From Thermococcus sp. 18S1 (lineage in GTDB: Archaea > Methanobacteriota_B > Thermococci > Thermococcales > Thermococcaceae), in NCBI RefSeq assembly GCF_012027645.1, contig NZ_SNUU01000001.1, positions 1,674,001 to 1,738,000 on the forward strand: a stretch of DNA of 64,000 nt. The letters are read 5' to 3'. Under the pieces are notes generated by a model, which saw only the letters and a list, made by a program, of their open reading frames with translations, ran no database searches and was not told where the DNA came from. Below, one piece after another: positions 1-64,000 of this stretch. Each line of letters begins with the position of its first letter. The stretch's first letter is position 1. A program made the position numbers and the translations under genes.

Positions 1-713
1 ATGTACGTCTCCGGAAGTCCCCTGCTGGAGAGCAGTATCATCCAGAAAGTGAAAAACGCTCTGGCGGAGAAGCTGAGGAGGAATGAGGCCGCCAAAAGTA
101 AGTGAATCGCCCTGTTGCTCCTGAGCTCGCGAAGGCCTTCCCTTAGCACCTCGGCGTAGCTCTTTTTCCGGGTTCCATAGTTGTCCGGCAGCAGGAGATA
201 AGCGGTGAGAGCCGATGCTATCGAGAGCACTCCCGCGGCCAGCACGGGCAGGTTCGGTGCGAGTGATGCCAGATAGCCCGCGGAAAGGCCACCGGCAAAC
301 CGAACCGGCCCCGAGAGGGCCCTGACCCTGCCGAGAACGTCTTTGACCCTGCTCCCGTCTCCAAGGGAATCGTACAGCCAGGGTATCATCGTCCCGCTGA
401 CCAGCGCCGCCCCGAGTCCCGTCATCGCTGAACCCAGGAGAATCATCGGAAGGTTCCCTGACAGCGCTATTACCAAGAGGCCGGTGCCGAAGAGAGCACT
501 CCCCGCTGCGTACGTTTTCACCCTGCCGTACCGGTCCGCGAAACCGCCCGTTGGAAAGTCCGTTAGGAGCTGAACGATCTCAGAAACGCCCTGAACCAGG
601 CCAATCTCCGAAAAACTGAGGCCGGCAGTTTTAAGCCACAGGCTCAGGTAGGGGCCCAATACCGCCGAGCCCAGAGAGCTCAGCAGTGCCGTCACCGTGT
701 AGCGCCATTCCAG
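1..713 (-). CDS. MFS transporter, 3' part cut by window edge
   Basis: This minus-strand frame is open from the left window edge to about 713 and reads as the N-terminal half of a major facilitator superfamily transporter. It shows an early WRYTVTALLSSLGSAVLGPY helix and the family loop motif between helices 2 and 3 (TDFPTGGFADRYGRV), followed by further hydrophobic helices. The substrate is unknown. No ATG or GTG lies near the conserved start. The best-placed codon is CTG at 713, about 10 nt after a GGAGGAGG ribosome site. GTG at 695 is the alternative. An ATG at about 735 lies in the wrong frame. Either the start is non-canonical or a base is wrong here. The family call is firm; the start is weak. 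Confidence 0.8.
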   Translation of the reverse strand, partial: MEWRYTVTALLSSLGSAVLGPYLSLWLKTAGLSFSEIGLVQGVSEIVQLLTDFPTGGFADRYGRVKTYAAGSALFGTGLLVIALSGNLPMILLGSAMTGLGAALVSGTMIPWLYDSLGDGSRVKDVLGRVRALSGPVRFAGGLSAGYLASLAPNLPVLAAGVLSIASALTAYLLLPDNYGTRKKSYAEVLREGLRELRSNRAIHLLLAASFLLSFSARAFFTFWMILLSSRGLPETY

Positions 714-788
714 ACCGCGCTTTCCTCCTCCCGTGAACGATAGGCATCACCCCTGTACAAAAGGAGGCAGAAATTTAAAAATTTTGGG

Positions 789-1535
789 CTACTTCACCGC
801 CACCAGCCAGTACCGCCGGTCGTTGGGCCTCAGCTCGTGGAGGTCCCCGTAGATTTTGACCCGCCTGAAGTGCTTCTCGGCCAAAAGCCTCATCTCTCGT
901 GGGGTGTAGATGTTGAGCTCATCGTCCACCATGAAGGCCCTAACGCTCCCATCGGGCTTCACTATCTGCACGAGCCTCTTGAAGTGGAGCTTTTGTGTCG
1001 CCGGCCCTACCTCGCGCCAGTCGGTTATGATTAACCGCTCGTCGCCCTTCCGTTCGTCCCACACTATCGGGCCGTCCCTTCCGCCGTAATACCAGCACGG
1101 AAAGTCGGCGATGAAAATTCCGCCCGGTTTCAGGGCCCGTTTTACAGAATTAAACAATTGTTGAATTGCAGAATCATCGAAGTACATAATGGACGAGAAG
1201 AACATCGTCACGGCGTCAAATTCCTCCTCAAAATCAATTTTGAGCGCGTCTCCTCGAATGAATTCTATCTTCAGTCCCTCTCCTTCGGCCTTTCTTCTCG
1301 CGACCGCGAGCATCTCCTCATGGAGGTCGAGGCCGGTAACCTGATACCCGCGCCTCGCGAGTTCGAGCGTTGGGATTCCCGTTCCGCAGGCAAGGTCCAA
1401 GATTTTCCGTACCCCTCGCTCGGCTTCATTCTCGAAGAGCCCCTCCACGAAGTCTATTTCTTTCCCAATTCGCTCGGCCCTTCTCTTGTAAATCGCGTCG
1501 TAGTACTCGGCAAGGGCTGTGTAGAGCTCATGCAT
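789..1535 (-). CDS. class I SAM-dependent methyltransferase
   Basis: This 248-aa Rossmann-fold methyltransferase shows motif I (LDLACGTGIPTLELA) near residue 45, the acidic end of strand 2 (VTGLDLHEE) and a post-II FDAVTMFFSS segment. The fold binds S-adenosylmethionine, but nothing in the sequence identifies the acceptor. The C-terminal part is probably the substrate domain. It is a single gene with its own signals: a TATA-like AATATATCC about 30 nt upstream and GGTGG just before the ATG. It sits between the MFS gene and the end of the transglutaminase/MoxR operon and need not be linked to either. Confidence 0.85.
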   Translation of the reverse strand: MHELYTALAEYYDAIYKRRAERIGKEIDFVEGLFENEAERGVRKILDLACGTGIPTLELARRGYQVTGLDLHEEMLAVARRKAEGEGLKIEFIRGDALKIDFEEEFDAVTMFFSSIMYFDDSAIQQLFNSVKRALKPGGIFIADFPCWYYGGRDGPIVWDERKGDERLIITDWREVGPATQKLHFKRLVQIVKPDGSVRAFMVDDELNIYTPREMRLLAEKHFRRVKIYGDLHELRPNDRRYWLVAVK

Positions 1536-1584
1536 AATACCACCAAAAATATGGATATATTTTCAAACAAAAGATTTTCGGCAC

Positions 1585-2541
1585 TCAGAACTCGATGGGC
1601 CACATGTTGGTGTACAGAAGGAACCGCGTATGCCCGTCGGTGCTCTCCTTGACCTTCCTAACCGGCACCCTCTTTGTGGAATCCTCCCCCTCTCCCGCCC
1701 CCAAGGCCTTAACGTAAAGGATCACCCTCTTCGGCGGTTCTTTGACCTCCGTTTCTATCCTCACCTCTCGTTCCCGCATTTCACCACCTCTGGTCAGCAC
1801 GGTCACGACGAGGTTCTCTTCTCCCTCGATTTCCCACGAATAGCTCCTGCCCACCGGTATTCTGGCTTTGATTACAAGCACGTTGCGCCTGGCCTTCCCA
1901 CGTCCGAAGATGCCCATGCTGAACGACACCCCAAGCGCGAGCAGGAGAAGCGGAGGGGCCAGGTAGTACAGCTCCCCAAAATCCACCCCTCTCCCGGTGA
2001 GGTAATCAATCGCCCACAGGAACATCAGGGCGGACGTTACCGTTGCCACGGCCATTACCAGGAGAGAGGGGTAAACAACGCCCGCAACGTCCCCATCGGG
2101 AATTTCCCACTCACTCATAATCCTCTCCTTCTCAATCAGCTCCCCGATGTAGTCATCAACTATCGAGACAATGACGAGGACGGGGATGTAGAAGAACGCC
2201 CGTGAAGTTGGGAGCAGCACGTTTTTCTCCAACGCATCCATCAGGGGCGGGTACAGGGTCGGGAAAGCTATTTCGACCAGGGGGGAGACCCTCATTATCA
2301 GGTACAGCATGTTCGCGAAGTAGGCGAGGGATATCAACCATCCGGGAGACTCACCGTTGAGAACTATAAACCCCACCAACGCGGCCACGCCGAGGCGGAT
2401 CAGCGTTTCTGGAGCTGCGATTCCGAGTCCACCAAGAAACGCCGTCAGAGGGGCTATCGAGGCCAGCATGTCCGAAACTATGAGTATCATTGGCACCAAA
2501 ACTGCCAGCCTCAGTGCGGTCAGGACGTGATCAGTTCTCAT
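1585..2541 (-). CDS. multi-pass membrane protein, last gene of MoxR/DUF58 operon
   Basis: This 318-aa protein has about six or seven hydrophobic segments in its first 215 residues, then a soluble C-terminal domain of about 100 residues rich in beta-type sequence (VLVIKARIPVG, NLVVTVLTRGG). I do not recognise a named family. Its ATG overlaps the stop of the DUF58 gene in an ATGA arrangement, so the two are translationally coupled. Its role is probably tied to the MoxR/DUF58/transglutaminase system, for instance as a membrane anchor. That is inference from position only. Confidence 0.75.
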   Translation of the reverse strand: MRTDHVLTALRLAVLVPMILIVSDMLASIAPLTAFLGGLGIAAPETLIRLGVAALVGFIVLNGESPGWLISLAYFANMLYLIMRVSPLVEIAFPTLYPPLMDALEKNVLLPTSRAFFYIPVLVIVSIVDDYIGELIEKERIMSEWEIPDGDVAGVVYPSLLVMAVATVTSALMFLWAIDYLTGRGVDFGELYYLAPPLLLLALGVSFSMGIFGRGKARRNVLVIKARIPVGRSYSWEIEGEENLVVTVLTRGGEMREREVRIETEVKEPPKRVILYVKALGAGEGEDSTKRVPVRKVKESTDGHTRFLLYTNMWPIEF

Positions 2542-3800
2542 CTTATCAGCCTCACTGTTTTTGTAACGACGGAGGTCACGTCTTCCCTGGTCGGGTCCCA
2601 GAGGATTGAGTACACCCCAGCCCTTAGAAGGTCGTGCCGGAGGGCCCGCTTCTCCAGCAGTATCAGCGAGCTGACGTCCCTCTCCAAAAGCGAGTACGTG
2701 GATACATCGAACACGAGCATTGGAAGCCGTTTATCCCGGTATATCGGACGAAGCCTTCTTATGCCCTCCCTGATCTCAGCCAGTCTTTCGGGGAGCAGGT
2801 TTGAGACGTAAATCACAAGGGGGGTGTAGCGGATAATCACGTGCTTGAGGCCTTCCACGGCGCGAACAAAGTCCTCCTTTTCAACCTCAACCTCTTCAAG
2901 CTCCAGGAGCGTTTTAACCATGATATAGAGCTGTTTTGAGCCGGTAGCGGGAAGGATGAGCTTCCCGTGGCCCACTACGTAGAGACCAACGTTGTAGTTC
3001 CTCTTTGTGAAGTAGTACGCCAGGGAAGAGACGAGCTGGATGCTGTATTCCAGGGGGTTTTCCACGGAGGAGCCAACTTTGGAGCCCGTTGCGTCTATGA
3101 TGAAAAGCACCGTCTTTTTGCCCTCCTTCTCGAACTCGTTTACCAGAACCTCACCCTTCCTGGCGGACGCCTTCCAGTTTATGAAGCGGACGGGGTCGCC
3201 CGCGCGGTACTCCCTTATCTCCCTGAAGTCCGTGGAGGCCACGCCCCTGATGGAGACGCTCGTCACGGGGATGGGAATCTGGGACTTTGTAACGGGCGTT
3301 CTGGTCCTCTTCGGAAGGCTTACGCGCGGCAGCACTGATAGGTAGGTTTCTTCACCAAAAACACCCCACCTGCTCGGTTTAAGCCCAAAGACGTGGTATC
3401 CCAGCACCTCACTGCGGCCGATGCGGTACCTGCCCCTCTTCGCGGGTTTGATGACGTACTCATACTCCACCACCAGTTCCCGGGGCCCCTTGAAAAACGC
3501 CCGGACGTTGCTCCCATCCACCAGCGCGAACTCCTCCGGGAGGGCGTCCCTTATCACCACGAAGCCGAGGCCGCGCCTGACCTTGAGGTGCACGCTGACC
3601 CTCAGTTCTTCCCCCACCCGAAGGTTCGTTTTAACGAGCTTCCTCTCAACCGATATTCCCTCCGGGGGATCAACCAAAAGCCCCACCGCCAGCACCGTCA
3701 TGGGAATTATCGCCAGGTACGCCAGTCCCGGCATGGAGAAGATTATCCCGGCTGCGATGAACCAGAGGGCGGTGGAGATGAAGGAGCGGGCCGCGGTCAT
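2538..3800 (-). CDS. DUF58 (von Willebrand A-like) protein
   Basis: This protein of about 420 aa starts with two hydrophobic N-terminal segments, followed by a beta-rich region. It then carries the DUF58 signature around residue 200 (EYRAGDPVRFINWKASARKG), leading into a VWA-like domain (TVLFIIDATGS). DUF58 proteins are regularly encoded next to MoxR AAA+ ATPases, which are thought to act on them as chaperones. The start is GTG (3803) or ATG (3800), immediately at the MoxR stop and after GAGGAG. The gene lies fourth in a five-gene minus-strand operon. Function of the set is unproven; surface protein or envelope assembly is likely from the large transglutaminase partner. Confidence 0.88.
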   Translation of the reverse strand: MTAARSFISTALWFIAAGIIFSMPGLAYLAIIPMTVLAVGLLVDPPEGISVERKLVKTNLRVGEELRVSVHLKVRRGLGFVVIRDALPEEFALVDGSNVRAFFKGPRELVVEYEYVIKPAKRGRYRIGRSEVLGYHVFGLKPSRWGVFGEETYLSVLPRVSLPKRTRTPVTKSQIPIPVTSVSIRGVASTDFREIREYRAGDPVRFINWKASARKGEVLVNEFEKEGKKTVLFIIDATGSKVGSSVENPLEYSIQLVSSLAYYFTKRNYNVGLYVVGHGKLILPATGSKQLYIMVKTLLELEEVEVEKEDFVRAVEGLKHVIIRYTPLVIYVSNLLPERLAEIREGIRRLRPIYRDKRLPMLVFDVSTYSLLERDVSSLILLEKRALRHDLLRAGVYSILWDPTREDVTSVVTKTVRLIR

Positions 3801-4774
3801 CACTCCTCACGCTCGAACTCTTTGGGAACCGGAACCCTCTTAACCGCCGCCTCGACGACCTCCCGACCGCTCACCCCCTCAAAGGCGTACTCAGCCCCGA
3901 GAACGATTCTGTGGGCCAGTGCATCTATGACGTATCTCTTGACGTCATCTGGAACAACGAAATCCCTGCCGTTCATCATGGCGTTCGCCTTGGAAACCTT
4001 CAGCAGCGCCAGAGCGCCTCTGGGACTCGGGCCCGCCTCAACCCTTTCGTCCTTTCTGACCTCCCTGACGATTCCCGCGATGTATTTGAGAACCTCGTCG
4101 TGTATGAACACCTCGTGCTCAACGAACGCCTGCATCTCCAGGAACGTGCCCCTGTCCATGACCGGCTCCATGTCAGCGGTTGGGTCGTCCTTGCCCCACG
4201 ATATCCTTGCCTTAAGGATTCCAACTTCGTCATCCAGGCTCTTAGGATAACCCACGCTCATTCTGAGGAGGAACCTGTCGAGCTGGGCCTCCGGGAGGGG
4301 GTAGGTTCCCTCGTACTCGATGGGGTTCTGGGTGGCTATCACGAAGAAGGGCATCTCAAGCTTCATGGTGTCGCCCTCTATGGTCACTTGGCGTTCCTCC
4401 ATCGCCTCGAGCAGTGCCGATTGGGTCTTGGGGGGAGCGCGGTTTATCTCGTCCGCCAGAAGAACGTGGGTAAAGATCGGCCCCTTTATGAGCTCAAACG
4501 TTCCAAGGTTCTGCCTCCAGACTTTGGTCCCTATGATATCGCTCGGCAGCAGGTCGGGCGTGAACTGAACTCTGCGGTACTCCAGGCCGAGGGCGCGGCC
4601 GAAGGCCTTAGCAAGCAGGGTTTTCCCCAGACCCGGGTGGTCTTCAAAGAGTATGTTTCCATTTACGAGAGCTGCTGCCAGCGTTTTCCTCACAACCTCC
4701 TCGTTGCCGATGTAAACCTTCGAAACAACCGAGACGACTTCATCACAGAGGGTTGCGTAGGACTCCGCGTTCAT
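3800..4774 (-). CDS. MoxR-family AAA+ ATPase
   Basis: This 324-aa AAA+ ATPase is of the MoxR clade. It shows Walker A GHPGLGKT-like sequence (EDHPGLGKTLLAKAF, about residue 43), Walker B LLADEINRAPPKTQSALLEAM, sensor 1 FFVIATQNPIEYEGTYPLPEAQ, and the arginine-finger region QLDRFLLRM. Length is normal for the family. MoxR ATPases act as chaperones for VWA-domain partners; here the partner is the DUF58 protein encoded immediately downstream. The start codon overlaps the stop of the upstream membrane-protein gene (ATGA). Confidence 0.95.
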   Translation of the reverse strand: MNAESYATLCDEVVSVVSKVYIGNEEVVRKTLAAALVNGNILFEDHPGLGKTLLAKAFGRALGLEYRRVQFTPDLLPSDIIGTKVWRQNLGTFELIKGPIFTHVLLADEINRAPPKTQSALLEAMEERQVTIEGDTMKLEMPFFVIATQNPIEYEGTYPLPEAQLDRFLLRMSVGYPKSLDDEVGILKARISWGKDDPTADMEPVMDRGTFLEMQAFVEHEVFIHDEVLKYIAGIVREVRKDERVEAGPSPRGALALLKVSKANAMMNGRDFVVPDDVKRYVIDALAHRIVLGAEYAFEGVSGREVVEAAVKRVPVPKEFEREE

Positions 4775-5808
4775 CTTTTACCCCCCATATACTCTTCAAT
4801 CTTTTCGATGGCAGATTTAACAAGCTGAAGGCGCCTTTGGAGGCGCTCCCTCTCCCTCTTTCTGACCAGCCAGCTCGGGGTGAACACCGAGTAGCACTCC
4901 TCCTCGTACTCCACGATGGGCTCGGTGAGCTCTCTAACGGCTTCAATGTTTCCCAGGGCTTTTATGCCGTAGTAGGTCAGGAACGTCACGAGCGGACCCT
5001 TCTTTTTACGGAGAACGAAGTCCTCCACCGCCCCCTTCACACGCTCGAACTCCTCGTCCCCGGCTATGGATATCTCCATACTGTGCTTTTTCCATTCTCC
5101 CACCAGATAGTTCTCGAGGTTCGCCGCAGAGAGGTGGTTCTGCACAGCCATCGCCGCCAGCAGGGTTGCGAAGCCTATCGTCCCCCACTCCAGGTAAAAC
5201 ACGTACCTGGGGTAGTTCTCAAGCATGTAGGGCCTGAGGCCGGCGTACAGCCCCAGGAGTACAAAGAGCAGTATGATTCCGGCGGCGTTTCTCTCCACGA
5301 AACGGCTTCCTATCAGGCCGGAGCGTTCAACGGCAACGAGCGCGTACACGACCACCGATGCGGCCGCGGCGTAGAGGAACGCGGGGGCTATAATGTATCC
5401 CCTGACCAGCTGCCCGCTGAAGATGTAGAGGGCGTAGAAGGCGATGGCCACCCCCAGGCCCCTGGTTAGAAGCCCCGGGACCTCCGGGAGCTCCGGCGCA
5501 ACGCTGGCCATGGTAATCCCCGCGGCGAGAAGGGCCAGGGGGAGCTGAAATTCCCAGCTGGTGTACGGTTCGGAGGGAAGGAGATAGAACGCGAGTGCAA
5601 AGCCCGCCCCCTTAAAGAGTTTGGAGGCAACTTCCCCGTAATCGGGGAGCAGAAGCGAGAGCCGGGAGAGGAGGAAAAACAGCAGGAGCACCTCGATACT
5701 TGCCACGAAGTCCCCCAGGTATCCGCTCAGGAGGGGATATCCCGAAAGGGCATAGACGAGCACCATGAGGATGGGATAGAGAATCAGAGAAGTATCAATC
5801 TTCCTCAT
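4771..5808 (-). CDS. multi-pass membrane protein of the transglutaminase operon
   Basis: This 345-aa protein has about ten hydrophobic segments in its first 230 residues, then a charged cytoplasmic tail of about 110 residues ending in a coiled-coil-like stretch (RERERLQRRLQLVKSAIEKIEEYM). I see no enzymatic motif. I chose the ATG at 5808 because a strong site (GGAGGTGACTGCT) precedes it; the frame is open further upstream but runs into the preceding gene. It overlaps the transglutaminase gene by 14 nt and the MoxR gene by 4 nt, so it belongs to the same operon. Confidence 0.8.
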   Translation of the reverse strand: MRKIDTSLILYPILMVLVYALSGYPLLSGYLGDFVASIEVLLLFFLLSRLSLLLPDYGEVASKLFKGAGFALAFYLLPSEPYTSWEFQLPLALLAAGITMASVAPELPEVPGLLTRGLGVAIAFYALYIFSGQLVRGYIIAPAFLYAAAASVVVYALVAVERSGLIGSRFVERNAAGIILLFVLLGLYAGLRPYMLENYPRYVFYLEWGTIGFATLLAAMAVQNHLSAANLENYLVGEWKKHSMEISIAGDEEFERVKGAVEDFVLRKKKGPLVTFLTYYGIKALGNIEAVRELTEPIVEYEEECYSVFTPSWLVRKRERERLQRRLQLVKSAIEKIEEYMGGKR

Positions 5809-8800
5809 AGCAGTCACCTCCCACCAGTCGGGACAGGGACCTGTAGAACTCCATGAACTCTCTTTTTCCAACGGGGTAGAGGCTGTATCTGGCGACCTCG
5901 AAAAGATACGTGACGGTCTTCAAGTCGTTCCAGTCGTATTCGCCCCGCAGTCTGTGGGCGAGTTCCTCCGGGGCGAGGTCCTTGCCCCCCAGTCCCTTTC
6001 TCCTGGCGAGTTCGAGGAAGCATCTGTCGTAGAGTCTCATTATTTCCTCCCTGTAGTCCACAACCCACACTTTGAGCCATCCCCTAACTTTCTCCCCCTT
6101 TGCGAGAAGTTCGTGAACTCCCAGAGGCAGCACCAGTTCGAATCTATTCCCAGTTCCAGCGGGCTTGCCGTCGACGAAAAGCTCAACGGGAACGTCGCTC
6201 GTGACGGTGATTTTCTCGCCCTCGCCGTAAACCGGTGGCCTTCTGTCGGGATGAAGGATCTGTGAATAGCGCCTTTTTTCAAGCCCCCTGAGTGCGGAGG
6301 CAATTCCAATCTTAAGCGCCGCGATATCCTCCCGCCTCCGGTAGACGAGCACTCCGACGGGCAGTATGATGAGTCCCGCGAGAATGAGGGTGTAGGGCGG
6401 CCGTCCGGCCACGGAAACCTCGAACTCAGCGGTGGACGGAAGGTAAAACTCGTCCCCTTCAAAGACCGCGCTGGCCCTATGTCTCCCGCTTTCACCCGGC
6501 CGAACCGTGAAGCGGGCCGTGCCGTTCATGTCTGTCCTGGCGCTGTGGTTGCCGAAGAGGTTGAGGGTGACAATCCTTCCAGGGACAGGATTGCCGAACG
6601 CATCCACGAGCCTGACCGCGATCGTGGTGTTCTCCCCCTCCCGCATCTCGCCGAATTCCACGGTTATGTTGGTGGGGGAGGCGATTGTCACGGGGATGTT
6701 CTCCAGAAGAACGTCTTCGTAGGCAAAGAAAACGTTGTAAATCCCCGGAGAAACGTTTACTGGAACGGTGAAGTTAAAGCGTCCCTCCTTCAGGACACTG
6801 GTGAAACGGCCCATGGGGGTCGAAAGGGACACGCTGCCGGAGTCGACGCCTAGAATCGAGCCGTTGATCGTGACGTTCCGACCTATTATCCATCTATCCG
6901 GAACGGTTGCATTGAGCTCAACCGCGGTGATGTTTACCGCTGCCTCAGCATCCAAATAGTACCTGCTTCCCCTGTACGATATCATAACACGGTGTTCCCC
7001 CGGTGTTTCCAGAAGCAGGGGGGCCGTGAAGACGCCTGCGGAATCCGTGGTAACGTTGATGTGAAAGGTTCCATCCAGGCTGACCCCAATCGTGGCGTTG
7101 GGAACGCCGTTCCCTGCGGAATCAACGAGCTTTCCTCCGAGTTCAAACTTCCCGGTCTTCGTCACCATCGGCCCCTCAACCTGAATAGCCGTTCTGTCCC
7201 TGACGATTACCTCCGGGTCGCTGTTGGACGGGAGGTAGTAATCGTTTCCCCCGAAGTGGGCCACTATCTGATAGTTTCCGGGGGGAAGGTCAGGAGGAGC
7301 GGAGCACTCAACGCTGAAACGCCCGTTTACAGAGGTGCCCCTGCCGACCACCACACCGGGGGAGTCCTTGCTCTCGTTTAGGGTCACGTACACCGGACCG
7401 TCAACGGGCCCTCCGTTCTCGTCGGTTACGGTTCCGTTCACCCAGAAGGGCCGGTCCTTCAGTATCTCAGCCGGATAGCCGGTTATCCTTGTCCGGGTGC
7501 GCCCGAGAACACGCAGCGGGACCTGGAGGACGACCGCTGTGTCGCCCGAGGTTCCGGTTATCTTGATGGAGTAGTCACCCGGCCTCGGGGGTGCTGTTAA
7601 GAGGAGGTCGGATTCAAAGTCGGGAATTCCTGACTCCTTCAGGAGCCTGTACCTGCCCGGATACTCGACGTTCAGGTTAACCTTTCCTGAGTAGCCTTCT
7701 CCCGTGACGTATATCTTTAACCTACCGAGCTCCCCCGTAACGAGGGTGAGGTTTTCAGGTTCTGCCGTCAGTGAGAACTTCCCACCCCGAACTATAACTG
7801 TGAACGTTTTCGATTTCGTCCCGCTCACTGTACCGCAGTACGAGAGGGTGACTTTGACCGTTGGATGATACGTGCCCGGCTCTGGAATTCCACTCATGCG
7901 GAATGGTTTCGTGATGTTCGGCGCAATCGTGGAGCTGACCGAATACAGCTCGTCCATGCTTATTTTAACGCTAAGTTCCGGTTTGCAGCCGTTTACTTCT
8001 CCAAGGCCGTGCGGAATCACGGTGACGTAGACCTGAAAAGACCTGTTGACATCGGTGATAACAGGGTCCGGCTTGATCAGGATGTCGAAATCCGGGCCGG
8101 GAAGGCTCTGGTTCTCCGGTTTCTGCGATTCGCCCACCCCCGCGGTTTCGTTGCCCTGTCCCAAGAGGCCGCCCGCGGGCGCAGTGGCATCAAACGTAAC
8201 CCATCCAATGCCCTCAAAGGGCACCTCCGCCCACGCGTGAGCCTGTATCGGGTGCACGGCCTGCTCGGCAGGGGTTTCTTTTATCAGATATCCCGTAACC
8301 AGCCTCGCGGGGATTCCGTTCAGTCTGGCCAGAACTACGAAGGCTGTGTTGAAGTCAATGCAGACCCCTCTCTTCGAATGAAACAGAAACCATTCGAGGG
8401 GGTCGATACCTTCGGGGGCGGGGGGCGCGTTCATGTCAAATTCGTAGTGCGTGCGAAGATAGCTCTCTATCGCCCTCGCCTTCAGGTAGTCCCCTTCGAT
8501 TCCCGCGGTTATGTTGCGGGCGAGCTCCAGAACCCTCTCACTCACGTTCGGAGTCTGGAGGTACCGGGTAGAGGCGGTGGTTTTCGCTCCCTTCAGGAGG
8601 GCATCCGGGAATATATAATGCACGGTCTTGAAGGAATAGTTCCAGACGACCCCGGAGGTTCCGAACAGGTGGCTTTCAGGGTAGTATTTCAGGCCACCCG
8701 GTGCGTTCACCTCTTCGGTGTACAGGGCCGTCAGAAGGTTGTCCTCGACTATCGGGGACGCCAGAACCACCGTGATGTTGTCAGACACATTTGTATGTTC

Positions 8801-9352
8801 CACTGTGAGAAGCGGCAGGACACCGCGGTTCCCAGTTATGGGGGTCTCGTTCAGGCGGTACCAAGTCCCGTTTAGGTATGTGACGTAGACGCCGCCCCTA
8901 AGGTATGAGGTGTGGGCTGCACCTCTCACGGTCATGATGACTCTCTTGGTGTCTCCTCTGCAGAAGCCGTTCCTTTGGAGGTCTATGGACTCGGGCTCTG
9001 TGAGGATACTCGTGCCGCTTGAGTTGAAAGGATAGCTCATGTTGTCGTACTCCTTACTGAGATTGAAGGAGACGTTTCTCGGGGATGCCCCACGGGAACT
9101 GCTGTTTAGCCATGGGTAGAACCGGGAGAGGTCAAGGGTACCGTTTTTCACTACGGACCTCTCCACGGGCTGCTCGGGACTTTTAATCCCAAGAATGCTC
9201 TCAATGCCTGCAATTGCAGAGCCATTGCCTGCAGGGGCCCCTTCAGGGGTGCCGTAGAGCCTTTGGGGTATCTGGTTTATCGATGCTATCAGGAGCAGGG
9301 TGAGCAGGAGGATCAGCGCGGAGGATATGTATTTTCTCAACGGAGACACCAT
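5795..9352 (-). CDS. giant membrane-anchored transglutaminase-like surface protein with Ig-like repeats
   Basis: This 1185-aa protein has an N-terminal membrane segment and an outside region rich in N-x-S/T sites. A transglutaminase core follows near residues 320-420, with its Cys (RGVCIDFNTAF), His (QAHAWAEV) and Asp (VTFDATAP). Next come several Ig-like/carboxypeptidase-regulatory-type beta repeats of about 90 residues (GNPVPGRIVTL, ENGGPVDGPVYV), a C-terminal membrane helix (ILAGLIILPVGVLVYRRR), and a cytoplasmic tail with a DUF4129-like ending. It is the first gene of the MoxR/DUF58 operon. The start at 9352 fits the signal-anchor and avoids overlap with the neighbouring gene. Likely role: protein cross-linking or proteolysis at the cell surface (inferred). 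Confidence 0.88.
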   Translation of the reverse strand: MVSPLRKYISSALILLLTLLLIASINQIPQRLYGTPEGAPAGNGSAIAGIESILGIKSPEQPVERSVVKNGTLDLSRFYPWLNSSSRGASPRNVSFNLSKEYDNMSYPFNSSGTSILTEPESIDLQRNGFCRGDTKRVIMTVRGAAHTSYLRGGVYVTYLNGTWYRLNETPITGNRGVLPLLTVEHTNVSDNITVVLASPIVEDNLLTALYTEEVNAPGGLKYYPESHLFGTSGVVWNYSFKTVHYIFPDALLKGAKTTASTRYLQTPNVSERVLELARNITAGIEGDYLKARAIESYLRTHYEFDMNAPPAPEGIDPLEWFLFHSKRGVCIDFNTAFVVLARLNGIPARLVTGYLIKETPAEQAVHPIQAHAWAEVPFEGIGWVTFDATAPAGGLLGQGNETAGVGESQKPENQSLPGPDFDILIKPDPVITDVNRSFQVYVTVIPHGLGEVNGCKPELSVKISMDELYSVSSTIAPNITKPFRMSGIPEPGTYHPTVKVTLSYCGTVSGTKSKTFTVIVRGGKFSLTAEPENLTLVTGELGRLKIYVTGEGYSGKVNLNVEYPGRYRLLKESGIPDFESDLLLTAPPRPGDYSIKITGTSGDTAVVLQVPLRVLGRTRTRITGYPAEILKDRPFWVNGTVTDENGGPVDGPVYVTLNESKDSPGVVVGRGTSVNGRFSVECSAPPDLPPGNYQIVAHFGGNDYYLPSNSDPEVIVRDRTAIQVEGPMVTKTGKFELGGKLVDSAGNGVPNATIGVSLDGTFHINVTTDSAGVFTAPLLLETPGEHRVMISYRGSRYYLDAEAAVNITAVELNATVPDRWIIGRNVTINGSILGVDSGSVSLSTPMGRFTSVLKEGRFNFTVPVNVSPGIYNVFFAYEDVLLENIPVTIASPTNITVEFGEMREGENTTIAVRLVDAFGNPVPGRIVTLNLFGNHSARTDMNGTARFTVRPGESGRHRASAVFEGDEFYLPSTAEFEVSVAGRPPYTLILAGLIILPVGVLVYRRREDIAALKIGIASALRGLEKRRYSQILHPDRRPPVYGEGEKITVTSDVPVELFVDGKPAGTGNRFELVLPLGVHELLAKGEKVRGWLKVWVVDYREEIMRLYDRCFLELARRKGLGGKDLAPEELAHRLRGEYDWNDLKTVTYLFEVARYSLYPVGKREFMEFYRSLSRLVGGDCYEED

Positions 9353-9387
9353 TCTTTGTTGTGTCCCGTATCCTACATAGTCCACAG

Positions 9388-9399
9388 AATTATTTAACC
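9388..9399 (-). promoter_or_regulatory. TATA box of the transglutaminase/MoxR operon
   Basis: Read on the minus strand the element is GGTTAAATAATT. It is centred about 40 nt upstream of the ATG at 9352, which would give a short leader of about 15 nt. It overlaps nothing but the end region of the glycosylase gene, so the five-gene operon probably has its own start here. Confidence 0.55.
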
Positions 9400-9413
9400 A
9401 TTGCTGTGGCACA

Positions 9414-10172
9414 TCAGGGTTTCCAAGAATTGAAGGTCCTTCCAAAGGCTCTTTTTATCACAGAATACTCCTTCAGAATCTCCCCAGTTGGCTCCCGCTG
9501 TCCCCTGCGTACGTACCAGGCAGGGTGTCGAAGGTACGTGGGTTCATAGCCGAGCCGTTTTAGAGCCTTCTCGGCCGTCCTGCCGATGGCGAAGATGGCC
9601 CTCGGCTTCACAGCCTCAAGTTCCCTCCCAAGAAGCTCAAGCTCGCCCTCGCCGAAGCCCCTCAGCCTGTTATCGGGCGGGTTGCACTTCACAACGTTGG
9701 TTATGTAGATGAAGTCCGGATTGACGCCCAGGCTGAACAGAGTTTTCCTGAGGAGCATGCCCGAGGCATCGTGGTAGAAGCATATCCCGGTCTTCCCACA
9801 GCCCCGTCTCCCAGGTGCCTCTCCGACAAGGACGATCCCCGAACCAACCCAGCCGTTGGCGAAGGGTAGTCCTTCGAACTCCCCCACATGGAGCTGATAG
9901 CGGTAATATTCCTCGCGGCAGAACCTCGTGGGTTCTTGGAGGAGCTCGCGATAGAGGCCCTCAAGCTGCCTGGCGGTTTTTTCATCCCTTTCGTTCACGA
10001 CGAGGAAGCGCTCGTTGGGGTTGTATACTGTTCTGGCATAAACACCATATGTCTCCTCATCAAGGGAGAGAAAATCCCTCCAGCCTCGGAGGACCAGCGG
10101 GAGGACTTTCAGATTGCCCGGATTTATGTAAACTTCACCGACCTCTTTGAGGTGTTCAAAGCGCAGGAGCAT
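9414..10172 (-). CDS. uracil-DNA glycosylase superfamily protein
   Basis: This 252-aa protein carries the family 4/5-like motif 1 (VLVGEAPGRRGCGKTG, about residue 115), the NVVKCNPPDNR segment and the C-terminal HPAW motif. It also has Cys residues (CREEYYRY, CGKTG, KCNPP) in positions that could hold an iron-sulphur cluster as in thermophile UDGs. Such enzymes remove uracil or deaminated bases from DNA. Motif 1 has RRGCG where classical family 4 enzymes carry an acidic ED pair, so base specificity may differ. The start at 10172 appears leaderless, behind a TATA at 10195-10202. Confidence 0.8.
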   Translation of the reverse strand: MLLRFEHLKEVGEVYINPGNLKVLPLVLRGWRDFLSLDEETYGVYARTVYNPNERFLVVNERDEKTARQLEGLYRELLQEPTRFCREEYYRYQLHVGEFEGLPFANGWVGSGIVLVGEAPGRRGCGKTGICFYHDASGMLLRKTLFSLGVNPDFIYITNVVKCNPPDNRLRGFGEGELELLGRELEAVKPRAIFAIGRTAEKALKRLGYEPTYLRHPAWYVRRGQREPTGEILKEYSVIKRAFGRTFNSWKP

Positions 10173-10194
10173 AATGAATAAAAGGACTGCCGCG

Positions 10195-10202
10195 TTTATA
10201 GG
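10195..10202 (-). promoter_or_regulatory. TATA box for the glycosylase gene
   Basis: On the minus strand this reads CCTATAAA. Its centre is about 26 nt from the ATG at 10172, which predicts a leaderless mRNA. It lies only 14-21 nt upstream of the divergent zinc-ribbon gene start. Confidence 0.5.
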
Positions 10203-10215
10203 TTTGGTGGTTTAT

Positions 10216-10458
10216 ATGGTCGAGACCAGGAAGTGTCCCCTCTGCGGGGGCACGATGGTGAAGGCAAAGGGAGAGACCCTGAAGAGTTCCGTTGTGCCGC
10301 CCTGGAAGAGCAAGCTTCAGGGCTGGACGACGCCGGGCGTTGGGGCAGAGGTATGGCTCTGCATTGACTGTGGGGTTGTTCTTCACTACGTAAAGGCAGA
10401 TGATCTGAAGGTATTAAAGGAAGAGTTTGAGACCCTAAACGCAGAGGGGAAGGAATGA
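10216..10458 (+). CDS. small zinc-ribbon protein
   Basis: This 80-aa protein has two CxxC pairs (CPLCGG near residue 7 and CIDCG near residue 57) that would form a single zinc ribbon. The ATG at 10216 follows GGTTTGGTGG and removes a non-conserved N-terminal extension of the open frame. No catalytic domain is visible. It could be a nucleic-acid- or protein-binding adaptor. It is a single gene, divergent from the glycosylase gene. Confidence 0.75.
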   Translation: MVETRKCPLCGGTMVKAKGETLKSSVVPPWKSKLQGWTTPGVGAEVWLCIDCGVVLHYVKADDLKVLKEEFETLNAEGKE

Positions 10459-10550
10459 ACTCCCCTGGTCTATCTGCAGGCGCCAGATCCGGTTATCGGG
10501 TGAATGGAAAGGACTTTAAGGTTGAGAGCGTAGAGTAAAAGGGTGATGAC

Positions 10551-10772
10551 ATGGACCGGCGAGGCGGCATCGGTTATTCCATACTCGGGATAGTTGCCTT
10601 TATTCTGATAATGGTGTTCGTGGTTCTGGTAATGCTGGGGATTATAGTTGTGGGTGCCGCGGCACTGGTGGTGATCGTCCCGCTGATACTGATAATGGCC
10701 GTGATTGGCTGGATCAAGGGGAGACACAGAAAGGAGCCGAAGGAGCTTGAGGAGCCCATGGACTACTTCTGA
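10551..10772 (+). CDS. small two-helix membrane protein
   Basis: This 73-aa protein has about 40 consecutive hydrophobic residues in the middle (Ile/Val/Leu/Met rich, with one GAAA break), flanked by a basic N-terminus and a charged C-terminus (RKEPKELEEPMDYF). This suggests one hairpin of two membrane helices. The GGGTGATGAC site precedes the ATG at good distance. Function is unknown. Confidence 0.65.
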   Translation: MDRRGGIGYSILGIVAFILIMVFVVLVMLGIIVVGAAALVVIVPLILIMAVIGWIKGRHRKEPKELEEPMDYF

Positions 10773-10857
10773 GCAGTCACAGTTCTCGCCCCCCTTTACC
10801 CTATCCTCGGCCGAATGAATTATAATGTGTCCGGACAATGACCCCCGCGGTGGTGGT

Positions 10858-11838
10858 ATGAAGAGCCTCTTCCTTCTCGTTCTTGGGAACACCGAGATGA
10901 ACACCCCTGGCACGGTTCCAGAGCCAACAAAGCTAAAGCCCGTTACCGATGCGGAGTACCTCTTCCACGAGAAGCCACTGACGATAGACACGATGCCCAT
11001 AACCCCCGAGGGCTATCCTGCCCCCGTGATAATAACCAAGGCGGCGAAAGAGCTCGCCGGTTTCCCAGTTCTTGTCGTCAGGGGCGGGACGTACCTGGCC
11101 CCGCTAGTTCCACACATCCACATAAGCAACGCCGTCGGAAGGGATCCCGGGAAGAAACCCGCCCTCCCGGAGTTTGGCGAAATAATAAAGCGCGCCAGAC
11201 TTCTGGGGGAGGAACTCAACAAGAGCCCTATCGACGAGCTCGTCATAGGCGAGTCGATCCCGGGTGGGACAGGGACGGCCCAGGCTGTCCTCTGGGCGCT
11301 TGGTTACAGTGAAGGAACAAACTCTACATCACAGGAAACCCCTCAAAATCCAGAGGAGAGTGCAATCCTGGGGGCATTTAAGCGCGCGGGAATTGAACGG
11401 GGTGAACTGAGAAACAACCCGCTAGAGGCCCTCAGGCAGTTCGGCGACCCTGCGATGGCCGCGGCTGTAGGCCTGTCCATTGGATTCAGAAGGAGGGTCG
11501 TTCTGGCCGGCGGAACACAGATGCTGGCCGTTTCTGCCGTTCTCAAGGCCCTGGGAGAAAGCCTCGACCGCTTTATGATAGCGACCACAAAGTGGACGGT
11601 AAACGACAGAAGAGCCCCGTTCCTTGGAATTACAAAGGAACTGGGGGTAATCACCTACGCAGCAGACCTTGACTTCTCGAAGAGTGAATTCAGTCAGCTG
11701 AAGAGTTATTGTGAAGAACCTATGAACGAGGAGGCAGGGGCCGGAGGGGCAACGTGGCTGGCGGTTAAGGCGGGCTTCTCGCCCGCGGACATCTCCGCCA
11801 AGGTGGAAGAGCTCTACGAGAGACTTGTAGGGATGTAA
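10858..11838 (+). CDS. UPF0284 / CobT-like nicotinate phosphoribosyltransferase-fold protein
   Basis: This 326-aa protein resembles the archaeal UPF0284 family, distantly related to CobT (nicotinate-nucleotide:dimethylbenzimidazole phosphoribosyltransferase). Typical segments are [11 protein letters not shown] at the start, [20 protein letters not shown] near residue 137, and [12 protein letters not shown] near residue 228. CobT makes the lower nucleotide of cobamides; whether this family does so in archaea is not established here. The ATG at 10858 follows GGTGGT and a TATA-like ATTATAATG near 10819-10827. It has no neighbours of a cobamide pathway in this window. Confidence 0.82.
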
Positions 11839-12005
11839 CTCTACCAAAGGGCTCTGTCCCATCCCACTGGATTTTCACCTTTATTTCTTCGTGCCCCTTG
11901 CCCTGCCGGATGGCGCTGATTTCATCCGTGGTAGCACACGTCGTTAAACGCTTCCATTTGCTGAAAGGTTATTAAGTTCGGGAACGAGCTTACTCAGGTG
12001 GTAAT

Positions 12006-12521
12006 ATGGGAGCGGAGGAACACAAGAGAACGGCTCCAAAGAAGTTTAAGTTCGCGGTCATAACGGTTAGCGACACCGCGAGCAGGGGTGAGAAGGAGGA
12101 TAAGAGCGGGAAGTTTCTCATCGAGGAGCTGGAGAAGGCTGGACATGAGAAGGTGTACTATGCGGTCGTTCCCGACGAGAAGATGGCTATAATCGGTGCC
12201 GTTGTCGAGGCCTTCAGAGCGGGGGCGGAGGTTGTGGTTACCTCCGGTGGAACGGGTATAGCCAGCAGGGATGTGACGATAGAGAGCATCAGGCCCCTCT
12301 TCGATAAGGAACTGACGGGCTTCGGGGAGATTTTCAGGCTTCTCAGCTACGAGGAGATAGGCACAGCCGCGGTCATGACGAGGGCAACCGCGGGGGTAAT
12401 CAGGAGCTCTGGCAGAACCATGGCCGTCTTCTGCCTGCCCGGCAGTCTCGGCGCGGCAAGGACAGGTATCAAAATCATCCTCAAAGAGGCCGGCCATGTA
12501 CTCAAACACGGGAGGGAGTGA
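12006..12521 (+). CDS. moaB: molybdenum cofactor biosynthesis protein MoaB
   Basis: This 171-aa MogA/MoaB-family protein shows the N-terminal FAVITVSDTASRGEKEDKSG segment, the TSGGTGIASRDVTIE loop and the C-terminal FCLPGSLGAARTG. In archaea MoaB adenylylates molybdopterin before molybdate or tungstate insertion by MoeA. The ATG at 12006 has GGTGGT upstream and a TATA-like GGTTATTAAG around 11967-11976. It is immediately followed by moeA, forming a two-gene operon. Confidence 0.93.
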   Translation: MGAEEHKRTAPKKFKFAVITVSDTASRGEKEDKSGKFLIEELEKAGHEKVYYAVVPDEKMAIIGAVVEAFRAGAEVVVTSGGTGIASRDVTIESIRPLFDKELTGFGEIFRLLSYEEIGTAAVMTRATAGVIRSSGRTMAVFCLPGSLGAARTGIKIILKEAGHVLKHGRE

Positions 12522-12522
12522 C

Positions 12523-13713
12523 GTGAGGGAGTTCAAACGGCTGACCCCGTATAAAGAGGCCCTTGAGATGGTGCTGAATGACGTCAGCGAGATCGGGGAC
12601 GTCGAGGAGGTTCCCCTCTCCGAGGCCCTTGGACGGGTTCTGGCTGAAGACATCGTTTCACCCATAGACAGCCCGCCCTTTGACCGTTCGGCCGTCGACG
12701 GCTATGCCCTCCTGGCCGAGGACACGTTCCCGGCGAGGGAGTACAGTCCGGTTGACCTCAGAGTCGTGGACGAGATAGTCGCCGGGGAGGAGAGCAAGGC
12801 GAGAGTTGAGCCCGGCACGGCTGTGAAGCTCATGACCGGCTCGAAGATGCCTGAGGGGGCCAACGCGGTTCTGATGCAGGAGATGGCCGAACGTGATGGG
12901 GACGTCATAAGGGTTCTCAGGCCGGTCGCCCCGGGTCAGAACGTGGCCTTCGCCGGCGAGGACGTGAGGAAGGGAGGGGTTGTCCTCCGAAAGGGACAGG
13001 TTTTAAGGCCCCAGGACCTGGCGCTCCTCAAGAGCATCGGCTTCAGGAGCGTAAAGGTCAAGAGGAAGCCCCGTGTCGGGATAATAATCACAGGCGACGA
13101 GCTCATCGAGGAGTTCGACGAAGACGCGCTGAAGGCCGGGAAGATTATGGAGAGCAACTCGGTCATGCTCACCGGACTGGTGCAGCAGTACTTCGGCGAG
13201 CCAGTTTTCTACGGCGTCGTTCCGGACGATGAGGGAGCTATTCGCTCGGCGATAGAACGGGCAAGGGGAGAGTGCGACCTCGTCCTTGTCACGGGCGGCT
13301 CCGCCTTTGGGGATAAGGACTTCGCCCACCGCTTCGTCAAGCTGCTCTTCCATGGCACAACGATAAAGCCCGGAAGGCCGGTGGGCTACGGCGAGAGGGT
13401 CTTCATCATGAGCGGTTATCCGGTAGCCGTCTTCGCCCAGTTCCACCTTTACGTTAAGCACGTCCTTGCGAAGCTGATTGGGGCCAGGAACTACGAGGTC
13501 AGGGTTCGGGCGAGGCTCAGCGAACGCGTTTCGAGCCAGCTTGGAAGGCACGAGTTCGTGAAGGTGTGGTACGAGAACGGAGAAGCCAGACCGATCAAGA
13601 AGAAGGGCAGCGGGATAATAAGCTCGCTCGTGGAGAGCAACGGGTATATCGAAATCCCCGAGGACAGCGAAGGGTATCTCGAGGGGGAGACCATCGAAGT
13701 GGTGCTGTACTGA
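12523..13713 (+). CDS. moeA: molybdopterin molybdenumtransferase MoeA
   Basis: This protein of about 396 aa matches MoeA throughout: a conserved N-terminal segment (LTPYKEALEMVL), SPIDSPPFDRSAVDGYALLA near residue 45, MTGSKMPEGANAVLMQE near residue 105, GIIITGDEL near residue 185, and VTGGSAFGDKDF near residue 262. It inserts molybdate or tungstate into adenylylated molybdopterin; Thermococcales mainly use tungsten. I prefer the GTG at 12523, 8 nt after GGAGGG. An in-frame ATG at 12496 inside moaB is the alternative. The gene is coupled to moaB. Confidence 0.94.
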   Translation: MREFKRLTPYKEALEMVLNDVSEIGDVEEVPLSEALGRVLAEDIVSPIDSPPFDRSAVDGYALLAEDTFPAREYSPVDLRVVDEIVAGEESKARVEPGTAVKLMTGSKMPEGANAVLMQEMAERDGDVIRVLRPVAPGQNVAFAGEDVRKGGVVLRKGQVLRPQDLALLKSIGFRSVKVKRKPRVGIIITGDELIEEFDEDALKAGKIMESNSVMLTGLVQQYFGEPVFYGVVPDDEGAIRSAIERARGECDLVLVTGGSAFGDKDFAHRFVKLLFHGTTIKPGRPVGYGERVFIMSGYPVAVFAQFHLYVKHVLAKLIGARNYEVRVRARLSERVSSQLGRHEFVKVWYENGEARPIKKKGSGIISSLVESNGYIEIPEDSEGYLEGETIEVVLY

Positions 13714-13719
13714 AAGCCC

Positions 13720-13944
13720 TCACTCTCCGATCAGCTCCTTTTTATCAGGTTTTTTTATTATGGGCTTGATTTCATCGGGGAGAACGTTTGGATCAACGAG
13801 GTTCTCCACTATCTCAAGGGCCTCACTGCGCTCCCTTTTCCGTTCTGCAATAACATCACTCAGGAAATTCGATTTTCCCCACGGGAGAACGTCTCTGATT
13901 TTTTCTTCCTCGTCGTCCCCGTGGTTTTTCTTCTGACCTGCCAC
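13720..13944 (-). CDS. small charged hypothetical protein
   Basis: This 74-aa protein is strongly charged, with helix-forming runs (FLSDVIAERKRERSEALEIVENL) and a basic/acidic mixture at both ends. A GTG start at 13944 follows GGGGGAT. I recognise no family. It converges on moeA with a 6-nt gap and is the only candidate gene before the non-coding RNA region. Confidence 0.55.
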   Translation of the reverse strand: MAGQKKNHGDDEEEKIRDVLPWGKSNFLSDVIAERKRERSEALEIVENLVDPNVLPDEIKPIIKKPDKKELIGE

Positions 13945-13989
13945 ACATATCCCCCGTAGAACTACTACAAGAACCTAATAAACCTTACT

Positions 13990-14223
13990 CCACGGAATGT
14001 TACGATGCTATGGCCCGCCCGTAACTCCCACCCTCATCGATGCCAGACGGCGAACTCAGGCGGGCTAACCCAGGCGGGCCGTCTGTGCCCGGTCTGGGTT
14101 TCCCGCGGCCATTGTGCTCCGTAACGCGGAAGGCCCTCCCGCGGGGACCTCGCTGTAAGACCGGGCTGTAGCCCCCGCATCGCACTCTGGTTCATTCATC
14201 CCCAGAGTCCTCGCGCGGGGGCC
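13990..14223 (-). ncRNA. structured G+C-rich RNA with H/ACA-like hairpins
   Basis: No coding sequence fits here, yet the DNA is far more G+C-rich than the flanking intergenic DNA and is full of perfect stems. Hairpin 1: 14215-14222 pairs with 14171-14178 (GCCCCCGC/GCGGGGGC), with upper stem ACUCUGG/CCAGAGU, a GGAUGAAUGAA loop like a kink-loop, and ACA one base after the stem. Hairpin 2: 14158-14166 pairs with 14087-14095 (GCCCGGUCU/AGACCGGGC), with upper stem CCCGCGG/CCGCGGG and ACA directly after. Hairpin 3: 14078-14085 pairs with 14044-14051. A fourth weak stem pairs 14020-14025 with 13999-14004. This is the layout of archaeal H/ACA guide RNAs, which direct pseudouridylation. The ends are estimates. 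Confidence 0.72.
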
Positions 14224-14245
14224 ATTAACACGTTGAAAAAGAGGG

Positions 14246-14253
14246 TATATAAA
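14246..14253 (-). promoter_or_regulatory. TATA box of the structured RNA
   Basis: On the minus strand this reads TTTATATA inside GCTTTATATACCC. Its centre lies about 27 nt before G at 14223, exactly the archaeal spacing, and that G begins the first RNA stem. It sits just after the DUF835 gene stop, so the RNA has its own promoter. Confidence 0.7.
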
Positions 14254-14259
14254 GCTGCC

Positions 14260-15363
14260 TCACTCTATCAGCTTCCGTAGCTGGAAGTAAAGCCTCGGTT
14301 CCAGGCTTTCCTTCTCCAGGACAACCACCAGGGTGCCGTTGTTCACAATGGTGAAGTCCCTCAGTTTTGAAATGAACTTCATGAGGCTATCCCATGAGTT
14401 GTACACAGTAAGATACTCAAAGCAGTCAATCACAATAATACCACGCTTTCCTGACCTGGCAAATGTCTCAAGGTACTGGTAGGAGATCTCGGTCATCCTA
14501 GCAAGGTTTGTGGGATTTATTGTGTTCTTGAACGTGCCCTGGAATGGTATGGTGGTCACGAAGTAGCACTCCCATCCCTCAGGTATATCCGAGACGTCTC
14601 TGACGAAGGCGAGCACGGGCATCTCGCGGAGTTTCTCTTTGAGTTTCTTGTATTCGTTTATTCCCACAAGGAGTGTGCCAGGTTTAAGATCTGGCTGCTG
14701 GGGAACCGCTTTTTTCGAGGGCAGAAACGTCTTGGATGACGTTAGCTTGACCATTGCCCATACCATGAAGACTATCAGCATTGATGAGAACGTGAAGCCT
14801 ATCGCTTCGTACCAAGGGTAAAGGCCAAAGAGGGCCGCTGGGATGAGGTGAACCCCAAACAGAATTATGCTGATGGATAGATATTTAATTGCACTTTTGT
14901 AAATCTCCTCAACTTCCATCAGCAACAGTCCACCCGCCACTACGAAGACACCACTTATCCCAAGCGCCGCTGCGGTCGTGGCCGTCCAGAAGGCATCTCC
15001 CGTGTAGGAGTACACACCAAGTATGTACACCATGAACGCGACGGGCATGACGGAAAGGATAGCAAGGGTTCTGTGTCTAGCGTTTATGGACTCCTCTTCA
15101 AGGAACTTCACGGAGCCATAGAAAATGAAGCCTGCAAACGTCGAGAGACACAGGAGACCCGCCAGCTGGATGGTAACGCTCTGCTGCATCGTAAAGAGGA
15201 TCGTTAGGAAATCGAATATCCACGCTATCGAGAACGCCAGGGCAGATTTCCTTCTGTTGCGCAGGTATATCTTGAATATCCACGTCGCGGCCACGGCGTC
15301 AGCAATCAGCACTAGTGCTGCCTCTACTAGCAGGAGTGCCTGGATGCCATCCAACAACCTCAC
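14260..15363 (-). CDS. DUF835 membrane protein
   Basis: This 367-aa protein has about seven membrane helices in residues 5-215, then a soluble DUF835 domain. The domain segments include GTLLVGINEYKKL, LAFVRDVSDIPEGWECYFVT and GIIVIDCFEYLTVYN. DUF835 is common in Thermococcales membrane proteins and resembles a RecA/KaiC-like fold without a nucleotide motif; its function is unknown. The GTG start at 15363 follows GATGAGGTGAGG. It lies 5 nt after the acyl-adenylating gene on the same strand, so the two form an operon. Confidence 0.8.
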   Translation of the reverse strand: MRLLDGIQALLLVEAALVLIADAVAATWIFKIYLRNRRKSALAFSIAWIFDFLTILFTMQQSVTIQLAGLLCLSTFAGFIFYGSVKFLEEESINARHRTLAILSVMPVAFMVYILGVYSYTGDAFWTATTAAALGISGVFVVAGGLLLMEVEEIYKSAIKYLSISIILFGVHLIPAALFGLYPWYEAIGFTFSSMLIVFMVWAMVKLTSSKTFLPSKKAVPQQPDLKPGTLLVGINEYKKLKEKLREMPVLAFVRDVSDIPEGWECYFVTTIPFQGTFKNTINPTNLARMTEISYQYLETFARSGKRGIIVIDCFEYLTVYNSWDSLMKFISKLRDFTIVNNGTLVVVLEKESLEPRLYFQLRKLIE

Positions 15364-15368
15364 CTCAT

Positions 15369-16418
15369 CTATCTGCTGGGCTCACCGAACCCATCCCATT
15401 TAAACGGTCCCTCTGGTGGAACACGGAGTGCTGTTTCATCCTCAAATTTAACAACTAAGACTTCGGGTCTGGCGATTATAAATGCTACCCTTCCCCGCTC
15501 CCCATACCTGACTATTCTGTGCGTCCCATCCACGGCTTTCATTGGGAACACTATGGTTGTGGGGTAGTTGGGGTAGTACCAGAACTCCCCACGGCGGAAG
15601 ATTCCAACTAGGTCTCCAAAGAGATAGTAGCCATAGAGAGGGATGAGTTTCGTGCCCTCAAATGTGTTTGAGATGTACTCTAGGAAATCCTTGTTTATCC
15701 CGACTCCGCTTATTATCGCGGTCTCAATGGACTCGCTGTATGGTTCAAAGAGGGACATCAACGGGGGGGCCGAGCGAACAGTATTTATCCTGTCTGTTTC
15801 CATGACACGCTTTGTGTACCTCACCAGTGGATCCAGAATCTTCAGCACCGCCTCCTGCCCTTTCTCACGAAGGACCTTTTTCAGACCATCGGTTTCCATG
15901 CCTATGAAGTAGAGAACTCCCCCGTAGCTCCAGACGAGCTGACTTATCTCGTCCTGATACCAGCCGTACGGGCCGTGGGAGATGGCACGCATCTGGTGGT
16001 CATCGTGATAAACGTCCGCCAGCCGGTAGACCTCATCCAGAGCCGCACGCAGGTAGACGTGAAGGACATCCTTGTATCTGGCGTCCCAGTGCCCGATGGC
16101 CCTCTCCCTGGTGGTTCCGGAGGACTGATAGAAGCGTATTCTGCCGCTGTACCCTTCGGGAACGAACTCCAGCCAGTTGGCACGGAGGTAGTCTTCATCC
16201 ACCGCGAGGCCCAGATTGAATATCTTCTCAAAGGCCTCTCCTATGGTTCCCTGAAAGATTTCATCGAGGTCTGGCTTCAGCCTTTCAGCGACGTTCCTCC
16301 AGTAGGGTGTTCTCTCAAAATGAAACTCAAATATCTCCCTTAGGTATTCCCTTATCCAAGTTTCCTTAACACCTAGTGGGTGTTCCTGTAGGTTCTCCAA
16401 CAGGATTTCATAGTTCAT
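15369..16418 (-). CDS. acyl-adenylating (LuxE/PaaK-like) enzyme
   Basis: This 349-aa protein has the adenylate-forming phosphate loop YQSSGTTRERAIGHW near residue 125 and, later, YGYYLFGDLVGIFRRGEFWYY. The layout resembles acyl-protein synthetase/LuxE and phenylacetate-CoA ligase relatives. Such enzymes activate a carboxylate with ATP; no substrate can be read from the sequence. It is shorter than usual PaaK enzymes and lacks a clear C-terminal lid. The ATG at 16418 sits about 26 nt after a TATA-like CTTTTATACTG on the minus strand and has no ribosome site, so it is probably leaderless. It is divergent from a second adenylating enzyme. Confidence 0.75.
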   Translation of the reverse strand: MNYEILLENLQEHPLGVKETWIREYLREIFEFHFERTPYWRNVAERLKPDLDEIFQGTIGEAFEKIFNLGLAVDEDYLRANWLEFVPEGYSGRIRFYQSSGTTRERAIGHWDARYKDVLHVYLRAALDEVYRLADVYHDDHQMRAISHGPYGWYQDEISQLVWSYGGVLYFIGMETDGLKKVLREKGQEAVLKILDPLVRYTKRVMETDRINTVRSAPPLMSLFEPYSESIETAIISGVGINKDFLEYISNTFEGTKLIPLYGYYLFGDLVGIFRRGEFWYYPNYPTTIVFPMKAVDGTHRIVRYGERGRVAFIIARPEVLVVKFEDETALRVPPEGPFKWDGFGEPSR

Positions 16419-16538
16419 GCTGAATGTTTTAACCAAACAGTATAAAAGCTTTTTCAAATCCAATGCCGTTTCAATGTAATTAAATAAATGCCAAACATTA
16501 AATAGGGGAAGGTGCACGTGTAATTGGGTGGATATCCA

Positions 16539-17822
16539 ATGGGATTAATAGTTGGCAGGGTTGACAGGAGCGGGGTAGAAGACCTCAGGTACACCCTTGA
16601 GAAGGCCCTGGAAACGACGGAGTTCTGGAAAGACAAGTTCTCGGGGGTGAACGCGGAGGAAATAACGCCCAAAGACCTGGCAGAATTGACAGACCGTGTG
16701 ACCATCGAACCCCACGACCTTTACCGAACCTCCGAGATATGGCCCGACTACATTCGGGATCCCAAGATTTTCTATACCGTGATGAGAACCAGCGGGACAA
16801 CAGGACGCCCCAAGAGGGTGCCCTACACCAGAGATGACCGTATGAGAAGCGGACGCCAGCTTGAGCCGTGGATAAGGGAGTATATGGATAAGGGCGACAG
16901 AATCGCGTCGTTCTTTCCTCCGCTCCCATCTTCATCCGGCATGTTTGCTTTTGGCGGGTTTGAGGCCATCAACGCAAAAACCGCCTATTACCAAGTACCC
17001 ATCCAGTACCTCCTGGACAGAGAAATGCTCCTGCGCGAGCTTCAGGACATAAAGCCCACCTCCATATTCTGCCTCACAGCGACGGCGTACAACCTCGGCC
17101 TTACCCTGCCCGAGTCCATAAAGAAGGACATACAGACCATAGTCGTCGGCGGCGAAACCCTGACCCCAGAGCTCGCAAGGGCAACTCTGGAGCTGTTTGA
17201 GAACGCGGTGATAATAGATAACTTCGGTTCAACGGAGGATGCGGTAACCGGCTACCGCGTCATCACAAGGAAGAAGGCCACGAAGTTTAGCTTCGGAGAA
17301 TCCATAGTGGTCCTCAAGGACAACGGGGACGGCTACGACGACTACAAGCGCATCTACATAACCAAGGTGATGAGGGACGGTGAACTCACCGGACTGCCGC
17401 TCTTCAACTACGACATCGGCGATCTGGCAAGGATAGAGAACGGTGAGGTCAGGAACATCATCCGCATCAAGGACGTCGTGACCCTCGCTGGAGCGAAGCT
17501 CCACATCGATCAGGTGATGGAGATAGTGTACGACCATCCGGACCTCCTCGACTTCGTGATAATCTACCACCCGCTCTCGCCCGAGAACCCGAAACCAAAG
17601 GCAACGATACGCATCGCATACGGGGAGAAGAAGCCCGCGGGGATAGAGGACGAAGTCAGGGAACTGCTCTACGAGGCCAACAATCCAGTCCGGTACGAGG
17701 TGGAAGAGTCCCAGCAGGCGGAACTGGAGATAGTGGCGGTCCCGCTGGAGAAGCTCAGGGCGGACCTCCCGAGGAGGCTCGGAAAAACCAAGAGGATATA
17801 CATAGTGGGAAAAGACCTCTGA
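16539..17822 (+). CDS. phenylacetate-CoA ligase-like AMP-forming enzyme
   Basis: This 427-aa PaaK-type adenylate-forming enzyme shows the phosphate loop MRTSGTTGRPKRVPYTRD near residue 85, NFGSTEDAVTGYR near residue 228, and the hinge region YDIGDLARIENG with IIRIKDVVTLAGAKL. The C-terminal domain is complete. It activates an aryl or acyl acid as adenylate and probably transfers it to CoA. The ATG at 16539 follows GGTGGAT; an upstream in-frame TTG at 16524 is less likely. A TATA-like TTAAATAAATG lies near 16478. Its pairing with the divergent LuxE-like gene suggests a common substrate (inference). Confidence 0.85.
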   Translation: MGLIVGRVDRSGVEDLRYTLEKALETTEFWKDKFSGVNAEEITPKDLAELTDRVTIEPHDLYRTSEIWPDYIRDPKIFYTVMRTSGTTGRPKRVPYTRDDRMRSGRQLEPWIREYMDKGDRIASFFPPLPSSSGMFAFGGFEAINAKTAYYQVPIQYLLDREMLLRELQDIKPTSIFCLTATAYNLGLTLPESIKKDIQTIVVGGETLTPELARATLELFENAVIIDNFGSTEDAVTGYRVITRKKATKFSFGESIVVLKDNGDGYDDYKRIYITKVMRDGELTGLPLFNYDIGDLARIENGEVRNIIRIKDVVTLAGAKLHIDQVMEIVYDHPDLLDFVIIYHPLSPENPKPKATIRIAYGEKKPAGIEDEVRELLYEANNPVRYEVEESQQAELEIVAVPLEKLRADLPRRLGKTKRIYIVGKDL

Positions 17823-17909
17823 GTGTCCCCTTCCACTATTCTATTCCATCATTGTCACAATGCCGAAAATTTATTTAAGCCTGTTCTCAAATTTTCAGCG
17901 GTGATAGTG

Positions 17910-19160
17910 GTGAATGGGAAAATTATTCACGACGGTATCCACGGCAGCATGAAGCTCACGGGACTCATCCTTGACCTCGTCAAAACCCCCGAGTTCCAGC
18001 GTCTCAGGAATATAAGACAGCTCGGCCTCGCGTATCTCGTTTATCCCGGTGCCAACCACAGCAGGTTCGAGCACTCCCTCGGCGCGTGGAGCATAGCCCG
18101 AAGACTCGCCGCGGAAGTTGGACTGAGCGAGGATGAAAGCATGCTCCTCCAGGTCGGGGCCCTGCTCCACGACATCGGGCACGGGCCCTTCAGCCACACG
18201 TTCGAGAGCATATACAAGCACTACGTTAAAGAACACGACCACATGCGGCTCGGACAGGATATAGTTCTCGGCAAGGTCAACATAACCGAGAGCGAGAACG
18301 GCGGCCGGATTCCCGAGATAATCGAGGATTACGGCTACGACTTCGAACCGGCGGACGTGGCTAACCTCATCCTCGGCAAACACGAAAAGCGCTATCTCGG
18401 CCAGATGCTACACGGCGATGTTGACGTTGATCAGCTAGACTACCTGGTCAGGGACGCGCACTACACAGGCGTCGCCCACGGCATAATCGACCTTGAGAGG
18501 CTCATGAAGGTTCTCCGGATCCACGACGGCGAGCTCGTTGTCGATGAGAAGGGCATCGAGGCAGTTGAGGGCATGATGGTCGCCCGCTCCCTCATGTACT
18601 CCCGCGTTTACTTCCACCACACCGTGAAGATAGCTGAAGGTATGCTCACCAGGGCCCTGGAGTTCGCCCTGGAGGAGGGCCACCTCTGGGATTTCTGGAG
18701 GATGACCGACTGCCGCGTTCTTGTGGAGCTGGAAGATCTGGAGGGCTTCCCAGCGGAGATGGTGCGGCGCGTGAAGTACCGGGAGCTTTACAAGGCCGCG
18801 GTTCTGGCAAACGCCGACGAACTGAGTACCGAGGAAAAGAGGGAGCTGCTGACGGCGTACAGGAACGTCAAAAGGAGGCAGGAGATAGAAAGGGCACTCG
18901 CCGATGCAGTTGGCGCGAGGGAGGGGGAGGTAATCCTGGAGTTCAGCATAGCGGACCTCATGCTCAGCGAGCCGAGGCTCAAGGCAACGGAGATAAACGT
19001 TCTTCTTGACGATGAGAGCATCCAGCCGCTGACCCGGGTTACACCCCTGGCCAACGCCCTGAAGAGACGCCAGACGCCGCGCTGGGCAGTTCTCATAGCG
19101 TCACCGGGGGAGTACGTACCCAAACTGCGGGAGACCTGGAGAAAGGTGCTGTTCAGCTGA
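17910..19160 (+). CDS. HD-domain phosphohydrolase, SAMHD1/dGTPase-like
   Basis: This protein of about 416 aa shows NHSRFEHSLGAWSIARRL, the metal-binding HDIGHGPFSHTFE near residue 90, and HGDVDVDQLDYLVRDA near residue 170. These are the His/Asp ligands of the dGTPase/SAMHD1-type HD superfamily. The substrate is probably a nucleotide. The start is one of several GTG codons (17901, 17907, 17910); I chose 17910 because GGTGAT precedes it. A TATA-like TTTATTTAAG at 17870-17879 gives a short leader. Confidence 0.87.
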   Translation: MNGKIIHDGIHGSMKLTGLILDLVKTPEFQRLRNIRQLGLAYLVYPGANHSRFEHSLGAWSIARRLAAEVGLSEDESMLLQVGALLHDIGHGPFSHTFESIYKHYVKEHDHMRLGQDIVLGKVNITESENGGRIPEIIEDYGYDFEPADVANLILGKHEKRYLGQMLHGDVDVDQLDYLVRDAHYTGVAHGIIDLERLMKVLRIHDGELVVDEKGIEAVEGMMVARSLMYSRVYFHHTVKIAEGMLTRALEFALEEGHLWDFWRMTDCRVLVELEDLEGFPAEMVRRVKYRELYKAAVLANADELSTEEKRELLTAYRNVKRRQEIERALADAVGAREGEVILEFSIADLMLSEPRLKATEINVLLDDESIQPLTRVTPLANALKRRQTPRWAVLIASPGEYVPKLRETWRKVLFS

Positions 19161-19177
19161 AGGGGCACCGAACGCGA

Positions 19178-20134
19178 TCAGCCGAAGAGCTGCTTCTTTA
19201 TTTCCTTCTTCAGCTCCTCTATGAGGTCTATGAGCTCGTCGGCGTCCCTCACCTCGTCGAGGCTCTCCTTCGGGATAATGGGAACTTCCCCAACGACCTC
19301 GGTCCGGGTCTTCTCGAGTATGAAAACACCGTCGCTGTTTATTATCCTGCCGACCTCCGCCACCATCTCTGCGCGCTTGACTGTGGAGCGGGTCTTGCGC
19401 TCGTCTATGCCAGTCAGAATCCTGAACTCGTCCTCCCTCGAGACGGCGTTGAAGGGGGCCTTCTTGACCTTGACAACGCCGAGGCCCAGTTCTTTGAGGC
19501 GGTCGAATATCTCCCTCTCAAGCGGTGTCTCAGGGGTAACGTCGAGGTTGGCCTCAACGGTCGAGTGGAGAACGTCGATGGGCTCAGCAAGGGGCTCGTC
19601 AAAGAGCTCCTCAAGGCGGATGGCTACCTCAAGCGAGACCGCCTGCTCACCACGCTCGTAGTTGGTGAGGCTCTTCCTGGAGACGCCAAGGAGCTGCGCC
19701 AGCTCGTTTATTGAGTATCCATACTTCTCTCTCAGCTTCCTCAATAGGCCGCCGTTTATCCTCACATAAAAGCCGCCGCGCTCGGCGAATATGGCCGGCA
19801 TCTCGTTCTCGACAAGAACGTCGTAGAGGGTCTCGGGTCTGAGGGCGTAGATTCCAAACCTCTCGTAAACTACACCCTCCTCAAGTTCGGCGTTTTTCGT
19901 CTTTAGGCCGACGATCAGGGGCGAAGCCTTGAAGAAGCGGGCCAGCCTCTTTAAATCCTCCGCCTGCTCCCCTGTGACGGCGTCTATGTTGGTGGCCACC
20001 TTTATGAAGAGCAGGAGGAATAACCTGCTCGCCACTATGTCGAAGCACGAGCCCTTAAACTCCATACGCGCCGTTTTGTACCCTGTGCCCCTGAGTATCG
20101 CCTCAACCGTCCGTATGAGCCTTTCCCTGTCCAT
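19178..20134 (-). CDS. archaeal HTH transcriptional regulator (XRE-type)
   Basis: This 318-aa protein has a helix-turn-helix of the Cro/CI type near residues 130-165 (YGYSINELAQLLGVSRKSLTNYERG). It is flanked by an N-terminal domain beginning MDRERLIRTVEAILRGTGY and a C-terminal domain ending in a charged helix. This layout matches the conserved archaeal putative HTH-type regulatory family. The start at 20134 has GGGTG upstream; the open frame upstream of it is only the antisense of the GNAT gene. It is divergent from the GNAT gene with overlapping promoters, so autoregulation and control of that gene are possible. Confidence 0.85.
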   Translation of the reverse strand: MDRERLIRTVEAILRGTGYKTARMEFKGSCFDIVASRLFLLLFIKVATNIDAVTGEQAEDLKRLARFFKASPLIVGLKTKNAELEEGVVYERFGIYALRPETLYDVLVENEMPAIFAERGGFYVRINGGLLRKLREKYGYSINELAQLLGVSRKSLTNYERGEQAVSLEVAIRLEELFDEPLAEPIDVLHSTVEANLDVTPETPLEREIFDRLKELGLGVVKVKKAPFNAVSREDEFRILTGIDERKTRSTVKRAEMVAEVGRIINSDGVFILEKTRTEVVGEVPIIPKESLDEVRDADELIDLIEELKKEIKKQLFG

Positions 20135-20137
20135 CAC

Positions 20138-20170
20138 CCTTAAATACGCAAACGGCTTATATAAATTTAA
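20138..20170. promoter_or_regulatory. overlapping divergent promoters
   Basis: The 45 nt between the two start codons holds TTAAATA at about 20140, the perfect palindrome TTATATAA at 20157-20164 and a second TTAAATTT-type element on the minus strand. Each direction has a TATA about 25 nt before a plausible start site, but the two promoters share the same bases and probably cannot fire together. Confidence 0.5.
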
Positions 20171-20179
20171 GGTGTCGCT

Positions 20180-20749
20180 ATGAGGCCGATCATACTCAGG
20201 GGAAGTCTCGTGTCGATAGGCATGCTTCTGAAGGACGACCTGCGGCAGGTCTGGCTCTGGTACAACGACCGCGACGTCAGGAAGTACCTCTCGTTCCCGG
20301 AGGAGATATTTTTCTACGAGGACGAGCTTGAATGGTACGAGGCCCTGAGGCGGGAGAAGAAGCACGAAAAAGTATTCGCGATCATGGAGAACTCCTCGCG
20401 CTCCCTCGTTGGACTTGTGGGGCTGCACAGGATAGACTACCACAACGGCAGGGCGGAGCTGGGATACTTCCTGGCCAAGAGGCACTGGGGCCACGGCTAT
20501 GCCAGCGAGGCCGTAAAGCTCGCCCTCGAATACGCCTTTGACTGGCTCAACCTGCGGAAGGTCTACGCCCACGTCTTCGAGACAAACATCGCATCGATAA
20601 GGGTCCTCGAAAAGAACGGCTTCACCCTCGCCGGCCGCTGGAGGAAGCACCAGTACGTCCCGGGAGAGGGCTTCGTTGATGTGCTGATGTACGAGCGGTT
20701 CAGGGAGCAAGGTTCAATAGATGAAAGTCCAACGAACGGTAAAACGTAG
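20180..20749 (+). CDS. GNAT N-acetyltransferase (RimJ/RimL-like)
   Basis: This 189-aa protein has the acetyl-CoA pyrophosphate loop YFLAKRHWGHGYASEAVKLA and the motif B region VYAHVFETNIASIRVLEKNGF. This order is typical of RimJ/RimL-type GNAT enzymes that acetylate protein N-termini or small amines. The substrate is unknown. The ATG at 20180 follows AAGGTG. It is divergent from the HTH regulator. Confidence 0.87.
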   Translation: MRPIILRGSLVSIGMLLKDDLRQVWLWYNDRDVRKYLSFPEEIFFYEDELEWYEALRREKKHEKVFAIMENSSRSLVGLVGLHRIDYHNGRAELGYFLAKRHWGHGYASEAVKLALEYAFDWLNLRKVYAHVFETNIASIRVLEKNGFTLAGRWRKHQYVPGEGFVDVLMYERFREQGSIDESPTNGKT

Positions 20750-20804
20750 AGAAACCCGTTTGATTCGGGTTTGATGTTTTTCTTCTCCGAACTGCTTTAG
20801 CTGA

Positions 20805-21139
20805 TCAATCCCCCTCGCTCCTCAGCTTCGCAGGCTCGAACATCAGGACGTACGAAGGTTCGAGGGCCTTGGGCAGTGCTCCATCCCCCTGGGCACGACC
20901 GTCATCTCGCCCTCGCTGAGAACCACGTCGGGCTGACCTCTCAACTGGACCACTATGCGCCCCCTGTAAACGTAGAAAAGCTCGTCCTCATTCTCATGCC
21001 TGTGCCAGTGGTATTCGCCATCGAAGAGGGCCATCCTGACGACGTAGTCGTTCACACGCATCAGCTCAACTGGAGACCAGGGTTCGGTGATTTCCTTTAT
21101 CTTCTCGTCGATGTTGAGTTTGGGAATCACAGCCTTCAC
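20805..21139 (-). pseudogene. cupin-domain protein, frameshifted near the C-terminus
   Basis: The main frame encodes a small cupin of about 111 aa: a barrel with HWHRHENEDELFYVYRG and PDVVLSEGEMTVVPRGMEHCP. After HCP the frame goes to a quick stop. Another frame continues sensibly as KALEPSYVLMFEPAKL and stops at 20805. One missing C in the run TGCCC explains the break (four C would restore the cupin tail). It may be a real loss or a sequence error in a homopolymer. Start GTG at 21139 or 21160; a TTAAATAG element just upstream favours 21139. Confidence 0.72.
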
Positions 21140-21226
21140 CGCCTCATGTTGCAACTGCACCTATTTAACCCTAACAGTTCGGTAAGGATATAAGGACGCC
21201 CCACCACTATCCGGAGGGTGAAACTG

Positions 21227-22579
21227 GTGGTAAAAGAAGGTCCAACCAGACTCCTTGTTGTGCTGCTAGCTGGAATGCTCGTTCTCTCCGCAGGATGTCT
21301 CAACGGCGGTGGAGCCACACAGACGGCCTCAGAACAGCCCAACGAAAGCACCACCAATACCAGCGGGACCACCGATTCTCCCCGGAGTACTCCGGCGCCA
21401 ACGAGCTCCACTTCAACAACAGAGACACCAAACACTGAAGTACCCGAGGGAGACAACGAAACAACCTCCACCGCTACAGAAACCCCCAATGTGGTCACGG
21501 TCACGTTCATCGTCTCGGTTCCAGACTACACGCCGGAAAACGACTCGGTCTATATCGCAGGTGACTTCAACGGCTGGAATCCGGGTGATGAAAACTACAG
21601 GCTCAGGAAGCGCGACGACGGGAAGTGGGAGATAACGCTGGAGTTCAGGAGAGGAACCAAGATCGAGTTCAAGTTCACCCGCGGCTCGTGGGAGACCGTT
21701 GAGAAGGGCAGAAACGGCGAGGAGATTCCTAACAGAGCCCTGGTGTTGGAAGAAAGCGGGAGGTACGAGTTCACGGTTTATCACTGGCGCGATTACGTGG
21801 AGGAAGTAGGGGTCGGCACGCACACGATAGTCGGGAACGTGACGACTTTCAAGATGTTCATGCCCCAGCTCAACAGGACGAGGAGGATATGGGTCTATCT
21901 GCCGCCCGACTACGGGAAGAGCGACAGAAGATACCCCGTCCTCTACATGCACGACGGCCAGAACCTCTTTGACCGGGCAACCTCCTTCGCCGGCGAATGG
22001 AGGGTGGACGAGGCCCTGGAGAAACTCTTCCGAGAGAGAAACTTCTCGATCATAGTGGTCGGTATAGACAACGGCGGCGAGAAGAGGATAGACGAGTACT
22101 CGCCGTGGAGGAACGAGGCATACGGAAGGGGCGGGGAAGGGGACGCCTACATCCGCTTCATCGTCGAAACTCTTAAGCCCTACATCGACTCCCATTACAG
22201 AACCCTCCCGAACGAGACGGGAATAATGGGCTCCTCCCTCGGAGGGCTCATCTCGATCTACGCCGGCTTCAAATACCCTGAGACCTTCCGCTACGTTGGA
22301 GCCATGAGTTCAGCCTTCTGGTTCAACCCGGAGATCTATGACTTCGTGAGGAACGCCCCGGAGGGCCCGGAGAAAATCTACATCGACTGGGGAACCCTCG
22401 AGGGCAGCGACCCGAGCGGAATGATAGAGACCAACAGAAAGATGGTGGAAGTACTGAAGGAAAGGGGCTACGTGGAGGGCGAAAACCTTCTCGTCATCGA
22501 GGACGAGGGAGCCACACACAACGAGTACTACTGGTCGAGGCGCTTTCCGGACGCGGTGCTCTGGCTCTTCGGCGGTTGA
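21227..22579 (+). CDS. lipoprotein esterase with glycogen-binding (CBM48-like) domain
   Basis: This 450-aa exported lipoprotein has a signal peptide ending in the lipobox LSAGC and a Thr/Ser-rich linker of about 60 residues. A CBM48/AMPK-type carbohydrate-binding domain follows (SVYIAGDFNGWNPGDENYRL). The rest is an esterase D-type alpha/beta hydrolase with YPVLYMHDGQNLFD, the nucleophile motif GIMGSSLGGLISIY and a C-terminal His in GATHNEYYW. It probably deacylates a bound polysaccharide or glycoconjugate outside the cell. The start is GTG 21227 (GGAGGG at good spacing) rather than GTG 21218. Confidence 0.85.
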   Translation: MVKEGPTRLLVVLLAGMLVLSAGCLNGGGATQTASEQPNESTTNTSGTTDSPRSTPAPTSSTSTTETPNTEVPEGDNETTSTATETPNVVTVTFIVSVPDYTPENDSVYIAGDFNGWNPGDENYRLRKRDDGKWEITLEFRRGTKIEFKFTRGSWETVEKGRNGEEIPNRALVLEESGRYEFTVYHWRDYVEEVGVGTHTIVGNVTTFKMFMPQLNRTRRIWVYLPPDYGKSDRRYPVLYMHDGQNLFDRATSFAGEWRVDEALEKLFRERNFSIIVVGIDNGGEKRIDEYSPWRNEAYGRGGEGDAYIRFIVETLKPYIDSHYRTLPNETGIMGSSLGGLISIYAGFKYPETFRYVGAMSSAFWFNPEIYDFVRNAPEGPEKIYIDWGTLEGSDPSGMIETNRKMVEVLKERGYVEGENLLVIEDEGATHNEYYWSRRFPDAVLWLFGG

Positions 22580-22609
22580 TTTTTAAACCCCCTCCCCTTT
22601 TCTTCAACC

Positions 22610-23896
22610 ATGCTCCTCCATATCGGAATCGACGACACCGACTCACCCAACGGCATGTGCACCACCTACCTTGGCGCCCTCCTGTACCGCGAGATTTCCC
22701 GGATAGCGGAGCCCATCGACCTTCCGAGGCTGATAAGGCTCAACCCGAACATCCCGTACAAAACGAGGGGCAACGGAGCGGTCGCGATGACCTTCGAGGC
22801 CGACGAGGATACCATCCAGGAAATCAAAGACACCGTCCTTTTCTACGTAAACCAGCTTTCCGACTTCACCCATGAGAACACCAATCCGGGAGTCGTCTTT
22901 TTTGAGGGCGAAATCCCAGAGGAGCTCCGCGAGTTTTCGCTTAAAGCCCTTAGGGAGCACGTTACGATCGAAGATGCCGAAAGGGTCGCGAAAGATGTCG
23001 GGGCGGAGATCTTTAAGTTCAAGCTTGGCAGGGGTATAATAGGCTCCCTCGCGGCAATTGGATATCCCCTTGAGCGCTTCACCTACGAACTGCTGGCTTA
23101 CAGGGAGCCGGACGAGTGGGGAACGCCGAGAAAGGTCGATGCGAAGAGTGTTTTCGCCGCCGATCGCTGGAGCTATCCCTTCACCTACGACAACGTTGAC
23201 CCCTACAAGAGGAGCGTCCTCATAACGCCCCACGGCAAGGACCCCGTTCTCGTGGGAATCAGGGGAATTGACAGAGGAAAGGTTCTCCAGACCTTCGAGC
23301 GGGTCGAGTTTGGCGAGCCCGTTGCCTTCTACCAGCTCTACAAGACGAACCAGAACACTGACGACCACCTTACTCCAAAGAAAATCGGCGAGCTGAAGCT
23401 CTACGACAGTGCGGTAGTCAAGGGCAGGGTCGCTGGCCCATACTGGGAGCGCGGGAGGCACGTTTTCTTCGAGCTGGAGGACGAGACCGGGAAAATTAGG
23501 GTGGCAGCCTTCGAGCCGACCAAGAAGTTCCGGAACTGGGTCAGGAAGCTCCTCCCTGGAGACGAGATAATCGCCGCCGGGGGCGTTAAGGAGCACGAGG
23601 GTGTCCTAACCCTCAACCTTGAGAAGTTCTATCCGGTGAGGCTCGTCCCCAAAATCGAGTACCGGAAACCCAAGTGCCCGAAGTGCGGGGGAACGATGAA
23701 GAGCAAGGGCGACTACCTCAAGTGCAAGCGCTGCGGCCATAAGATGCCGAAGAAGCTCATCCCAGTTGAAGTCCCGCGCGAACTGGAGAGGAAAATCTAC
23801 GAAGTGCCGCCTGACGCGAGGAAGCACCTGTCGAGGCCTCTGGTTCTGCCGGGTGGGGAGGAGAAGATTCTGGAAGCGTTGGGAACTTTGAAATGA
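22610..23896 (+). CDS. tiaS: tRNA(Ile2) 2-agmatinylcytidine synthetase TiaS
   Basis: This 428-aa protein starts with the TiaS signature ([20 protein letters not shown]) and has the [12 protein letters not shown] segment. Next comes an OB-fold region ([23 protein letters not shown]), and then a C-terminal zinc ribbon ([21 protein letters not shown]). TiaS uses ATP to attach agmatine to C34 of the AUA-reading tRNA-Ile and is essential in archaea. Length and domain order are complete. It follows the esterase gene by 30 nt; a TATA-like TTTTTAAACC lies in that gap. Confidence 0.96.
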
Positions 23897-24318
23897 TAAT
23901 TCCGATTATCATAACCGTGATTATCATTCGGGCCAATAAAGGCCAAGTCTTCGTTGAGGTGAATGGGGAGCTACCCCATCTTTTACTTGGAGGACTTCTA
24001 ACTCAAAACCATCTATACCCCCAGAGGCCAAGATATCTCGCAGCCAAGAAGACCACTCCTCCCAACCCTTCGCCATAGCCAGGGCCCTCGAGTACTCAGC
24101 CTTTTCTGCGGGGGCCATGAAGCGAGCCGAGTAAGATATCCTGAGACGGTCGATGAACTCCTCGAAAACCCGGAGGAGAACGCGCTTGAGATAGCCTACA
24201 CGGTCAAGCTCCTCAGGCTGGTTCAGCGGGGTGACGTAGGGGGATAAAGGAATTCAGCCGAACCTTTGCAGTCTCACTGCAAAGAGATTTAAAAAAGAGC
24301 TTGCAGTGGTGGTGCAAA
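23897..24318. other. intergenic region with small-gene debris
   Basis: There is no convincing complete gene in 420 bp. On the plus strand, codons at about 24119-24246 read as a protein tail (YPETVDELLENPEENALEIA, then YTVKLLRLVQRGDVGG and stop) with no start in frame. On the minus strand 23924-24118 is an open frame of 64 codons with an ATG (MAPAEKAEYSRALAMAKGW). The plus tail looks like the end of a decayed gene, the minus frame is weak. Confidence 0.35.
24265..24317. repeat. two related dyads flanking a T-run
   Basis: TTTGCAGT-CTC-ACTGCAAA at 24265-24283 is a perfect 8-bp inverted repeat. A second, shorter dyad TTGCA...TGCAA at 24301-24316 shares the TTGCAGTG start. Between them is a run of six A (T6 on the minus strand) at 24291-24296, next to the stop of the deoxyhypusine synthase gene. 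The T-run would serve as that gene's terminator; the dyads could be part of it or a protein site. Confidence 0.45.
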
Positions 24319-25374
<1,056 letters not shown>

Positions 25375-25400
25375 TTATTTCCCTCCCCCAACTTTACCCC

Positions 25401-26207
25401 ATGCCGGTGGGGATAGACCTGAACGGCCTCGGCGTCATCGTCACTGCATCATCGCGCGGCATAGGGTTCAACGTTGCGAGGGAGCTGCTGAAGAGGAACG
25501 CGAGGGTTGTTATAAGCTCGCGAAGCGAGGAAAACCTGAAGAAAGCCCTGGATGAGCTCTCGGAATACGGGGAGGTCTACGGTGTAATCGCCGACGTTGG
25601 GGAGAAAGAGGATCTGGAAAACCTTGTGTCAGGGGCATGGAATGCTCTGGACGGTGTTGACGCCCTTGTCTGGAACGCCCCCAACGTCTCCTGCGAGCCG
25701 TGCCTGGTTCACGAGGCCGGCTACTCGGACTGGCTCGAGGCGGCGAGGCTTCACTCGGTAGCTCCGGGCTATCTGACGACGCTCCTCGTAAGGCGGTGGG
25801 TCGGGGAGGGCAGGAAGGGCGTCCTCGTTTACCTCAACTCGGTCTCGATAAAGGAGCCAATGCCGCCGCTGGTTCTGGCAGACGTTACGAGGGCTGGCCT
25901 CCTTCAGCTGGCGAAGAGCGTTTCGAGAACCTACGGGAAGAGGGGAATAAGGGCCCACAGCGTTCTGCTCGGCAGCTTTGATACACCCGGCGCGAGGGAG
26001 AACCTTAAGGCAGTTGCCGAGGCGAGGGGAGAACCCTTCGAGGAGACCTGGGAACGGGAGGTGCTCGGAAGAACGCCCCTCCACAGAACCGGCAGGTGGG
26101 AGGAACTCGGCTCGCTCATGGCCTTCCTCCTGAGCGAGGAAGCGGAGTACATGCTCGGCTCGACGGTTGTCATAGACGGCGCGATGACGAGGGGGATAGA
26201 CATTTAA
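25401..26207 (+). CDS. SDR-family oxidoreductase with altered catalytic site
   Basis: This 268-aa short-chain dehydrogenase shows the cofactor loop VTASSRGIGFNVARELL at the N-terminus and LVWNAPN in place of NNAG. The Ser region is YLNSVSIKEPMPPLVLADVTRAGLLQ. The usual YxxxK pair is absent: the positions read ADVTR. This matches a known SDR subfamily without the classical Tyr, so the reaction is uncertain. A TATA-like TTTTATTT at 25370-25377 places the start site next to the ATG (leaderless). It is the first of four same-strand genes. Confidence 0.85.
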   Translation: MPVGIDLNGLGVIVTASSRGIGFNVARELLKRNARVVISSRSEENLKKALDELSEYGEVYGVIADVGEKEDLENLVSGAWNALDGVDALVWNAPNVSCEPCLVHEAGYSDWLEAARLHSVAPGYLTTLLVRRWVGEGRKGVLVYLNSVSIKEPMPPLVLADVTRAGLLQLAKSVSRTYGKRGIRAHSVLLGSFDTPGARENLKAVAEARGEPFEETWEREVLGRTPLHRTGRWEELGSLMAFLLSEEAEYMLGSTVVIDGAMTRGIDI

Positions 26208-26230
26208 GGCCATTCTCCCTTTTTCAGACC

Positions 26231-26863
26231 ATGAAGGAGGACTACTTCACCGCGGAATTCATAGCCGAGATGAGGAAGAGGTATTTCAGGCCGAGGAAGT
26301 GGGAAAAGGTTAGGCCGTTCCGGAAGACGGCGGTTCTGGCGATAGACCTTCAGAGGTACTTCCTCACGCCCGAGAGCAGGGCGTTCCTGCCTTCGGCGCC
26401 CCGCTTCGTTCCACGGCTCCTGGAGTTTTACGGAGAGGTTGAAAAGCTTGGTGTCCCGATAATATTCACCCGCCACTTCCACCGAAACGACATAATGACC
26501 CGGTGGTGGGGTGGCGATATGCCAAAGGACGACCCGTTGAACGGGCTTCTCGACGAGTTCCAGCCCTTCGCGGGAACGGTGGTCGAGAAGAGGACCTACA
26601 ATGCCTTCTACGGAACCGAACTTGAGGGGATTCTGAGAAAGCTCGGCGTTGAGACCGTAATCATCACCGGCGTCATGACGCACCTCTGCTGTGAGACGAC
26701 GGCAAGGGAAGCCTTCGTGAGGGGCTTCAACGTGGTCTTCCCGGTCGATGGAACGCTGACCCAGAACAGGTTTTTCCACGAGGCAGCCCTTAGAAACCTC
26801 TCCCACGGCTTCGCGGTCACGCCGCTTCTCTCGGAGGTGTTGGAATGGCTCTCGTCGGAATAA
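26231..26863 (+). CDS. isochorismatase-like cysteine hydrolase
   Basis: This 210-aa member of the isochorismatase/nicotinamidase superfamily has the catalytic Asp in VLAIDLQRYFL and Lys in VVEKRTYNAFYGTEL. The nucleophile Cys follows cis-peptide-type sequence in ITGVMTHLCCETTAREAF. Nicotinamidase-type metal ligands are not obvious, so another amide or isochorismate-like substrate is possible. The start at 26231 lies 23 nt after the SDR gene; the 3' end overlaps the next gene by 19 nt. Confidence 0.87.
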   Translation: MKEDYFTAEFIAEMRKRYFRPRKWEKVRPFRKTAVLAIDLQRYFLTPESRAFLPSAPRFVPRLLEFYGEVEKLGVPIIFTRHFHRNDIMTRWWGGDMPKDDPLNGLLDEFQPFAGTVVEKRTYNAFYGTELEGILRKLGVETVIITGVMTHLCCETTAREAFVRGFNVVFPVDGTLTQNRFFHEAALRNLSHGFAVTPLLSEVLEWLSSE

Positions 26864-27669
26864 TCGGGGCTGGAATCGGGGGAATAGCGACCGCCGTCCA
26901 GCTGGCGCGCTACGGGATAGAGAGCGTGATTTTCGAGCGTGACCGGATAGGCGGACTCATAAGGAACGCCTACTCCGTTGAGAACACGATGTTCTTCCCC
27001 GACGGAATCAAGGGCGAGAGGGTCGTCGCAATCCTCCAGGAGTACGTGAGGAGGTACAACCTGAAAATCGTCTATGAAGAAGTCAGGGCCGTGAGAAAGG
27101 CCGATGGGGAATTTGAAGTCGAAACCGCGGGTGGAACTCACCGCTTCAGGTACCTCGTGGTGGCAACGGGGACGAGGCCGAGGAAGCTCCCCTTCGAGGG
27201 GGTAATCTACCACGTCGCTGAAGTTCCGAGGAGGCACTATGGGCGAGTTCTCATCATCGGCGGCGGCGATGTGGCCTTCGACTACGCCCTGACCATGAGC
27301 GAGGTTAGCGATGAAGTGATAATCCTCATGAGGAGCGAGCCGAAGGCCCTGCCCTACCTCCAGGAACTCGTGAAGAGGCGTTCAAACATCAGGACACTGA
27401 TGGGACAGGTTCGGGAAATAAAGCCTATAAACGGGAGGGGAAAGCTTTTAGCCGAAACCAGCGCTGGCGACTTTGAGGTCGACCTGGTGCTCGGTGCCAT
27501 CGGCAGGGTGCCGAACATCGAACTGGTGGAGGGCATCGAGGACGATAACCTTTTCCTGGTCGGGGACGTTAAGAACGGGATTTACCGGCAAACGGCCCTG
27601 GCGATAGCTGATGGAATCAAAACGGCGATGACGATATGGAGGAGGGAGAGGTATGGAGATACTGAGTGA
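26845..27669 (+). CDS. FAD/NAD(P)-dependent oxidoreductase without redox cysteines
   Basis: This 274-aa two-dinucleotide-fold flavoprotein has the FAD loop GIIGAGIGGIATAVQLARYG at the start, the ATGTRPRKLPF motif, the NAD(P) loop VLIIGGGDVAFDYAL, and the second FAD motif NLFLVGDV near the end. It resembles thioredoxin reductases but is shorter and contains no cysteine at all, so it cannot act through a CxxC disulphide. It may reduce a small molecule or serve a partner in the operon. It overlaps both neighbours (19 and 17 nt). Confidence 0.85.
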   Translation: MALVGIIGAGIGGIATAVQLARYGIESVIFERDRIGGLIRNAYSVENTMFFPDGIKGERVVAILQEYVRRYNLKIVYEEVRAVRKADGEFEVETAGGTHRFRYLVVATGTRPRKLPFEGVIYHVAEVPRRHYGRVLIIGGGDVAFDYALTMSEVSDEVIILMRSEPKALPYLQELVKRRSNIRTLMGQVREIKPINGRGKLLAETSAGDFEVDLVLGAIGRVPNIELVEGIEDDNLFLVGDVKNGIYRQTALAIADGIKTAMTIWRRERYGDTE

Positions 27670-28600
27670 GGTTGGTGACCCGAAGGTTGCGGTCGTTTAC
27701 ATTGGGAGGACCTCGAGGGGCAACATAGTGGAGTTCGTCGAATCAATCCCGACCTACAATCCGCAAGAAAAGTGGGTGCTCATCGTCTCATCGCTCAACG
27801 GCTGTCCGGTCGGCTGTAAGATGTGCGACGCCGGCTTCTTCTACAAGGGACGGCTGAGCGTGGACGAGCTGATGGACCAGATAGAGTATCCGGTTCAGAA
27901 GCGCTGGAACGGGAAGCCGAAAACCAGGAAGTTCAAGGTGCAGTTCGCGAGAATGGGCGAGCCGAGCTTCAACATGGCCGTCATCGAGGCGATGCGCATT
28001 TTGGGCGAGCGCTACGACAACTTCCACCCGTCGCTCTCGACGATAGCCCCGATTGGGACAGACAAGTTCTTCGAGGCACTGCTGGAGCTGAAGAAGGAGA
28101 TGTTCCAGACCAACTTCCAGCTCCAGTTCTCGATACACTCCACGAACCCGGAGCAGAGGGACGAGATAATCCCGGTCAGAAAGTGGGACCTTGAGAGAAT
28201 AGCCGAGTACGGGAAGGCCTTCTACGACGAGGGCGGCAAGAAGATTACGCTCAACTTCGCCCTGGCGAGGGAGAACGAGGCCGATGCAAGCGTCATAGCC
28301 GAGTACTTCCCGAAGGAGTACTTCCTCATCAAGATAACGCCGCTCAACCCGACGGTGAGCGTGCTAAAGAACAACCTCACCAACGACGTGGACCTTGAGA
28401 CCGGCCTTCCGATGAAGCACAGGAAGTTCGTGGACGACCTCAGGAGGCTCGGCTACGACGTCATTATCTCAGTCGGAGACACGAGGGAGAACCTCATAGG
28501 CTCGAACTGCGGCCAGTACATCCTCAGGTTCCTGAAGGAGAGGCCGGAGCTTAGAGAGGCCTACACCTTCGCGAGGGAGTTTGAGTTTAGGGTGAGCTGA
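27653..28600 (+). CDS. RlmN/Cfr-like radical SAM methyl synthase
   Basis: This 315-aa radical SAM protein has cluster cysteines C51, C55 and C58 in NGCPVGCKMCDAG and the C-terminal NCGQYI motif with C286. C286 corresponds to the methyl-carrying Cys of RlmN and Cfr. The region before the cluster aligns as VLIVSSLNGC against LCVSSQVGC of RlmN, so the second catalytic Cys of RlmN (C118) is Ile44 here. RlmN and Cfr methylate adenine C2 or C8 in RNA. The target here is unknown. It is the last gene of the SDR operon, overlapping the flavoprotein by 17 nt. Confidence 0.85.
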   Translation: MEILSEVGDPKVAVVYIGRTSRGNIVEFVESIPTYNPQEKWVLIVSSLNGCPVGCKMCDAGFFYKGRLSVDELMDQIEYPVQKRWNGKPKTRKFKVQFARMGEPSFNMAVIEAMRILGERYDNFHPSLSTIAPIGTDKFFEALLELKKEMFQTNFQLQFSIHSTNPEQRDEIIPVRKWDLERIAEYGKAFYDEGGKKITLNFALARENEADASVIAEYFPKEYFLIKITPLNPTVSVLKNNLTNDVDLETGLPMKHRKFVDDLRRLGYDVIISVGDTRENLIGSNCGQYILRFLKERPELREAYTFAREFEFRVS

Positions 28601-28643
28601 AAGCCTTCTTCCCTTTCTCTTTAAAAATTAGGAAAAAGAAAAC

Positions 28644-29786
28644 TCACCAGTCCACCTCGTGAATAAGCTCGCCCTCCGCGAAGACGTGCGTCGGGTAGTT
28701 CTCCATGCCGAAGGGGTCTCCGTTCCAGACTACCAGAGAAGCCCACTTGCCCTTCTCTATGCTCCCGAGTCTGTCGTCAACGCCGAGTATCTTCGCGTTG
28801 TTGTGGGTGATAACCTTTATCGCTTCCGCCTTGCTCATGCCGAGCCTTATGAAGTGCCTGAGCTGGAGATAGAGGTTCGCCTGGAGCGTGACCGGGTGGT
28901 CGCTCATGAGTCCGAAGAGGGGCTTGACCTCAAGTAAATACTTAGCGTTCTTCCAGTCCTCGTGCTTTAGTTCGACCTTGTAGGGGTGGCTGTCGAAGGG
29001 GCCGTAGATTACAGGAACGCCCTCGGCCTTAATCTTCTCGAAAGTCTCCCTGCTGTGGACGTCGCCAGCGTGCTCGATGGTTATCTTGAGTCCGAACTTC
29101 CGCTTTATCATGAGGAGCGCCGCGATGTCGTCCTCCTTGTGGACGTGGACGCGGAGCGGGATCTCGCCCTTGAGAACCGGAATGAGGGCTTCAACGGTAG
29201 GCTCGACCTCCTCCGGCTCCTTCTTGCCCTTCTCCAGCAGGGCTATCGTCTTCTGCGTCTTAATTAGCCAGTTGAGGAGAATCCCTATCGCGCCCATCCT
29301 CGTGCTCGGCCTCGTTCCCTTCCACTCCTTCGTTGAGCGCGGGTTGTAGCCGAAGGCCGCCTTAACGCCTGCGTACTGGATGAATGCATCCTCTATGTCG
29401 CGCCCGTAGTTCTTGATGAAGACGGCCTTTCCACCGATGATGTTTCCGCTCCCCGGCAGGACGGAGGAGTAGAGCACTCCAAACTCGATGGAGTGCCTGA
29501 AGGCCTTGTCATCCATGTAGATGGAGTAGAGGGCATCGACGAGCGGCAGAACCGCGTCCATCTGCTCGTTGGCCTCGCCCTCCTGGTAGGGTTCTCCATA
29601 CCTGTCCATTCCTATGTGGCTGTGGCCGTCTATGAAGGCAGGGGTCACAACACCTTCAGCTATTATCTCCGCTCCCTCTGGCTTATCCTTCGTTACGTCC
29701 ACGATGTCCTTATCAAAAACGACGTAGACGTCCTTCAGAACGTTCCCCAGACCGTCGTAGAGAAGGGTTGCCTTTACAGCTTTCAT
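28644..29786 (-). CDS. amidohydrolase (imidazolonepropionase-like)
   Basis: This 380-aa metal-dependent hydrolase shows the HxH pair in TPAFIDGHSHIGMD, further His in RVHVHKEDDIAAL and TIEHAGDVHS, and the Asp in GLMSDHPVTLQANLY. Length and order match imidazolonepropionase-like amidohydrolases or prolidase-type dipeptidases. The substrate cannot be assigned. The ATG at 29786 follows GGTGAT. A TTTAAA element lies near 29817. Confidence 0.88.
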   Translation of the reverse strand: MKAVKATLLYDGLGNVLKDVYVVFDKDIVDVTKDKPEGAEIIAEGVVTPAFIDGHSHIGMDRYGEPYQEGEANEQMDAVLPLVDALYSIYMDDKAFRHSIEFGVLYSSVLPGSGNIIGGKAVFIKNYGRDIEDAFIQYAGVKAAFGYNPRSTKEWKGTRPSTRMGAIGILLNWLIKTQKTIALLEKGKKEPEEVEPTVEALIPVLKGEIPLRVHVHKEDDIAALLMIKRKFGLKITIEHAGDVHSRETFEKIKAEGVPVIYGPFDSHPYKVELKHEDWKNAKYLLEVKPLFGLMSDHPVTLQANLYLQLRHFIRLGMSKAEAIKVITHNNAKILGVDDRLGSIEKGKWASLVVWNGDPFGMENYPTHVFAEGELIHEVDW

Positions 29787-29904
29787 GCCCATCACCGCTC
29801 AGAGATATGCACTAACGTTTAAATGTCTGTCGATACTTGAAGGATTGAATTAAACAATCGCATAATTACCGAATTAAAGAAGCAGTGGGAGGTAGAAAAG
29901 AAGA

Positions 29905-30804
29905 TCAGTAGGGGAACTCAACACCCATGTCCTTCGCTATTTCGCGAAGGTGGGCTATGCGCTCCTTGGTCGGCGGGTGGGTGGCGAAGAGCTGGGAAAC
30001 CCTGTCACCTTCAAAATGGTCCACGATGAAGAGGTGCGCCAGCCCAGGGTTGCCGAGGGGCTTTTTCTTCTTTGCCTCTGCCTCTTTCTGAAGCTTTTTA
30101 ACCGCATCATCGAGCTTGAGCAGTGCACTCGCGAGGGCCCAGGGTTTTCCGCTGAGTCTGGCGCCGCCCTCATCGGCCGCGAACTCCCTCCGTCTGCTTA
30201 TAGCCGAGCGGATTATTATGGCCGCTATAGGGGCTGTTATGGCGATGAGGATGGCGTAGATGAAGCGGTCGAGGCTGAGGTCGCCGAAGATGGCCTTGAA
30301 GAAGGCCAGGTACTTGGTTACGTAGGCTATGTAAACCACCGCTCCGGCCAAAGCGCCAGCTATCGTGCCGACCAGTATGTCGTGGTTCTTCACGTGGGTG
30401 AGCTCGTGACCCAGGACACCCTCAAGCTCGTCCCTGTCCAGGAGTTCGAGAATACCCGTCGTGACCGTGACGAGGGCGTGCTTGGCGTTCCTGCCGGTGG
30501 CGAATGCGTTCGGGGTCGGGTCGTCGATTATCGCTATCTTCGGCATTGGAAGTCCTGCCTTCTTGCTGAGCTTCTCGACTATCTCGTAAAGCTCCGGCGC
30601 CTCGTCTCTGCTCACTATCCTGGCCTTCATCATCTTGACAACGAGCTGGTCACTGTACCAGAAGGAGAGGAAGCTCATTCCGACGGCGAACCAGAACATG
30701 TAGGTCATCCACCTGGCGCCGCCGAGGAGGTAGCCCATGGCCATCAGGAGGCCGGTTAGAAGGGCTATCATCAGAGTGGTTCTCAGGAACAACCAAATTT
30801 TCAC
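29905..30804 (-). CDS. htpX: HtpX-family membrane zinc metalloprotease
   Basis: This 299-aa protein has two N-terminal membrane helices, the zinc motif HELTHVKNHD near residue 129, two more helices, and the third ligand region EFAADEGGARLSGKP. HtpX degrades misfolded membrane proteins. GTG start at 30804 with GGTGAT upstream. A second copy lies directly upstream on the same strand, with its own signals. Confidence 0.93.
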   Translation of the reverse strand: MKIWLFLRTTLMIALLTGLLMAMGYLLGGARWMTYMFWFAVGMSFLSFWYSDQLVVKMMKARIVSRDEAPELYEIVEKLSKKAGLPMPKIAIIDDPTPNAFATGRNAKHALVTVTTGILELLDRDELEGVLGHELTHVKNHDILVGTIAGALAGAVVYIAYVTKYLAFFKAIFGDLSLDRFIYAILIAITAPIAAIIIRSAISRRREFAADEGGARLSGKPWALASALLKLDDAVKKLQKEAEAKKKKPLGNPGLAHLFIVDHFEGDRVSQLFATHPPTKERIAHLREIAKDMGVEFPY

Positions 30805-30889
30805 GGATTATCACCTTCGTATGTGTTAAGTTCGAACTACCCTTTACAAACCTTTCGTTCGCTTCAAAAGATGGCAGAAATGGAGAAAG

Positions 30890-31768
30890 TCAGAAGGTGG
30901 GGGCGTAGCCCATCTCTTCCGAAATCTTCCTGAGCCTCTCGATCCTAGCCTCAGTGGGAGGATGAGTCGAGAACAGGCTCGCCAGGCTGGTTCCCTTGAA
31001 CGGGTTCACTATGAACATGTGAGCCGTTGCGGGGTTTCCGTCCCTCATCGGCCGGTAGCTGACGGCGCGTTCTATCTTCATCAGAGCGCTCGCGAGTGCC
31101 CAGGGCTTGCCGCTTATCTTCGCACCGCCTTCATCCGCCAAAAACTCCCTCGAGCGGCTCACGGCGGCCTGTATCAGCATCGCCGCTATCGGGGCGAGGA
31201 CGGCTATGAGTATCGCGGTCAGGACGTTGCCGGCGTCGTCCTCATCCCTGCCGAAGCCGCCGAAGATCGCTATCCACCGGGCCCAGTAGGCAAGCTGGAC
31301 GATGGCACCGGCGAGTGCTGCCGCAAAGGTTCCGATGAGCATGTCCCTATTCTTTATATGGGTAAGCTCGTGGCCGATTACCCCCTCAAGCTCGTCCCTG
31401 TCGAGGATTCTGAGCAGGCCAGTGGTCACGGCGACGACCGCGTGCTTCGGGTCCCTCCCAGTGGCGAACGCGTTGGGCGTCTCGCTGGGGATTATGGCAA
31501 CCCTCGGCATCGGCAGGCCCGCGTTCTCGGCGAGCTTTCTGACTATCGCGTGGAGCTCAGGGGCCTCAGACTCGTCAACTATCCTCGCGCGGTACCAGCT
31601 CAGAACGATTCTATCGCTGTACCAGTAAGATACGAAGTTGAAGACCATGGAAAACAGGAACATCATGAAAGCCGCACTGGGGCCCCCAAAAGCGTAGCCG
31701 ATGGCCATCAGTAATCCCGTCAGCACGGCCATCAGCAGACCAGTCCTGAACCACAGACCAAGCCCCAT
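30890..31768 (-). CDS. htpX: HtpX-family membrane zinc metalloprotease, second copy
   Basis: This 292-aa paralog of the adjacent protease shares the same layout: an [10 protein letters not shown] zinc motif near residue 130, the [15 protein letters not shown] ligand region and the [14 protein letters not shown] tail. The two differ in the loop between the later helices (here an insert [12 protein letters not shown]). The ATG at 31768 has a strong GGAGGTGA site. The tandem pair probably arose by duplication; each is followed by its own short gap. Confidence 0.93.
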
Positions 31769-31870
31769 TCTTTCACCTCCGGTGAACTCTCAATCCCATA
31801 AGGAGAGGCGAATCCACAAATAAAACCTTTTGGTACAAGATTGAGTATAATGAAAGAGAATAGAGGGGCA

Positions 31871-33523
31871 TCACATGCCCATGTCCATACCGCCCATTCC
31901 GCCCATACCGGGCATTCCGCCGCCCTGGCCGCCCTCGGGCTTGCTGACCTTGGCAGCGATGACGTCGTCGATTCTGAGGATCATTATGGCAGCCTCGCTG
32001 GCGCTCTTGATGGCCTGCTTCTTGACGCGGAGCGGCTCGATGATGCCCTTGGCGAGCATGTCGGCCGGCTCGCCCTCGAAGACGTCGATGCCTATGGCCC
32101 TGCCCTTGTTCTTGTGCTCGCTGATGACCTTGACGAGCATCTCAACGGTGTCGAGACCGGCGTTCTCAGCGAGGGTCTTCGGGATTATCTTAAGGGCCTC
32201 GGCGAAGTTCTCGATGGCAAGGGCCTCCTTACCGCCGACGGCCTTGGCGTACTCGTCGAGCCTGATGGCGAGCTCGATCTCCGGGGCACCGCCGGCCGGG
32301 AGGATGTAGCCGTCCTCCATGACATCCTTGACGACCTTGATGGCGTCCTCAAGGGCGCGCTCAACCTCGTCGATGACGTGCTCGGTGCCACCGCGGATGA
32401 GTATGGTGACCGCCTTCGGGTTCTTGCAGCCCTCGACGAAGATCATGCTCTCGCCGGCGATCTTGCGCTCCTCGACGAGGTCGGCGTGGCCGAGGTCCTC
32501 GGCGGTGAGGTCCTTAACATTGGTAACGACCTTAGCTCCGGTAGCTTTCGCGAGCTTCTCCATGTCGCTCTTCTTGACGCGCCTGACGGCGAGGATGCCG
32601 TACTTGGCCAGGTAGTGCTGGGCGAGGTCATCAATACCCTTCTGGACGAAGAGAACGTTCGCGCCGGTGGCGGCGATCTGGTCGACCATCTCCTTGAGCA
32701 TCTTCTCCTCCTGCTCAAGGAAGCTCATGAGCTGGTCCGGGCTGGTGATGTTTATCTTGGCATCGGTCTCGGTCTTCTTGACCTCGAGGGCCTCGTTGAT
32801 GAGGGCGATCTTGGCACCCTCAACCCTCTTCGGCATCCTGGGGTGGACGCGCTCCTTGTCGATGACGACGCCGCGAACGAGCTCGCTCTCCTCAACGCTC
32901 TCGCCGGCCTTCTTCTCGATCTTGATGTTGTCGATGTCCACGGTGAACTTTCCGTCCTTCTTCTCGGCGACCTGCCTGACGGCGTCAACGGCGAGCCTGG
33001 CGAAGAGCTCCTTGTGGCTCTCGGCGTTCTTGCCGGTGATAGAGGTCATGGCTATCCTCATGAGGGTCTCCTCGTCGTCCGGGGTGACCTCTATGGCGAT
33101 GTCCTCGAGTATCTCCTGGGCCTTCTCAGCCGCCATGGTGTAGCCCTTAACGATGATGCTCGGGTGAATGTTCTGGTCAAGGAGCTCCTCAGCCTTCCTG
33201 AGAAGCTCACCGGCAATAACAACGGCAGTGGTGGTTCCATCACCAGCCTCCTTGTCCTGGGTCTTCGCAACCTCAACCATCATCTTCGCAGCCGGGTGCT
33301 GGAGGTCTATCCTGTCGAGAATAGTAGCTCCATCGTTGGTGACAACGACATCACCAAGGCTGTCGACGAGCATCTTGTCCATACCCTTCGGACCGAGGGT
33401 GGTCCTAACGGTCTCAGCTATGATCCTCGCGGCGAGAATGTTGAGCCTCTGAGCATCCCTACCAACGTACCTCTGAGTTCCCTCAGGCAGAATAACAACC
33501 GGCTGTCCACTAAGCTGTGCCAT
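31871..33523 (-). CDS. thsB: thermosome (group II chaperonin) subunit
   Basis: This 550-aa chaperonin subunit has the ATP site [15 protein letters not shown] near residue 90 and the N-terminal [28 protein letters not shown] region. It also carries the C-terminal GGAPEIELA motif and the [16 protein letters not shown] tail. It folds proteins in the cytoplasm as a double ring. Codon use is strongly biased, as expected for a highly expressed gene. Thermococcales carry one or two subunits; the suffix B is tentative. Strong promoter and ribosome site upstream. Confidence 0.97.
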
Positions 33524-33573
33524 TTGACATTCCTCCTATCAAATTCCTTTTTGCAGAAACGCTTCGTCAGCAC

Positions 33574-33586
33574 TGCATATAAATTT
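33574..33586 (-). promoter_or_regulatory. thermosome TATA box
   Basis: On the minus strand AAATTTATATGCA reads as a strong TATA element about 57 nt before the ATG, giving a leader of about 30 nt with GGAGG at 33533-33537. Confidence 0.6.
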
Positions 33587-33701
33587 TTGGGTCAAAAATT
33601 TCAATTAACACATAAGATTTTGAAAGAATGACAAAAATATGTCCTGGAAATGGGGGAAAGGCCTAAAACCTTGGCGCACAACTGAGGGCGGGTGGACGTA
33701 G

Positions 33702-34370
33702 GTGAGGATGATAAAGCAGGGCGCGGAGGCCAAGATATACATCTCAGGATTCGGCGAGTATTTCGGGGCGGAACTCCTTCCCGGTGAAACGGTGATCATC
33801 AAGCACAGGGTTCCAAAGCGCTACCGGATAAAGGAGATAGACGAACGGCTGAGAAAGGAGAGGACGGTTAGAGAAGCGAGGGTTCTCCACAGGGCGAAGG
33901 AGTTCGGTGTGAACTGCCCCTACGTCTATGAGGTTGATACAAGGGACATGAAGATAGCCATGGAGTTCATCGATGGTGAGAGACTGAAGGAGCTTCTGGA
34001 GAGACTGCCGATGGAAGAGCGGCTCCCCCTCTGCCGCGAGATTGGGAGGCAGATTGGAAGGCTCCACGAGGCGGGGGTAGTGCACGGTGACCTGACCACC
34101 AGCAACATGATATTCAGAGATGGAAAGGTTTACCTGATAGACTTTGGTTTAGCCGACTTCGACCCCACCCTGGAGGCCCAGGGCGTCGATCTGCACCTAC
34201 TCAAGCGCGCCATGGAGAGTACGCACTACACCTGGTTCGAGAAAGGGTTTGAGGCGGTTTTAGAAGGCTACGCCGAGGTCAGGGGCGAGGAGAAGGCGGA
34301 GGAAATCAGGGCAAAGATAGAAGAAATCGAGAGCAGGGGAAGGTACAGGGAGCGGAGCTGGGTGGGATAG
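33702..34370 (+). CDS. bud32: KEOPS complex kinase/ATPase Bud32
   Basis: This 222-aa atypical small kinase shows IKQGAEAKIYI at the start, the Lys in VIIKHRVPKRYR, the catalytic VHGDLTTSNMIF loop and YLIDFGLADF (DFG). Bud32 is part of KEOPS, which helps Kae1 make the t6A base of tRNA. In many archaea it is fused to Kae1; here it is free-standing. Start GTG 33702 (GGTGG, 6 nt) or ATG 33708. Confidence 0.94.
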   Translation: MRMIKQGAEAKIYISGFGEYFGAELLPGETVIIKHRVPKRYRIKEIDERLRKERTVREARVLHRAKEFGVNCPYVYEVDTRDMKIAMEFIDGERLKELLERLPMEERLPLCREIGRQIGRLHEAGVVHGDLTTSNMIFRDGKVYLIDFGLADFDPTLEAQGVDLHLLKRAMESTHYTWFEKGFEAVLEGYAEVRGEEKAEEIRAKIEEIESRGRYRERSWVG

Positions 34371-34384
34371 GGAAAAGTGCAGAA

Positions 34385-36115
34385 CTACTCTTCCCTGAAA
34401 GCCCTCAGAACCCTCTCGAAAATCTCACGCTCCTTTCCGCGCTTCTTTCTTGCAAGGCTCTCAACTATCAGCTCCGGCGTGCTCCTGCCGAGTTTCCCAA
34501 AGACCGGCTGCCTGTCAACGATGAGATTGAGCTTCTCGTCCAGGCCTTTGGCCTCTATTCCATCGACCCTCGCAAAGGGAAGCTCATTCCTGAGGTCCTC
34601 CCCCAGGTGCGACACTATGACAACGTAGAAGCCCTTCTCGTGGGCTATCTTCAAAAGTTCACCGATTATCTTGACAGCCGCGCCGGGCTCGGTTATGGCC
34701 TCGAACTCGTCTATAAGGATGAGCTTTCTGCCCTCTCCGCGAAGGGCTCTAACAAAGGAGCGCAGGGCCGTCTCAAAGGCACCGGCACCGTAGGCGCTCC
34801 TCTTCCTCCTGAAGAAGAACAGCTCGTCGAGGGGCTCGACCCAGGCTTTCTCAGCCGGAACAGGGAATCCCATGTGAGCGAGGACGGTTATCTGTGTCAT
34901 CAGTTCCAAGAGGCTGGTCTTTCCACCGCTGTTGGCACCGGTGAGGATGACCACCCCCTCGTCGTGTATATCTTCGGCTCCTGGGACTGGGAACCCATCG
35001 GGCCTTTTCCCGACGGTATAGCTGACCGGCTGGGGGTTTTCTATGAAGAGATGCCGCCCGTTGACGAACGCTATTCCGCCCTTCCAGAGCTCGGGGAAGG
35101 AAAAGCCCTCGGTGAAGTCCCTCACGGCCAGCAGGAAGTCAAGCTCGTGGACGCGGCCGAGTTCCTCCTTGAGCTTGGGGAGAAGGGGCATGATTCTCTC
35201 AAGCACTTCCCTGCTCCGGAGGTACAGCTCGACCTTGAGCTCCTTTTCGAGCTCCTCGCGGAGCATCTCTACCCTCTCGGGGGGAACGGTCACCGGGTAC
35301 AGCTCCTCCCGGGAGAAGAGCTCGACGGTGATGCCAAGCTTTTCGCTCAGCTCGTTCTCGGCCTCGTTTATTAAATCCAGAATCTCGCCCTCGACCTCGC
35401 CGAAGTGCCTGAATATGGCCTCGTAGTTCCCGGCCTTGAGCTCTCCGAGGAAGTCTAACAATTCCTTCCCGCTCAGCGTCAGGCTGAACTTCTCAAGTTT
35501 CTCGGCTATTTCCTCGTTAAGTTCGTGCTCTTTCTCCACAACCAGCTCCTCAAGGCCGTCGAGGAGCTTCCGCTTTTCCATAACCTCCCCAAGTTCGTTC
35601 AGCCCACGGAGTATCTCCGAGGCGACGCTGCCCTCTCCGGTTAGCTCGCCGATTTTGGCTAGAGCCTCAAGCGTTTCCCGATTCTCCCACAGGGGCATGA
35701 TATAGAGCTCCGGGGCTATCTGGGACGGCGTTAGCTCGACGTCAATCCCGTAGCCGACGGTGCTGAGCACCAGGGAATATCCCTCCGTGTCCTCCAAACC
35801 CGTCGAGACCTCGCAGAGCCCCAGGCTCTGAGCCCTTTCGAGCTCGCCTTCGTCAACTATGAGAATCCTGTCGTGAAGGTAGTCGCGGCGGAACTTTATC
35901 GGCTTGACTTTGGCTATCTGCTCCCTCAGCTCGGGCAGGATTTTGGGGAGGTTTTCCCGGAAATAGTCCTGCCTGCGGAGAATCTCCTCCCCGTTGGAGG
36001 TGGGTTCAAACCTATCTAGAAAGGCCGAACTCCCAGGGAGGACTAACCGCCTCTTTATCTCCTCTCTGATTGCGCGGTATATCGCTTTAGCCTCGGGGTT
36101 CAGCTTGAGCGTCAT
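34385..36115 (-). CDS. archaeal MutS2-like ATPase
   Basis: This 576-aa protein has the MutS-type ABC ATPase at the C-terminus: Walker A ILTGANSGGKTSLLELM near residue 395, the Q-loop region, KLILIDEFEAITEPG (Walker B) and the following His switch IVSHLGED. The middle is a long helical lever. It lacks the mismatch-recognition domain of MutS and the C-terminal Smr nuclease of bacterial MutS2. A role in recombination or repair is probable but unproven. The start at 36115 follows a weak TATA about 30 nt upstream; leaderless. Confidence 0.85.
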   Translation of the reverse strand: MTLKLNPEAKAIYRAIREEIKRRLVLPGSSAFLDRFEPTSNGEEILRRQDYFRENLPKILPELREQIAKVKPIKFRRDYLHDRILIVDEGELERAQSLGLCEVSTGLEDTEGYSLVLSTVGYGIDVELTPSQIAPELYIMPLWENRETLEALAKIGELTGEGSVASEILRGLNELGEVMEKRKLLDGLEELVVEKEHELNEEIAEKLEKFSLTLSGKELLDFLGELKAGNYEAIFRHFGEVEGEILDLINEAENELSEKLGITVELFSREELYPVTVPPERVEMLREELEKELKVELYLRSREVLERIMPLLPKLKEELGRVHELDFLLAVRDFTEGFSFPELWKGGIAFVNGRHLFIENPQPVSYTVGKRPDGFPVPGAEDIHDEGVVILTGANSGGKTSLLELMTQITVLAHMGFPVPAEKAWVEPLDELFFFRRKRSAYGAGAFETALRSFVRALRGEGRKLILIDEFEAITEPGAAVKIIGELLKIAHEKGFYVVIVSHLGEDLRNELPFARVDGIEAKGLDEKLNLIVDRQPVFGKLGRSTPELIVESLARKKRGKEREIFERVLRAFREE

Positions 36116-36224
36116 CGCTAAGGAAATGGGCAAAGGACTAAAAAAGTTACCTGAGGCTCGAAAACGGCAAAATTTATAAATTTGGGAAGTAATATTGCAA
36201 CAATGTCCCTGGGTGAGGATAGAG

Positions 36225-36731
36225 ATGATCGATAGGCTCCTGAGCCCGAGCTATCATATAAGGGTCCTGAAACTCGACAAGTTCAAACCGGAGGAGATAG
36301 TTGATGGGTTCCGTCGGAAAGGAGCATACGTCTCGGAATTTCAGAGGGACATCGATATCGAGCTCGCCATAGAGTCGTTCATAGCCTCGAGCTACGGGGA
36401 CTACGTTTACGTGCTGAAGTTTCCGAAGGGGCGGCTGTTCCTTGCAAGGCACACCAAAAGGCTCCATGAAAAGAAATGGTCGGATACAGGGCGCTACATC
36501 GCCCGCGATGAGAACGGGCTCAAGCGCTTCCTTCTGAGGGAGGTCTCCAGGAAATCAATGGTCATTATAGAGGTGCCCCGCATCATCATCTGGGGTGCCA
36601 TATGGTGGCTCGTCTGGAGCTACTTCGAGGAATATCCTCTCGGAACGTTCCTGCTGTTCTTCCTCGGTTTCCTCCTCGACGACCTCTCGAAGGTGCTGGA
36701 GTACTTCGTCCTGGGCTACTGCAAAGGATGA
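36225..36731 (+). CDS. hypothetical protein with C-terminal membrane hairpin
   Basis: This 168-aa protein has a soluble N-terminal part of about 110 residues and two hydrophobic C-terminal segments ([12 protein letters not shown] and [12 protein letters not shown]). No family is recognised. The ATG at 36225 follows GGTGAGG. A TATA-like AATTTATAAATTT at 36170-36182 suits this start. Its 3' end overlaps convergent moaC by 16 nt. Confidence 0.7.
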
Positions 36732-37201
36732 GTCTGCTCTCCTTTCACCTTCTCTACCACGTGAATGCCCTCGATCCTCGTGAACGGGTACTGGCCGCTC
36801 TCGTCCTTCTCAACGGCCTTGACCATGTCCCATATTGTCAGCAGGGCGACTGTGACGCCTGTTAGGGCCTCCATTTCAACTCCCGTCTTGTATGTGGCGC
36901 GAACCTCGCAGGTCGCCTCTATGTAGTCATCGCCGAACTCGAAGGATATATCCACCCCAGTGAGGGGTATCGGGTGGCAGAGCGGAATCAGTTCGGGCGT
37001 TTTCTTGACGGCCAGGATTCCAGCTATCTGGGCCGTGGCTATAACGTTGCCCTTTTTCGTCTTCCCGGATTTTATCAGCTCGATGGTTTCGGGCTTCAGC
37101 TTTATCCTGCCCCTGGCGGTGGCCTTCCTAAAAACTTCCGTCTTATGGCCAACCTCCACCATCTTAACACCCTTTTCATCAACGTGCGTCAGCTCACCCA
37201 T
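36716..37201 (-). CDS. moaC: cyclic pyranopterin monophosphate synthase MoaC
   Basis: This 161-aa protein has the MoaC core: [36 protein letters not shown] and [17 protein letters not shown] followed by KAVEKDE. It acts after MoaA in molybdopterin synthesis. The ATG at 37201 follows GGGGAT; upstream in-frame codons are not conserved. It lies far from moaB/moeA at 12-13.7 kb, so the pathway is split in this region. Confidence 0.95.
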
Positions 37202-37299
37202 ATGAATCCCCATTCCATGGAGGACGATAAAGTTTAAAACCCTGACCCCCACTTACACTTGGGATTATCAGGATCTTACTCCTCAAAGGGGTGCTCAAT

Positions 37300-38229
37300 A
37301 TGCCCACTCAGGCGATATTGGTTGAGAACCTTACCAAATCGTACGGAAAGTTCCGGGCGGTTGATGGTCTAAGTTTTGAGGTTCAACGAGGGGAGGTGTT
37401 CGGCTTTTTAGGGCCGAACGGTGCTGGAAAAACGACCACAATACTCAGCATGCTGGGTATGATAATCCCCGATACCGGAAGGGTGGAAATACTGGGAATC
37501 GATATGTCCAAGAACCCTATCGGGATAAAAGAGCGCATAGGGTACCTCCCGGAGAACGCAACGGTGTACGGTGAACTCACCGCGTGGAAAAACCTCGAGT
37601 TCTTCGCAAACTTTTACAGGATGTCGAACGCGGAGAAGGAGAAACGAATAACCGAGCTCCTGAAGATGGTCGGCCTCTGGGAGGTTCGCTACCGGAAAGC
37701 GAAAACCTTCTCCAAGGGCATGAAACAGAGACTTCTGATAGCCCAGACCTTCATAAACGACCCCGAACTGCTCATCCTCGACGAGCCGACGAGCGGTCTC
37801 GACCCCGAGGGAGCTCACCTCGTCAAGAGGCTCATCAGGGAGGCAAAGGCCGAGGGCAGGACCGTCTTCTTTTCATCCCACGTGCTCAGCGAGGTCGAGG
37901 AGCTCAGTGACAGGGTCGGTATAATAGTGAAGGGAAAGCTGAAGGCCGTCGGAACCCTCGGAGAGATAAAGCGACAGTTCATGGAGCTTGAAGGCTACGA
38001 GATAAAGGTGGAGACCAAGGAGCCGCTGCCGGAGATAGAGCATCCCGAGATCACGAGGGTGGAGGTGATTCAGCCGAACAGGGCGATAATATTCGCCAGA
38101 ACCGACATAAGGGAAGACCTCTCCAGATACCTCTCCGAAAAAGGCCTCACGATCCTAAAGCTCGATGTTGAAGAACCCAGCCTGGAGGACGTTTTCCTCC
38201 GGACTATCTACGGGAGGGATGGGGAATGA
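37300..38229 (+). CDS. ABC transporter ATP-binding protein
   Basis: This 309-aa ATPase of the ABC-2 exporter type has Walker A GFLGPNGAGKTT near residue 40, the signature FSKGMKQRLLIA, Walker B LLILDEPTSGLD and the H-loop FFSSHVLSEVEE. A C-terminal extension follows. The ATG at 37300 has GGGGTG 6 nt upstream. Its stop overlaps the next start by ATGA; together with the permease at 40352 it forms an exporter. Confidence 0.93.
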   Translation: MPTQAILVENLTKSYGKFRAVDGLSFEVQRGEVFGFLGPNGAGKTTTILSMLGMIIPDTGRVEILGIDMSKNPIGIKERIGYLPENATVYGELTAWKNLEFFANFYRMSNAEKEKRITELLKMVGLWEVRYRKAKTFSKGMKQRLLIAQTFINDPELLILDEPTSGLDPEGAHLVKRLIREAKAEGRTVFFSSHVLSEVEELSDRVGIIVKGKLKAVGTLGEIKRQFMELEGYEIKVETKEPLPEIEHPEITRVEVIQPNRAIIFARTDIREDLSRYLSEKGLTILKLDVEEPSLEDVFLRTIYGRDGE

Positions 38230-40355
38230 GAAAACTCCTGGTGGTTCTGCTTTCGTTCGTTCTTCTGTCTTCACTCGTTGCGGCTCAGCCTTACGTGACC
38301 GTGTTCGAGGGCAGGATCTCCGCGGGACAGACGATCTCGGTTGGGAACTACACGATAACGGTGGTCCAGGCCGCCGACGGGAGCTACCACCTGATGCTGA
38401 GGAACGGGAGCAGGATACTGGAACTGAAACCCTTCGCCTTTGGAACCGAAATAGAGCGCGACGGCCTCAAGATATTTGTAGGGAGCTACACCGCGCAGGG
38501 CGGCTTCATAATCGTATCAGTTAAGCCCGACTTCGTTACATCTCTAAAGCCCGAGGTAGGTGCCAAGGCAGTTTTTGATGGGAACGTTGTCATCGTTACT
38601 GCGGTGGGCAACAAGACCATCGACGTCTCCGTAAACGGCGTTGCAAGGACCCTGGAGGTGAACGGAAGCGCCATCGTTGACCTTATAGCCATGGAGTACG
38701 ACGGAAAGGAGATAAAGGTATACGCCGCGGAACCCGCCTCAGAAACGGTCAGCATGGAATACTCGGTGTTCTACCCCTATGGGAAGATAAGGGTCTCCGG
38801 ACCCGTTGACGTGCCGATAACGATAACCAGCGCCTCGAACTCGGAGCTCAGCCTGCCCCTCAGGGTCACCTCGATGCCGGAAGGGTGGAGGGCGAGCTTC
38901 CTGTACGGGGGAGTCGAGGTCGAGGAGATAACGCTTCCCCCGAAGGGTTCGGTAACGGTCAGCCTTCACATTGAGCCTGCCGGTAGCGGAACCCTCAGAT
39001 TCTCCATCGGGGACCTCCCTGGAAGCGTTCAGATAGAGGCCGCTGCCATCGATGTCTCAATTCCGTATCTGGGCCTGGACGCAGAGGCCGGGCAGAAGCT
39101 CGCGGTTCCGGTGACCTTCACGGGAAGCGGCGCCGTGGAGTTCCGGCCAACGGACGTCCCGGCAGGATGGACGATGTACCTGACGGACGGCCAGTACAGA
39201 CTCAGGAGCTTTACCGTTTCGGGAACCTTCAGCGCCACCCTGTTCATCGAGATACCCAGGAACGCGACCCTCGGCGACCACAGGCTGAGCTTCACCATAA
39301 ACGGAAGGGAATACGGCCTGACGGTTCACGTATACAAGACGTACCTCGGCCAGCCCGCGAAACTGACGGTGATCCTGACCGACGAGAGCGGGAACCCTCT
39401 GAAGGGATGGGTCAGCATCGGCGGAAAGAACGTTACAACATCCTCCACAGGCAGCATGACGGTTGAGCTCCCCGCCGGAGACTACAGGCTCATTGCCGGC
39501 GCCCCGGGAGCCGTTTCGAAGGTCGAAAATGTCAAGCTCGGTGATGGTGAGGAGAAGACCCTCAGTATAGCCCTAACAAAGGCGTCCTACTACTTCGAGG
39601 CCAAGCTCCAGAACGACGTTCTTACCGTGACCGCAGGGGCGAGTGCCAGCACGGAGATAATGATAACCAACTTCGGCTCCAAAGAGGACGAGTACCGTGT
39701 CACGCTGGAGGGCCTCGAACCCGAATGGAGCTACGTGATCAGCCAGGACCCCAACGGCGCAACCCCCATCGGAACCCTGAAGGCAGCACCCGGCGGAAGC
39801 ACCAGCGCGTACCTCGTTGTTATAGCCCCGTTCAACGTAGTATCCGGCGAAATAAACGCCAAACTCACCATCACAGGGAAGGGAACCCGGGTTGAAATTC
39901 CAGTTGTAATCAAAGTCGAGAACCCTGCCGCACTCTCCCTCAACGCTGATTACCCGACGCTCACGGTCAAGGCGGGAGGCTCAACGGCCACCACAGTGTG
40001 GATTGACAGCATGGGGACCACGGTCACCAACATCAAGATAACCGCCCAGGCGCCCAGCGGCTGGGAAGTTGAGGCAGTTCCCGACACGATACCTCGCCTC
40101 GGCCCCATCAGGGAAGGCAACGTGATGATCAGCGAAGGACCCAGCCAGTTTGAGCTGAGGATCAAGGTTCCCAAATCCGCCCCCGCAGGAACGTACACCA
40201 TAACCGTAACCGCTACCGGCGACCAGGCAAAGGCAGAAACCGTGATAACGGTCAGGGTTACGCAGGGCTCAAGCAGCGCTTATCTCGGAATCCTCCTGCT
40301 CGTGGTTGTCTTCGGCATCGTGATATGGCTGATGAGGAGGGTTGGTAGGAGATGA
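38226..40355 (+). CDS. exported NEW3-domain membrane-anchored protein between ABC genes
   Basis: This 709-aa protein has a signal peptide (MRKLLVVLLSFVLLSSLVAA), a long beta-rich outside region and a C-terminal anchor (LGILLLVVVFGIVIWLMRR). In the outside part, NEW3/alpha-galactosidase-associated-type beta domains repeat (APAGTYTITVTATGDQAKAE, SAPAG). A carboxypeptidase-regulatory-like unit (LTDESGNPLKGWVSIGG) lies near the middle. No catalytic site is seen. It overlaps the ATPase and permease genes by 4 nt each, so it is made with the exporter and may be its extracellular partner. Confidence 0.85.
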   Translation: MRKLLVVLLSFVLLSSLVAAQPYVTVFEGRISAGQTISVGNYTITVVQAADGSYHLMLRNGSRILELKPFAFGTEIERDGLKIFVGSYTAQGGFIIVSVKPDFVTSLKPEVGAKAVFDGNVVIVTAVGNKTIDVSVNGVARTLEVNGSAIVDLIAMEYDGKEIKVYAAEPASETVSMEYSVFYPYGKIRVSGPVDVPITITSASNSELSLPLRVTSMPEGWRASFLYGGVEVEEITLPPKGSVTVSLHIEPAGSGTLRFSIGDLPGSVQIEAAAIDVSIPYLGLDAEAGQKLAVPVTFTGSGAVEFRPTDVPAGWTMYLTDGQYRLRSFTVSGTFSATLFIEIPRNATLGDHRLSFTINGREYGLTVHVYKTYLGQPAKLTVILTDESGNPLKGWVSIGGKNVTTSSTGSMTVELPAGDYRLIAGAPGAVSKVENVKLGDGEEKTLSIALTKASYYFEAKLQNDVLTVTAGASASTEIMITNFGSKEDEYRVTLEGLEPEWSYVISQDPNGATPIGTLKAAPGGSTSAYLVVIAPFNVVSGEINAKLTITGKGTRVEIPVVIKVENPAALSLNADYPTLTVKAGGSTATTVWIDSMGTTVTNIKITAQAPSGWEVEAVPDTIPRLGPIREGNVMISEGPSQFELRIKVPKSAPAGTYTITVTATGDQAKAETVITVRVTQGSSSAYLGILLLVVVFGIVIWLMRRVGRR

Positions 40356-41278
40356 ACCCCGCCTGGAACATAGCCCTCAAGGAGCTCTACACCTCGGTGA
40401 AGAGCAAGAGGTTCATCGTCATCATGGGCCTCTACCTCCTCATTTTTGGCCTTGCGGTTTACGGCATAAAGGACTACCTGATTCAGATGGGCGTTCCAGG
40501 CGTCGAATCCAACGAGCTCGGCCTGTGGGGGGCCAAGGGGGAGGTTTACATGACCCCCCTTGCGATGCTTTTCATGGTAAACATGATGATAATCACCGTC
40601 ATCGGGGCTGTTCTCGGTGCCGCCCTTGGGTCGGATGCAATAAACAGGGAGATTGAAACAGGAACGGCCAAGGTTCTCCTCGGCCATCCCGTTTACAGGG
40701 ACGAGGTCATCAACGGCAAGTTCCTTGGAATGGGAACCCTGATAGTACTGACCAACCTGGTGGTCTACGTTGCCATCATCGCCGTGATGCTCATACTGGG
40801 AATACCCATCGACGGGGACTCGCTCCTCAGGGGATTCCTGGCGATTCTGGCAACGATGCTTTACACGCTGGTATTCCTGTCAATTGGAGTGCTGTTTTCA
40901 ACGCTCTTCAAAAAGCCCGAGACCTCTATGCTCGCCGCAGTCGGTCTGGCGATTTTCCTGACGGTCTTCTACGGCATCATGGTGGAGATCGTGGCTCCCA
41001 AACTCGCGGGGCCCGAGCCGCCGTGGGGAACGAGTGCCCATGAGGTCTGGAGGGAAACGGTGATCACATGGATGACGAGACTCCACTTCCTGAATCCCGC
41101 ACACCACTACGCCCAGCTCGTCCAGTACATCTTCGGCGGCGATAAATTCCTCAACTACTACCTCTCCCTGGGAGACTCCTTCACCTACGGCTTCAACAAC
41201 CTGGCGATGCTGCTGGTCATGCTCTTCCTGCCCTTCGCGTTCGCCTACGTCAGGTTCATGACCAGCGACATCAACTGA
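40352..41278 (+). CDS. ABC-2 type transporter permease
   Basis: This 308-aa protein has six hydrophobic segments in the ABC-2 pattern: a first helix after KSKRFIVIMGLYLLIFGLAV, a long outside loop, three or four helices in the middle and a last one at the C-terminus. The NREIETGTAKVLLGHPVYRDE segment is typical of this class. It overlaps the NEW3 protein gene by ATGA. The substrate is unknown. Confidence 0.9.
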   Translation: MNPAWNIALKELYTSVKSKRFIVIMGLYLLIFGLAVYGIKDYLIQMGVPGVESNELGLWGAKGEVYMTPLAMLFMVNMMIITVIGAVLGAALGSDAINREIETGTAKVLLGHPVYRDEVINGKFLGMGTLIVLTNLVVYVAIIAVMLILGIPIDGDSLLRGFLAILATMLYTLVFLSIGVLFSTLFKKPETSMLAAVGLAIFLTVFYGIMVEIVAPKLAGPEPPWGTSAHEVWRETVITWMTRLHFLNPAHHYAQLVQYIFGGDKFLNYYLSLGDSFTYGFNNLAMLLVMLFLPFAFAYVRFMTSDIN

Positions 41279-41332
41279 CTTTTGCTTTCTATTTTGTAAA
41301 TTGAAAGAACCGGGGAATTAAGAAAATTGAAA

Positions 41333-42772
41333 TCAGCCCTTGGCGACGCCCATCGGGCGCATTCTCGCCACGAGGTTCGCTATGCCGGCCTGGTGGACGA
41401 CGTTGACGACGTTGTCAACGCTCTTGTATGCACCGGGCGCCTCCTCGGCAACTACCCTGAGAGAGGCCGCACGGACGTAGATTCCCCTCTGAAGGAGCTC
41501 GTTCCTGAGCCTGTCACCGCGGTACTGCCTGGTCGCGGCGTGTCTGCTCATTAGCCTTCCCGCACCGTGGCAGGTTGAGCCAAAGGTCTCCTTCATCGAA
41601 CCCTCTGCTCCAGCCAGAACGTAGCTCGCCGTTCCCATCGAGCCCGGAATCAGAACCGGCTGGCCGACATCGCGGTAGGCCCTTGGAACGTCGGGGTGGC
41701 CGGCAGGGAACGCCCTCGTTGCTCCCTTCCTGTGGACGACCACCTTGACCTTCTTCCCATCGACCTCGTGCTCCTCAACCTTGGCTATGTTGTGGGCAAC
41801 GTCGTAAACGATGCTCATCTCCATGTCTTCGGCCTTCCTCTTGAAGACCTCTTCAAAGCTCTCCCTGACCCAGTGGGTTATCATCTGCCTGTTGGCCCAG
41901 GCGAAGTTGGCTGCCGCCTTCATCGCGCTGAAATACCTCTGCCCTTCTTCTGTCTGGAAGGGGACGCTGACGAGCTCACGGTCAGGCCACGGCACACCGT
42001 ACTTCCTGTTGGCCTTCTCCATTATCCTGAGGTAGTCGCTCGCCACCTGGTGGCCGAGGCCACGCGAACCTGTGTGAACCATGACAACGACCTGCCCCTC
42101 GTAGAGGCCATACGCTTTGGCTATCTTCTCGTCGAAGACCTTGTCGACGACCTGGACCTCAAGGAAGTGGTTTCCGGAGCCGAGGGAGCCGAGCTGCGGA
42201 GCGCCTCTCTGCTTCGCCTTCTGGCTGACGGCGCCCGGGTTCGCACCCTCCATCCTTCCGCCTTCCTCAAGGTGCTCAAGGTCCCCCTCCCAGCCGTAGC
42301 CGTTATCGACGGCCCACTTGGCTCCATCCGCCAGAACATCGTCGAGCTGCGTCCAGTGGAGTCTCACACGCCCCTTGCTTCCAAGACCGCTCGGAACGTT
42401 CTTAAAGAGCGTATCGACGAGCTCCTTTATCTTCGGTCTCACTTCCTTCTCGGTGAGGTTCGTACGGATAAGACGGACGCCACAGTTAATGTCGTAACCC
42501 ACTCCTCCGGGACTTATGACGCCCTCCTTCACGTCGAAGGCCGCGACACCGCCGATCGGGAAGCCGTAGCCCTGATGGCCGTCGGGCATGACGATGGAGT
42601 ACTTGTAGATGCCGGGGAGCATCGCAACGTTGGCGGCCTGCTCAAGGGTCCTGTCTCCCCTCATCTTCTCTATCAGCTGGTCGTCAGCGTAAACCCTGCC
42701 CGGAACGCGCATTCTCTTGTCGTGCTTCGGTATCTCCCAGCGTATTTTATCTATCCTCTTCAGCGGCACCAT
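41333..42772 (-). CDS. rtcB: tRNA-splicing / RNA 3'-phosphate ligase RtcB
   Basis: This 479-aa protein is full-length Rtc[13 protein letters not shown] near residue 95 (metal-ligand Cys and Asp), [13 protein letters not shown] near residue 200, [10 protein letters not shown], and the guanylated His region [10 protein letters not shown] near residue 404. RtcB joins tRNA exon halves in a GTP- and Mn-dependent reaction. Some Thermococcales copies carry an intein; this one does not. GGAGG ribosome site and a TTAAAATAA TATA element are just upstream. Its cofactor archease is encoded 1.5 kb away. Confidence 0.96.
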
Positions 42773-42808
42773 CCTCCCACCTCCGTTTTAGATTACCCTA
42801 ACGTTATT

Positions 42809-43273
42809 TTAAGCTTTCGCGGGGTCTTCGAGCTTCAGCCGCCTCTCCTTCGGCACGTAGTTGATGAGCCTGCCCTCCTTGGCCTTGGCTGAGCCGAGGT
42901 AGTAGGAGCGCCACTTGACTATCACCCACCCATGGAGCTCCTTATCATCGATCTCCACGCTCTCGCCGGCTAGATACCGCTTCGCCTTCTCGTCGTCCAG
43001 CTCGACGACGTTCTTCGTGGCTTTCGGCCCAACGAGGAAGGAACCCTCGATGCTCAGCCTTATCCCGTCGCTCTCTATTCTCCCGAAGTACACCCCGTTT
43101 CTATCGGAGCCCCTGAGTTCAATGGGGCAGGGCTTCCATGCGTAGACCTTGTGATACCTACCGCGTATCTCATAGAGGAGCTCCGGCGCATAGCCGTAGT
43201 TCTCGATTAGGAGCCTTTTGACGAGTTCGGCGTCATTCGTCTGCCCTATCTCCGCCCTCGGATTGTCGTTCAT
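42809..43273 (-). CDS. PUA-like RNA-binding partner of the m5C methyltransferase
   Basis: This 154-aa protein resembles the C-terminal pre-PUA/PUA part of RsmF/NOL1-type methyltransferases. Segments include GVYFGRIESDGIRLSIEGS, LAGESVEIDD and WVIVKWRSYYLGSAKAKEG. Its ATG overlaps the stop of the m5C methyltransferase (ATGA), as if one bacterial-type protein had been split in two. It probably binds the same RNA as the enzyme (inference). Confidence 0.75.
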   Translation of the reverse strand: MNDNPRAEIGQTNDAELVKRLLIENYGYAPELLYEIRGRYHKVYAWKPCPIELRGSDRNGVYFGRIESDGIRLSIEGSFLVGPKATKNVVELDDEKAKRYLAGESVEIDDKELHGWVIVKWRSYYLGSAKAKEGRLINYVPKERRLKLEDPAKA

Positions 43274-44205
43274 GCCCCTCCCTCCGGCTTGACTACCTTC
43301 GCGATGAAGAAGGCCTCGGTGTCGTTGTCGTTGGGGTGTATGCGGAGGGCCTTTCTCAGCTCCTCCGAGTAGGTTCTCCCCTCCCACTCAAGGACCGGCT
43401 CGCTGGTCTTCACCGGCAAATCTATCGGCTCAAGCCTCGCGTCGGTCTTCCTGAGCAGGTAATCAACGACCTCCTCGTTCTCTATGGGGTCTATGGTGCA
43501 GGTGGAGTAAACCAGCGTTCCGCCGGGCTTGAGCGCCCTATAAGCTGCTATGATGAGCCTCTTCTGGATGTTCATGTACCTGACAACCTCTTTCATGCGC
43601 CACTCCGTCAGGAACCTCCATTTCTTCCGTATCATACCGACCGAAGAGCATGGGGCATCCAGCAGGACCCTGTCAAAGCGGTTCTCAAAGCGGGCAAAGT
43701 AAACGCCGTCCTTCACACTCACGCGGGTGTTCAAAACCCCCATCCGGTTGAGGTTCGCTATGAGAACGTTCGCCCTGCTTATTTTGGGGTCGTTGGCAAT
43801 TATGCAGCCCTCGTTTTTCATATACTGGGCCATCTGGCCCGTCTTCGAGCCCGGGGCCGCGGCCATGTCGAGGACCAGCTCACCCGGTTTGGGGTCGAGG
43901 ACAACAGGGGGTATCATGGAGCTCGCTTCCTGGCCGAAGATGAGGCCCAAACTGTGCTCCGGGACCTTCGCAAGGTTGTCAACGTTGATGAAGAAGCCCT
44001 CGCGGACCCAGGGAACCGGTTCAAGCTCGAACTCCTCCTTAAGCCTCTCAACGACCACATCAAGCGGAGCCTTGAGGGTGTTCACCCTTATGCTCTGCCT
44101 GAGCGGCCGGATTATGAACTCCCAGAACTCGTCCGTGTCTTCGAGCATCGAATAGCGCTCGTAAAAGGCCGGATTGGTCTCCCTAACTCTATCCCTCGCG
44201 CTCAT
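43270..44205 (-). CDS. NOL1/NOP2/Sun-family RNA m5C methyltransferase
   Basis: This 311-aa enzyme has the SAM loop DMAAAPGSKTGQMAQYM near residue 110 and the two catalytic cysteines in LLDAPCSSVG and VYSTCTIDPIENE. The N-terminal RNA-binding part (INTLKAPLDVVVERL, after a short variable start) is present but there is no PUA domain, which is encoded separately downstream. In P. abyssi a homologous enzyme next to archease methylates several tRNA cytosines. It lies 9 nt after archease. Confidence 0.92.
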   Translation of the reverse strand: MSARDRVRETNPAFYERYSMLEDTDEFWEFIIRPLRQSIRVNTLKAPLDVVVERLKEEFELEPVPWVREGFFINVDNLAKVPEHSLGLIFGQEASSMIPPVVLDPKPGELVLDMAAAPGSKTGQMAQYMKNEGCIIANDPKISRANVLIANLNRMGVLNTRVSVKDGVYFARFENRFDRVLLDAPCSSVGMIRKKWRFLTEWRMKEVVRYMNIQKRLIIAAYRALKPGGTLVYSTCTIDPIENEEVVDYLLRKTDARLEPIDLPVKTSEPVLEWEGRTYSEELRKALRIHPNDNDTEAFFIAKVVKPEGGA

Positions 44206-44214
44206 GGAACCACC

Positions 44215-44643
44215 TCATATGTCCGGAACCAGCTGCGCCATCCATCTCCCGTCCGGCAGCTGCTCTATCTTCATCTCATGGTAGGTTATCGCCTTCACCT
44301 CTTCCTTCGGCCCGTGCTTCTCGTAATCGAGAACCTCGCCGCAGGCCTTTGCCCTGAGCCGGTAGCCCTCACCGGTCTTCTCTATCTCAACGTCAACGTC
44401 TCCAAAGACCAGCCCCTCCACGTCGTGGAGCACGAGAAGCTCCTCGAGGAAGTTGTACAGGAGCGCCATCAGGTCCTCACCCTCGGCCCCGACCTCACGG
44501 CATTCTCTGCCCTCGACCTTTCTCACATCAACCATCACGTCAAAGAGCGCCAGCGCGACGGCCTCGAAGGCTTCCTCAAGGCTCTCGCCGTAGCCGCGGA
44601 TGCCCACGTCCGCCGTGTGCTCGTAGTGCTCCCATTCCCTCAT
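44215..44643 (-). CDS. archease
   Basis: This 142-aa protein is archease: [23 protein letters not shown] at the start, [21 protein letters not shown] in the middle and a conserved [13 protein letters not shown] near the end. Archease boosts RtcB guanylylation and turnover and has been reported to affect substrate choice of the neighbouring m5C methyltransferase in P. abyssi. The ATG at 44643 has GGAGGTGG at 8 nt; the GTG at 44652 is the alternative. Confidence 0.95.
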
Positions 44644-44935
44644 TCTCTCCACCTCCGACAGTCATTTTTTGAGACAGCTGACGGAAATTCTGTTACTTTT
44701 AAATCGGCCCCTTCAAGTCACAGGGCATCAATCAACGTCTCAGCATGAGCGTCCGCACTTGAAACGTGCTGGTTCGCATCCTCCCATTATCCTCACGGCA
44801 GGTTTTCATTGGTTCCGACTGATCCAGATGATAGCCCGCACCTCTTGACCCATACTATCTCCGCCCACTGCTTAATAAACCCAACCATCGAAACCGTTAA
44901 TTAGACCGCCGTCCAACCCTTCAGAGGTGGAGAAC
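44644..44935. other. intergenic region, no gene seen
   Basis: This region of about 290 bp holds the archease promoter (GATTTAAAAGTAA, 44695-44707 on the minus strand) and the promoter region of panB (a weak TTAATTAG near 44896). I see no protein gene or clear structured RNA in it. Confidence 0.5.
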
Positions 44936-45793
44936 ATGAGGGAAATAACGGCGCGAAGGATTATCGAGATGAAGGGGAAGGAAAAGATCGCGATGATAAC
45001 CGCCTACGATTACCCGTCCGCGCTGATAGCAGACAGGGCCGGGATGGACATCATCTTCATCGGCGATTCCCTCGGAATGGTTGTTTACGGCGAGGGGAAC
45101 ACGCTGAACGTTTCTATGGAGCAGATGGTCTTCCACACCAGGGCGGTCTCGAAGGCCGTCAAGAGGGCGCTCGTTCTGGCGGACATGCCCTTCGCGAGCT
45201 ACGAGATAGACACCGACGAGGGCCTGAGGAACGCGGTTAGACTGATACAGGCCGGTGCGGATGCCGTCAAGATCGAGGGTGGCTACGACCACAGGAAGCT
45301 CGTCAGAAAACTCGTGCGCATGGGGATACCCGTCATGGGGCACACCGGGCTTACCCCGCAGCGCTATCTGAGGTTCGGGGGATACAGGCTGATGGGGGAG
45401 ACCGAGGAGGAGATTGAGGAGATACTCCGCGACGCCAAGGCGCTGGAGAGGGCGGGGGCCTTCGCGGTTGTCCTCGAGTTCACCCTGGCGGACGTGGCGA
45501 AACTCGTGACCGAAGAGATATCGATCCCCACGATCGGCATTGGCGCCGGGCCGTGGGTCGACGGCCAGGTTCTCGTCTGGCATGACCTTCTCGGCATCTA
45601 CGAGGAGACCCCACCCTTCGTCAAGAAGTACGCCGACATCGGCGGGATGATGCGCCTGGCGATTGAGAACTACCGGGACGAGGTTAAGGGCGGCGCGTTT
45701 CCGGGCAGGGAGCACTACTGGGAGTTCCTCGATAAGGATGACTTCAGGAAAAAGGCCGCACGTGCCCTTGAGAAACTGAGAGAGGAGGATTGA
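44936..45793 (+). CDS. panB: 3-methyl-2-oxobutanoate hydroxymethyltransferase PanB
   Basis: This 285-aa protein makes ketopantoate in coenzyme A synthesis. It shows the metal-binding [48 protein letters not shown] and the C-terminal [21 protein letters not shown]. The ATG at 44936 follows GAGGTGG. Archaea combine this step with a separate pantoate kinase pathway; no other pan gene is in the window. A glycosyltransferase gene starts right after its stop. Confidence 0.96.
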
Positions 45794-46462
45794 ATGCTGG
45801 ATGGAAAACGGGTAAGCGTTGTGATTCCAGCGTACAACGAAGAAAAGCGCCTTCCCAGCGTTCTGGATAGGATACCTGACTTTATCGACGAGGTAGTGGT
45901 CGTGGACGACGGCTCGAGCGATGGGACTTACGGAGTGGCAAGGGCGTTCTCCGAGAGGGACCCCCGGATAAAGGCGATCAGACTCGAGAGGAACTGCGGC
46001 AAGGGTTGCGCAATGAGAAGGGGCGTTGAGGAAGCCTCTGGGGACGTGATAGTTTTCATCGACGCCGACGGACAGCACAGGCCGGATGAGATAATAAAGC
46101 TCGTCGAACCCATAGTCCGCGGTGAGGCCGATCTGGTGATAGGGGCAAGGAAGGTCGAGGAGGCTGGAAAAAGGCCGCTGCACAGGAGAATCAGCAACAT
46201 CCTGACGACACGACTTATACGCCTCAAACTGGGGCGCTATGTCTATGACACCCAGAGCGGGTTCAGGGCCTACAGACGGGAGTTCCTTCCGGAAATAGAG
46301 AGCGACCGCTACGAGGTCGAGACGGAGATGCTCCTGAAGGCCGCAAAGATGGGCGCCAGGATAAAGGAAGTTCCGGTGGGCATGATATACGACCCCTCGA
46401 GGGAGGGCCGCTTCGGGGTCAGAGACGTGTTCCGCTTCATCAGGGCGTACCTTCGGTTTTGA
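45794..46462 (+). CDS. family 2 glycosyltransferase, polyprenyl-phosphate type
   Basis: This 222-aa GT-A fold enzyme has VVIPAYNEEKRLPSVL at the start, the nucleotide region VVVDDGSSDGTYG, and the metal-binding FIDADGQHRPDEI. The later segment TRLIRLKLGRYVYDTQSGFR is typical of dolichol-phosphate mannosyl/glucosyltransferases. It lacks membrane helices. It starts immediately after panB and converges on the EamA gene with a 23-nt overlap. Sugar specificity unknown. Confidence 0.88.
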   Translation: MLDGKRVSVVIPAYNEEKRLPSVLDRIPDFIDEVVVVDDGSSDGTYGVARAFSERDPRIKAIRLERNCGKGCAMRRGVEEASGDVIVFIDADGQHRPDEIIKLVEPIVRGEADLVIGARKVEEAGKRPLHRRISNILTTRLIRLKLGRYVYDTQSGFRAYRREFLPEIESDRYEVETEMLLKAAKMGARIKEVPVGMIYDPSREGRFGVRDVFRFIRAYLRF

Positions 46463-47294
46463 TTGCACTTTTAACCTTTATCGCCCCCAGGGTTCCAGCG
46501 GTTATGAGAGCGAAACCAACGACGTGATAGAAGGTCAGCGTCTCCCCCAGCAGTACACTGACGCCTATTGCAACCGCCGGGGCCGGGGTGATTATGGCCG
46601 TTGCCTTGGAGAGGTTGATGCGCTTTATCGATCCGTACCACACGAGCTGGCCAGCCGCTATCACCAGGCCCTCTGCGATTACAAAGCCCGAGAACTCAAG
46701 TCCGGACGCAGCCGCCAGGGGCAGGAGAAGGAGGAAGCCGAAGGTGTTGCGCAGGGCCGCTATGGTCTGAGGGCTGTAGGGAAGCCTCTTGGCTATAACG
46801 TGGCCCAGCTGCCAGAAGAGGGGCACGAGAAGGAGCAGAAGGTCGCCCAGCCTGAGCTCAACCGAATGTCCGGGAACCATGATAAGAACCAGGCCCGTCA
46901 GGATAACGAGGGAATACGCCACCAGGCGCTTCGTTATCCTCTCCCCCAGGAGGAGCCACGAGAGAAGGAACGACCACAGCACCTCGCTTCTCGTTATAAG
47001 GGCGGCGTTTATTGCGGTGCTCATCCGGGCACCAAAGGAGTACGCAAGATAGGCGAGCGCAGTTCCAAAGAACCCCACCAGAAACGCCGACTTTATCCCC
47101 GAGGGATTTTCACGGATCTCATCCAGCCCTCCACTCCAGCCGACCGCTGTCCAGAGAATGAGAGACGCAACCAGGGCAGAGAGAGCAGCGAAGCTGATCG
47201 GACTGGTTGGGTTGGATTTTATAACAACCGGCTCAAGTCCGTATATCACCATCCCCGAGAGCGCCAGGGCGGTCCCCAGAGCTTCGCGCCGCAT
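46440..47294 (-). CDS. EamA/DMT-family transporter
   Basis: This 284-aa protein has ten hydrophobic segments in two related halves, the EamA pattern. The ends of the halves carry SEVLWSFLLSWLLLGERITKRLVAYS and AVAIGVSVLLGETLTFYHVVGFALI. It probably exports a metabolite. The ATG at 47294 lies about 30 nt after GGTTTATAAAGCC; upstream codons of the open frame are not conserved-looking. Confidence 0.87.
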   Translation of the reverse strand: MRREALGTALALSGMVIYGLEPVVIKSNPTSPISFAALSALVASLILWTAVGWSGGLDEIRENPSGIKSAFLVGFFGTALAYLAYSFGARMSTAINAALITRSEVLWSFLLSWLLLGERITKRLVAYSLVILTGLVLIMVPGHSVELRLGDLLLLLVPLFWQLGHVIAKRLPYSPQTIAALRNTFGFLLLLPLAAASGLEFSGFVIAEGLVIAAGQLVWYGSIKRINLSKATAIITPAPAVAIGVSVLLGETLTFYHVVGFALITAGTLGAIKVKSAIKTEGTP

Positions 47295-47519
47295 ACCCAA
47301 GTTTTGGTTCTCCGGCTTTATAAACCTCACAGTGACACCTGAAGCCGACCACTGGTGACAAATACCAAGCTGTGGTGCTCCAACATTCTGGATTTTGTCC
47401 AAGTACGTGATAAAACAGCAAGAGCTGGGGGGATTAGTGACAAAATTGACTAAAAATAAGACCTTGAGTCACAATATTTAAATAGGACGGCGGCTATTTA
47501 TAAATATGGGGGAATGAGG

Positions 47520-47951
47520 ATGGCCGCGATAACCGTAAGGCCCCCGACCCTGAAAAAAATGGAAGCCCTCGGTTTCTCCCTCATGATCGTGGCAGCCGTG
47601 CTTATGGTCGCCGCGGTGTGGGGGGGCTCTCACAGGTTCCAGGGGGACGTCGTGCTGAATCCGGGGGAGTACTATATTTACACGCTCAGTGGCCACCAGT
47701 GGAGCACCGTTTACTTTTCAATAGAATCCACAGGGCCGGTGACGGTCTGCATTACCGATGAAACAGGCGTTGAAATGCTTAAATCCGGAAAAAGTCCCCT
47801 ATGCTTCTTCAGGGCGGAGGACACAACCAGTATCGAGAAGATCTGGAGATTCCCTGAGAAGGGCCCGCTCTATCTGGTGCTGGTTCCGGCCCCCGGCACT
47901 CGACAGACCAGGGTCTCAATTACGGTAAAGAGCGGCCTGGTTCTGTGGTGA
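47520..47951 (+). CDS. small single-helix membrane protein
   Basis: This 143-aa protein has a short basic N-terminus, one helix (GFSLMIVAAVLMVAAVWGG) and an outside domain of about 100 residues with beta-type segments. The domain contains two Cys (VTVCITDE and PLCFFRA) that could form a disulphide. Family unknown. The ATG at 47520 follows GGGGGA. A TATTTAAATA at 47476-47485 gives a leader of about 15 nt. Confidence 0.65.
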   Translation: MAAITVRPPTLKKMEALGFSLMIVAAVLMVAAVWGGSHRFQGDVVLNPGEYYIYTLSGHQWSTVYFSIESTGPVTVCITDETGVEMLKSGKSPLCFFRAEDTTSIEKIWRFPEKGPLYLVLVPAPGTRQTRVSITVKSGLVLW

Positions 47952-48094
47952 CCATCTGAATGATTAGGCTCTGTCAAGGCTTGGCCGTTATGATCTCTCT
48001 AGCTGCAACGTATAATAGGAGCCGTTTTATTGAGGACGCTATTTTGGCAAGGCTTTCACTCAAGAACTGGCCGGAGAAACGGGAAGGCAATTTG
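47952..48094 (+). other. possible remnant beside tRNA 3' end
   Basis: No complete gene is seen. A plus-strand frame starting at 47960 reads ISLAATYNRSRFIEDAILAR before running through the tRNA antisense. This looks like a ribbon-helix-helix-type segment, but the rest of such a gene is missing. Confidence 0.3.
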
Positions 48095-48171
48095 TGGAGC
48101 CGGGAGCGGGATTTGAACCCGCGACCTGCGGATTACGAGTCCGCCGCCCTGCCGAGCTAGGCTACCCCGGC
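48095..48171 (-). tRNA. tRNA-Thr (anticodon CGU)
   Basis: On the minus strand, GCCGGGG at 48165-48171 pairs with UCCCGGC near the 3' end, followed by U73 and encoded CCA (48095-48097). The anticodon loop CUCGUAA has anticodon CGU (plus-strand acg at 48135-48137), reading ACG. The T-arm GGUUCAAAUCC is standard. No intron. Confidence 0.95.
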
Positions 48172-48211
48172 ACCCGATGTTAAAGACCAGCGGGGAGTTT
48201 ATAAGCTTTTC

Positions 48212-49027
48212 TCAGGGGGCACCGAGGAGCCCCCCGAAGATGGCCAGGGCCCTGGCGGGATCGGCCGCAACTATCAGGACTATGACCGCGAGGAGGAAGT
48301 TGAAGACCGTGACCCTCTGGAGTGAGGAAACCTCCCACCGGTATATGACCTCTGATATCCTTGCGCTCCATTCCCAGGAGACCTTTGACACTGCAACACC
48401 AAGGAGGAAGCCCGTAAGGACATCGTAGACCCAATGGTGCCCCAGGAACACCGTTGCGAACGGTATAAGGCTGTTCGTGAGTATCAGGACCTTTCCGCCG
48501 AGGCGCTTCCTGTATTTCCACAGGGTTATTATGTTTATCATAATGAATGTGTTGTGAAGGGATGGGAGGACGAACTCCTGCCTAGTCAGGAGGGTATTGC
48601 TGGAAGTGTAGCCAGGCAGGTTGTAGACTATATGCGGGGCGTAGATGTGGGCTATCAGGTATATCGAGCCCGCGACGGCATACGCCATCAGGTACCGGGC
48701 AAGCAGCCGGTCTGACGCTTCCAAATCCCTCAGATACAGAAGGAGATATGCGACGATAATGGCTATGGAACCGGCGAAGCCGAGATAGTACACGACGGTG
48801 AAGAGTGCATAGAGGGGCGGGAGGCTCTTTGTGAACTCCACCAGGCCGACGACCAGATCCCGCGACGTGAGGGGGAGCCTGAGAAACTGTGGTGTTAGGT
48901 CCAGGCTCCAGCGCCCGATGACACCGTACAGAACGCCGAAGGCAACCCATCCAAAGTAGCTGAGAAAGAACGCGTTCAGCCTTACGAGCACCTCCGGGTC
49001 TTCAAGGCGCCGCTGGAGCATATTCAT
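48212..49027 (-). CDS. PAP2-like membrane phosphatase
   Basis: This 271-aa protein has about six membrane helices and the PAP2 superfamily motifs 2 and 3 near residues 170-220: LPSLHNTFIMIN and LGHHWVYDVLTGFLLG. Motif 1 (KxxxxxxRP) is not clear. Such enzymes remove phosphate from lipids or polyprenyl pyrophosphates. The ATG at 49027 has GGGGGT upstream. It lies 40 nt upstream of the tRNA-Thr 5' end, on the same strand. Confidence 0.72.
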   Translation of the reverse strand: MNMLQRRLEDPEVLVRLNAFFLSYFGWVAFGVLYGVIGRWSLDLTPQFLRLPLTSRDLVVGLVEFTKSLPPLYALFTVVYYLGFAGSIAIIVAYLLLYLRDLEASDRLLARYLMAYAVAGSIYLIAHIYAPHIVYNLPGYTSSNTLLTRQEFVLPSLHNTFIMINIITLWKYRKRLGGKVLILTNSLIPFATVFLGHHWVYDVLTGFLLGVAVSKVSWEWSARISEVIYRWEVSSLQRVTVFNFLLAVIVLIVAADPARALAIFGGLLGAP

Positions 49028-49135
49028 AACTTCTACCCCCAAGTAGTCAAGCCTTTAACTCCACCTTCTTGAACACTCCAAGTTTGACTCCAAGCCTTAA
49101 AAACCTTACACTCCAACCTGTGATGGTGAAAGGGT

Positions 49136-49582
49136 ATGGAGATTCCGAACTACGGGAACCTGGAGATAAATGCGGTACTTTTTGACCTGAACGGCACCCT
49201 GGCGGAGGGCGGAAGGATTGACGATGAAGTTAAACACCTCCTTGAAAGGCTCGCAGACAAGTACACGGTCGTCGTTCTAAGCGCAGATACCTTTGGAACC
49301 CTGGAGGAAGAGCTGAGGGGCCTTCCTGTGAGGATCGAGAGGGTTTCGAGCGGTGCCGAGAAGGCCGAAATCGCGAGGAGCTACGAACCCTATATAGCGG
49401 TTGGCAACGGAAACAACGACGTGGCCATGCTCGAGAGCGCGGAGTTAGCTTTCTGCGTGATAGGGCCGGAGGGTGCGACAACCGACGCCATCCTCGCCAG
49501 CGACGTGGTGGTGAGGGACGTTAAGGATGCGATGGCGATGCTCCTCGATGATAAGAAGCTCATAGCAACCCTGAGAGGGTGA
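49136..49582 (+). CDS. HAD-family phosphatase, soluble P-type ATPase-like
   Basis: This 148-aa HAD protein has motif I as FDLNGTLAEGG, with Asn at the second Asp site, as in soluble P-type ATPase domains (COG4087 type). Motif II is VVLSADTFGTL and motif III-IV GNGNNDVAMLESAELAFCVIG. There is no cap domain. The substrate is unknown. The gene is followed 3 nt later by the YigZ gene. Confidence 0.88.
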   Translation: MEIPNYGNLEINAVLFDLNGTLAEGGRIDDEVKHLLERLADKYTVVVLSADTFGTLEEELRGLPVRIERVSSGAEKAEIARSYEPYIAVGNGNNDVAMLESAELAFCVIGPEGATTDAILASDVVVRDVKDAMAMLLDDKKLIATLRG

Positions 49583-49585
49583 GTT

Positions 49586-50215
49586 ATGGACTACAGAACG
49601 CTTAAGGGAGTCGGAACTGCTGAGCTGGTGATCAAGAAGTCAGTGTTCATAGGCTACGCCTCGCCGGCGAAGACAGAGGAAGAGGCCAGAGCCTTCATCT
49701 CAAAAATCAAGGCCCACCACAGCGATGCAACGCACAACGTTTCCGCCTACCTCATCAACGACGGAAAGAACTTCGCGGTTCGCTACGATGACGACGGCGA
49801 GCCGAAGGGCAGTGCGGGAAAGCCAGTTCTCAAGGTTATCCAGAACAAAGGTTTGAGCAACGTTGTAGTCGTTGTTACTCGCTACTTCGGCGGCATAAAG
49901 CTCGGCTACGGCGGTCTGGTCAAAGCCTACAGCGATGCCGCCAGCCTGGCCATCGAAAACGCGGGCATCGTCGAGGTTTACGAGACGGAGCGCTTCCAGG
50001 TCACATTCCCCTACAGCCTATTTCACCTCGTTAGGGAGACCGTTGAGAATTCCGGAGGGAGGGTCGTTGGAGAGGATTACGGCGAGCTGGTAACTTTCAC
50101 CGTCGAGACGAGGAAAGGCGAAGCTGAGGGGCTGATGGAACTCTTGACGGAGAGGACGAGGGGAAGGGTCCGGCTCAGGAGGCTCTTCATGAGTTCCTTC
50201 GAGGGAAACCTTTAA
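49586..50215 (+). CDS. YigZ/IMPACT-family protein
   Basis: This 209-aa protein has the IMPACT N-terminal domain with the signature TRYFGGIKLGYGGLVKAYSDA near residue 95 and the AVRYDDDGEPKGSAGKPVL loop, followed by a C-terminal ferredoxin-like half. The family is linked to translation control in eukaryotes; its archaeal role is unknown. It is co-transcribed with the HAD gene. Confidence 0.88.
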   Translation: MDYRTLKGVGTAELVIKKSVFIGYASPAKTEEEARAFISKIKAHHSDATHNVSAYLINDGKNFAVRYDDDGEPKGSAGKPVLKVIQNKGLSNVVVVVTRYFGGIKLGYGGLVKAYSDAASLAIENAGIVEVYETERFQVTFPYSLFHLVRETVENSGGRVVGEDYGELVTFTVETRKGEAEGLMELLTERTRGRVRLRRLFMSSFEGNL

Positions 50216-50216
50216 A

Positions 50217-50265
50217 TTTACATGGTATGTAATTTACATGGGGTGTAAATTACATGGCATGTAAA
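50217..50265. promoter_or_regulatory. three phased palindromic operator-like repeats
   Basis: Three 17-bp near-palindromes of the form TTTACATGGxxTGTAAA start at 50217, 50233 and 50249, exactly 16 bp apart. The third holds the ATG (50254) of the ATPase gene. The middle copy is the best (TTTACATGGGGTGTAAA). This is the layout of a cooperative repressor site that would cover the start of the ATPase gene. Confidence 0.6.
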
Positions 50266-51384
50266 AACTTCTTCCGGACGAGGCCAGTGATGGAAGAGGA
50301 ATGTCTCTGGGGTGAGGGCCACAGAAAGGCCGTTGAAGACCTTCTCAGTGCGGTCCTTCGGGGCAACACCGCGGTTCTCCTCGGCCCGAGGAGGGTGGGA
50401 AAAACGAGTGTGGTCAGTGTGATGGCGGAGAAGCTGCGGAGAAAGAGGGGACACCACTACGTCTATTTCAACTTCTCCCGGTTCATCGGATCGAAGGCGA
50501 TTTCAATATCGGATATAGAACCAAAGAGAACGTCCTTGAAGATGATAACGACAAGCAAGAGCTATACAATATCCTTCAGGGGCCTCAGCGTTGAGGTGAG
50601 AAAAACGAGTATCGAAGAGTTCAGCAGGGACTTTTCAACACTGGTCAGAGTCATCTCCCAGAATGCTAAGCTGGGTGTTTTGGTATTCGATGAGGCCCAG
50701 GTTCTGGCGAGACTGAAGAACCTCGACTTCAGGGGTCTCCTGCAGGAGATAACGGACAGCTATCCAAACATCTCCCTCGTTTTCACTGGCTCAATGCCGG
50801 GTATGCTGGTTGAATACCTGAATCCAAGCGCTGAAAAGCCCAACTTCATGCGCTCGGCGGAAATCTTCACCCTTCCAAGGTGGAGCACAGGGGAGGGAAG
50901 GGACTACCTCATGGAAGGGTTCAGGAGTTACGGGATAAGCGTGGCGAACGAGCTGGAGCTATCAAGGGCCGTTGAAGAGCTGGGGGGAGTTCCCGGGTTC
51001 GTCTCCCACTACGGCCTCACGGTCGTCAACTTCGTGAGGGATGGAAAAAGCCCGGAAGAAGCGCTCCCAATGGCCCTCGAGGAAAGCAGGAGGTATGCGC
51101 TTGAGGAATGGCGGAAGGACATAGAGGCCTTTCTGAACGTCTACAACAGTGAGGTTTACATGGGGGTCCTCAGAGTCCTGGCCGAGGCTTATCCCAGTGC
51201 CCTTAGGGGGGCCGAAATCTACAGGAGGCTTCAAACCCTCGGCCTCGCCCCAACCAGGGTGCAGCATGTCTACAAATACCTTGAAACGCTGGAAAAAGCG
51301 GGCTTCGTTCGTTCATCTGGAAAAAGGTATTGGGTTGAAGACCCGCTCCTCAGGGAGGCCGTTGAAAAATTCAGTCTCTATTGA
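50254..51384 (+). CDS. archaeal AAA+ ATPase (PF01637-like)
   Basis: This 376-aa STAND/archaeal-type ATPase has Walker A LLGPRRVGKTSVVS near residue 45, Walker B GVLVFDEAQVLARL near residue 147, sensor 1 SLVFTGSMPG, and a C-terminal winged-helix region. The class is widespread in Thermococcales and Sulfolobales, often near mobile elements, and its function is unknown. The start lies inside the third operator-like repeat. Its 3' end overlaps the helicase gene by 14 nt (convergent). Confidence 0.87.
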   Translation: MACKNFFRTRPVMEEECLWGEGHRKAVEDLLSAVLRGNTAVLLGPRRVGKTSVVSVMAEKLRRKRGHHYVYFNFSRFIGSKAISISDIEPKRTSLKMITTSKSYTISFRGLSVEVRKTSIEEFSRDFSTLVRVISQNAKLGVLVFDEAQVLARLKNLDFRGLLQEITDSYPNISLVFTGSMPGMLVEYLNPSAEKPNFMRSAEIFTLPRWSTGEGRDYLMEGFRSYGISVANELELSRAVEELGGVPGFVSHYGLTVVNFVRDGKSPEEALPMALEESRRYALEEWRKDIEAFLNVYNSEVYMGVLRVLAEAYPSALRGAEIYRRLQTLGLAPTRVQHVYKYLETLEKAGFVRSSGKRYWVEDPLLREAVEKFSLY

Positions 51385-54070
51385 GGCTCTCCGCTTTACT
51401 TTCCAGAACCCTCTCCCAGACCCTTATCGCGGCCCATTTGTCCAGGAACTCGTTGAAGGTGCCGCACTTCGGGGAGAGCGTGCACACCGGACAGCCGTCC
51501 TTACAGGAGCAGGAGCGGAGGTGCTCAAGGCTCTTCTCCATCAGCCTCTCGACGTTCTCGTAGATTATCGGTGCAAGACCCGCTCCGCCTTCGTTGCCAT
51601 CGTAGATGAACACGACCGGCCTCCCGACGTGGGGTAAGCCCGGGAAGCTCGCGTAGCTGTAGCCGCCGAGCTCCCTCGAATCCACGTAGGTGAAGATGGG
51701 GGCGATTTTTATCATGTTGTGCTCTATCGCATGAAGCGCCGAGCCGATTCCGTCCTTGCTATCGACCATCTTCTTTATCGCAAAGGCCAGCTCTTCGTCG
51801 CTGATTCCGAGCCTCTGGAGGACGTCACCAATTGTCTTCCTTATGACGTGGGTAGTCGTCCCGAGGTAAATGGGAAAGAGCTTCCTCCTGTCGAGGTTGC
51901 TGTAGAGGGTGAAGGCGGGGTCTTCAAGGCCCTTCTCAGCGGCAACATCGAAGAACTCTCTGAACTCCTCACCCGTGACTTCCCTTATCGAGTCCGGAAA
52001 GACGAGCCATATTCCCTCCGTTTCGAACTCCCGGACGTACGGTTCCTCGAACTCGACCTTCGCGAACTTCTCCCAGTTGAGGATCGAGAAATCTTCCTCC
52101 GCATCCACACTCTCGCCGGTCATCGGGGAGTATATCTCGGCCCTGAGGATTCCACTCTCCCTCAACTTTAGAAGCTCCTTGACGTAGTTCCCGGTGTCGG
52201 CCCCTTTGACGGCGAATCCGGTGTAGACGTGCCTGACCCTCAGCCCGCCGAGGTGTATCTCAACTCCCCGGTAGGTTTTCTCCTCCCTGCTCTCCAGTAT
52301 CTCGACTTCCTCCCTCTTGGCCACAAAGGTTTCCACGTCCCAGAAGCGGTTAAGTCCCCTTGCGAAGACGAAGTGGAACTTTCCGAGGGAGAGCCTGTCT
52401 CCGGCCATGTAGAGCTCTCCCCGCGAGAAGTAGGCCATTCCCGGGAGGAGCGAGCGGTGGTACTCGTCGGAATCGACCTCCTCGATGATATAGCCCTTGA
52501 GCTTGAGCCAGTTGATGAAGTTGAGCAACTTCCTGAGTGAGGACTTCTCCATCAGCTTGCCCCTTATCCACGGCTCATCCTTGACGAGGAAGAACGTCTC
52601 GTCGCTTGCGGTTCTCAGTGACGAGTAGCTGAAGGCAGGCTTCCTCAGGCGGACTTCAAGCCTTCCCGTGAGCGGATTTTTCTTCAGGTCTGCCTTCCGT
52701 TCGATGACGAGCCTCTCGGCTATCTTCCTCTCGAACTCGTCAAGCTCGTCCCAGTCGATTATCCCCAGCTCGGTGAGGAGGTAGTGGAGGTGCTTCCCGG
52801 CTATGCGCTCGTTCTCCAGGTTGACCGGCATGTACTCAATTATTCCCCGCTCGAGCCTCTCAACGAGCTCGTCGAAGTGTTCCCTGTAGTAGTAATCGAG
52901 ACCGTTCTTCCTGAGGACTATTGCGTTCAGGGCTTCCCTTTCCGTCTTTCTCCCGGCCCGGCCGAAGCGCTGAATCAGCGAGAAGAGCCCGTCTGGAGGG
53001 ATACCGTAGTTGATGACGGCATCGAGGTCTCCTATGTCTATGCCGAGCTCGAGGGCGTTGGTGGTGAGCAGGACGAGCAGCTTGCCCTCCTTGAAGTCCC
53101 GCTCTATCTCCCAGCGGACGTTCTTGGGCAGGGTTCCCTTATAGGTGGTCACCTTCGAGAAAACCTTTGAACCGAGGAGGAAGCGGAGGAGCTTTTCGGT
53201 TCCCTTGCGGCTGTCGAAGAAGACCAGCGTCTTAACCTTCTCCGCGGCGAGCCTCTCAACGGCCGCCCGGAGAAGCTGCCTCTCATCGAGGTTCTTCGGC
53301 TCGAAGAGGACGAGGTACCTCCTCGGAAAGGGGTTGGTGGCGTGGCTTATCGCCTCGAATCTCCTCCTGAAGAGTTTTTCCGCGAACCCCTTCGGGTTCC
53401 TGAGCGTTGCCGAGAGTGCTATGATCTGGGGCTTTGCCCCGAGGCGCCTCAGCCTGAAGTCGAGGCGACGGAAGAGATACGCAAAGTTGCTGCCAAAGAC
53501 ACCCCTGTAAACGTGAAGCTCATCAACGACCAGGTAGCGAAGGTTCCTTAGGAGCCACTCGTAGTCCCGCCATCTCCGCAAAATGTTGTAGTGGAGCATG
53601 TCCGGGGTCGTGAAGATAACCCTCGGCTTCTCGCGAATTAAGGTTTTCCTCTCCTCCCACGGGACATCGCCCGTCAGGATTCTCGCGCTTACGTGCTTTC
53701 CGGTGAGGCGGTAGAAGACGAGGTTCTGAAGCGAGAACTTCTCAAGCTGGTTGTTTATGAGGGCCCTCGTGGGGTATATGAGCAGGTAAGTTGAGTGGGG
53801 GTTGGACAGGTAGGAGTCAAAGATGGCCAGTCGGAATATCTCGCTCTTGCCGCTGGCCGTTGGTGTAGTGACGACGATGTTCTCCCCGGAGTACAGCCTT
53901 TCGAGGGCCTGGACCTGATGGCGGTAGAGGGTAAAGCCGAGTTCTTCGAGGAGGGAGTTTATTTCGGGATTGTTGAAACGGAAGTTACCGAACTCGCCCT
54001 CCGCGGGAGGAAAAACGTGAACCCTCGTTATCTCTGACTTGAGGGGCTTGAGCGTCTCGAAGAGTGACAT
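51371..54070 (-). CDS. MrfA/YprA-like SF2 DNA helicase with Zn-binding tail
   Basis: This 899-aa DEAD/DEAH-type helicase has motif I TTPTASGKSEIFRLA near residue 75 and motif II LVVDELHVYRG. Motif III is LSATLRN and motif VI IQRFGRAGRK. After the core comes a DUF1998-like region with four cysteines at the C-terminus (CSCKDGCPVCTLSPKCG). This order matches MrfA/YprA-type repair helicases. It probably remodels DNA during excision repair of cross-links (known for bacterial MrfA). The start at 54070 seems leaderless. Confidence 0.88.
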   Translation of the reverse strand: MSLFETLKPLKSEITRVHVFPPAEGEFGNFRFNNPEINSLLEELGFTLYRHQVQALERLYSGENIVVTTPTASGKSEIFRLAIFDSYLSNPHSTYLLIYPTRALINNQLEKFSLQNLVFYRLTGKHVSARILTGDVPWEERKTLIREKPRVIFTTPDMLHYNILRRWRDYEWLLRNLRYLVVDELHVYRGVFGSNFAYLFRRLDFRLRRLGAKPQIIALSATLRNPKGFAEKLFRRRFEAISHATNPFPRRYLVLFEPKNLDERQLLRAAVERLAAEKVKTLVFFDSRKGTEKLLRFLLGSKVFSKVTTYKGTLPKNVRWEIERDFKEGKLLVLLTTNALELGIDIGDLDAVINYGIPPDGLFSLIQRFGRAGRKTEREALNAIVLRKNGLDYYYREHFDELVERLERGIIEYMPVNLENERIAGKHLHYLLTELGIIDWDELDEFERKIAERLVIERKADLKKNPLTGRLEVRLRKPAFSYSSLRTASDETFFLVKDEPWIRGKLMEKSSLRKLLNFINWLKLKGYIIEEVDSDEYHRSLLPGMAYFSRGELYMAGDRLSLGKFHFVFARGLNRFWDVETFVAKREEVEILESREEKTYRGVEIHLGGLRVRHVYTGFAVKGADTGNYVKELLKLRESGILRAEIYSPMTGESVDAEEDFSILNWEKFAKVEFEEPYVREFETEGIWLVFPDSIREVTGEEFREFFDVAAEKGLEDPAFTLYSNLDRRKLFPIYLGTTTHVIRKTIGDVLQRLGISDEELAFAIKKMVDSKDGIGSALHAIEHNMIKIAPIFTYVDSRELGGYSYASFPGLPHVGRPVVFIYDGNEGGAGLAPIIYENVERLMEKSLEHLRSCSCKDGCPVCTLSPKCGTFNEFLDKWAAIRVWERVLESKAESLNRD

Positions 54071-54271
54071 GGAGATAAGTTTGATAGGATGGCTAAAAAA
54101 GTAGCGGCCTCATCCGTTGCTGCAGGAGCTCGTATCCGGCGGCTATGCTCGGGTAGAGAAGCAGATGACTGCGAGAGCTAGGGAAGTTCGGGGTTTATCA
54201 CGGGGGCTCATCCTTTAAATCCACTATTAAATTAGGACACCAACCCATAACAGGGCCTCCGAAAATAGAAA
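54071..54271. other. intergenic region, possible small RNA
   Basis: No protein gene is seen in about 200 bp. On the minus strand GATTTAAAGG (about 54211-54220) looks like a TATA box, and about 115 nt downstream is a run of six T (54091-54096). A small transcript between them is possible but no known RNA family is recognisable. Confidence 0.3.
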
Positions 54272-54505
54272 TCAGCGGAGGCGCTCGGCCTCCGCCTGGA
54301 GCTTTGCCTTCTCGACGAGAACCTTGAGGAGTTCAAGAAGCTCGCGGGCGTTCTTCTCGCTGTAGGGCAGGAGAACCGGAAGGAGCCCGTTGAAGCGCGC
54401 GTGGTCCTCGAGGAGCGTGAGCGTGAATTCAACGGTCCCGGAGCCGATGGAAAGCTCGTCGCGGGTGCTCTTCAAACGAACCTCATAACGCCTGCAGGCC
54501 TTCAT
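54272..54505 (-). CDS. small protein, probable paralog of the next upstream gene
   Basis: This 77-aa protein has an N-terminal beta-type half (FTLTLLEDHARFNGLLP) and a C-terminal long helix (NARELLELLKVLVEKAKLQAE). The ATG has GGGAGGTGG upstream. It shares layout and spaced residues with the gene at 54551. I recognise no family. It is the last gene of a minus-strand string beginning with cas6. Confidence 0.6.
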   Translation of the reverse strand: MKACRRYEVRLKSTRDELSIGSGTVEFTLTLLEDHARFNGLLPVLLPYSEKNARELLELLKVLVEKAKLQAEAERLR

Positions 54506-54550
54506 AAAACCACCTCCCGTGCGCGCCCCAAAGGGGGCAAAAAAGAAAGC

Positions 54551-54790
54551 TCAGCGGAGCAGGGCCCTTATCTCCTCCTCGCTCAGGCATCTCTCGATGT
54601 ACTTGGAGAAGATGTAGACGAGCAGGGCCACGTTCTCGGGGGTCAGATCAACGGCGCCGTAGAGGTAGCGGTCGTAGCCGTCGGCGATTATGAACCTGAA
54701 GCTTCCGGGCCCGAACTCGACCTCGACCCTCTCGGGGCCGTTCACGCCCTCCAACTCCAGAACGTAGTAATCAAAACCCATTGCATGCAC
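54551..54790 (-). CDS. small protein downstream of cas6
   Basis: This 79-aa protein has beta-type N-terminal strands (VLELEGVNGPERVEVEFG, FRFIIADGYDRYLYG) and helices after TPENVALLVYIFSKYI. The GTG at 54790 follows GGTGAT; ATG at 54796 or 54781 are alternatives. A TATA-like GCTTATAAGAAC at 54848-54859 gives it a promoter separate from cas6. Function unknown. Confidence 0.6.
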   Translation of the reverse strand: MHAMGFDYYVLELEGVNGPERVEVEFGPGSFRFIIADGYDRYLYGAVDLTPENVALLVYIFSKYIERCLSEEEIRALLR

Positions 54791-54910
54791 GGACATCACC
54801 GCGCGAGAAGAGTGCAAGCCAGTGCTATGTAAGGGGGTTGTTGTTCTTATAAGCTTTACGCTAGTTATTGCACCCGCAGGGTTCTGAAAGCCCCGGTGAC
54901 CTCGGGTGCT

Positions 54911-55720
54911 TTACACCAGCCCCGATGGCGACCCGCGCCGTGGGTCTTCCCCTGGACCTTTGTTGCCCTTTCCCCGGCCGTTTGAGGGGCCTTTTTTCTT
55001 GATGGGGTTCAGGAAACCAAAACCAAGGGAGTTGAGTTCACCCATTCCCGCATCCATCAGGAAGGCGTAGAAGTCCCTGTTGGTGGGGGTGATTCTCTTC
55101 TCGAGGAGCTTCCATGTGCTACCCGGAATCAGGAAGCTCGCGCCGTGCATTCTGACCCGGGTGTAAACGTCTATCCTCCCGTCCTTCCGCACCCTCGGTA
55201 CTATCCTGTCGAAGATGGGCCCGTCAAGCTCGAATTCCTCCCCGGTGAAGACCCGGTACTTCTTCAGGGCGTTCTCAGTGATCCGGGTTATGAAGTGGTT
55301 GAGGCTCTTCTCGTGGTAGAACGAGAAAAAGCCCCTCCGCTCGAGGTTCATCGAGCGGACCACGACGGGGGAGCCGGTTACGAACTTCCCGTTGGGCCTG
55401 AGGGAGAACTTCTTGAGCCTCACAAGCTCCACCTTGAGCCCACCGAGGTAGAGGCCCTCTTTCTCCCCGAGTCTCTCGTGGAGAATCTCGATGAAGTTTC
55501 CGTCGGGGGAGCTGATTAGGAGGGACTTCTCTTCGCCGGCCCTGAAATCGCCCGGCGGAAAGATGTCGGAGAAGGTGAAGAACTTGAAGCGCGCTTCATC
55601 GTGCCGTCTCCAGTACTCGGTGCCCCATAGGTGGGAGTATATGAGGCCCTGGACGGTGTGCTTCGTCACAGCATCCCTGTGGGCGTCCTCGAGGGGGCGG
55701 AAGGTAAGGAGGAGCCTCAT
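54911..55720 (-). CDS. cas6: CRISPR RNA endoribonuclease Cas6
   Basis: This 269-aa Cas6 of the Pyrococcus type starts MRLLLTF and has the C-terminal glycine-rich loop GMGELNSLGFGFL. Aligned by eye with P. furiosus Cas6, the catalytic Tyr, His and Lys are Tyr28 (QGLIYSHL), His40 (WRRHDEAR) and Lys46 (RFKFFTFS). It cuts repeat RNA to leave an 8-nt 5' tag on each crRNA. It lies divergent from the array. A TATA-like CCTTATTAATCC about 30 nt upstream of the ATG at 55720 suggests a leaderless start; the open frame extends 19 codons further. Confidence 0.93.
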   Translation of the reverse strand: MRLLLTFRPLEDAHRDAVTKHTVQGLIYSHLWGTEYWRRHDEARFKFFTFSDIFPPGDFRAGEEKSLLISSPDGNFIEILHERLGEKEGLYLGGLKVELVRLKKFSLRPNGKFVTGSPVVVRSMNLERRGFFSFYHEKSLNHFITRITENALKKYRVFTGEEFELDGPIFDRIVPRVRKDGRIDVYTRVRMHGASFLIPGSTWKLLEKRITPTNRDFYAFLMDAGMGELNSLGFGFLNPIKKKGPSNGRGKGNKGPGEDPRRGSPSGLV

Positions 55721-55779
55721 GACACGGTGGAGGAAGGACGGATTAATAAGGTTTTCGGGAGAACTTACAACTTTCAATT

Positions 55780-56372
55780 ATAACATCTTCAACCGCTTCC
55801 CATATACTGGATTTTCTCCGTATTGGCCCCGCACTTGAAAAGAAACCCTGGCGGGGCCGACTTTCATTGGCAGTAAAACGCTTGGTCATCATAGGTTGTA
55901 AAACCGCCCGGCCGGCGAGAAAGGGCTACCAGAGCGGCGTTTTGAAAACACTGCTATTTAAACGCTGTCTTCAACAAAAGAAGCAATTTTAGATGACTCC
56001 AGAATTTCGGGCATTTTCGTGGTTTCTCTGCGGGAACACCGAGTTCTTGCCGGTTCCCATATATCAGTTTTCGGCGTTGAAGCTTTCTCCAGGGGTTTGG
56101 GGCGCTCCCGTGCCAAACTTTTACAGGTGGTAAGGCGCTTGATGTTGTTAGGTATTAAAACCGACGAGGGGCGTTTTTCGGGCCAGTTGGGGACGGTGGT
56201 GCGTTTTCCGGGGCAGGAGGGAGTTTTGGTTCTATGGTTAGCGTTTCCGGGTGGGGACACCCGACATTTCCGGTTCAAAACGGCCCCCGTGCGAAAAGCC
56301 CTCCCGCGAGAGCAAGGTTTATAAGGAGTTACCACGTATTCCCTTTCGTCCCCGGAAGCTTCCCGGGGCATG
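55780..56372 (+). CRISPR. CRISPR leader
   Basis: A region of about 590 bp without a gene lies between cas6 and the first repeat. A TATA box TTTATAAG at 56318-56325 lies about 25 nt before a start site near 56346, just upstream of the first repeat, so the array is read rightward. Repeats lose identity only at the far end, which also puts the leader here. Confidence 0.75.
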
Positions 56373-57678
56373 GTTTACGCAGAACATTGTTGTTTGGAAA
56401 GTCCCCGAGGGGGTGGTTCCTGGTAAAACTCCTTTCATAGTTTACGCAGAACATTGTTGTTTGGAAAGTTCATGTAATAAGTCCCAAGGTAGCTTTTACC
56501 CGCAGGAACGGGTTTACGCAGAACATTGTTGTTTGGAAAGGGCATACTTCCTGGTGGACTTCCCCCGGGTAGTCTGTGCCTGTACCGTTTACGCAGAACA
56601 TTGTTGTTTGGAAAGTGGATCCGGTGCGTGTGATTAGGGCGGTGAGGTTTTCAGTGAAGTATGGTTTACGCAGAACATTGTTGTTTGGAAAGCTCAAACA
56701 AAGAGAAGAAACCCTCCCCCCTAATCCTAGTTTACGCAGAACATTGTTGTTTGGAAAGTTCTGAATGGAATTTCGATCCCTTCGTTGTAATCCATTGAGT
56801 TTACGCAGAACATTGTTGTTTGGAAAGCGAGTATGAGTGGTCTGAATATGAAGGCCGGACGAGACGTTTACGCAGAACATTGTTGTTTGGAAAGTAGGAG
56901 AAGCGGCCTGGATTCTAGGAAACAAACTCATCAAGTTTACGCAGAACATTGTTGTTTGGAAAGCTGCATGCTTCTTTGCGTCGGGCCACATCCGTGGGTC
57001 AAGTTTACGCAGAACATTGTTGTTTGGAAAGTGGAATGAAGACCGGACAGGCACTCGCCACGAGTGTACGCACGGTTTACGCAGAACATTGTTGTTTGGA
57101 AAGCTACCTTATACACTGGCAACTCCCTTTTGATATCGGTTATGTTTACGCAGAACATTGTTGTTTGGAAAGCACAATGGCTTCCTCTGTGACAGGCATT
57201 ACTGGTTTTGCTGTAAGGTTTACGCAGAACATTGTTGTTTGGAAAGGCGCCAGAACGCGCCCCCTTCTTTACCCCCTCGGGACCAGTGTTTACGCAGAAC
57301 ATTGTTGTTTGGAAAGGCGGCAAGTATGAAGTACACACCAAAAATTGTGCTTATGACACGTTTACGCAGAACATTGTTGTTTGGAAAGCGAGTATGAAGT
57401 ACGCAAGAAAAATCATTATGAATTTCATCCCGTTTACGCAGAACATTGTTGTTTGGAAAGCCGTGTGGATCGCCCAGGTTATTGTTGCAATCATACTACC
57501 AAGTTTACGCAGAACATTGTTGTTTGGAAAGTCGAGTTTGCGTAGTTCGGGAACTTTGCGATGATGTCGCTGACATGTTTACGCAGAACATTGTTGTTTG
57601 GAAACTCGGCAACCTGACTATTTGATATATACGCCATCTTTTTCGACCTGTTTACGCAGAACATTGTTGTCCGGAAAC
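56373..57678 (+). CRISPR. CRISPR array, 19 repeats and 18 spacers
   Basis: The 29-bp repeat begins GTTTACGCAG and ends TTGTTTGGAAAG. Copies start at 56373, 56440, 56512, 56587, 56664, 56730, 56799, 56866, 56935, 57003, 57075, 57144, 57218, 57288, 57360, 57432, 57503, 57577 and 57650. Spacers are 37-48 bp. Repeats 1-17 are identical; repeat 18 ends in C instead of G, and repeat 19 also has TCC for TTT near its end. The 3' GAAAG end matches the Cas6-type tag seen in Thermococcales. Confidence 0.99.
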
Positions 57679-57795
57679 CCGCCTTTGTCATGGCTGATGT
57701 GCGGGGTGGTCCCTAAACTTGATGGCTGGTTCGTTTGGTTCGGTGAAAACATGGCCGCCGCCACGAACCGCACCACTTCCGTGGACGGACGCGGA

Positions 57796-57808
57796 AAAGT
57801 TTATATAC
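57796..57808 (+). promoter_or_regulatory. TATA box of the cas1-cas2-cmr operon
   Basis: AAAGTTTATATAC at 57796-57808 lies 36-48 nt before the cas1 ATG and would start transcription near 57829. It is separated from the last repeat by about 120 bp of apparently unrelated sequence, so the operon does not depend on array read-through. Confidence 0.6.
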
Positions 57809-57843
57809 GCTGACTGAGCATAGTTTGTCCGGTGCTTCGGCGC

Positions 57844-58791
57844 ATGAAGTATCCCCTCTTTATTACCCAGCATGGTGAACTCAGACGCGAGGAGAACGCG
57901 CTCGTTTTTTCCGGGGAACTCGTAAAGAAAGTCCTGCCGCTGGGGCAGATCAACGAGATCCACTGCCTCGCGAGGGTCTCCCTCACGAGCGGTGCTATTG
58001 ACCTCCTCAGTGAAGCGGGAATCCCTGTTCATTTCTACACAATCCGGGGAGATTACAAGGGTTCGTTCATAAACGACGCCTCGCCGAGGGGTAGGCTCCA
58101 CCTGGCCCAGGCCGAACATTACATCGACCCCGGGAAGAGGCTCCATATAGCCAGGGAAGTCGTGAGGGGGATACAGAATACGATGGCCTTCGTGCTCTCG
58201 CGATGGGGCGTTAATCCCGTCAAGCTGAACTCTATCGAGGTCGATGGTGAAACCGTTGAGGCCGTCATGGGCAGGGAAGCCGAGCTGTGGAATCACTTCT
58301 ACCGCTACTTTGGGGAGGCCATTGGCGTTGAGAACTTCCGGCGAACCCGAAGGCCCCCGCAGGATGAGATAAACGCGATGATAAGCTATGCCAACGCGGT
58401 CGTCTACGGGCTGGCGTTCTCATCAGCCGTAAAGGCCGGCCTCGACCCGTCCATAGGCTACCTCCACTCGGTGAGCGAGAAAAGGCACTCCCTCCCGCTT
58501 GACCTCGCCGACATCTTCAAGCCCCTCTACGTCTTCCCTACCGTGAAGGCCCTCGCCGGCAGAATGAAGAAGTCGGACTTCACGAAGAAAGGGGGCGCCG
58601 TTTACCTTTCCAGGGAAGGTAAGAGGAAGTTGCTATCGGCCCTCACCGACACGCTCAGGCGAACCGTCTACTACAAACCCTGGAAGAGGAGCATGAGCTA
58701 TCGTTTCATGATGGATTACGAGGCCCGAAGGCTCAGGCGGCACCTCCGTGGGAAGTCACGTTACAAGGCCTTCAGGCCGTGGTGGCGATGA
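57844..58791 (+). CDS. cas1: CRISPR integrase Cas1
   Basis: This 315-aa Cas1 has the N-terminal beta domain (LFITQHGELRREENALVFSG) and the helical catalytic domain. The Glu lies in DEINAMISYANAVVYG, the His in GYLHSVSEKRHSLPLDLADI, and Asp in the same segment. It integrates spacers with Cas2. The ATG at 57844 is used; a GTG 12 nt upstream is possible. Its stop overlaps the cas2 start (ATGA). It follows the array in the same direction. Confidence 0.96.
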   Translation: MKYPLFITQHGELRREENALVFSGELVKKVLPLGQINEIHCLARVSLTSGAIDLLSEAGIPVHFYTIRGDYKGSFINDASPRGRLHLAQAEHYIDPGKRLHIAREVVRGIQNTMAFVLSRWGVNPVKLNSIEVDGETVEAVMGREAELWNHFYRYFGEAIGVENFRRTRRPPQDEINAMISYANAVVYGLAFSSAVKAGLDPSIGYLHSVSEKRHSLPLDLADIFKPLYVFPTVKALAGRMKKSDFTKKGGAVYLSREGKRKLLSALTDTLRRTVYYKPWKRSMSYRFMMDYEARRLRRHLRGKSRYKAFRPWWR

Positions 58792-59054
58792 GGTACTACA
58801 TAGTCGTCTACGACGTGAACGAAAAGCGTGTCGTAAAGGTGCACAGGCTCCTGAGGCGCTACCTCCAGTGGCGCCAGAGGAGCGTTTTCGAGGGCTACCT
58901 GGCCGACGACGAGCTGGGGGAACTGCTGAGGAGGCTGGATTCTATAATAGATGAGTCGGAGGATTCGGTCGTCTTCTACTCACTGCCGAGCGATAAAATC
59001 GTTCGCAGTTTTCACATTGGCGCTCCTCCCGACAGGTTTGAGAACGTCCTGTGA
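58788..59054 (+). CDS. cas2: CRISPR-associated Cas2
   Basis: This 88-aa ferredoxin-like Cas2 starts MRYYIVVYDVNEKRVVKVH and has the conserved YLQWRQRSVFEG and DSVVFYSLPS segments. It forms the adaptation complex with Cas1. The ATG at 58788 overlaps the cas1 stop. cmr1 starts 9 nt after its stop, so adaptation and effector genes appear to be one transcript. Confidence 0.96.
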   Translation: MRYYIVVYDVNEKRVVKVHRLLRRYLQWRQRSVFEGYLADDELGELLRRLDSIIDESEDSVVFYSLPSDKIVRSFHIGAPPDRFENVL

Positions 59055-59063
59055 GGTGTTGGC

Positions 59064-60056
59064 ATGTACCGGGCCGAGTTCAAGCTTGAAACAATTACAC
59101 CCCTCTTCATGAGGGGTGCCGACCAGAGTAAGGCCGAGTTCCGGCCGGCAAGTGTCAAGGGAGTGATGAGGTGGTGGTTCAGGGCGCTCGCTGGAAACTA
59201 CTTCGGGGACGACATCGAGGCCCTGAAGAATGCCGAGTGCCGAGTCTTTGGTTGTGCAGGGACTGGAAGGAGCAGGGTGATTGTTGATGTCGATGCTCCA
59301 GAAGTTAATCTTGAGCGCAGACCGCTCCCAATGGTGTGGAACAAGAAATATGGGGGGCGTATTAGCGCAAATGCTATACCTGAGGGTTCAACTTTTAAAG
59401 TTACCTTGAAGTCTCAGAATCTCAAATATTTAGAGCTGGCGTCATACTCTTTGTTGGCACTTCTTTATCTCGGTGGCCTTGGGTTCAGGAGCAATAGGGG
59501 GGCGGGTTCTCTACGCCTTATGGACTTAGAGGGTGATATTGAAAGCGAATTAGGCCCCTCGATTCCAAAAACCAAAGATGAACTGAGGGAACTGCCGGGA
59601 AAACTTCGTGGAGGAGTAGAGCAGGTGTTATCCCAACTTAATGTCCAGTCTTCCAAAAGCAGCAATAGAGGATGTCTCCCATATTCATCTCTCAGGGATA
59701 ACTGTTTTGGGCTTTATCTTTGGGGTGAGAGAAACTCGAGAGACAAAGTGTATTACAGTGATGGAAACTCCAACCTTCTTGACGAATTTGAGAGAGAATT
59801 CAAAAATAAAACTAACCACTCTAGTAAATTTGGCTACAAGGATTACGTTTTTGGTGGAGCCAAGCCTCGTAGGGCGTCTCCTATGAGAGTAGGGGTGGTT
59901 TATCTCGATGGAAAATACCGTCTTAGAATCTCCACATTTGAAACTTCCCACTACCACCCCAAAATCAGAACTGTTTACTGGAGCAACCTCTTCAAGTTTC
60001 TCCAGAACATCCAGGCCGAAAGAGTATACCCTAACCCTAAGGGGGTGTCCCAATGA
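59064..60056 (+). CDS. cmr1: type III-B CRISPR RAMP protein Cmr1
   Basis: This 330-aa protein has the Cmr1 N-terminus (FKLETITPLFMRGADQSKAE, FRPASVKGVMRWWFRAL) and a glycine-rich loop GLGFRSNRGAGSLRL. It binds the 3' part of the crRNA/target at the head of the Cmr complex. From about 59290 to 60010 the DNA is clearly richer in A+T and uses different codons than cas1/cas2 and cmr2. The RAMP frame stays open, so the gene is intact. Confidence 0.93.
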   Translation: MYRAEFKLETITPLFMRGADQSKAEFRPASVKGVMRWWFRALAGNYFGDDIEALKNAECRVFGCAGTGRSRVIVDVDAPEVNLERRPLPMVWNKKYGGRISANAIPEGSTFKVTLKSQNLKYLELASYSLLALLYLGGLGFRSNRGAGSLRLMDLEGDIESELGPSIPKTKDELRELPGKLRGGVEQVLSQLNVQSSKSSNRGCLPYSSLRDNCFGLYLWGERNSRDKVYYSDGNSNLLDEFEREFKNKTNHSSKFGYKDYVFGGAKPRRASPMRVGVVYLDGKYRLRISTFETSHYHPKIRTVYWSNLFKFLQNIQAERVYPNPKGVSQ

Positions 60057-60104
60057 CTCCTTACTTCTGTCTTAGACGAGGTACTTCAACTAGGAGGTGA
60101 GCCA

Positions 60105-63029
60105 ATGAGCAGAGGCTTTAATGCTCTCTTCGACTTCGCACCCTCTGTCCTGCTCGCCGGGTATCTTGGCCTGAATCCCGACGAACTGTTCAGCGACGTT
60201 GAGAATGATAAAGTGAAAGAAAACTGCACCCCCAAAGTTCATAGAGACTACAAGTTATGGGAGTCCCTCTCGATTGTAAAAATCAACGGAAAACCTGAAA
60301 AGCTCCTCCTCAAGCATCCCATAAGCGCGAGGGACAAGGAGCTTTCAGACCTTCAGAAGTTCATTGACCACCTGAAGGAATCTGGGAAACTGGAAGACTT
60401 CCTGAAGGTCCTCAGGAGGGAGGAACTCGAACTGATGTGCGAAGCGCGCGAGAAATCCGTGGAGGAAGTGTGGAACGTCCTCCCCGAGGCCCTCAAGAAC
60501 AGATACCACAGTGTGATTAAGGAGTTTGCCGGTGATAACAGCTTCGACCTATCAAAAATCGCCGAGGAGCTTGTCCACTTCCCGGCCGAGCCGGCTTTCC
60601 CCGACCACGACTGGCTGAGCAGGGCGGAAATCTACGCGACGCTGAATGCCATCAAGGAGGAAAGCAAGAAACCCTACCTGCTGCGCTTCAAGATTTCTCC
60701 GGTTCAGGCCTTCATAGGTAACGCGAGGAAGGAACTCGACTTCTGGGCCGGCAGTCATCTGCTTTCCCGCCTCACCTACGAGGCCATAAAGGCCATAAAG
60801 GCCGAAACCGGGCCGTGGGCGATAATCTTCCCGCACCTCAGGGAGCAACCATTCTTCGAGGCCGAGTTCAAGGTCGTGGAGGGGGAGAAATACGACGTTC
60901 CCAACATGCCCAACAAGGTTTTGGCGGTAATTGGAATCGAGGAGGGCAGGGAGAAGGAGTTTGTCGAAAACATTCAGGGTAGGATAACCGGGAAAATAAA
61001 CGGCTTCCTTGGCGAGCTACTTAACGAGGCGTGGAAGAGGTATGAAATTGAAGGTCTTCTGAGCTCTCTTGGAGTGAAGGGTGAGGATGAGCTTGAAGTT
61101 GCCAGGAAGGTCCTCAACAGCTACTTCAACGTAACCGTGCGGGTTTATCCCTACGAGGAGCTGAAACTCGAAAGGGTTCACGACGAAAAGATGAGGGAAA
61201 TAATCGAAACACTCTCGGGGGATGGGGGCGGAAAGGCGGTATACTACCCTTACCTCTTCGCCGTTCTCGACCAGATTACGGACTTTGCCTCGGTTCAGAA
61301 GGAAAAGGAACCCCTCCCGCCGGGGTTCAAGTGCACCGTCTGCGGTGAGCTTCCTGCCATTGGCCAGCTCCACCACAACACGAACCACAACTACCCGGCG
61401 GAGCGCGTCAAATACCGGGAACTCAGGAGGGCCTGGGAGGACCACGTGAAAAAACTCCACAGCAGGGGCATCTACGACATCAAGGACGGGGAGATGCTCT
61501 GCCCCCTCTGCCTGGTCAAGAGGGTTTACCCGAAGGTTTACCTTAATATCTGGGAAGGCAAAAACGTGAAGCGCGAAGGAAAGAGAAGGGTTGAATCCGT
61601 CAGCGAGGTTGCCCTGAGGAGGAGCGGCTACTGGAGTGAACTCTACGAGAGGGCGAAGATTGAATACAACACCCCCGGGGAGAGACTGCAATGTGTGAAA
61701 AAGTATCCCCTCCATAAAAGGCTTGCAGTTCTTTTCAGGCTCTTGGGCTCTCCCAACTCCGAGGCCATCTATCCAGAAAATCTCTCAAGCCTTAAGTCGC
61801 TCCTTAAGATATACGGAAGATTCAGTGAGGCGTTCAACGATGCTGAACTCAAGGAGGAGATTGAGAGGTGTATTAACTCCATACGTGAGGAGATACTTGA
61901 AAAAAGTCGGGAGATGGGTGAACCCCCACGCTACTACGCCATGCTCAAGATGGACGGCGACAACATGGGTAAGGTGATAAGCGGCGAGAAGGGCGTGAAG
62001 ATGCTGAAGGACTACCTGGCCGTTGATGCCAGCGTCCCCAATGTTAAGAGGCCCGTAACGCCGACGACCCACGTTGCAATAACCCGCTCCCTCTCGAACT
62101 TCGCCGTCAACTTCGTTCCGAAGATAATTCAAGACGACGGGAGCTACCGGAGGGGAGACTTCCATTACAGCGGCCACAGGGGCGAGCTAATCCTCGCAGG
62201 TGGAGACGATGTTTTCGCTCTCCTGCCAGCGGACACGGTAATCGATGCCGCCCACCAGACGCAGGAGGCCTTCAGGAAGGACTGGATGGGCTTCGACTAC
62301 CTCCAGGGAAGCACGAGGAGCATGAGTGCGGGAATCCTAGTGCTCCATTACAAGGAGCCCCTTTACCATGCCTACCGGCTCGTTAGCGAGCTCGAGGAGA
62401 CGGCGAAGTACATGGGCAGGAACGCCGTGGCCCTGGGCTATTTGACCCACAGCGGCAACTTCTACCGCGTTGTTCTCAATTGGGAGCCCTTCTCGGAAAA
62501 CAGCTGTACCTTTGAGGTTTTGAAGCTCCTCGATAGTGAGGGCGGTGTGTCCCTCAGCTCGAAGTTCATCTACGAGCTGTATGAGACCGTTGATATATGG
62601 CCGGTCAAGCCCGAGGCCATAGAACAGCTCCTCCGCTTTGAACTGAACAGGCACGTTAGCGGACAGGGGGACGAAAAGAAGAAGGTCGTCGAAAGCACCC
62701 TTCAAAACCTCCTCTGGACGGCAAGCCACGTGAGGGTTAAGTTAGGCGAGAAGGAACTGAAGAGCACTGGTCTTGCTGAAAAGGTCAGCGTGGAGGAGCT
62801 CAACGAGAAGATTCTTCAGCTTGTTTCCATCGACCCCGAGAAACCTGATGACCTTGGGGAGCACAGGGGAACAACAAAATTCTGGGTTGAGCTGGCAAAG
62901 GAGCTCCAGAATTCTCTGCCCCTCGACAAAAAAGAAGCCGAAGCCTTCGCCGGAATCGTCATGAAAAAACAGCTTAAAGGGGCTTCGATGCTCCTGAGGA
63001 TACTCAGTAAGATGGGGGTGGTTGGATGA
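60105..63029 (+). CDS. cmr2: type III-B Cas10 subunit Cmr2, GGDD present, HD motif not seen
   Basis: This 974-aa Cas10-family protein contains KISPVQAFIGNARKELDFWAG, a zinc site with C410/C413 and C466/C469, a first palm domain (KMDGDNMGKVI, D617/D619), and GGDD at 699-702 (ELILAGGDDVFALLP). The GGDD palm makes cyclic oligoadenylates in other type III systems. The usual N-terminal HD nuclease motif (HDPP in P. furiosus Cmr2) is absent; this part reads FDFAPSVLLAGYLGLNPDEL. GGAGGTGAGCCA precedes the ATG. cmr3 overlaps the stop by 4 nt. Confidence 0.95.
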   Translation: MSRGFNALFDFAPSVLLAGYLGLNPDELFSDVENDKVKENCTPKVHRDYKLWESLSIVKINGKPEKLLLKHPISARDKELSDLQKFIDHLKESGKLEDFLKVLRREELELMCEAREKSVEEVWNVLPEALKNRYHSVIKEFAGDNSFDLSKIAEELVHFPAEPAFPDHDWLSRAEIYATLNAIKEESKKPYLLRFKISPVQAFIGNARKELDFWAGSHLLSRLTYEAIKAIKAETGPWAIIFPHLREQPFFEAEFKVVEGEKYDVPNMPNKVLAVIGIEEGREKEFVENIQGRITGKINGFLGELLNEAWKRYEIEGLLSSLGVKGEDELEVARKVLNSYFNVTVRVYPYEELKLERVHDEKMREIIETLSGDGGGKAVYYPYLFAVLDQITDFASVQKEKEPLPPGFKCTVCGELPAIGQLHHNTNHNYPAERVKYRELRRAWEDHVKKLHSRGIYDIKDGEMLCPLCLVKRVYPKVYLNIWEGKNVKREGKRRVESVSEVALRRSGYWSELYERAKIEYNTPGERLQCVKKYPLHKRLAVLFRLLGSPNSEAIYPENLSSLKSLLKIYGRFSEAFNDAELKEEIERCINSIREEILEKSREMGEPPRYYAMLKMDGDNMGKVISGEKGVKMLKDYLAVDASVPNVKRPVTPTTHVAITRSLSNFAVNFVPKIIQDDGSYRRGDFHYSGHRGELILAGGDDVFALLPADTVIDAAHQTQEAFRKDWMGFDYLQGSTRSMSAGILVLHYKEPLYHAYRLVSELEETAKYMGRNAVALGYLTHSGNFYRVVLNWEPFSENSCTFEVLKLLDSEGGVSLSSKFIYELYETVDIWPVKPEAIEQLLRFELNRHVSGQGDEKKKVVESTLQNLLWTASHVRVKLGEKELKSTGLAEKVSVEELNEKILQLVSIDPEKPDDLGEHRGTTKFWVELAKELQNSLPLDKKEAEAFAGIVMKKQLKGASMLLRILSKMGVVG

Positions 63030-64000
63030 GGGTCATTTTTGACCCCTATGACGTCCTCTTTTTCCGAGACAGCAGGAACTTCTCGGCTGGGGAGTCTCAC
63101 ATCGGCACTTCACTTCCCTACGTCCCCCCGAGCACGGCAGTCGGTGCGCTCCGCCACGTCCTTTACAGAAAGAATGAGAAATGCAGGGTTCTCGCGAATC
63201 CTGGGATGGATTGCCCCCACTTTTCGGTTAAGGGGGCTTTCTTCGCTAAGAACGGTGTGGAGGTCTTTCCGCTTCCTAGGGACATAGTCAGGGTAAGAGT
63301 GAACGGTGAGGAGAAGTACACGGTTGCAAAGGTTCACGAGGATGGGGTTGTAACTGCAATGGAGAGCGTACACTTCAGCCCGGCGCATGGATTCCTGAAA
63401 CTCGACAAACTGAAGGGATACCTGGCGGGAAATCTGGCACAAAAGGACGTGGTTCCCTTTGATACCGTTACGGATACGGACAAAATCTTTGAGTTTGAGG
63501 AGAGGATTGGCATAGGCCTGAACAATGGTAAGACAACCGAGGAGGGACTTCTGTACAGGACGAGGAACCTCAGGCCGAAGGAGGACGTTACTGTCTCGGT
63601 TTGGGTTGAGGGGGGTGAGAACGAAAGCAACGCCAAGGTGAGGAACTGTCTGGGCGAAAACGAGGCCGTACGCCTCGGCGGTGAGGGACACTTCGCCTTT
63701 ATTGAGGTGGACGATGGAACGCCCTGGGAGAGATTCAAAGAAATTCACCTAAACTCTGGCAGAATAAAGCTCTACGTTGCAACGCCGCTCATTCCGAGGA
63801 ACGATGGTTACACCTGGGGTATAACGGAGGTTCTCAAAAGCATTGGGATTGAAGCAGTAGTCATCAAGGCCTTCACAGACAAGCCTGTTAGAGTGGAGGG
63901 CTGGGATTACCACTACAAAGCCCCCAAAAAGGTACGCTACGCGATTCCGGCCGGTAGCGTCTACATCCTGGAAGTCAGGTCGGGCGTTGAACATCTCAAA
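63026..64000 (+). CDS. cmr3: type III-B CRISPR RAMP protein Cmr3, cut by window edge
   Basis: An open frame of 325 codons starts with ATG at 63026, overlapping the cmr2 stop, and runs off the right edge. It begins MRVIFDPYDVLFFRDSRNFS and continues GTSLPYVPPSTAVGALRH, the typical Cmr3/Csx10-like RAMP start. Cmr3 binds the 8-nt tag of the crRNA next to Cmr2. The gene is thus incomplete here; cmr4-cmr6 would be expected just beyond. Confidence 0.92.
   Translation, partial: MRVIFDPYDVLFFRDSRNFSAGESHIGTSLPYVPPSTAVGALRHVLYRKNEKCRVLANPGMDCPHFSVKGAFFAKNGVEVFPLPRDIVRVRVNGEEKYTVAKVHEDGVVTAMESVHFSPAHGFLKLDKLKGYLAGNLAQKDVVPFDTVTDTDKIFEFEERIGIGLNNGKTTEEGLLYRTRNLRPKEDVTVSVWVEGGENESNAKVRNCLGENEAVRLGGEGHFAFIEVDDGTPWERFKEIHLNSGRIKLYVATPLIPRNDGYTWGITEVLKSIGIEAVVIKAFTDKPVRVEGWDYHYKAPKKVRYAIPAGSVYILEVRSGVEHLK

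Follow-up and report, generated by a model that had tools for sequence, protein, structure and literature searches.

The window analysed here is the whole 64,000-nt stretch of the Thermococcus sp. 18S1 genome, and the feature of interest, an RNA gene at 14009–14222, lies on its minus strand. Upstream, on the same strand, is the gene of a DUF835 protein (14260–15363), the stop codon of which falls just before a TATA box. Directly downstream is a 74-aa ORF with a GTG start and no Pfam match (13720–13944, minus strand). MoeA-like and MoaB/MogA-like molybdopterin genes occupy 12496–13713 and 12006–12521 on the opposite (plus) strand.

The initial annotation had read the region as a Thermococcales H/ACA guide RNA with its own TATA box and had suggested an Rfam search, and the search bore this reading out. 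RF00064, the family of HgcG (Pab40, Pf7), gave the one match here in Rfam 15, at 14280–14004 on the minus strand; it scored 197.6 bits, above the curated gathering cut-off of 77, and spanned the whole model (positions 1–276). The segment 14009–14222 is thus almost certainly the local orthologue of HgcG, an archaeal H/ACA guide sRNA named Pab40 in P. abyssi and Pf7 in P. furiosus. HgcG and its family were known before, as were the build of three hairpins and the targets. What we add on the RNA at 14009–14222 itself is its homology, structure, conservation and pairing to the rRNA of the same strain.

A TATA box about 27 nt before a G had been noted on the minus strand, and the element TTTATATA (14253–14246) is indeed centred about 27 nt before G14223/14222. 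Most of the orthologues listed have a TATA-like element about as far upstream of the conserved GCCCC start. The RF00064 model starts 56–57 nt before the transcript and therefore includes promoter DNA. Our view of expression, like that of guide activity, is carried over from papers on relatives. The P. abyssi transcript (382,389–622) is 234 nt long and starts at the equivalent of 14222 (PMC4652768). The interval initially proposed for the RNA, 13990–14223, has the same length of 234 nt, but its 5′ end is shifted by 1 nt. By analogy with P. abyssi, a short 3′ tail likely extends to about 13986. HgcG, lying between the DUF835 gene and the small ORF, would be transcribed from a TATA promoter of its own.

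Three hairpins emerged from unsupervised minimum free energy (MFE) folding of 14222–14009; the z score was −4.7, and none of 200 shuffled sequences was as stable. Covariation, which had been proposed as a check in related genomes, was analyzed in an alignment of 31 non-redundant orthologues less than 93% identical to each other (A1). The 50 base pairs of the fold are formed in 97.2% of the alignment cells, and 23 of them show compensatory changes on both sides, compared with a mean of 11.6 in shuffled alignments, none of which (0/500) scored as high. When the partners were slid along the same alignment as a control, pairing fell to 34–55%. Both of the ACA-ending hairpins initially described are present. 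A third hairpin (14080–14009) falls within the coordinates first given and ends in an ANA box that had not been called. A composite of up to four hairpins, which had been considered unusual, is not what we find: three are predicted and conserved, the orthologues show no conservation past the third box (3′ of 14009), and three is the known organisation of Pf7/Pab40 (PMC2584109, PMC2241582).

The three hairpins share the hallmarks of the class. An ANA box (ACA, ACA and AUA, in order) directly follows each lower stem and lies 14 nt after the GA stem in every case, which agrees with the pocket-to-ACA spacing of 14–15 nt noted earlier when counted from the end of the 3′ pocket that adjoins the GA stem. 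Elements of an L7Ae site are present as a conserved UGA in the loop of hairpin 1, matching the L7Ae-type kink-loop (K-loop) predicted there, and, in the other two hairpins, as UGA facing GA. In strain 18S1, L7Ae would bind each hairpin at the K-loop or K-turn and Cbf5–Nop10–Gar1 at the stem and ANA box; the two-armed pocket would pair with 23S rRNA on either side of a U-N left unpaired, and Cbf5 would convert the U into pseudouridine. Binding of L7Ae, Cbf5, Nop10 and Gar1 and pseudouridine formation were demonstrated for Pab40 in vitro and are supported by T. kodakarensis mutants (PMC6138745).

For target assignment, every uridine of the strain's own 16S and 23S rRNA was scored against each pocket; 23S numbering takes the start of the Rfam LSU match as position 1, and equivalents were checked in P. 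abyssi 23S rRNA. The published pairs are Pa40.1–L2588, Pa40.2–L1932 and Pa40.3–L2016 (PMC4652768). With U2588, U1932 and U2016 all covered in papers, each of the three hairpins has a published guide function. The comparison of pockets with rRNA suggested at the outset recovers the published sites for hairpins 1 and 3, the guide arms of which vary little or not at all across 88 genomes, but does not do so for hairpin 2 by both arms. The order of the hairpins guiding P. abyssi U2588, U1932 and U2016 is preserved, with hairpin 2 fitting U1932 through its 3′ arm AACCC only.

Hairpin 1 (14167–14222), defined by pair counts, arm conservation in the 88 genomes and the target scan, combines the K-loop with an ACA box. 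Its 8-bp lower stem (14222–14215 with 14178–14171) is followed by a U and the ACA at 14169–14167, and its arms are GCGAGG (14214–14209) and GCGAU (14183–14179). The best of all rRNA uridines for this pocket, far ahead of the next, is 23S U2591 (UUGC-U-A-CCUCGC), with 4 + 6 pairs; only 1 of 400 shuffled guides performed as well. Hairpin 1 is therefore predicted, from pairing to the strain's own rRNA, to guide modification of U2591, the equivalent of P. abyssi U2588 in the peptidyl-transferase region. Pab40 guides modification of P. abyssi U2588 in vitro, and the equivalent Ψ2592 of T. kodakarensis requires Cbf5, Nop10 and Gar1 (PMC6138745). Three bases upstream of this target, Ψ2585 of P. abyssi (2589 in T. 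kodakarensis) had no known guide in 2018 (PMC6138745). We rejected hairpins 1 and 2 as candidates for guiding it, as inspection by eye revealed no register in which both arms are paired.

Hairpin 3 (14009–14080), assigned from pair counts, conservation and the target scan, contains a K-turn and the AUA box at 14011–14009. This box is ACA in 50 of the 88 genomes and AUA in the other 38. The lower stem is formed by 14080–14073 and 14019–14012 and the upper stem by 14064–14058 and 14033–14027, with arms UGGGUUA (14072–14066) and GUUAC (14025–14021). Its best site is 23S U2020 in helix 69 (GUAAC-U-A-UAACCC), where 5 + 6 = 11 contiguous pairs are formed and none of 400 shuffled guides is as good. 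Pairing to the strain's own rRNA thus predicts that hairpin 3 guides U2020, the equivalent of P. abyssi U2016, and Ψ2016 has been made in vitro with Pab40 and Afu-4 in work that also describes Pf7 as three hairpins (PMC2584109).

Hairpin 2 (14084–14166) is joined to hairpin 1 by the ACA box of the latter, with no spacer. Its 9-bp lower stem (14166–14158 with 14095–14087) is directly followed by its own ACA at 14086–14084. The pair counts in A1 and the MFE fold support an upper stem of 14145–14139 with 14108–14102 (CCCGCGG with CCGCGGG) and an apical helix UUCCG/CGGAG. K-turn-like GA elements complete the fold: the 3′ side, opposite GA, carries UGA in most genomes and UGG here, a minority variant found in 13 of the 88. 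In A1, 99.2% of the cells of this upper stem and apical helix are paired, with four compensated pairs. The inner fold given in RF00064, two small internal helices, was rejected, being paired in 72.4% of the cells and having no compensated pair. Across Thermococcales, the sequence comparison therefore supports a canonical K-turn H/ACA fold of hairpin 2 over the Rfam inner structure, a revision that looks new. In the published description of P. abyssi Pa40.2, the guide strand is unusually long, at 23 nt (PMC4652768), which we take to reflect an Rfam-like fold. The corrected fold of hairpin 2, with the compensatory changes behind it, is a useful by-product of the analysis.

The pocket of hairpin 2 is less easily matched to a target. 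As initially annotated, GCGAGG is present in the 5′ pocket strands of both hairpins 1 and 2. The targets containing CCUCGC that were predicted from it hold for hairpin 1, at U2591, but not for hairpin 2, which lacks a matching 3′ arm. In a search of the strain's own 16S and 23S rRNA, no site pairing with both arms of hairpin 2 beat shuffled guides (241/400 as good). The invariant 3′ arm AACCC (14100–14096) fits GGGUU before U1936, the equivalent of P. abyssi U1932, although the two-arm scan did not single this uridine out (five pairs, on one side only) and the 5′ arm does not fit U1932. Through the 3′ arm, hairpin 2 would most likely modify U1936. Pairing with U1932 via CCUCGGUA, which we infer to be the published one, was rejected as a general solution: the full 8-nt complement is present in P. 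abyssi only (1/88), and elsewhere 6–7 of the 8 positions match, with a mismatch beside the target.

Hairpin 2 nevertheless has a 5′ arm, AGCGAGGUCC (14145–14154), that is identical in 88 of 88 genomes, including the invariant core AGCGAGGU, and is as conserved as the proven guide arms. In strain 18S1, an overlapping segment, ACAGCGAGGU (14156–14147), is complementary without mismatch to the 10 nt of 23S 2592–2601, directly 3′ of the hairpin 1 target. This arm may thus not be, or not only be, a U1932 guide; by pairing with 23S 2592–2601 it could help load or hold pre-rRNA, through two-handed binding or chaperoning. We regard this as improbable, if not negligibly so. Its invariance speaks for such a role, as does the complement ACCUCGCUGU in 23S rRNA, given that 1.8% of shuffles of the hairpin 2 strand reach a 10-nt complement anywhere in rRNA; in addition, the 5′ duplex of hairpin 1 with U2588 has been described as barely beyond the productive limit (PMC4652768). 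However, hairpins 1 and 2 would then compete for the same bases, and the outermost bases, ACA ahead of the core, are not kept in every genome. Moreover, the GCGAGG common to both hairpins could be left over from a duplication of one hairpin, or could pair internally, as an alternative, with the near-invariant CCUUCCGC. The stronger version, in which the 5′ arm would give hairpin 2 a second, non-catalytic function by gripping the peptidyl-transferase strand 2592–2601, so that HgcG would double as a chaperone of rRNA folding, with a possible link to the pseudouridine without a guide at position 2585 of P. abyssi (2589 of T. kodakarensis), is a sequence-based conjecture to which we give slightly less weight still. 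Modification of U1936 through the 3′ arm remains our preferred reading. The conservation of AGCGAGGUCC together with its complementarity to 23S rRNA looks new and is offered as a lead rather than a finding: a strictly conserved arm, with no settled target, near a 23S pseudouridine that had no known guide in 2018.

Of 94 Thermococcales genomes, 88 have an RF00064 match above the cut-off, including all 74 near-complete ones, with one strong copy in each; in 14 control genomes there was no RF00064 match. In the genome that served as reference (G004), the match coordinates (382332–382604) are those published for P. abyssi Pab40. The 88-locus set used above was anchored on AGCGAGGTCC, which is present in each of the 88 loci found with Rfam. 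The HgcG family is thus universal in well-sequenced Thermococcales, and the present locus is a further orthologue of an already well-described guide RNA. Fifteen Thermococcales genomes contain weak second RF00064 matches, full-length and scoring 21–43 bits, which could be taken for HgcG paralogues in a multi-copy family. This is very improbable: five such loci that were tested score 67–140 bits to HgcE/Pab105 (RF00060) and are cross-hits, the weak matches align as a single family, and no second locus was seen to score higher to RF00064 than to RF00060. Least probable of all, to the point of being practically dismissed, is that the single-copy RNA at 14009–14222 is not functional, its GC-rich intergenic sequence folding by chance or encoding protein; 61-aa and 53-aa ORFs do overlap it on the same strand (14000–14185 and 14034–14195), but the Rfam match, covariation, conservation and the published transcript of the orthologue contradict this.

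Outside Thermococcales, a covariance model of the Thermococcales RNA was run on 19 other archaeal genomes, a set that did not include Archaeoglobus, and matched none of them convincingly. The sole marginal match (24.8 bits) is a multi-hairpin candidate in Ca. Pyrohabitans (L162:1501–1740), which has both a TATA box and ACA boxes. We rejected it as an HgcG orthologue; it is an H/ACA-looking guide candidate with different pockets, the third included. As no convincing match was found in these 19 archaea, likeness beyond Thermococcales seems to be confined to single motifs. Afu-4 of Archaeoglobus fulgidus and a motif of M. jannaschii are reported to be related to Pa40.3 and to target the same helix-69 uridine (PMC4652768); what they share with HgcG is this Pa40.3-like motif. 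HgcE/Pab105 is an H/ACA guide of the same class with weak cross-matches between RF00060 and RF00064, but it is encoded at another locus and forms a separate Rfam family. In contrast, the likeness of the 18S1 RNA to HgcG/Pab40/Pf7 extends over the full length and comprises the three hairpins, the boxes, the guide arms and the promoter position. Within this common framework, the K-loop of hairpin 1 and the spacers differ in sequence from those of P. abyssi HgcG, the inner pairing that RF00064 assigns to hairpin 2 fails here, and the third box is AUA rather than ACA.
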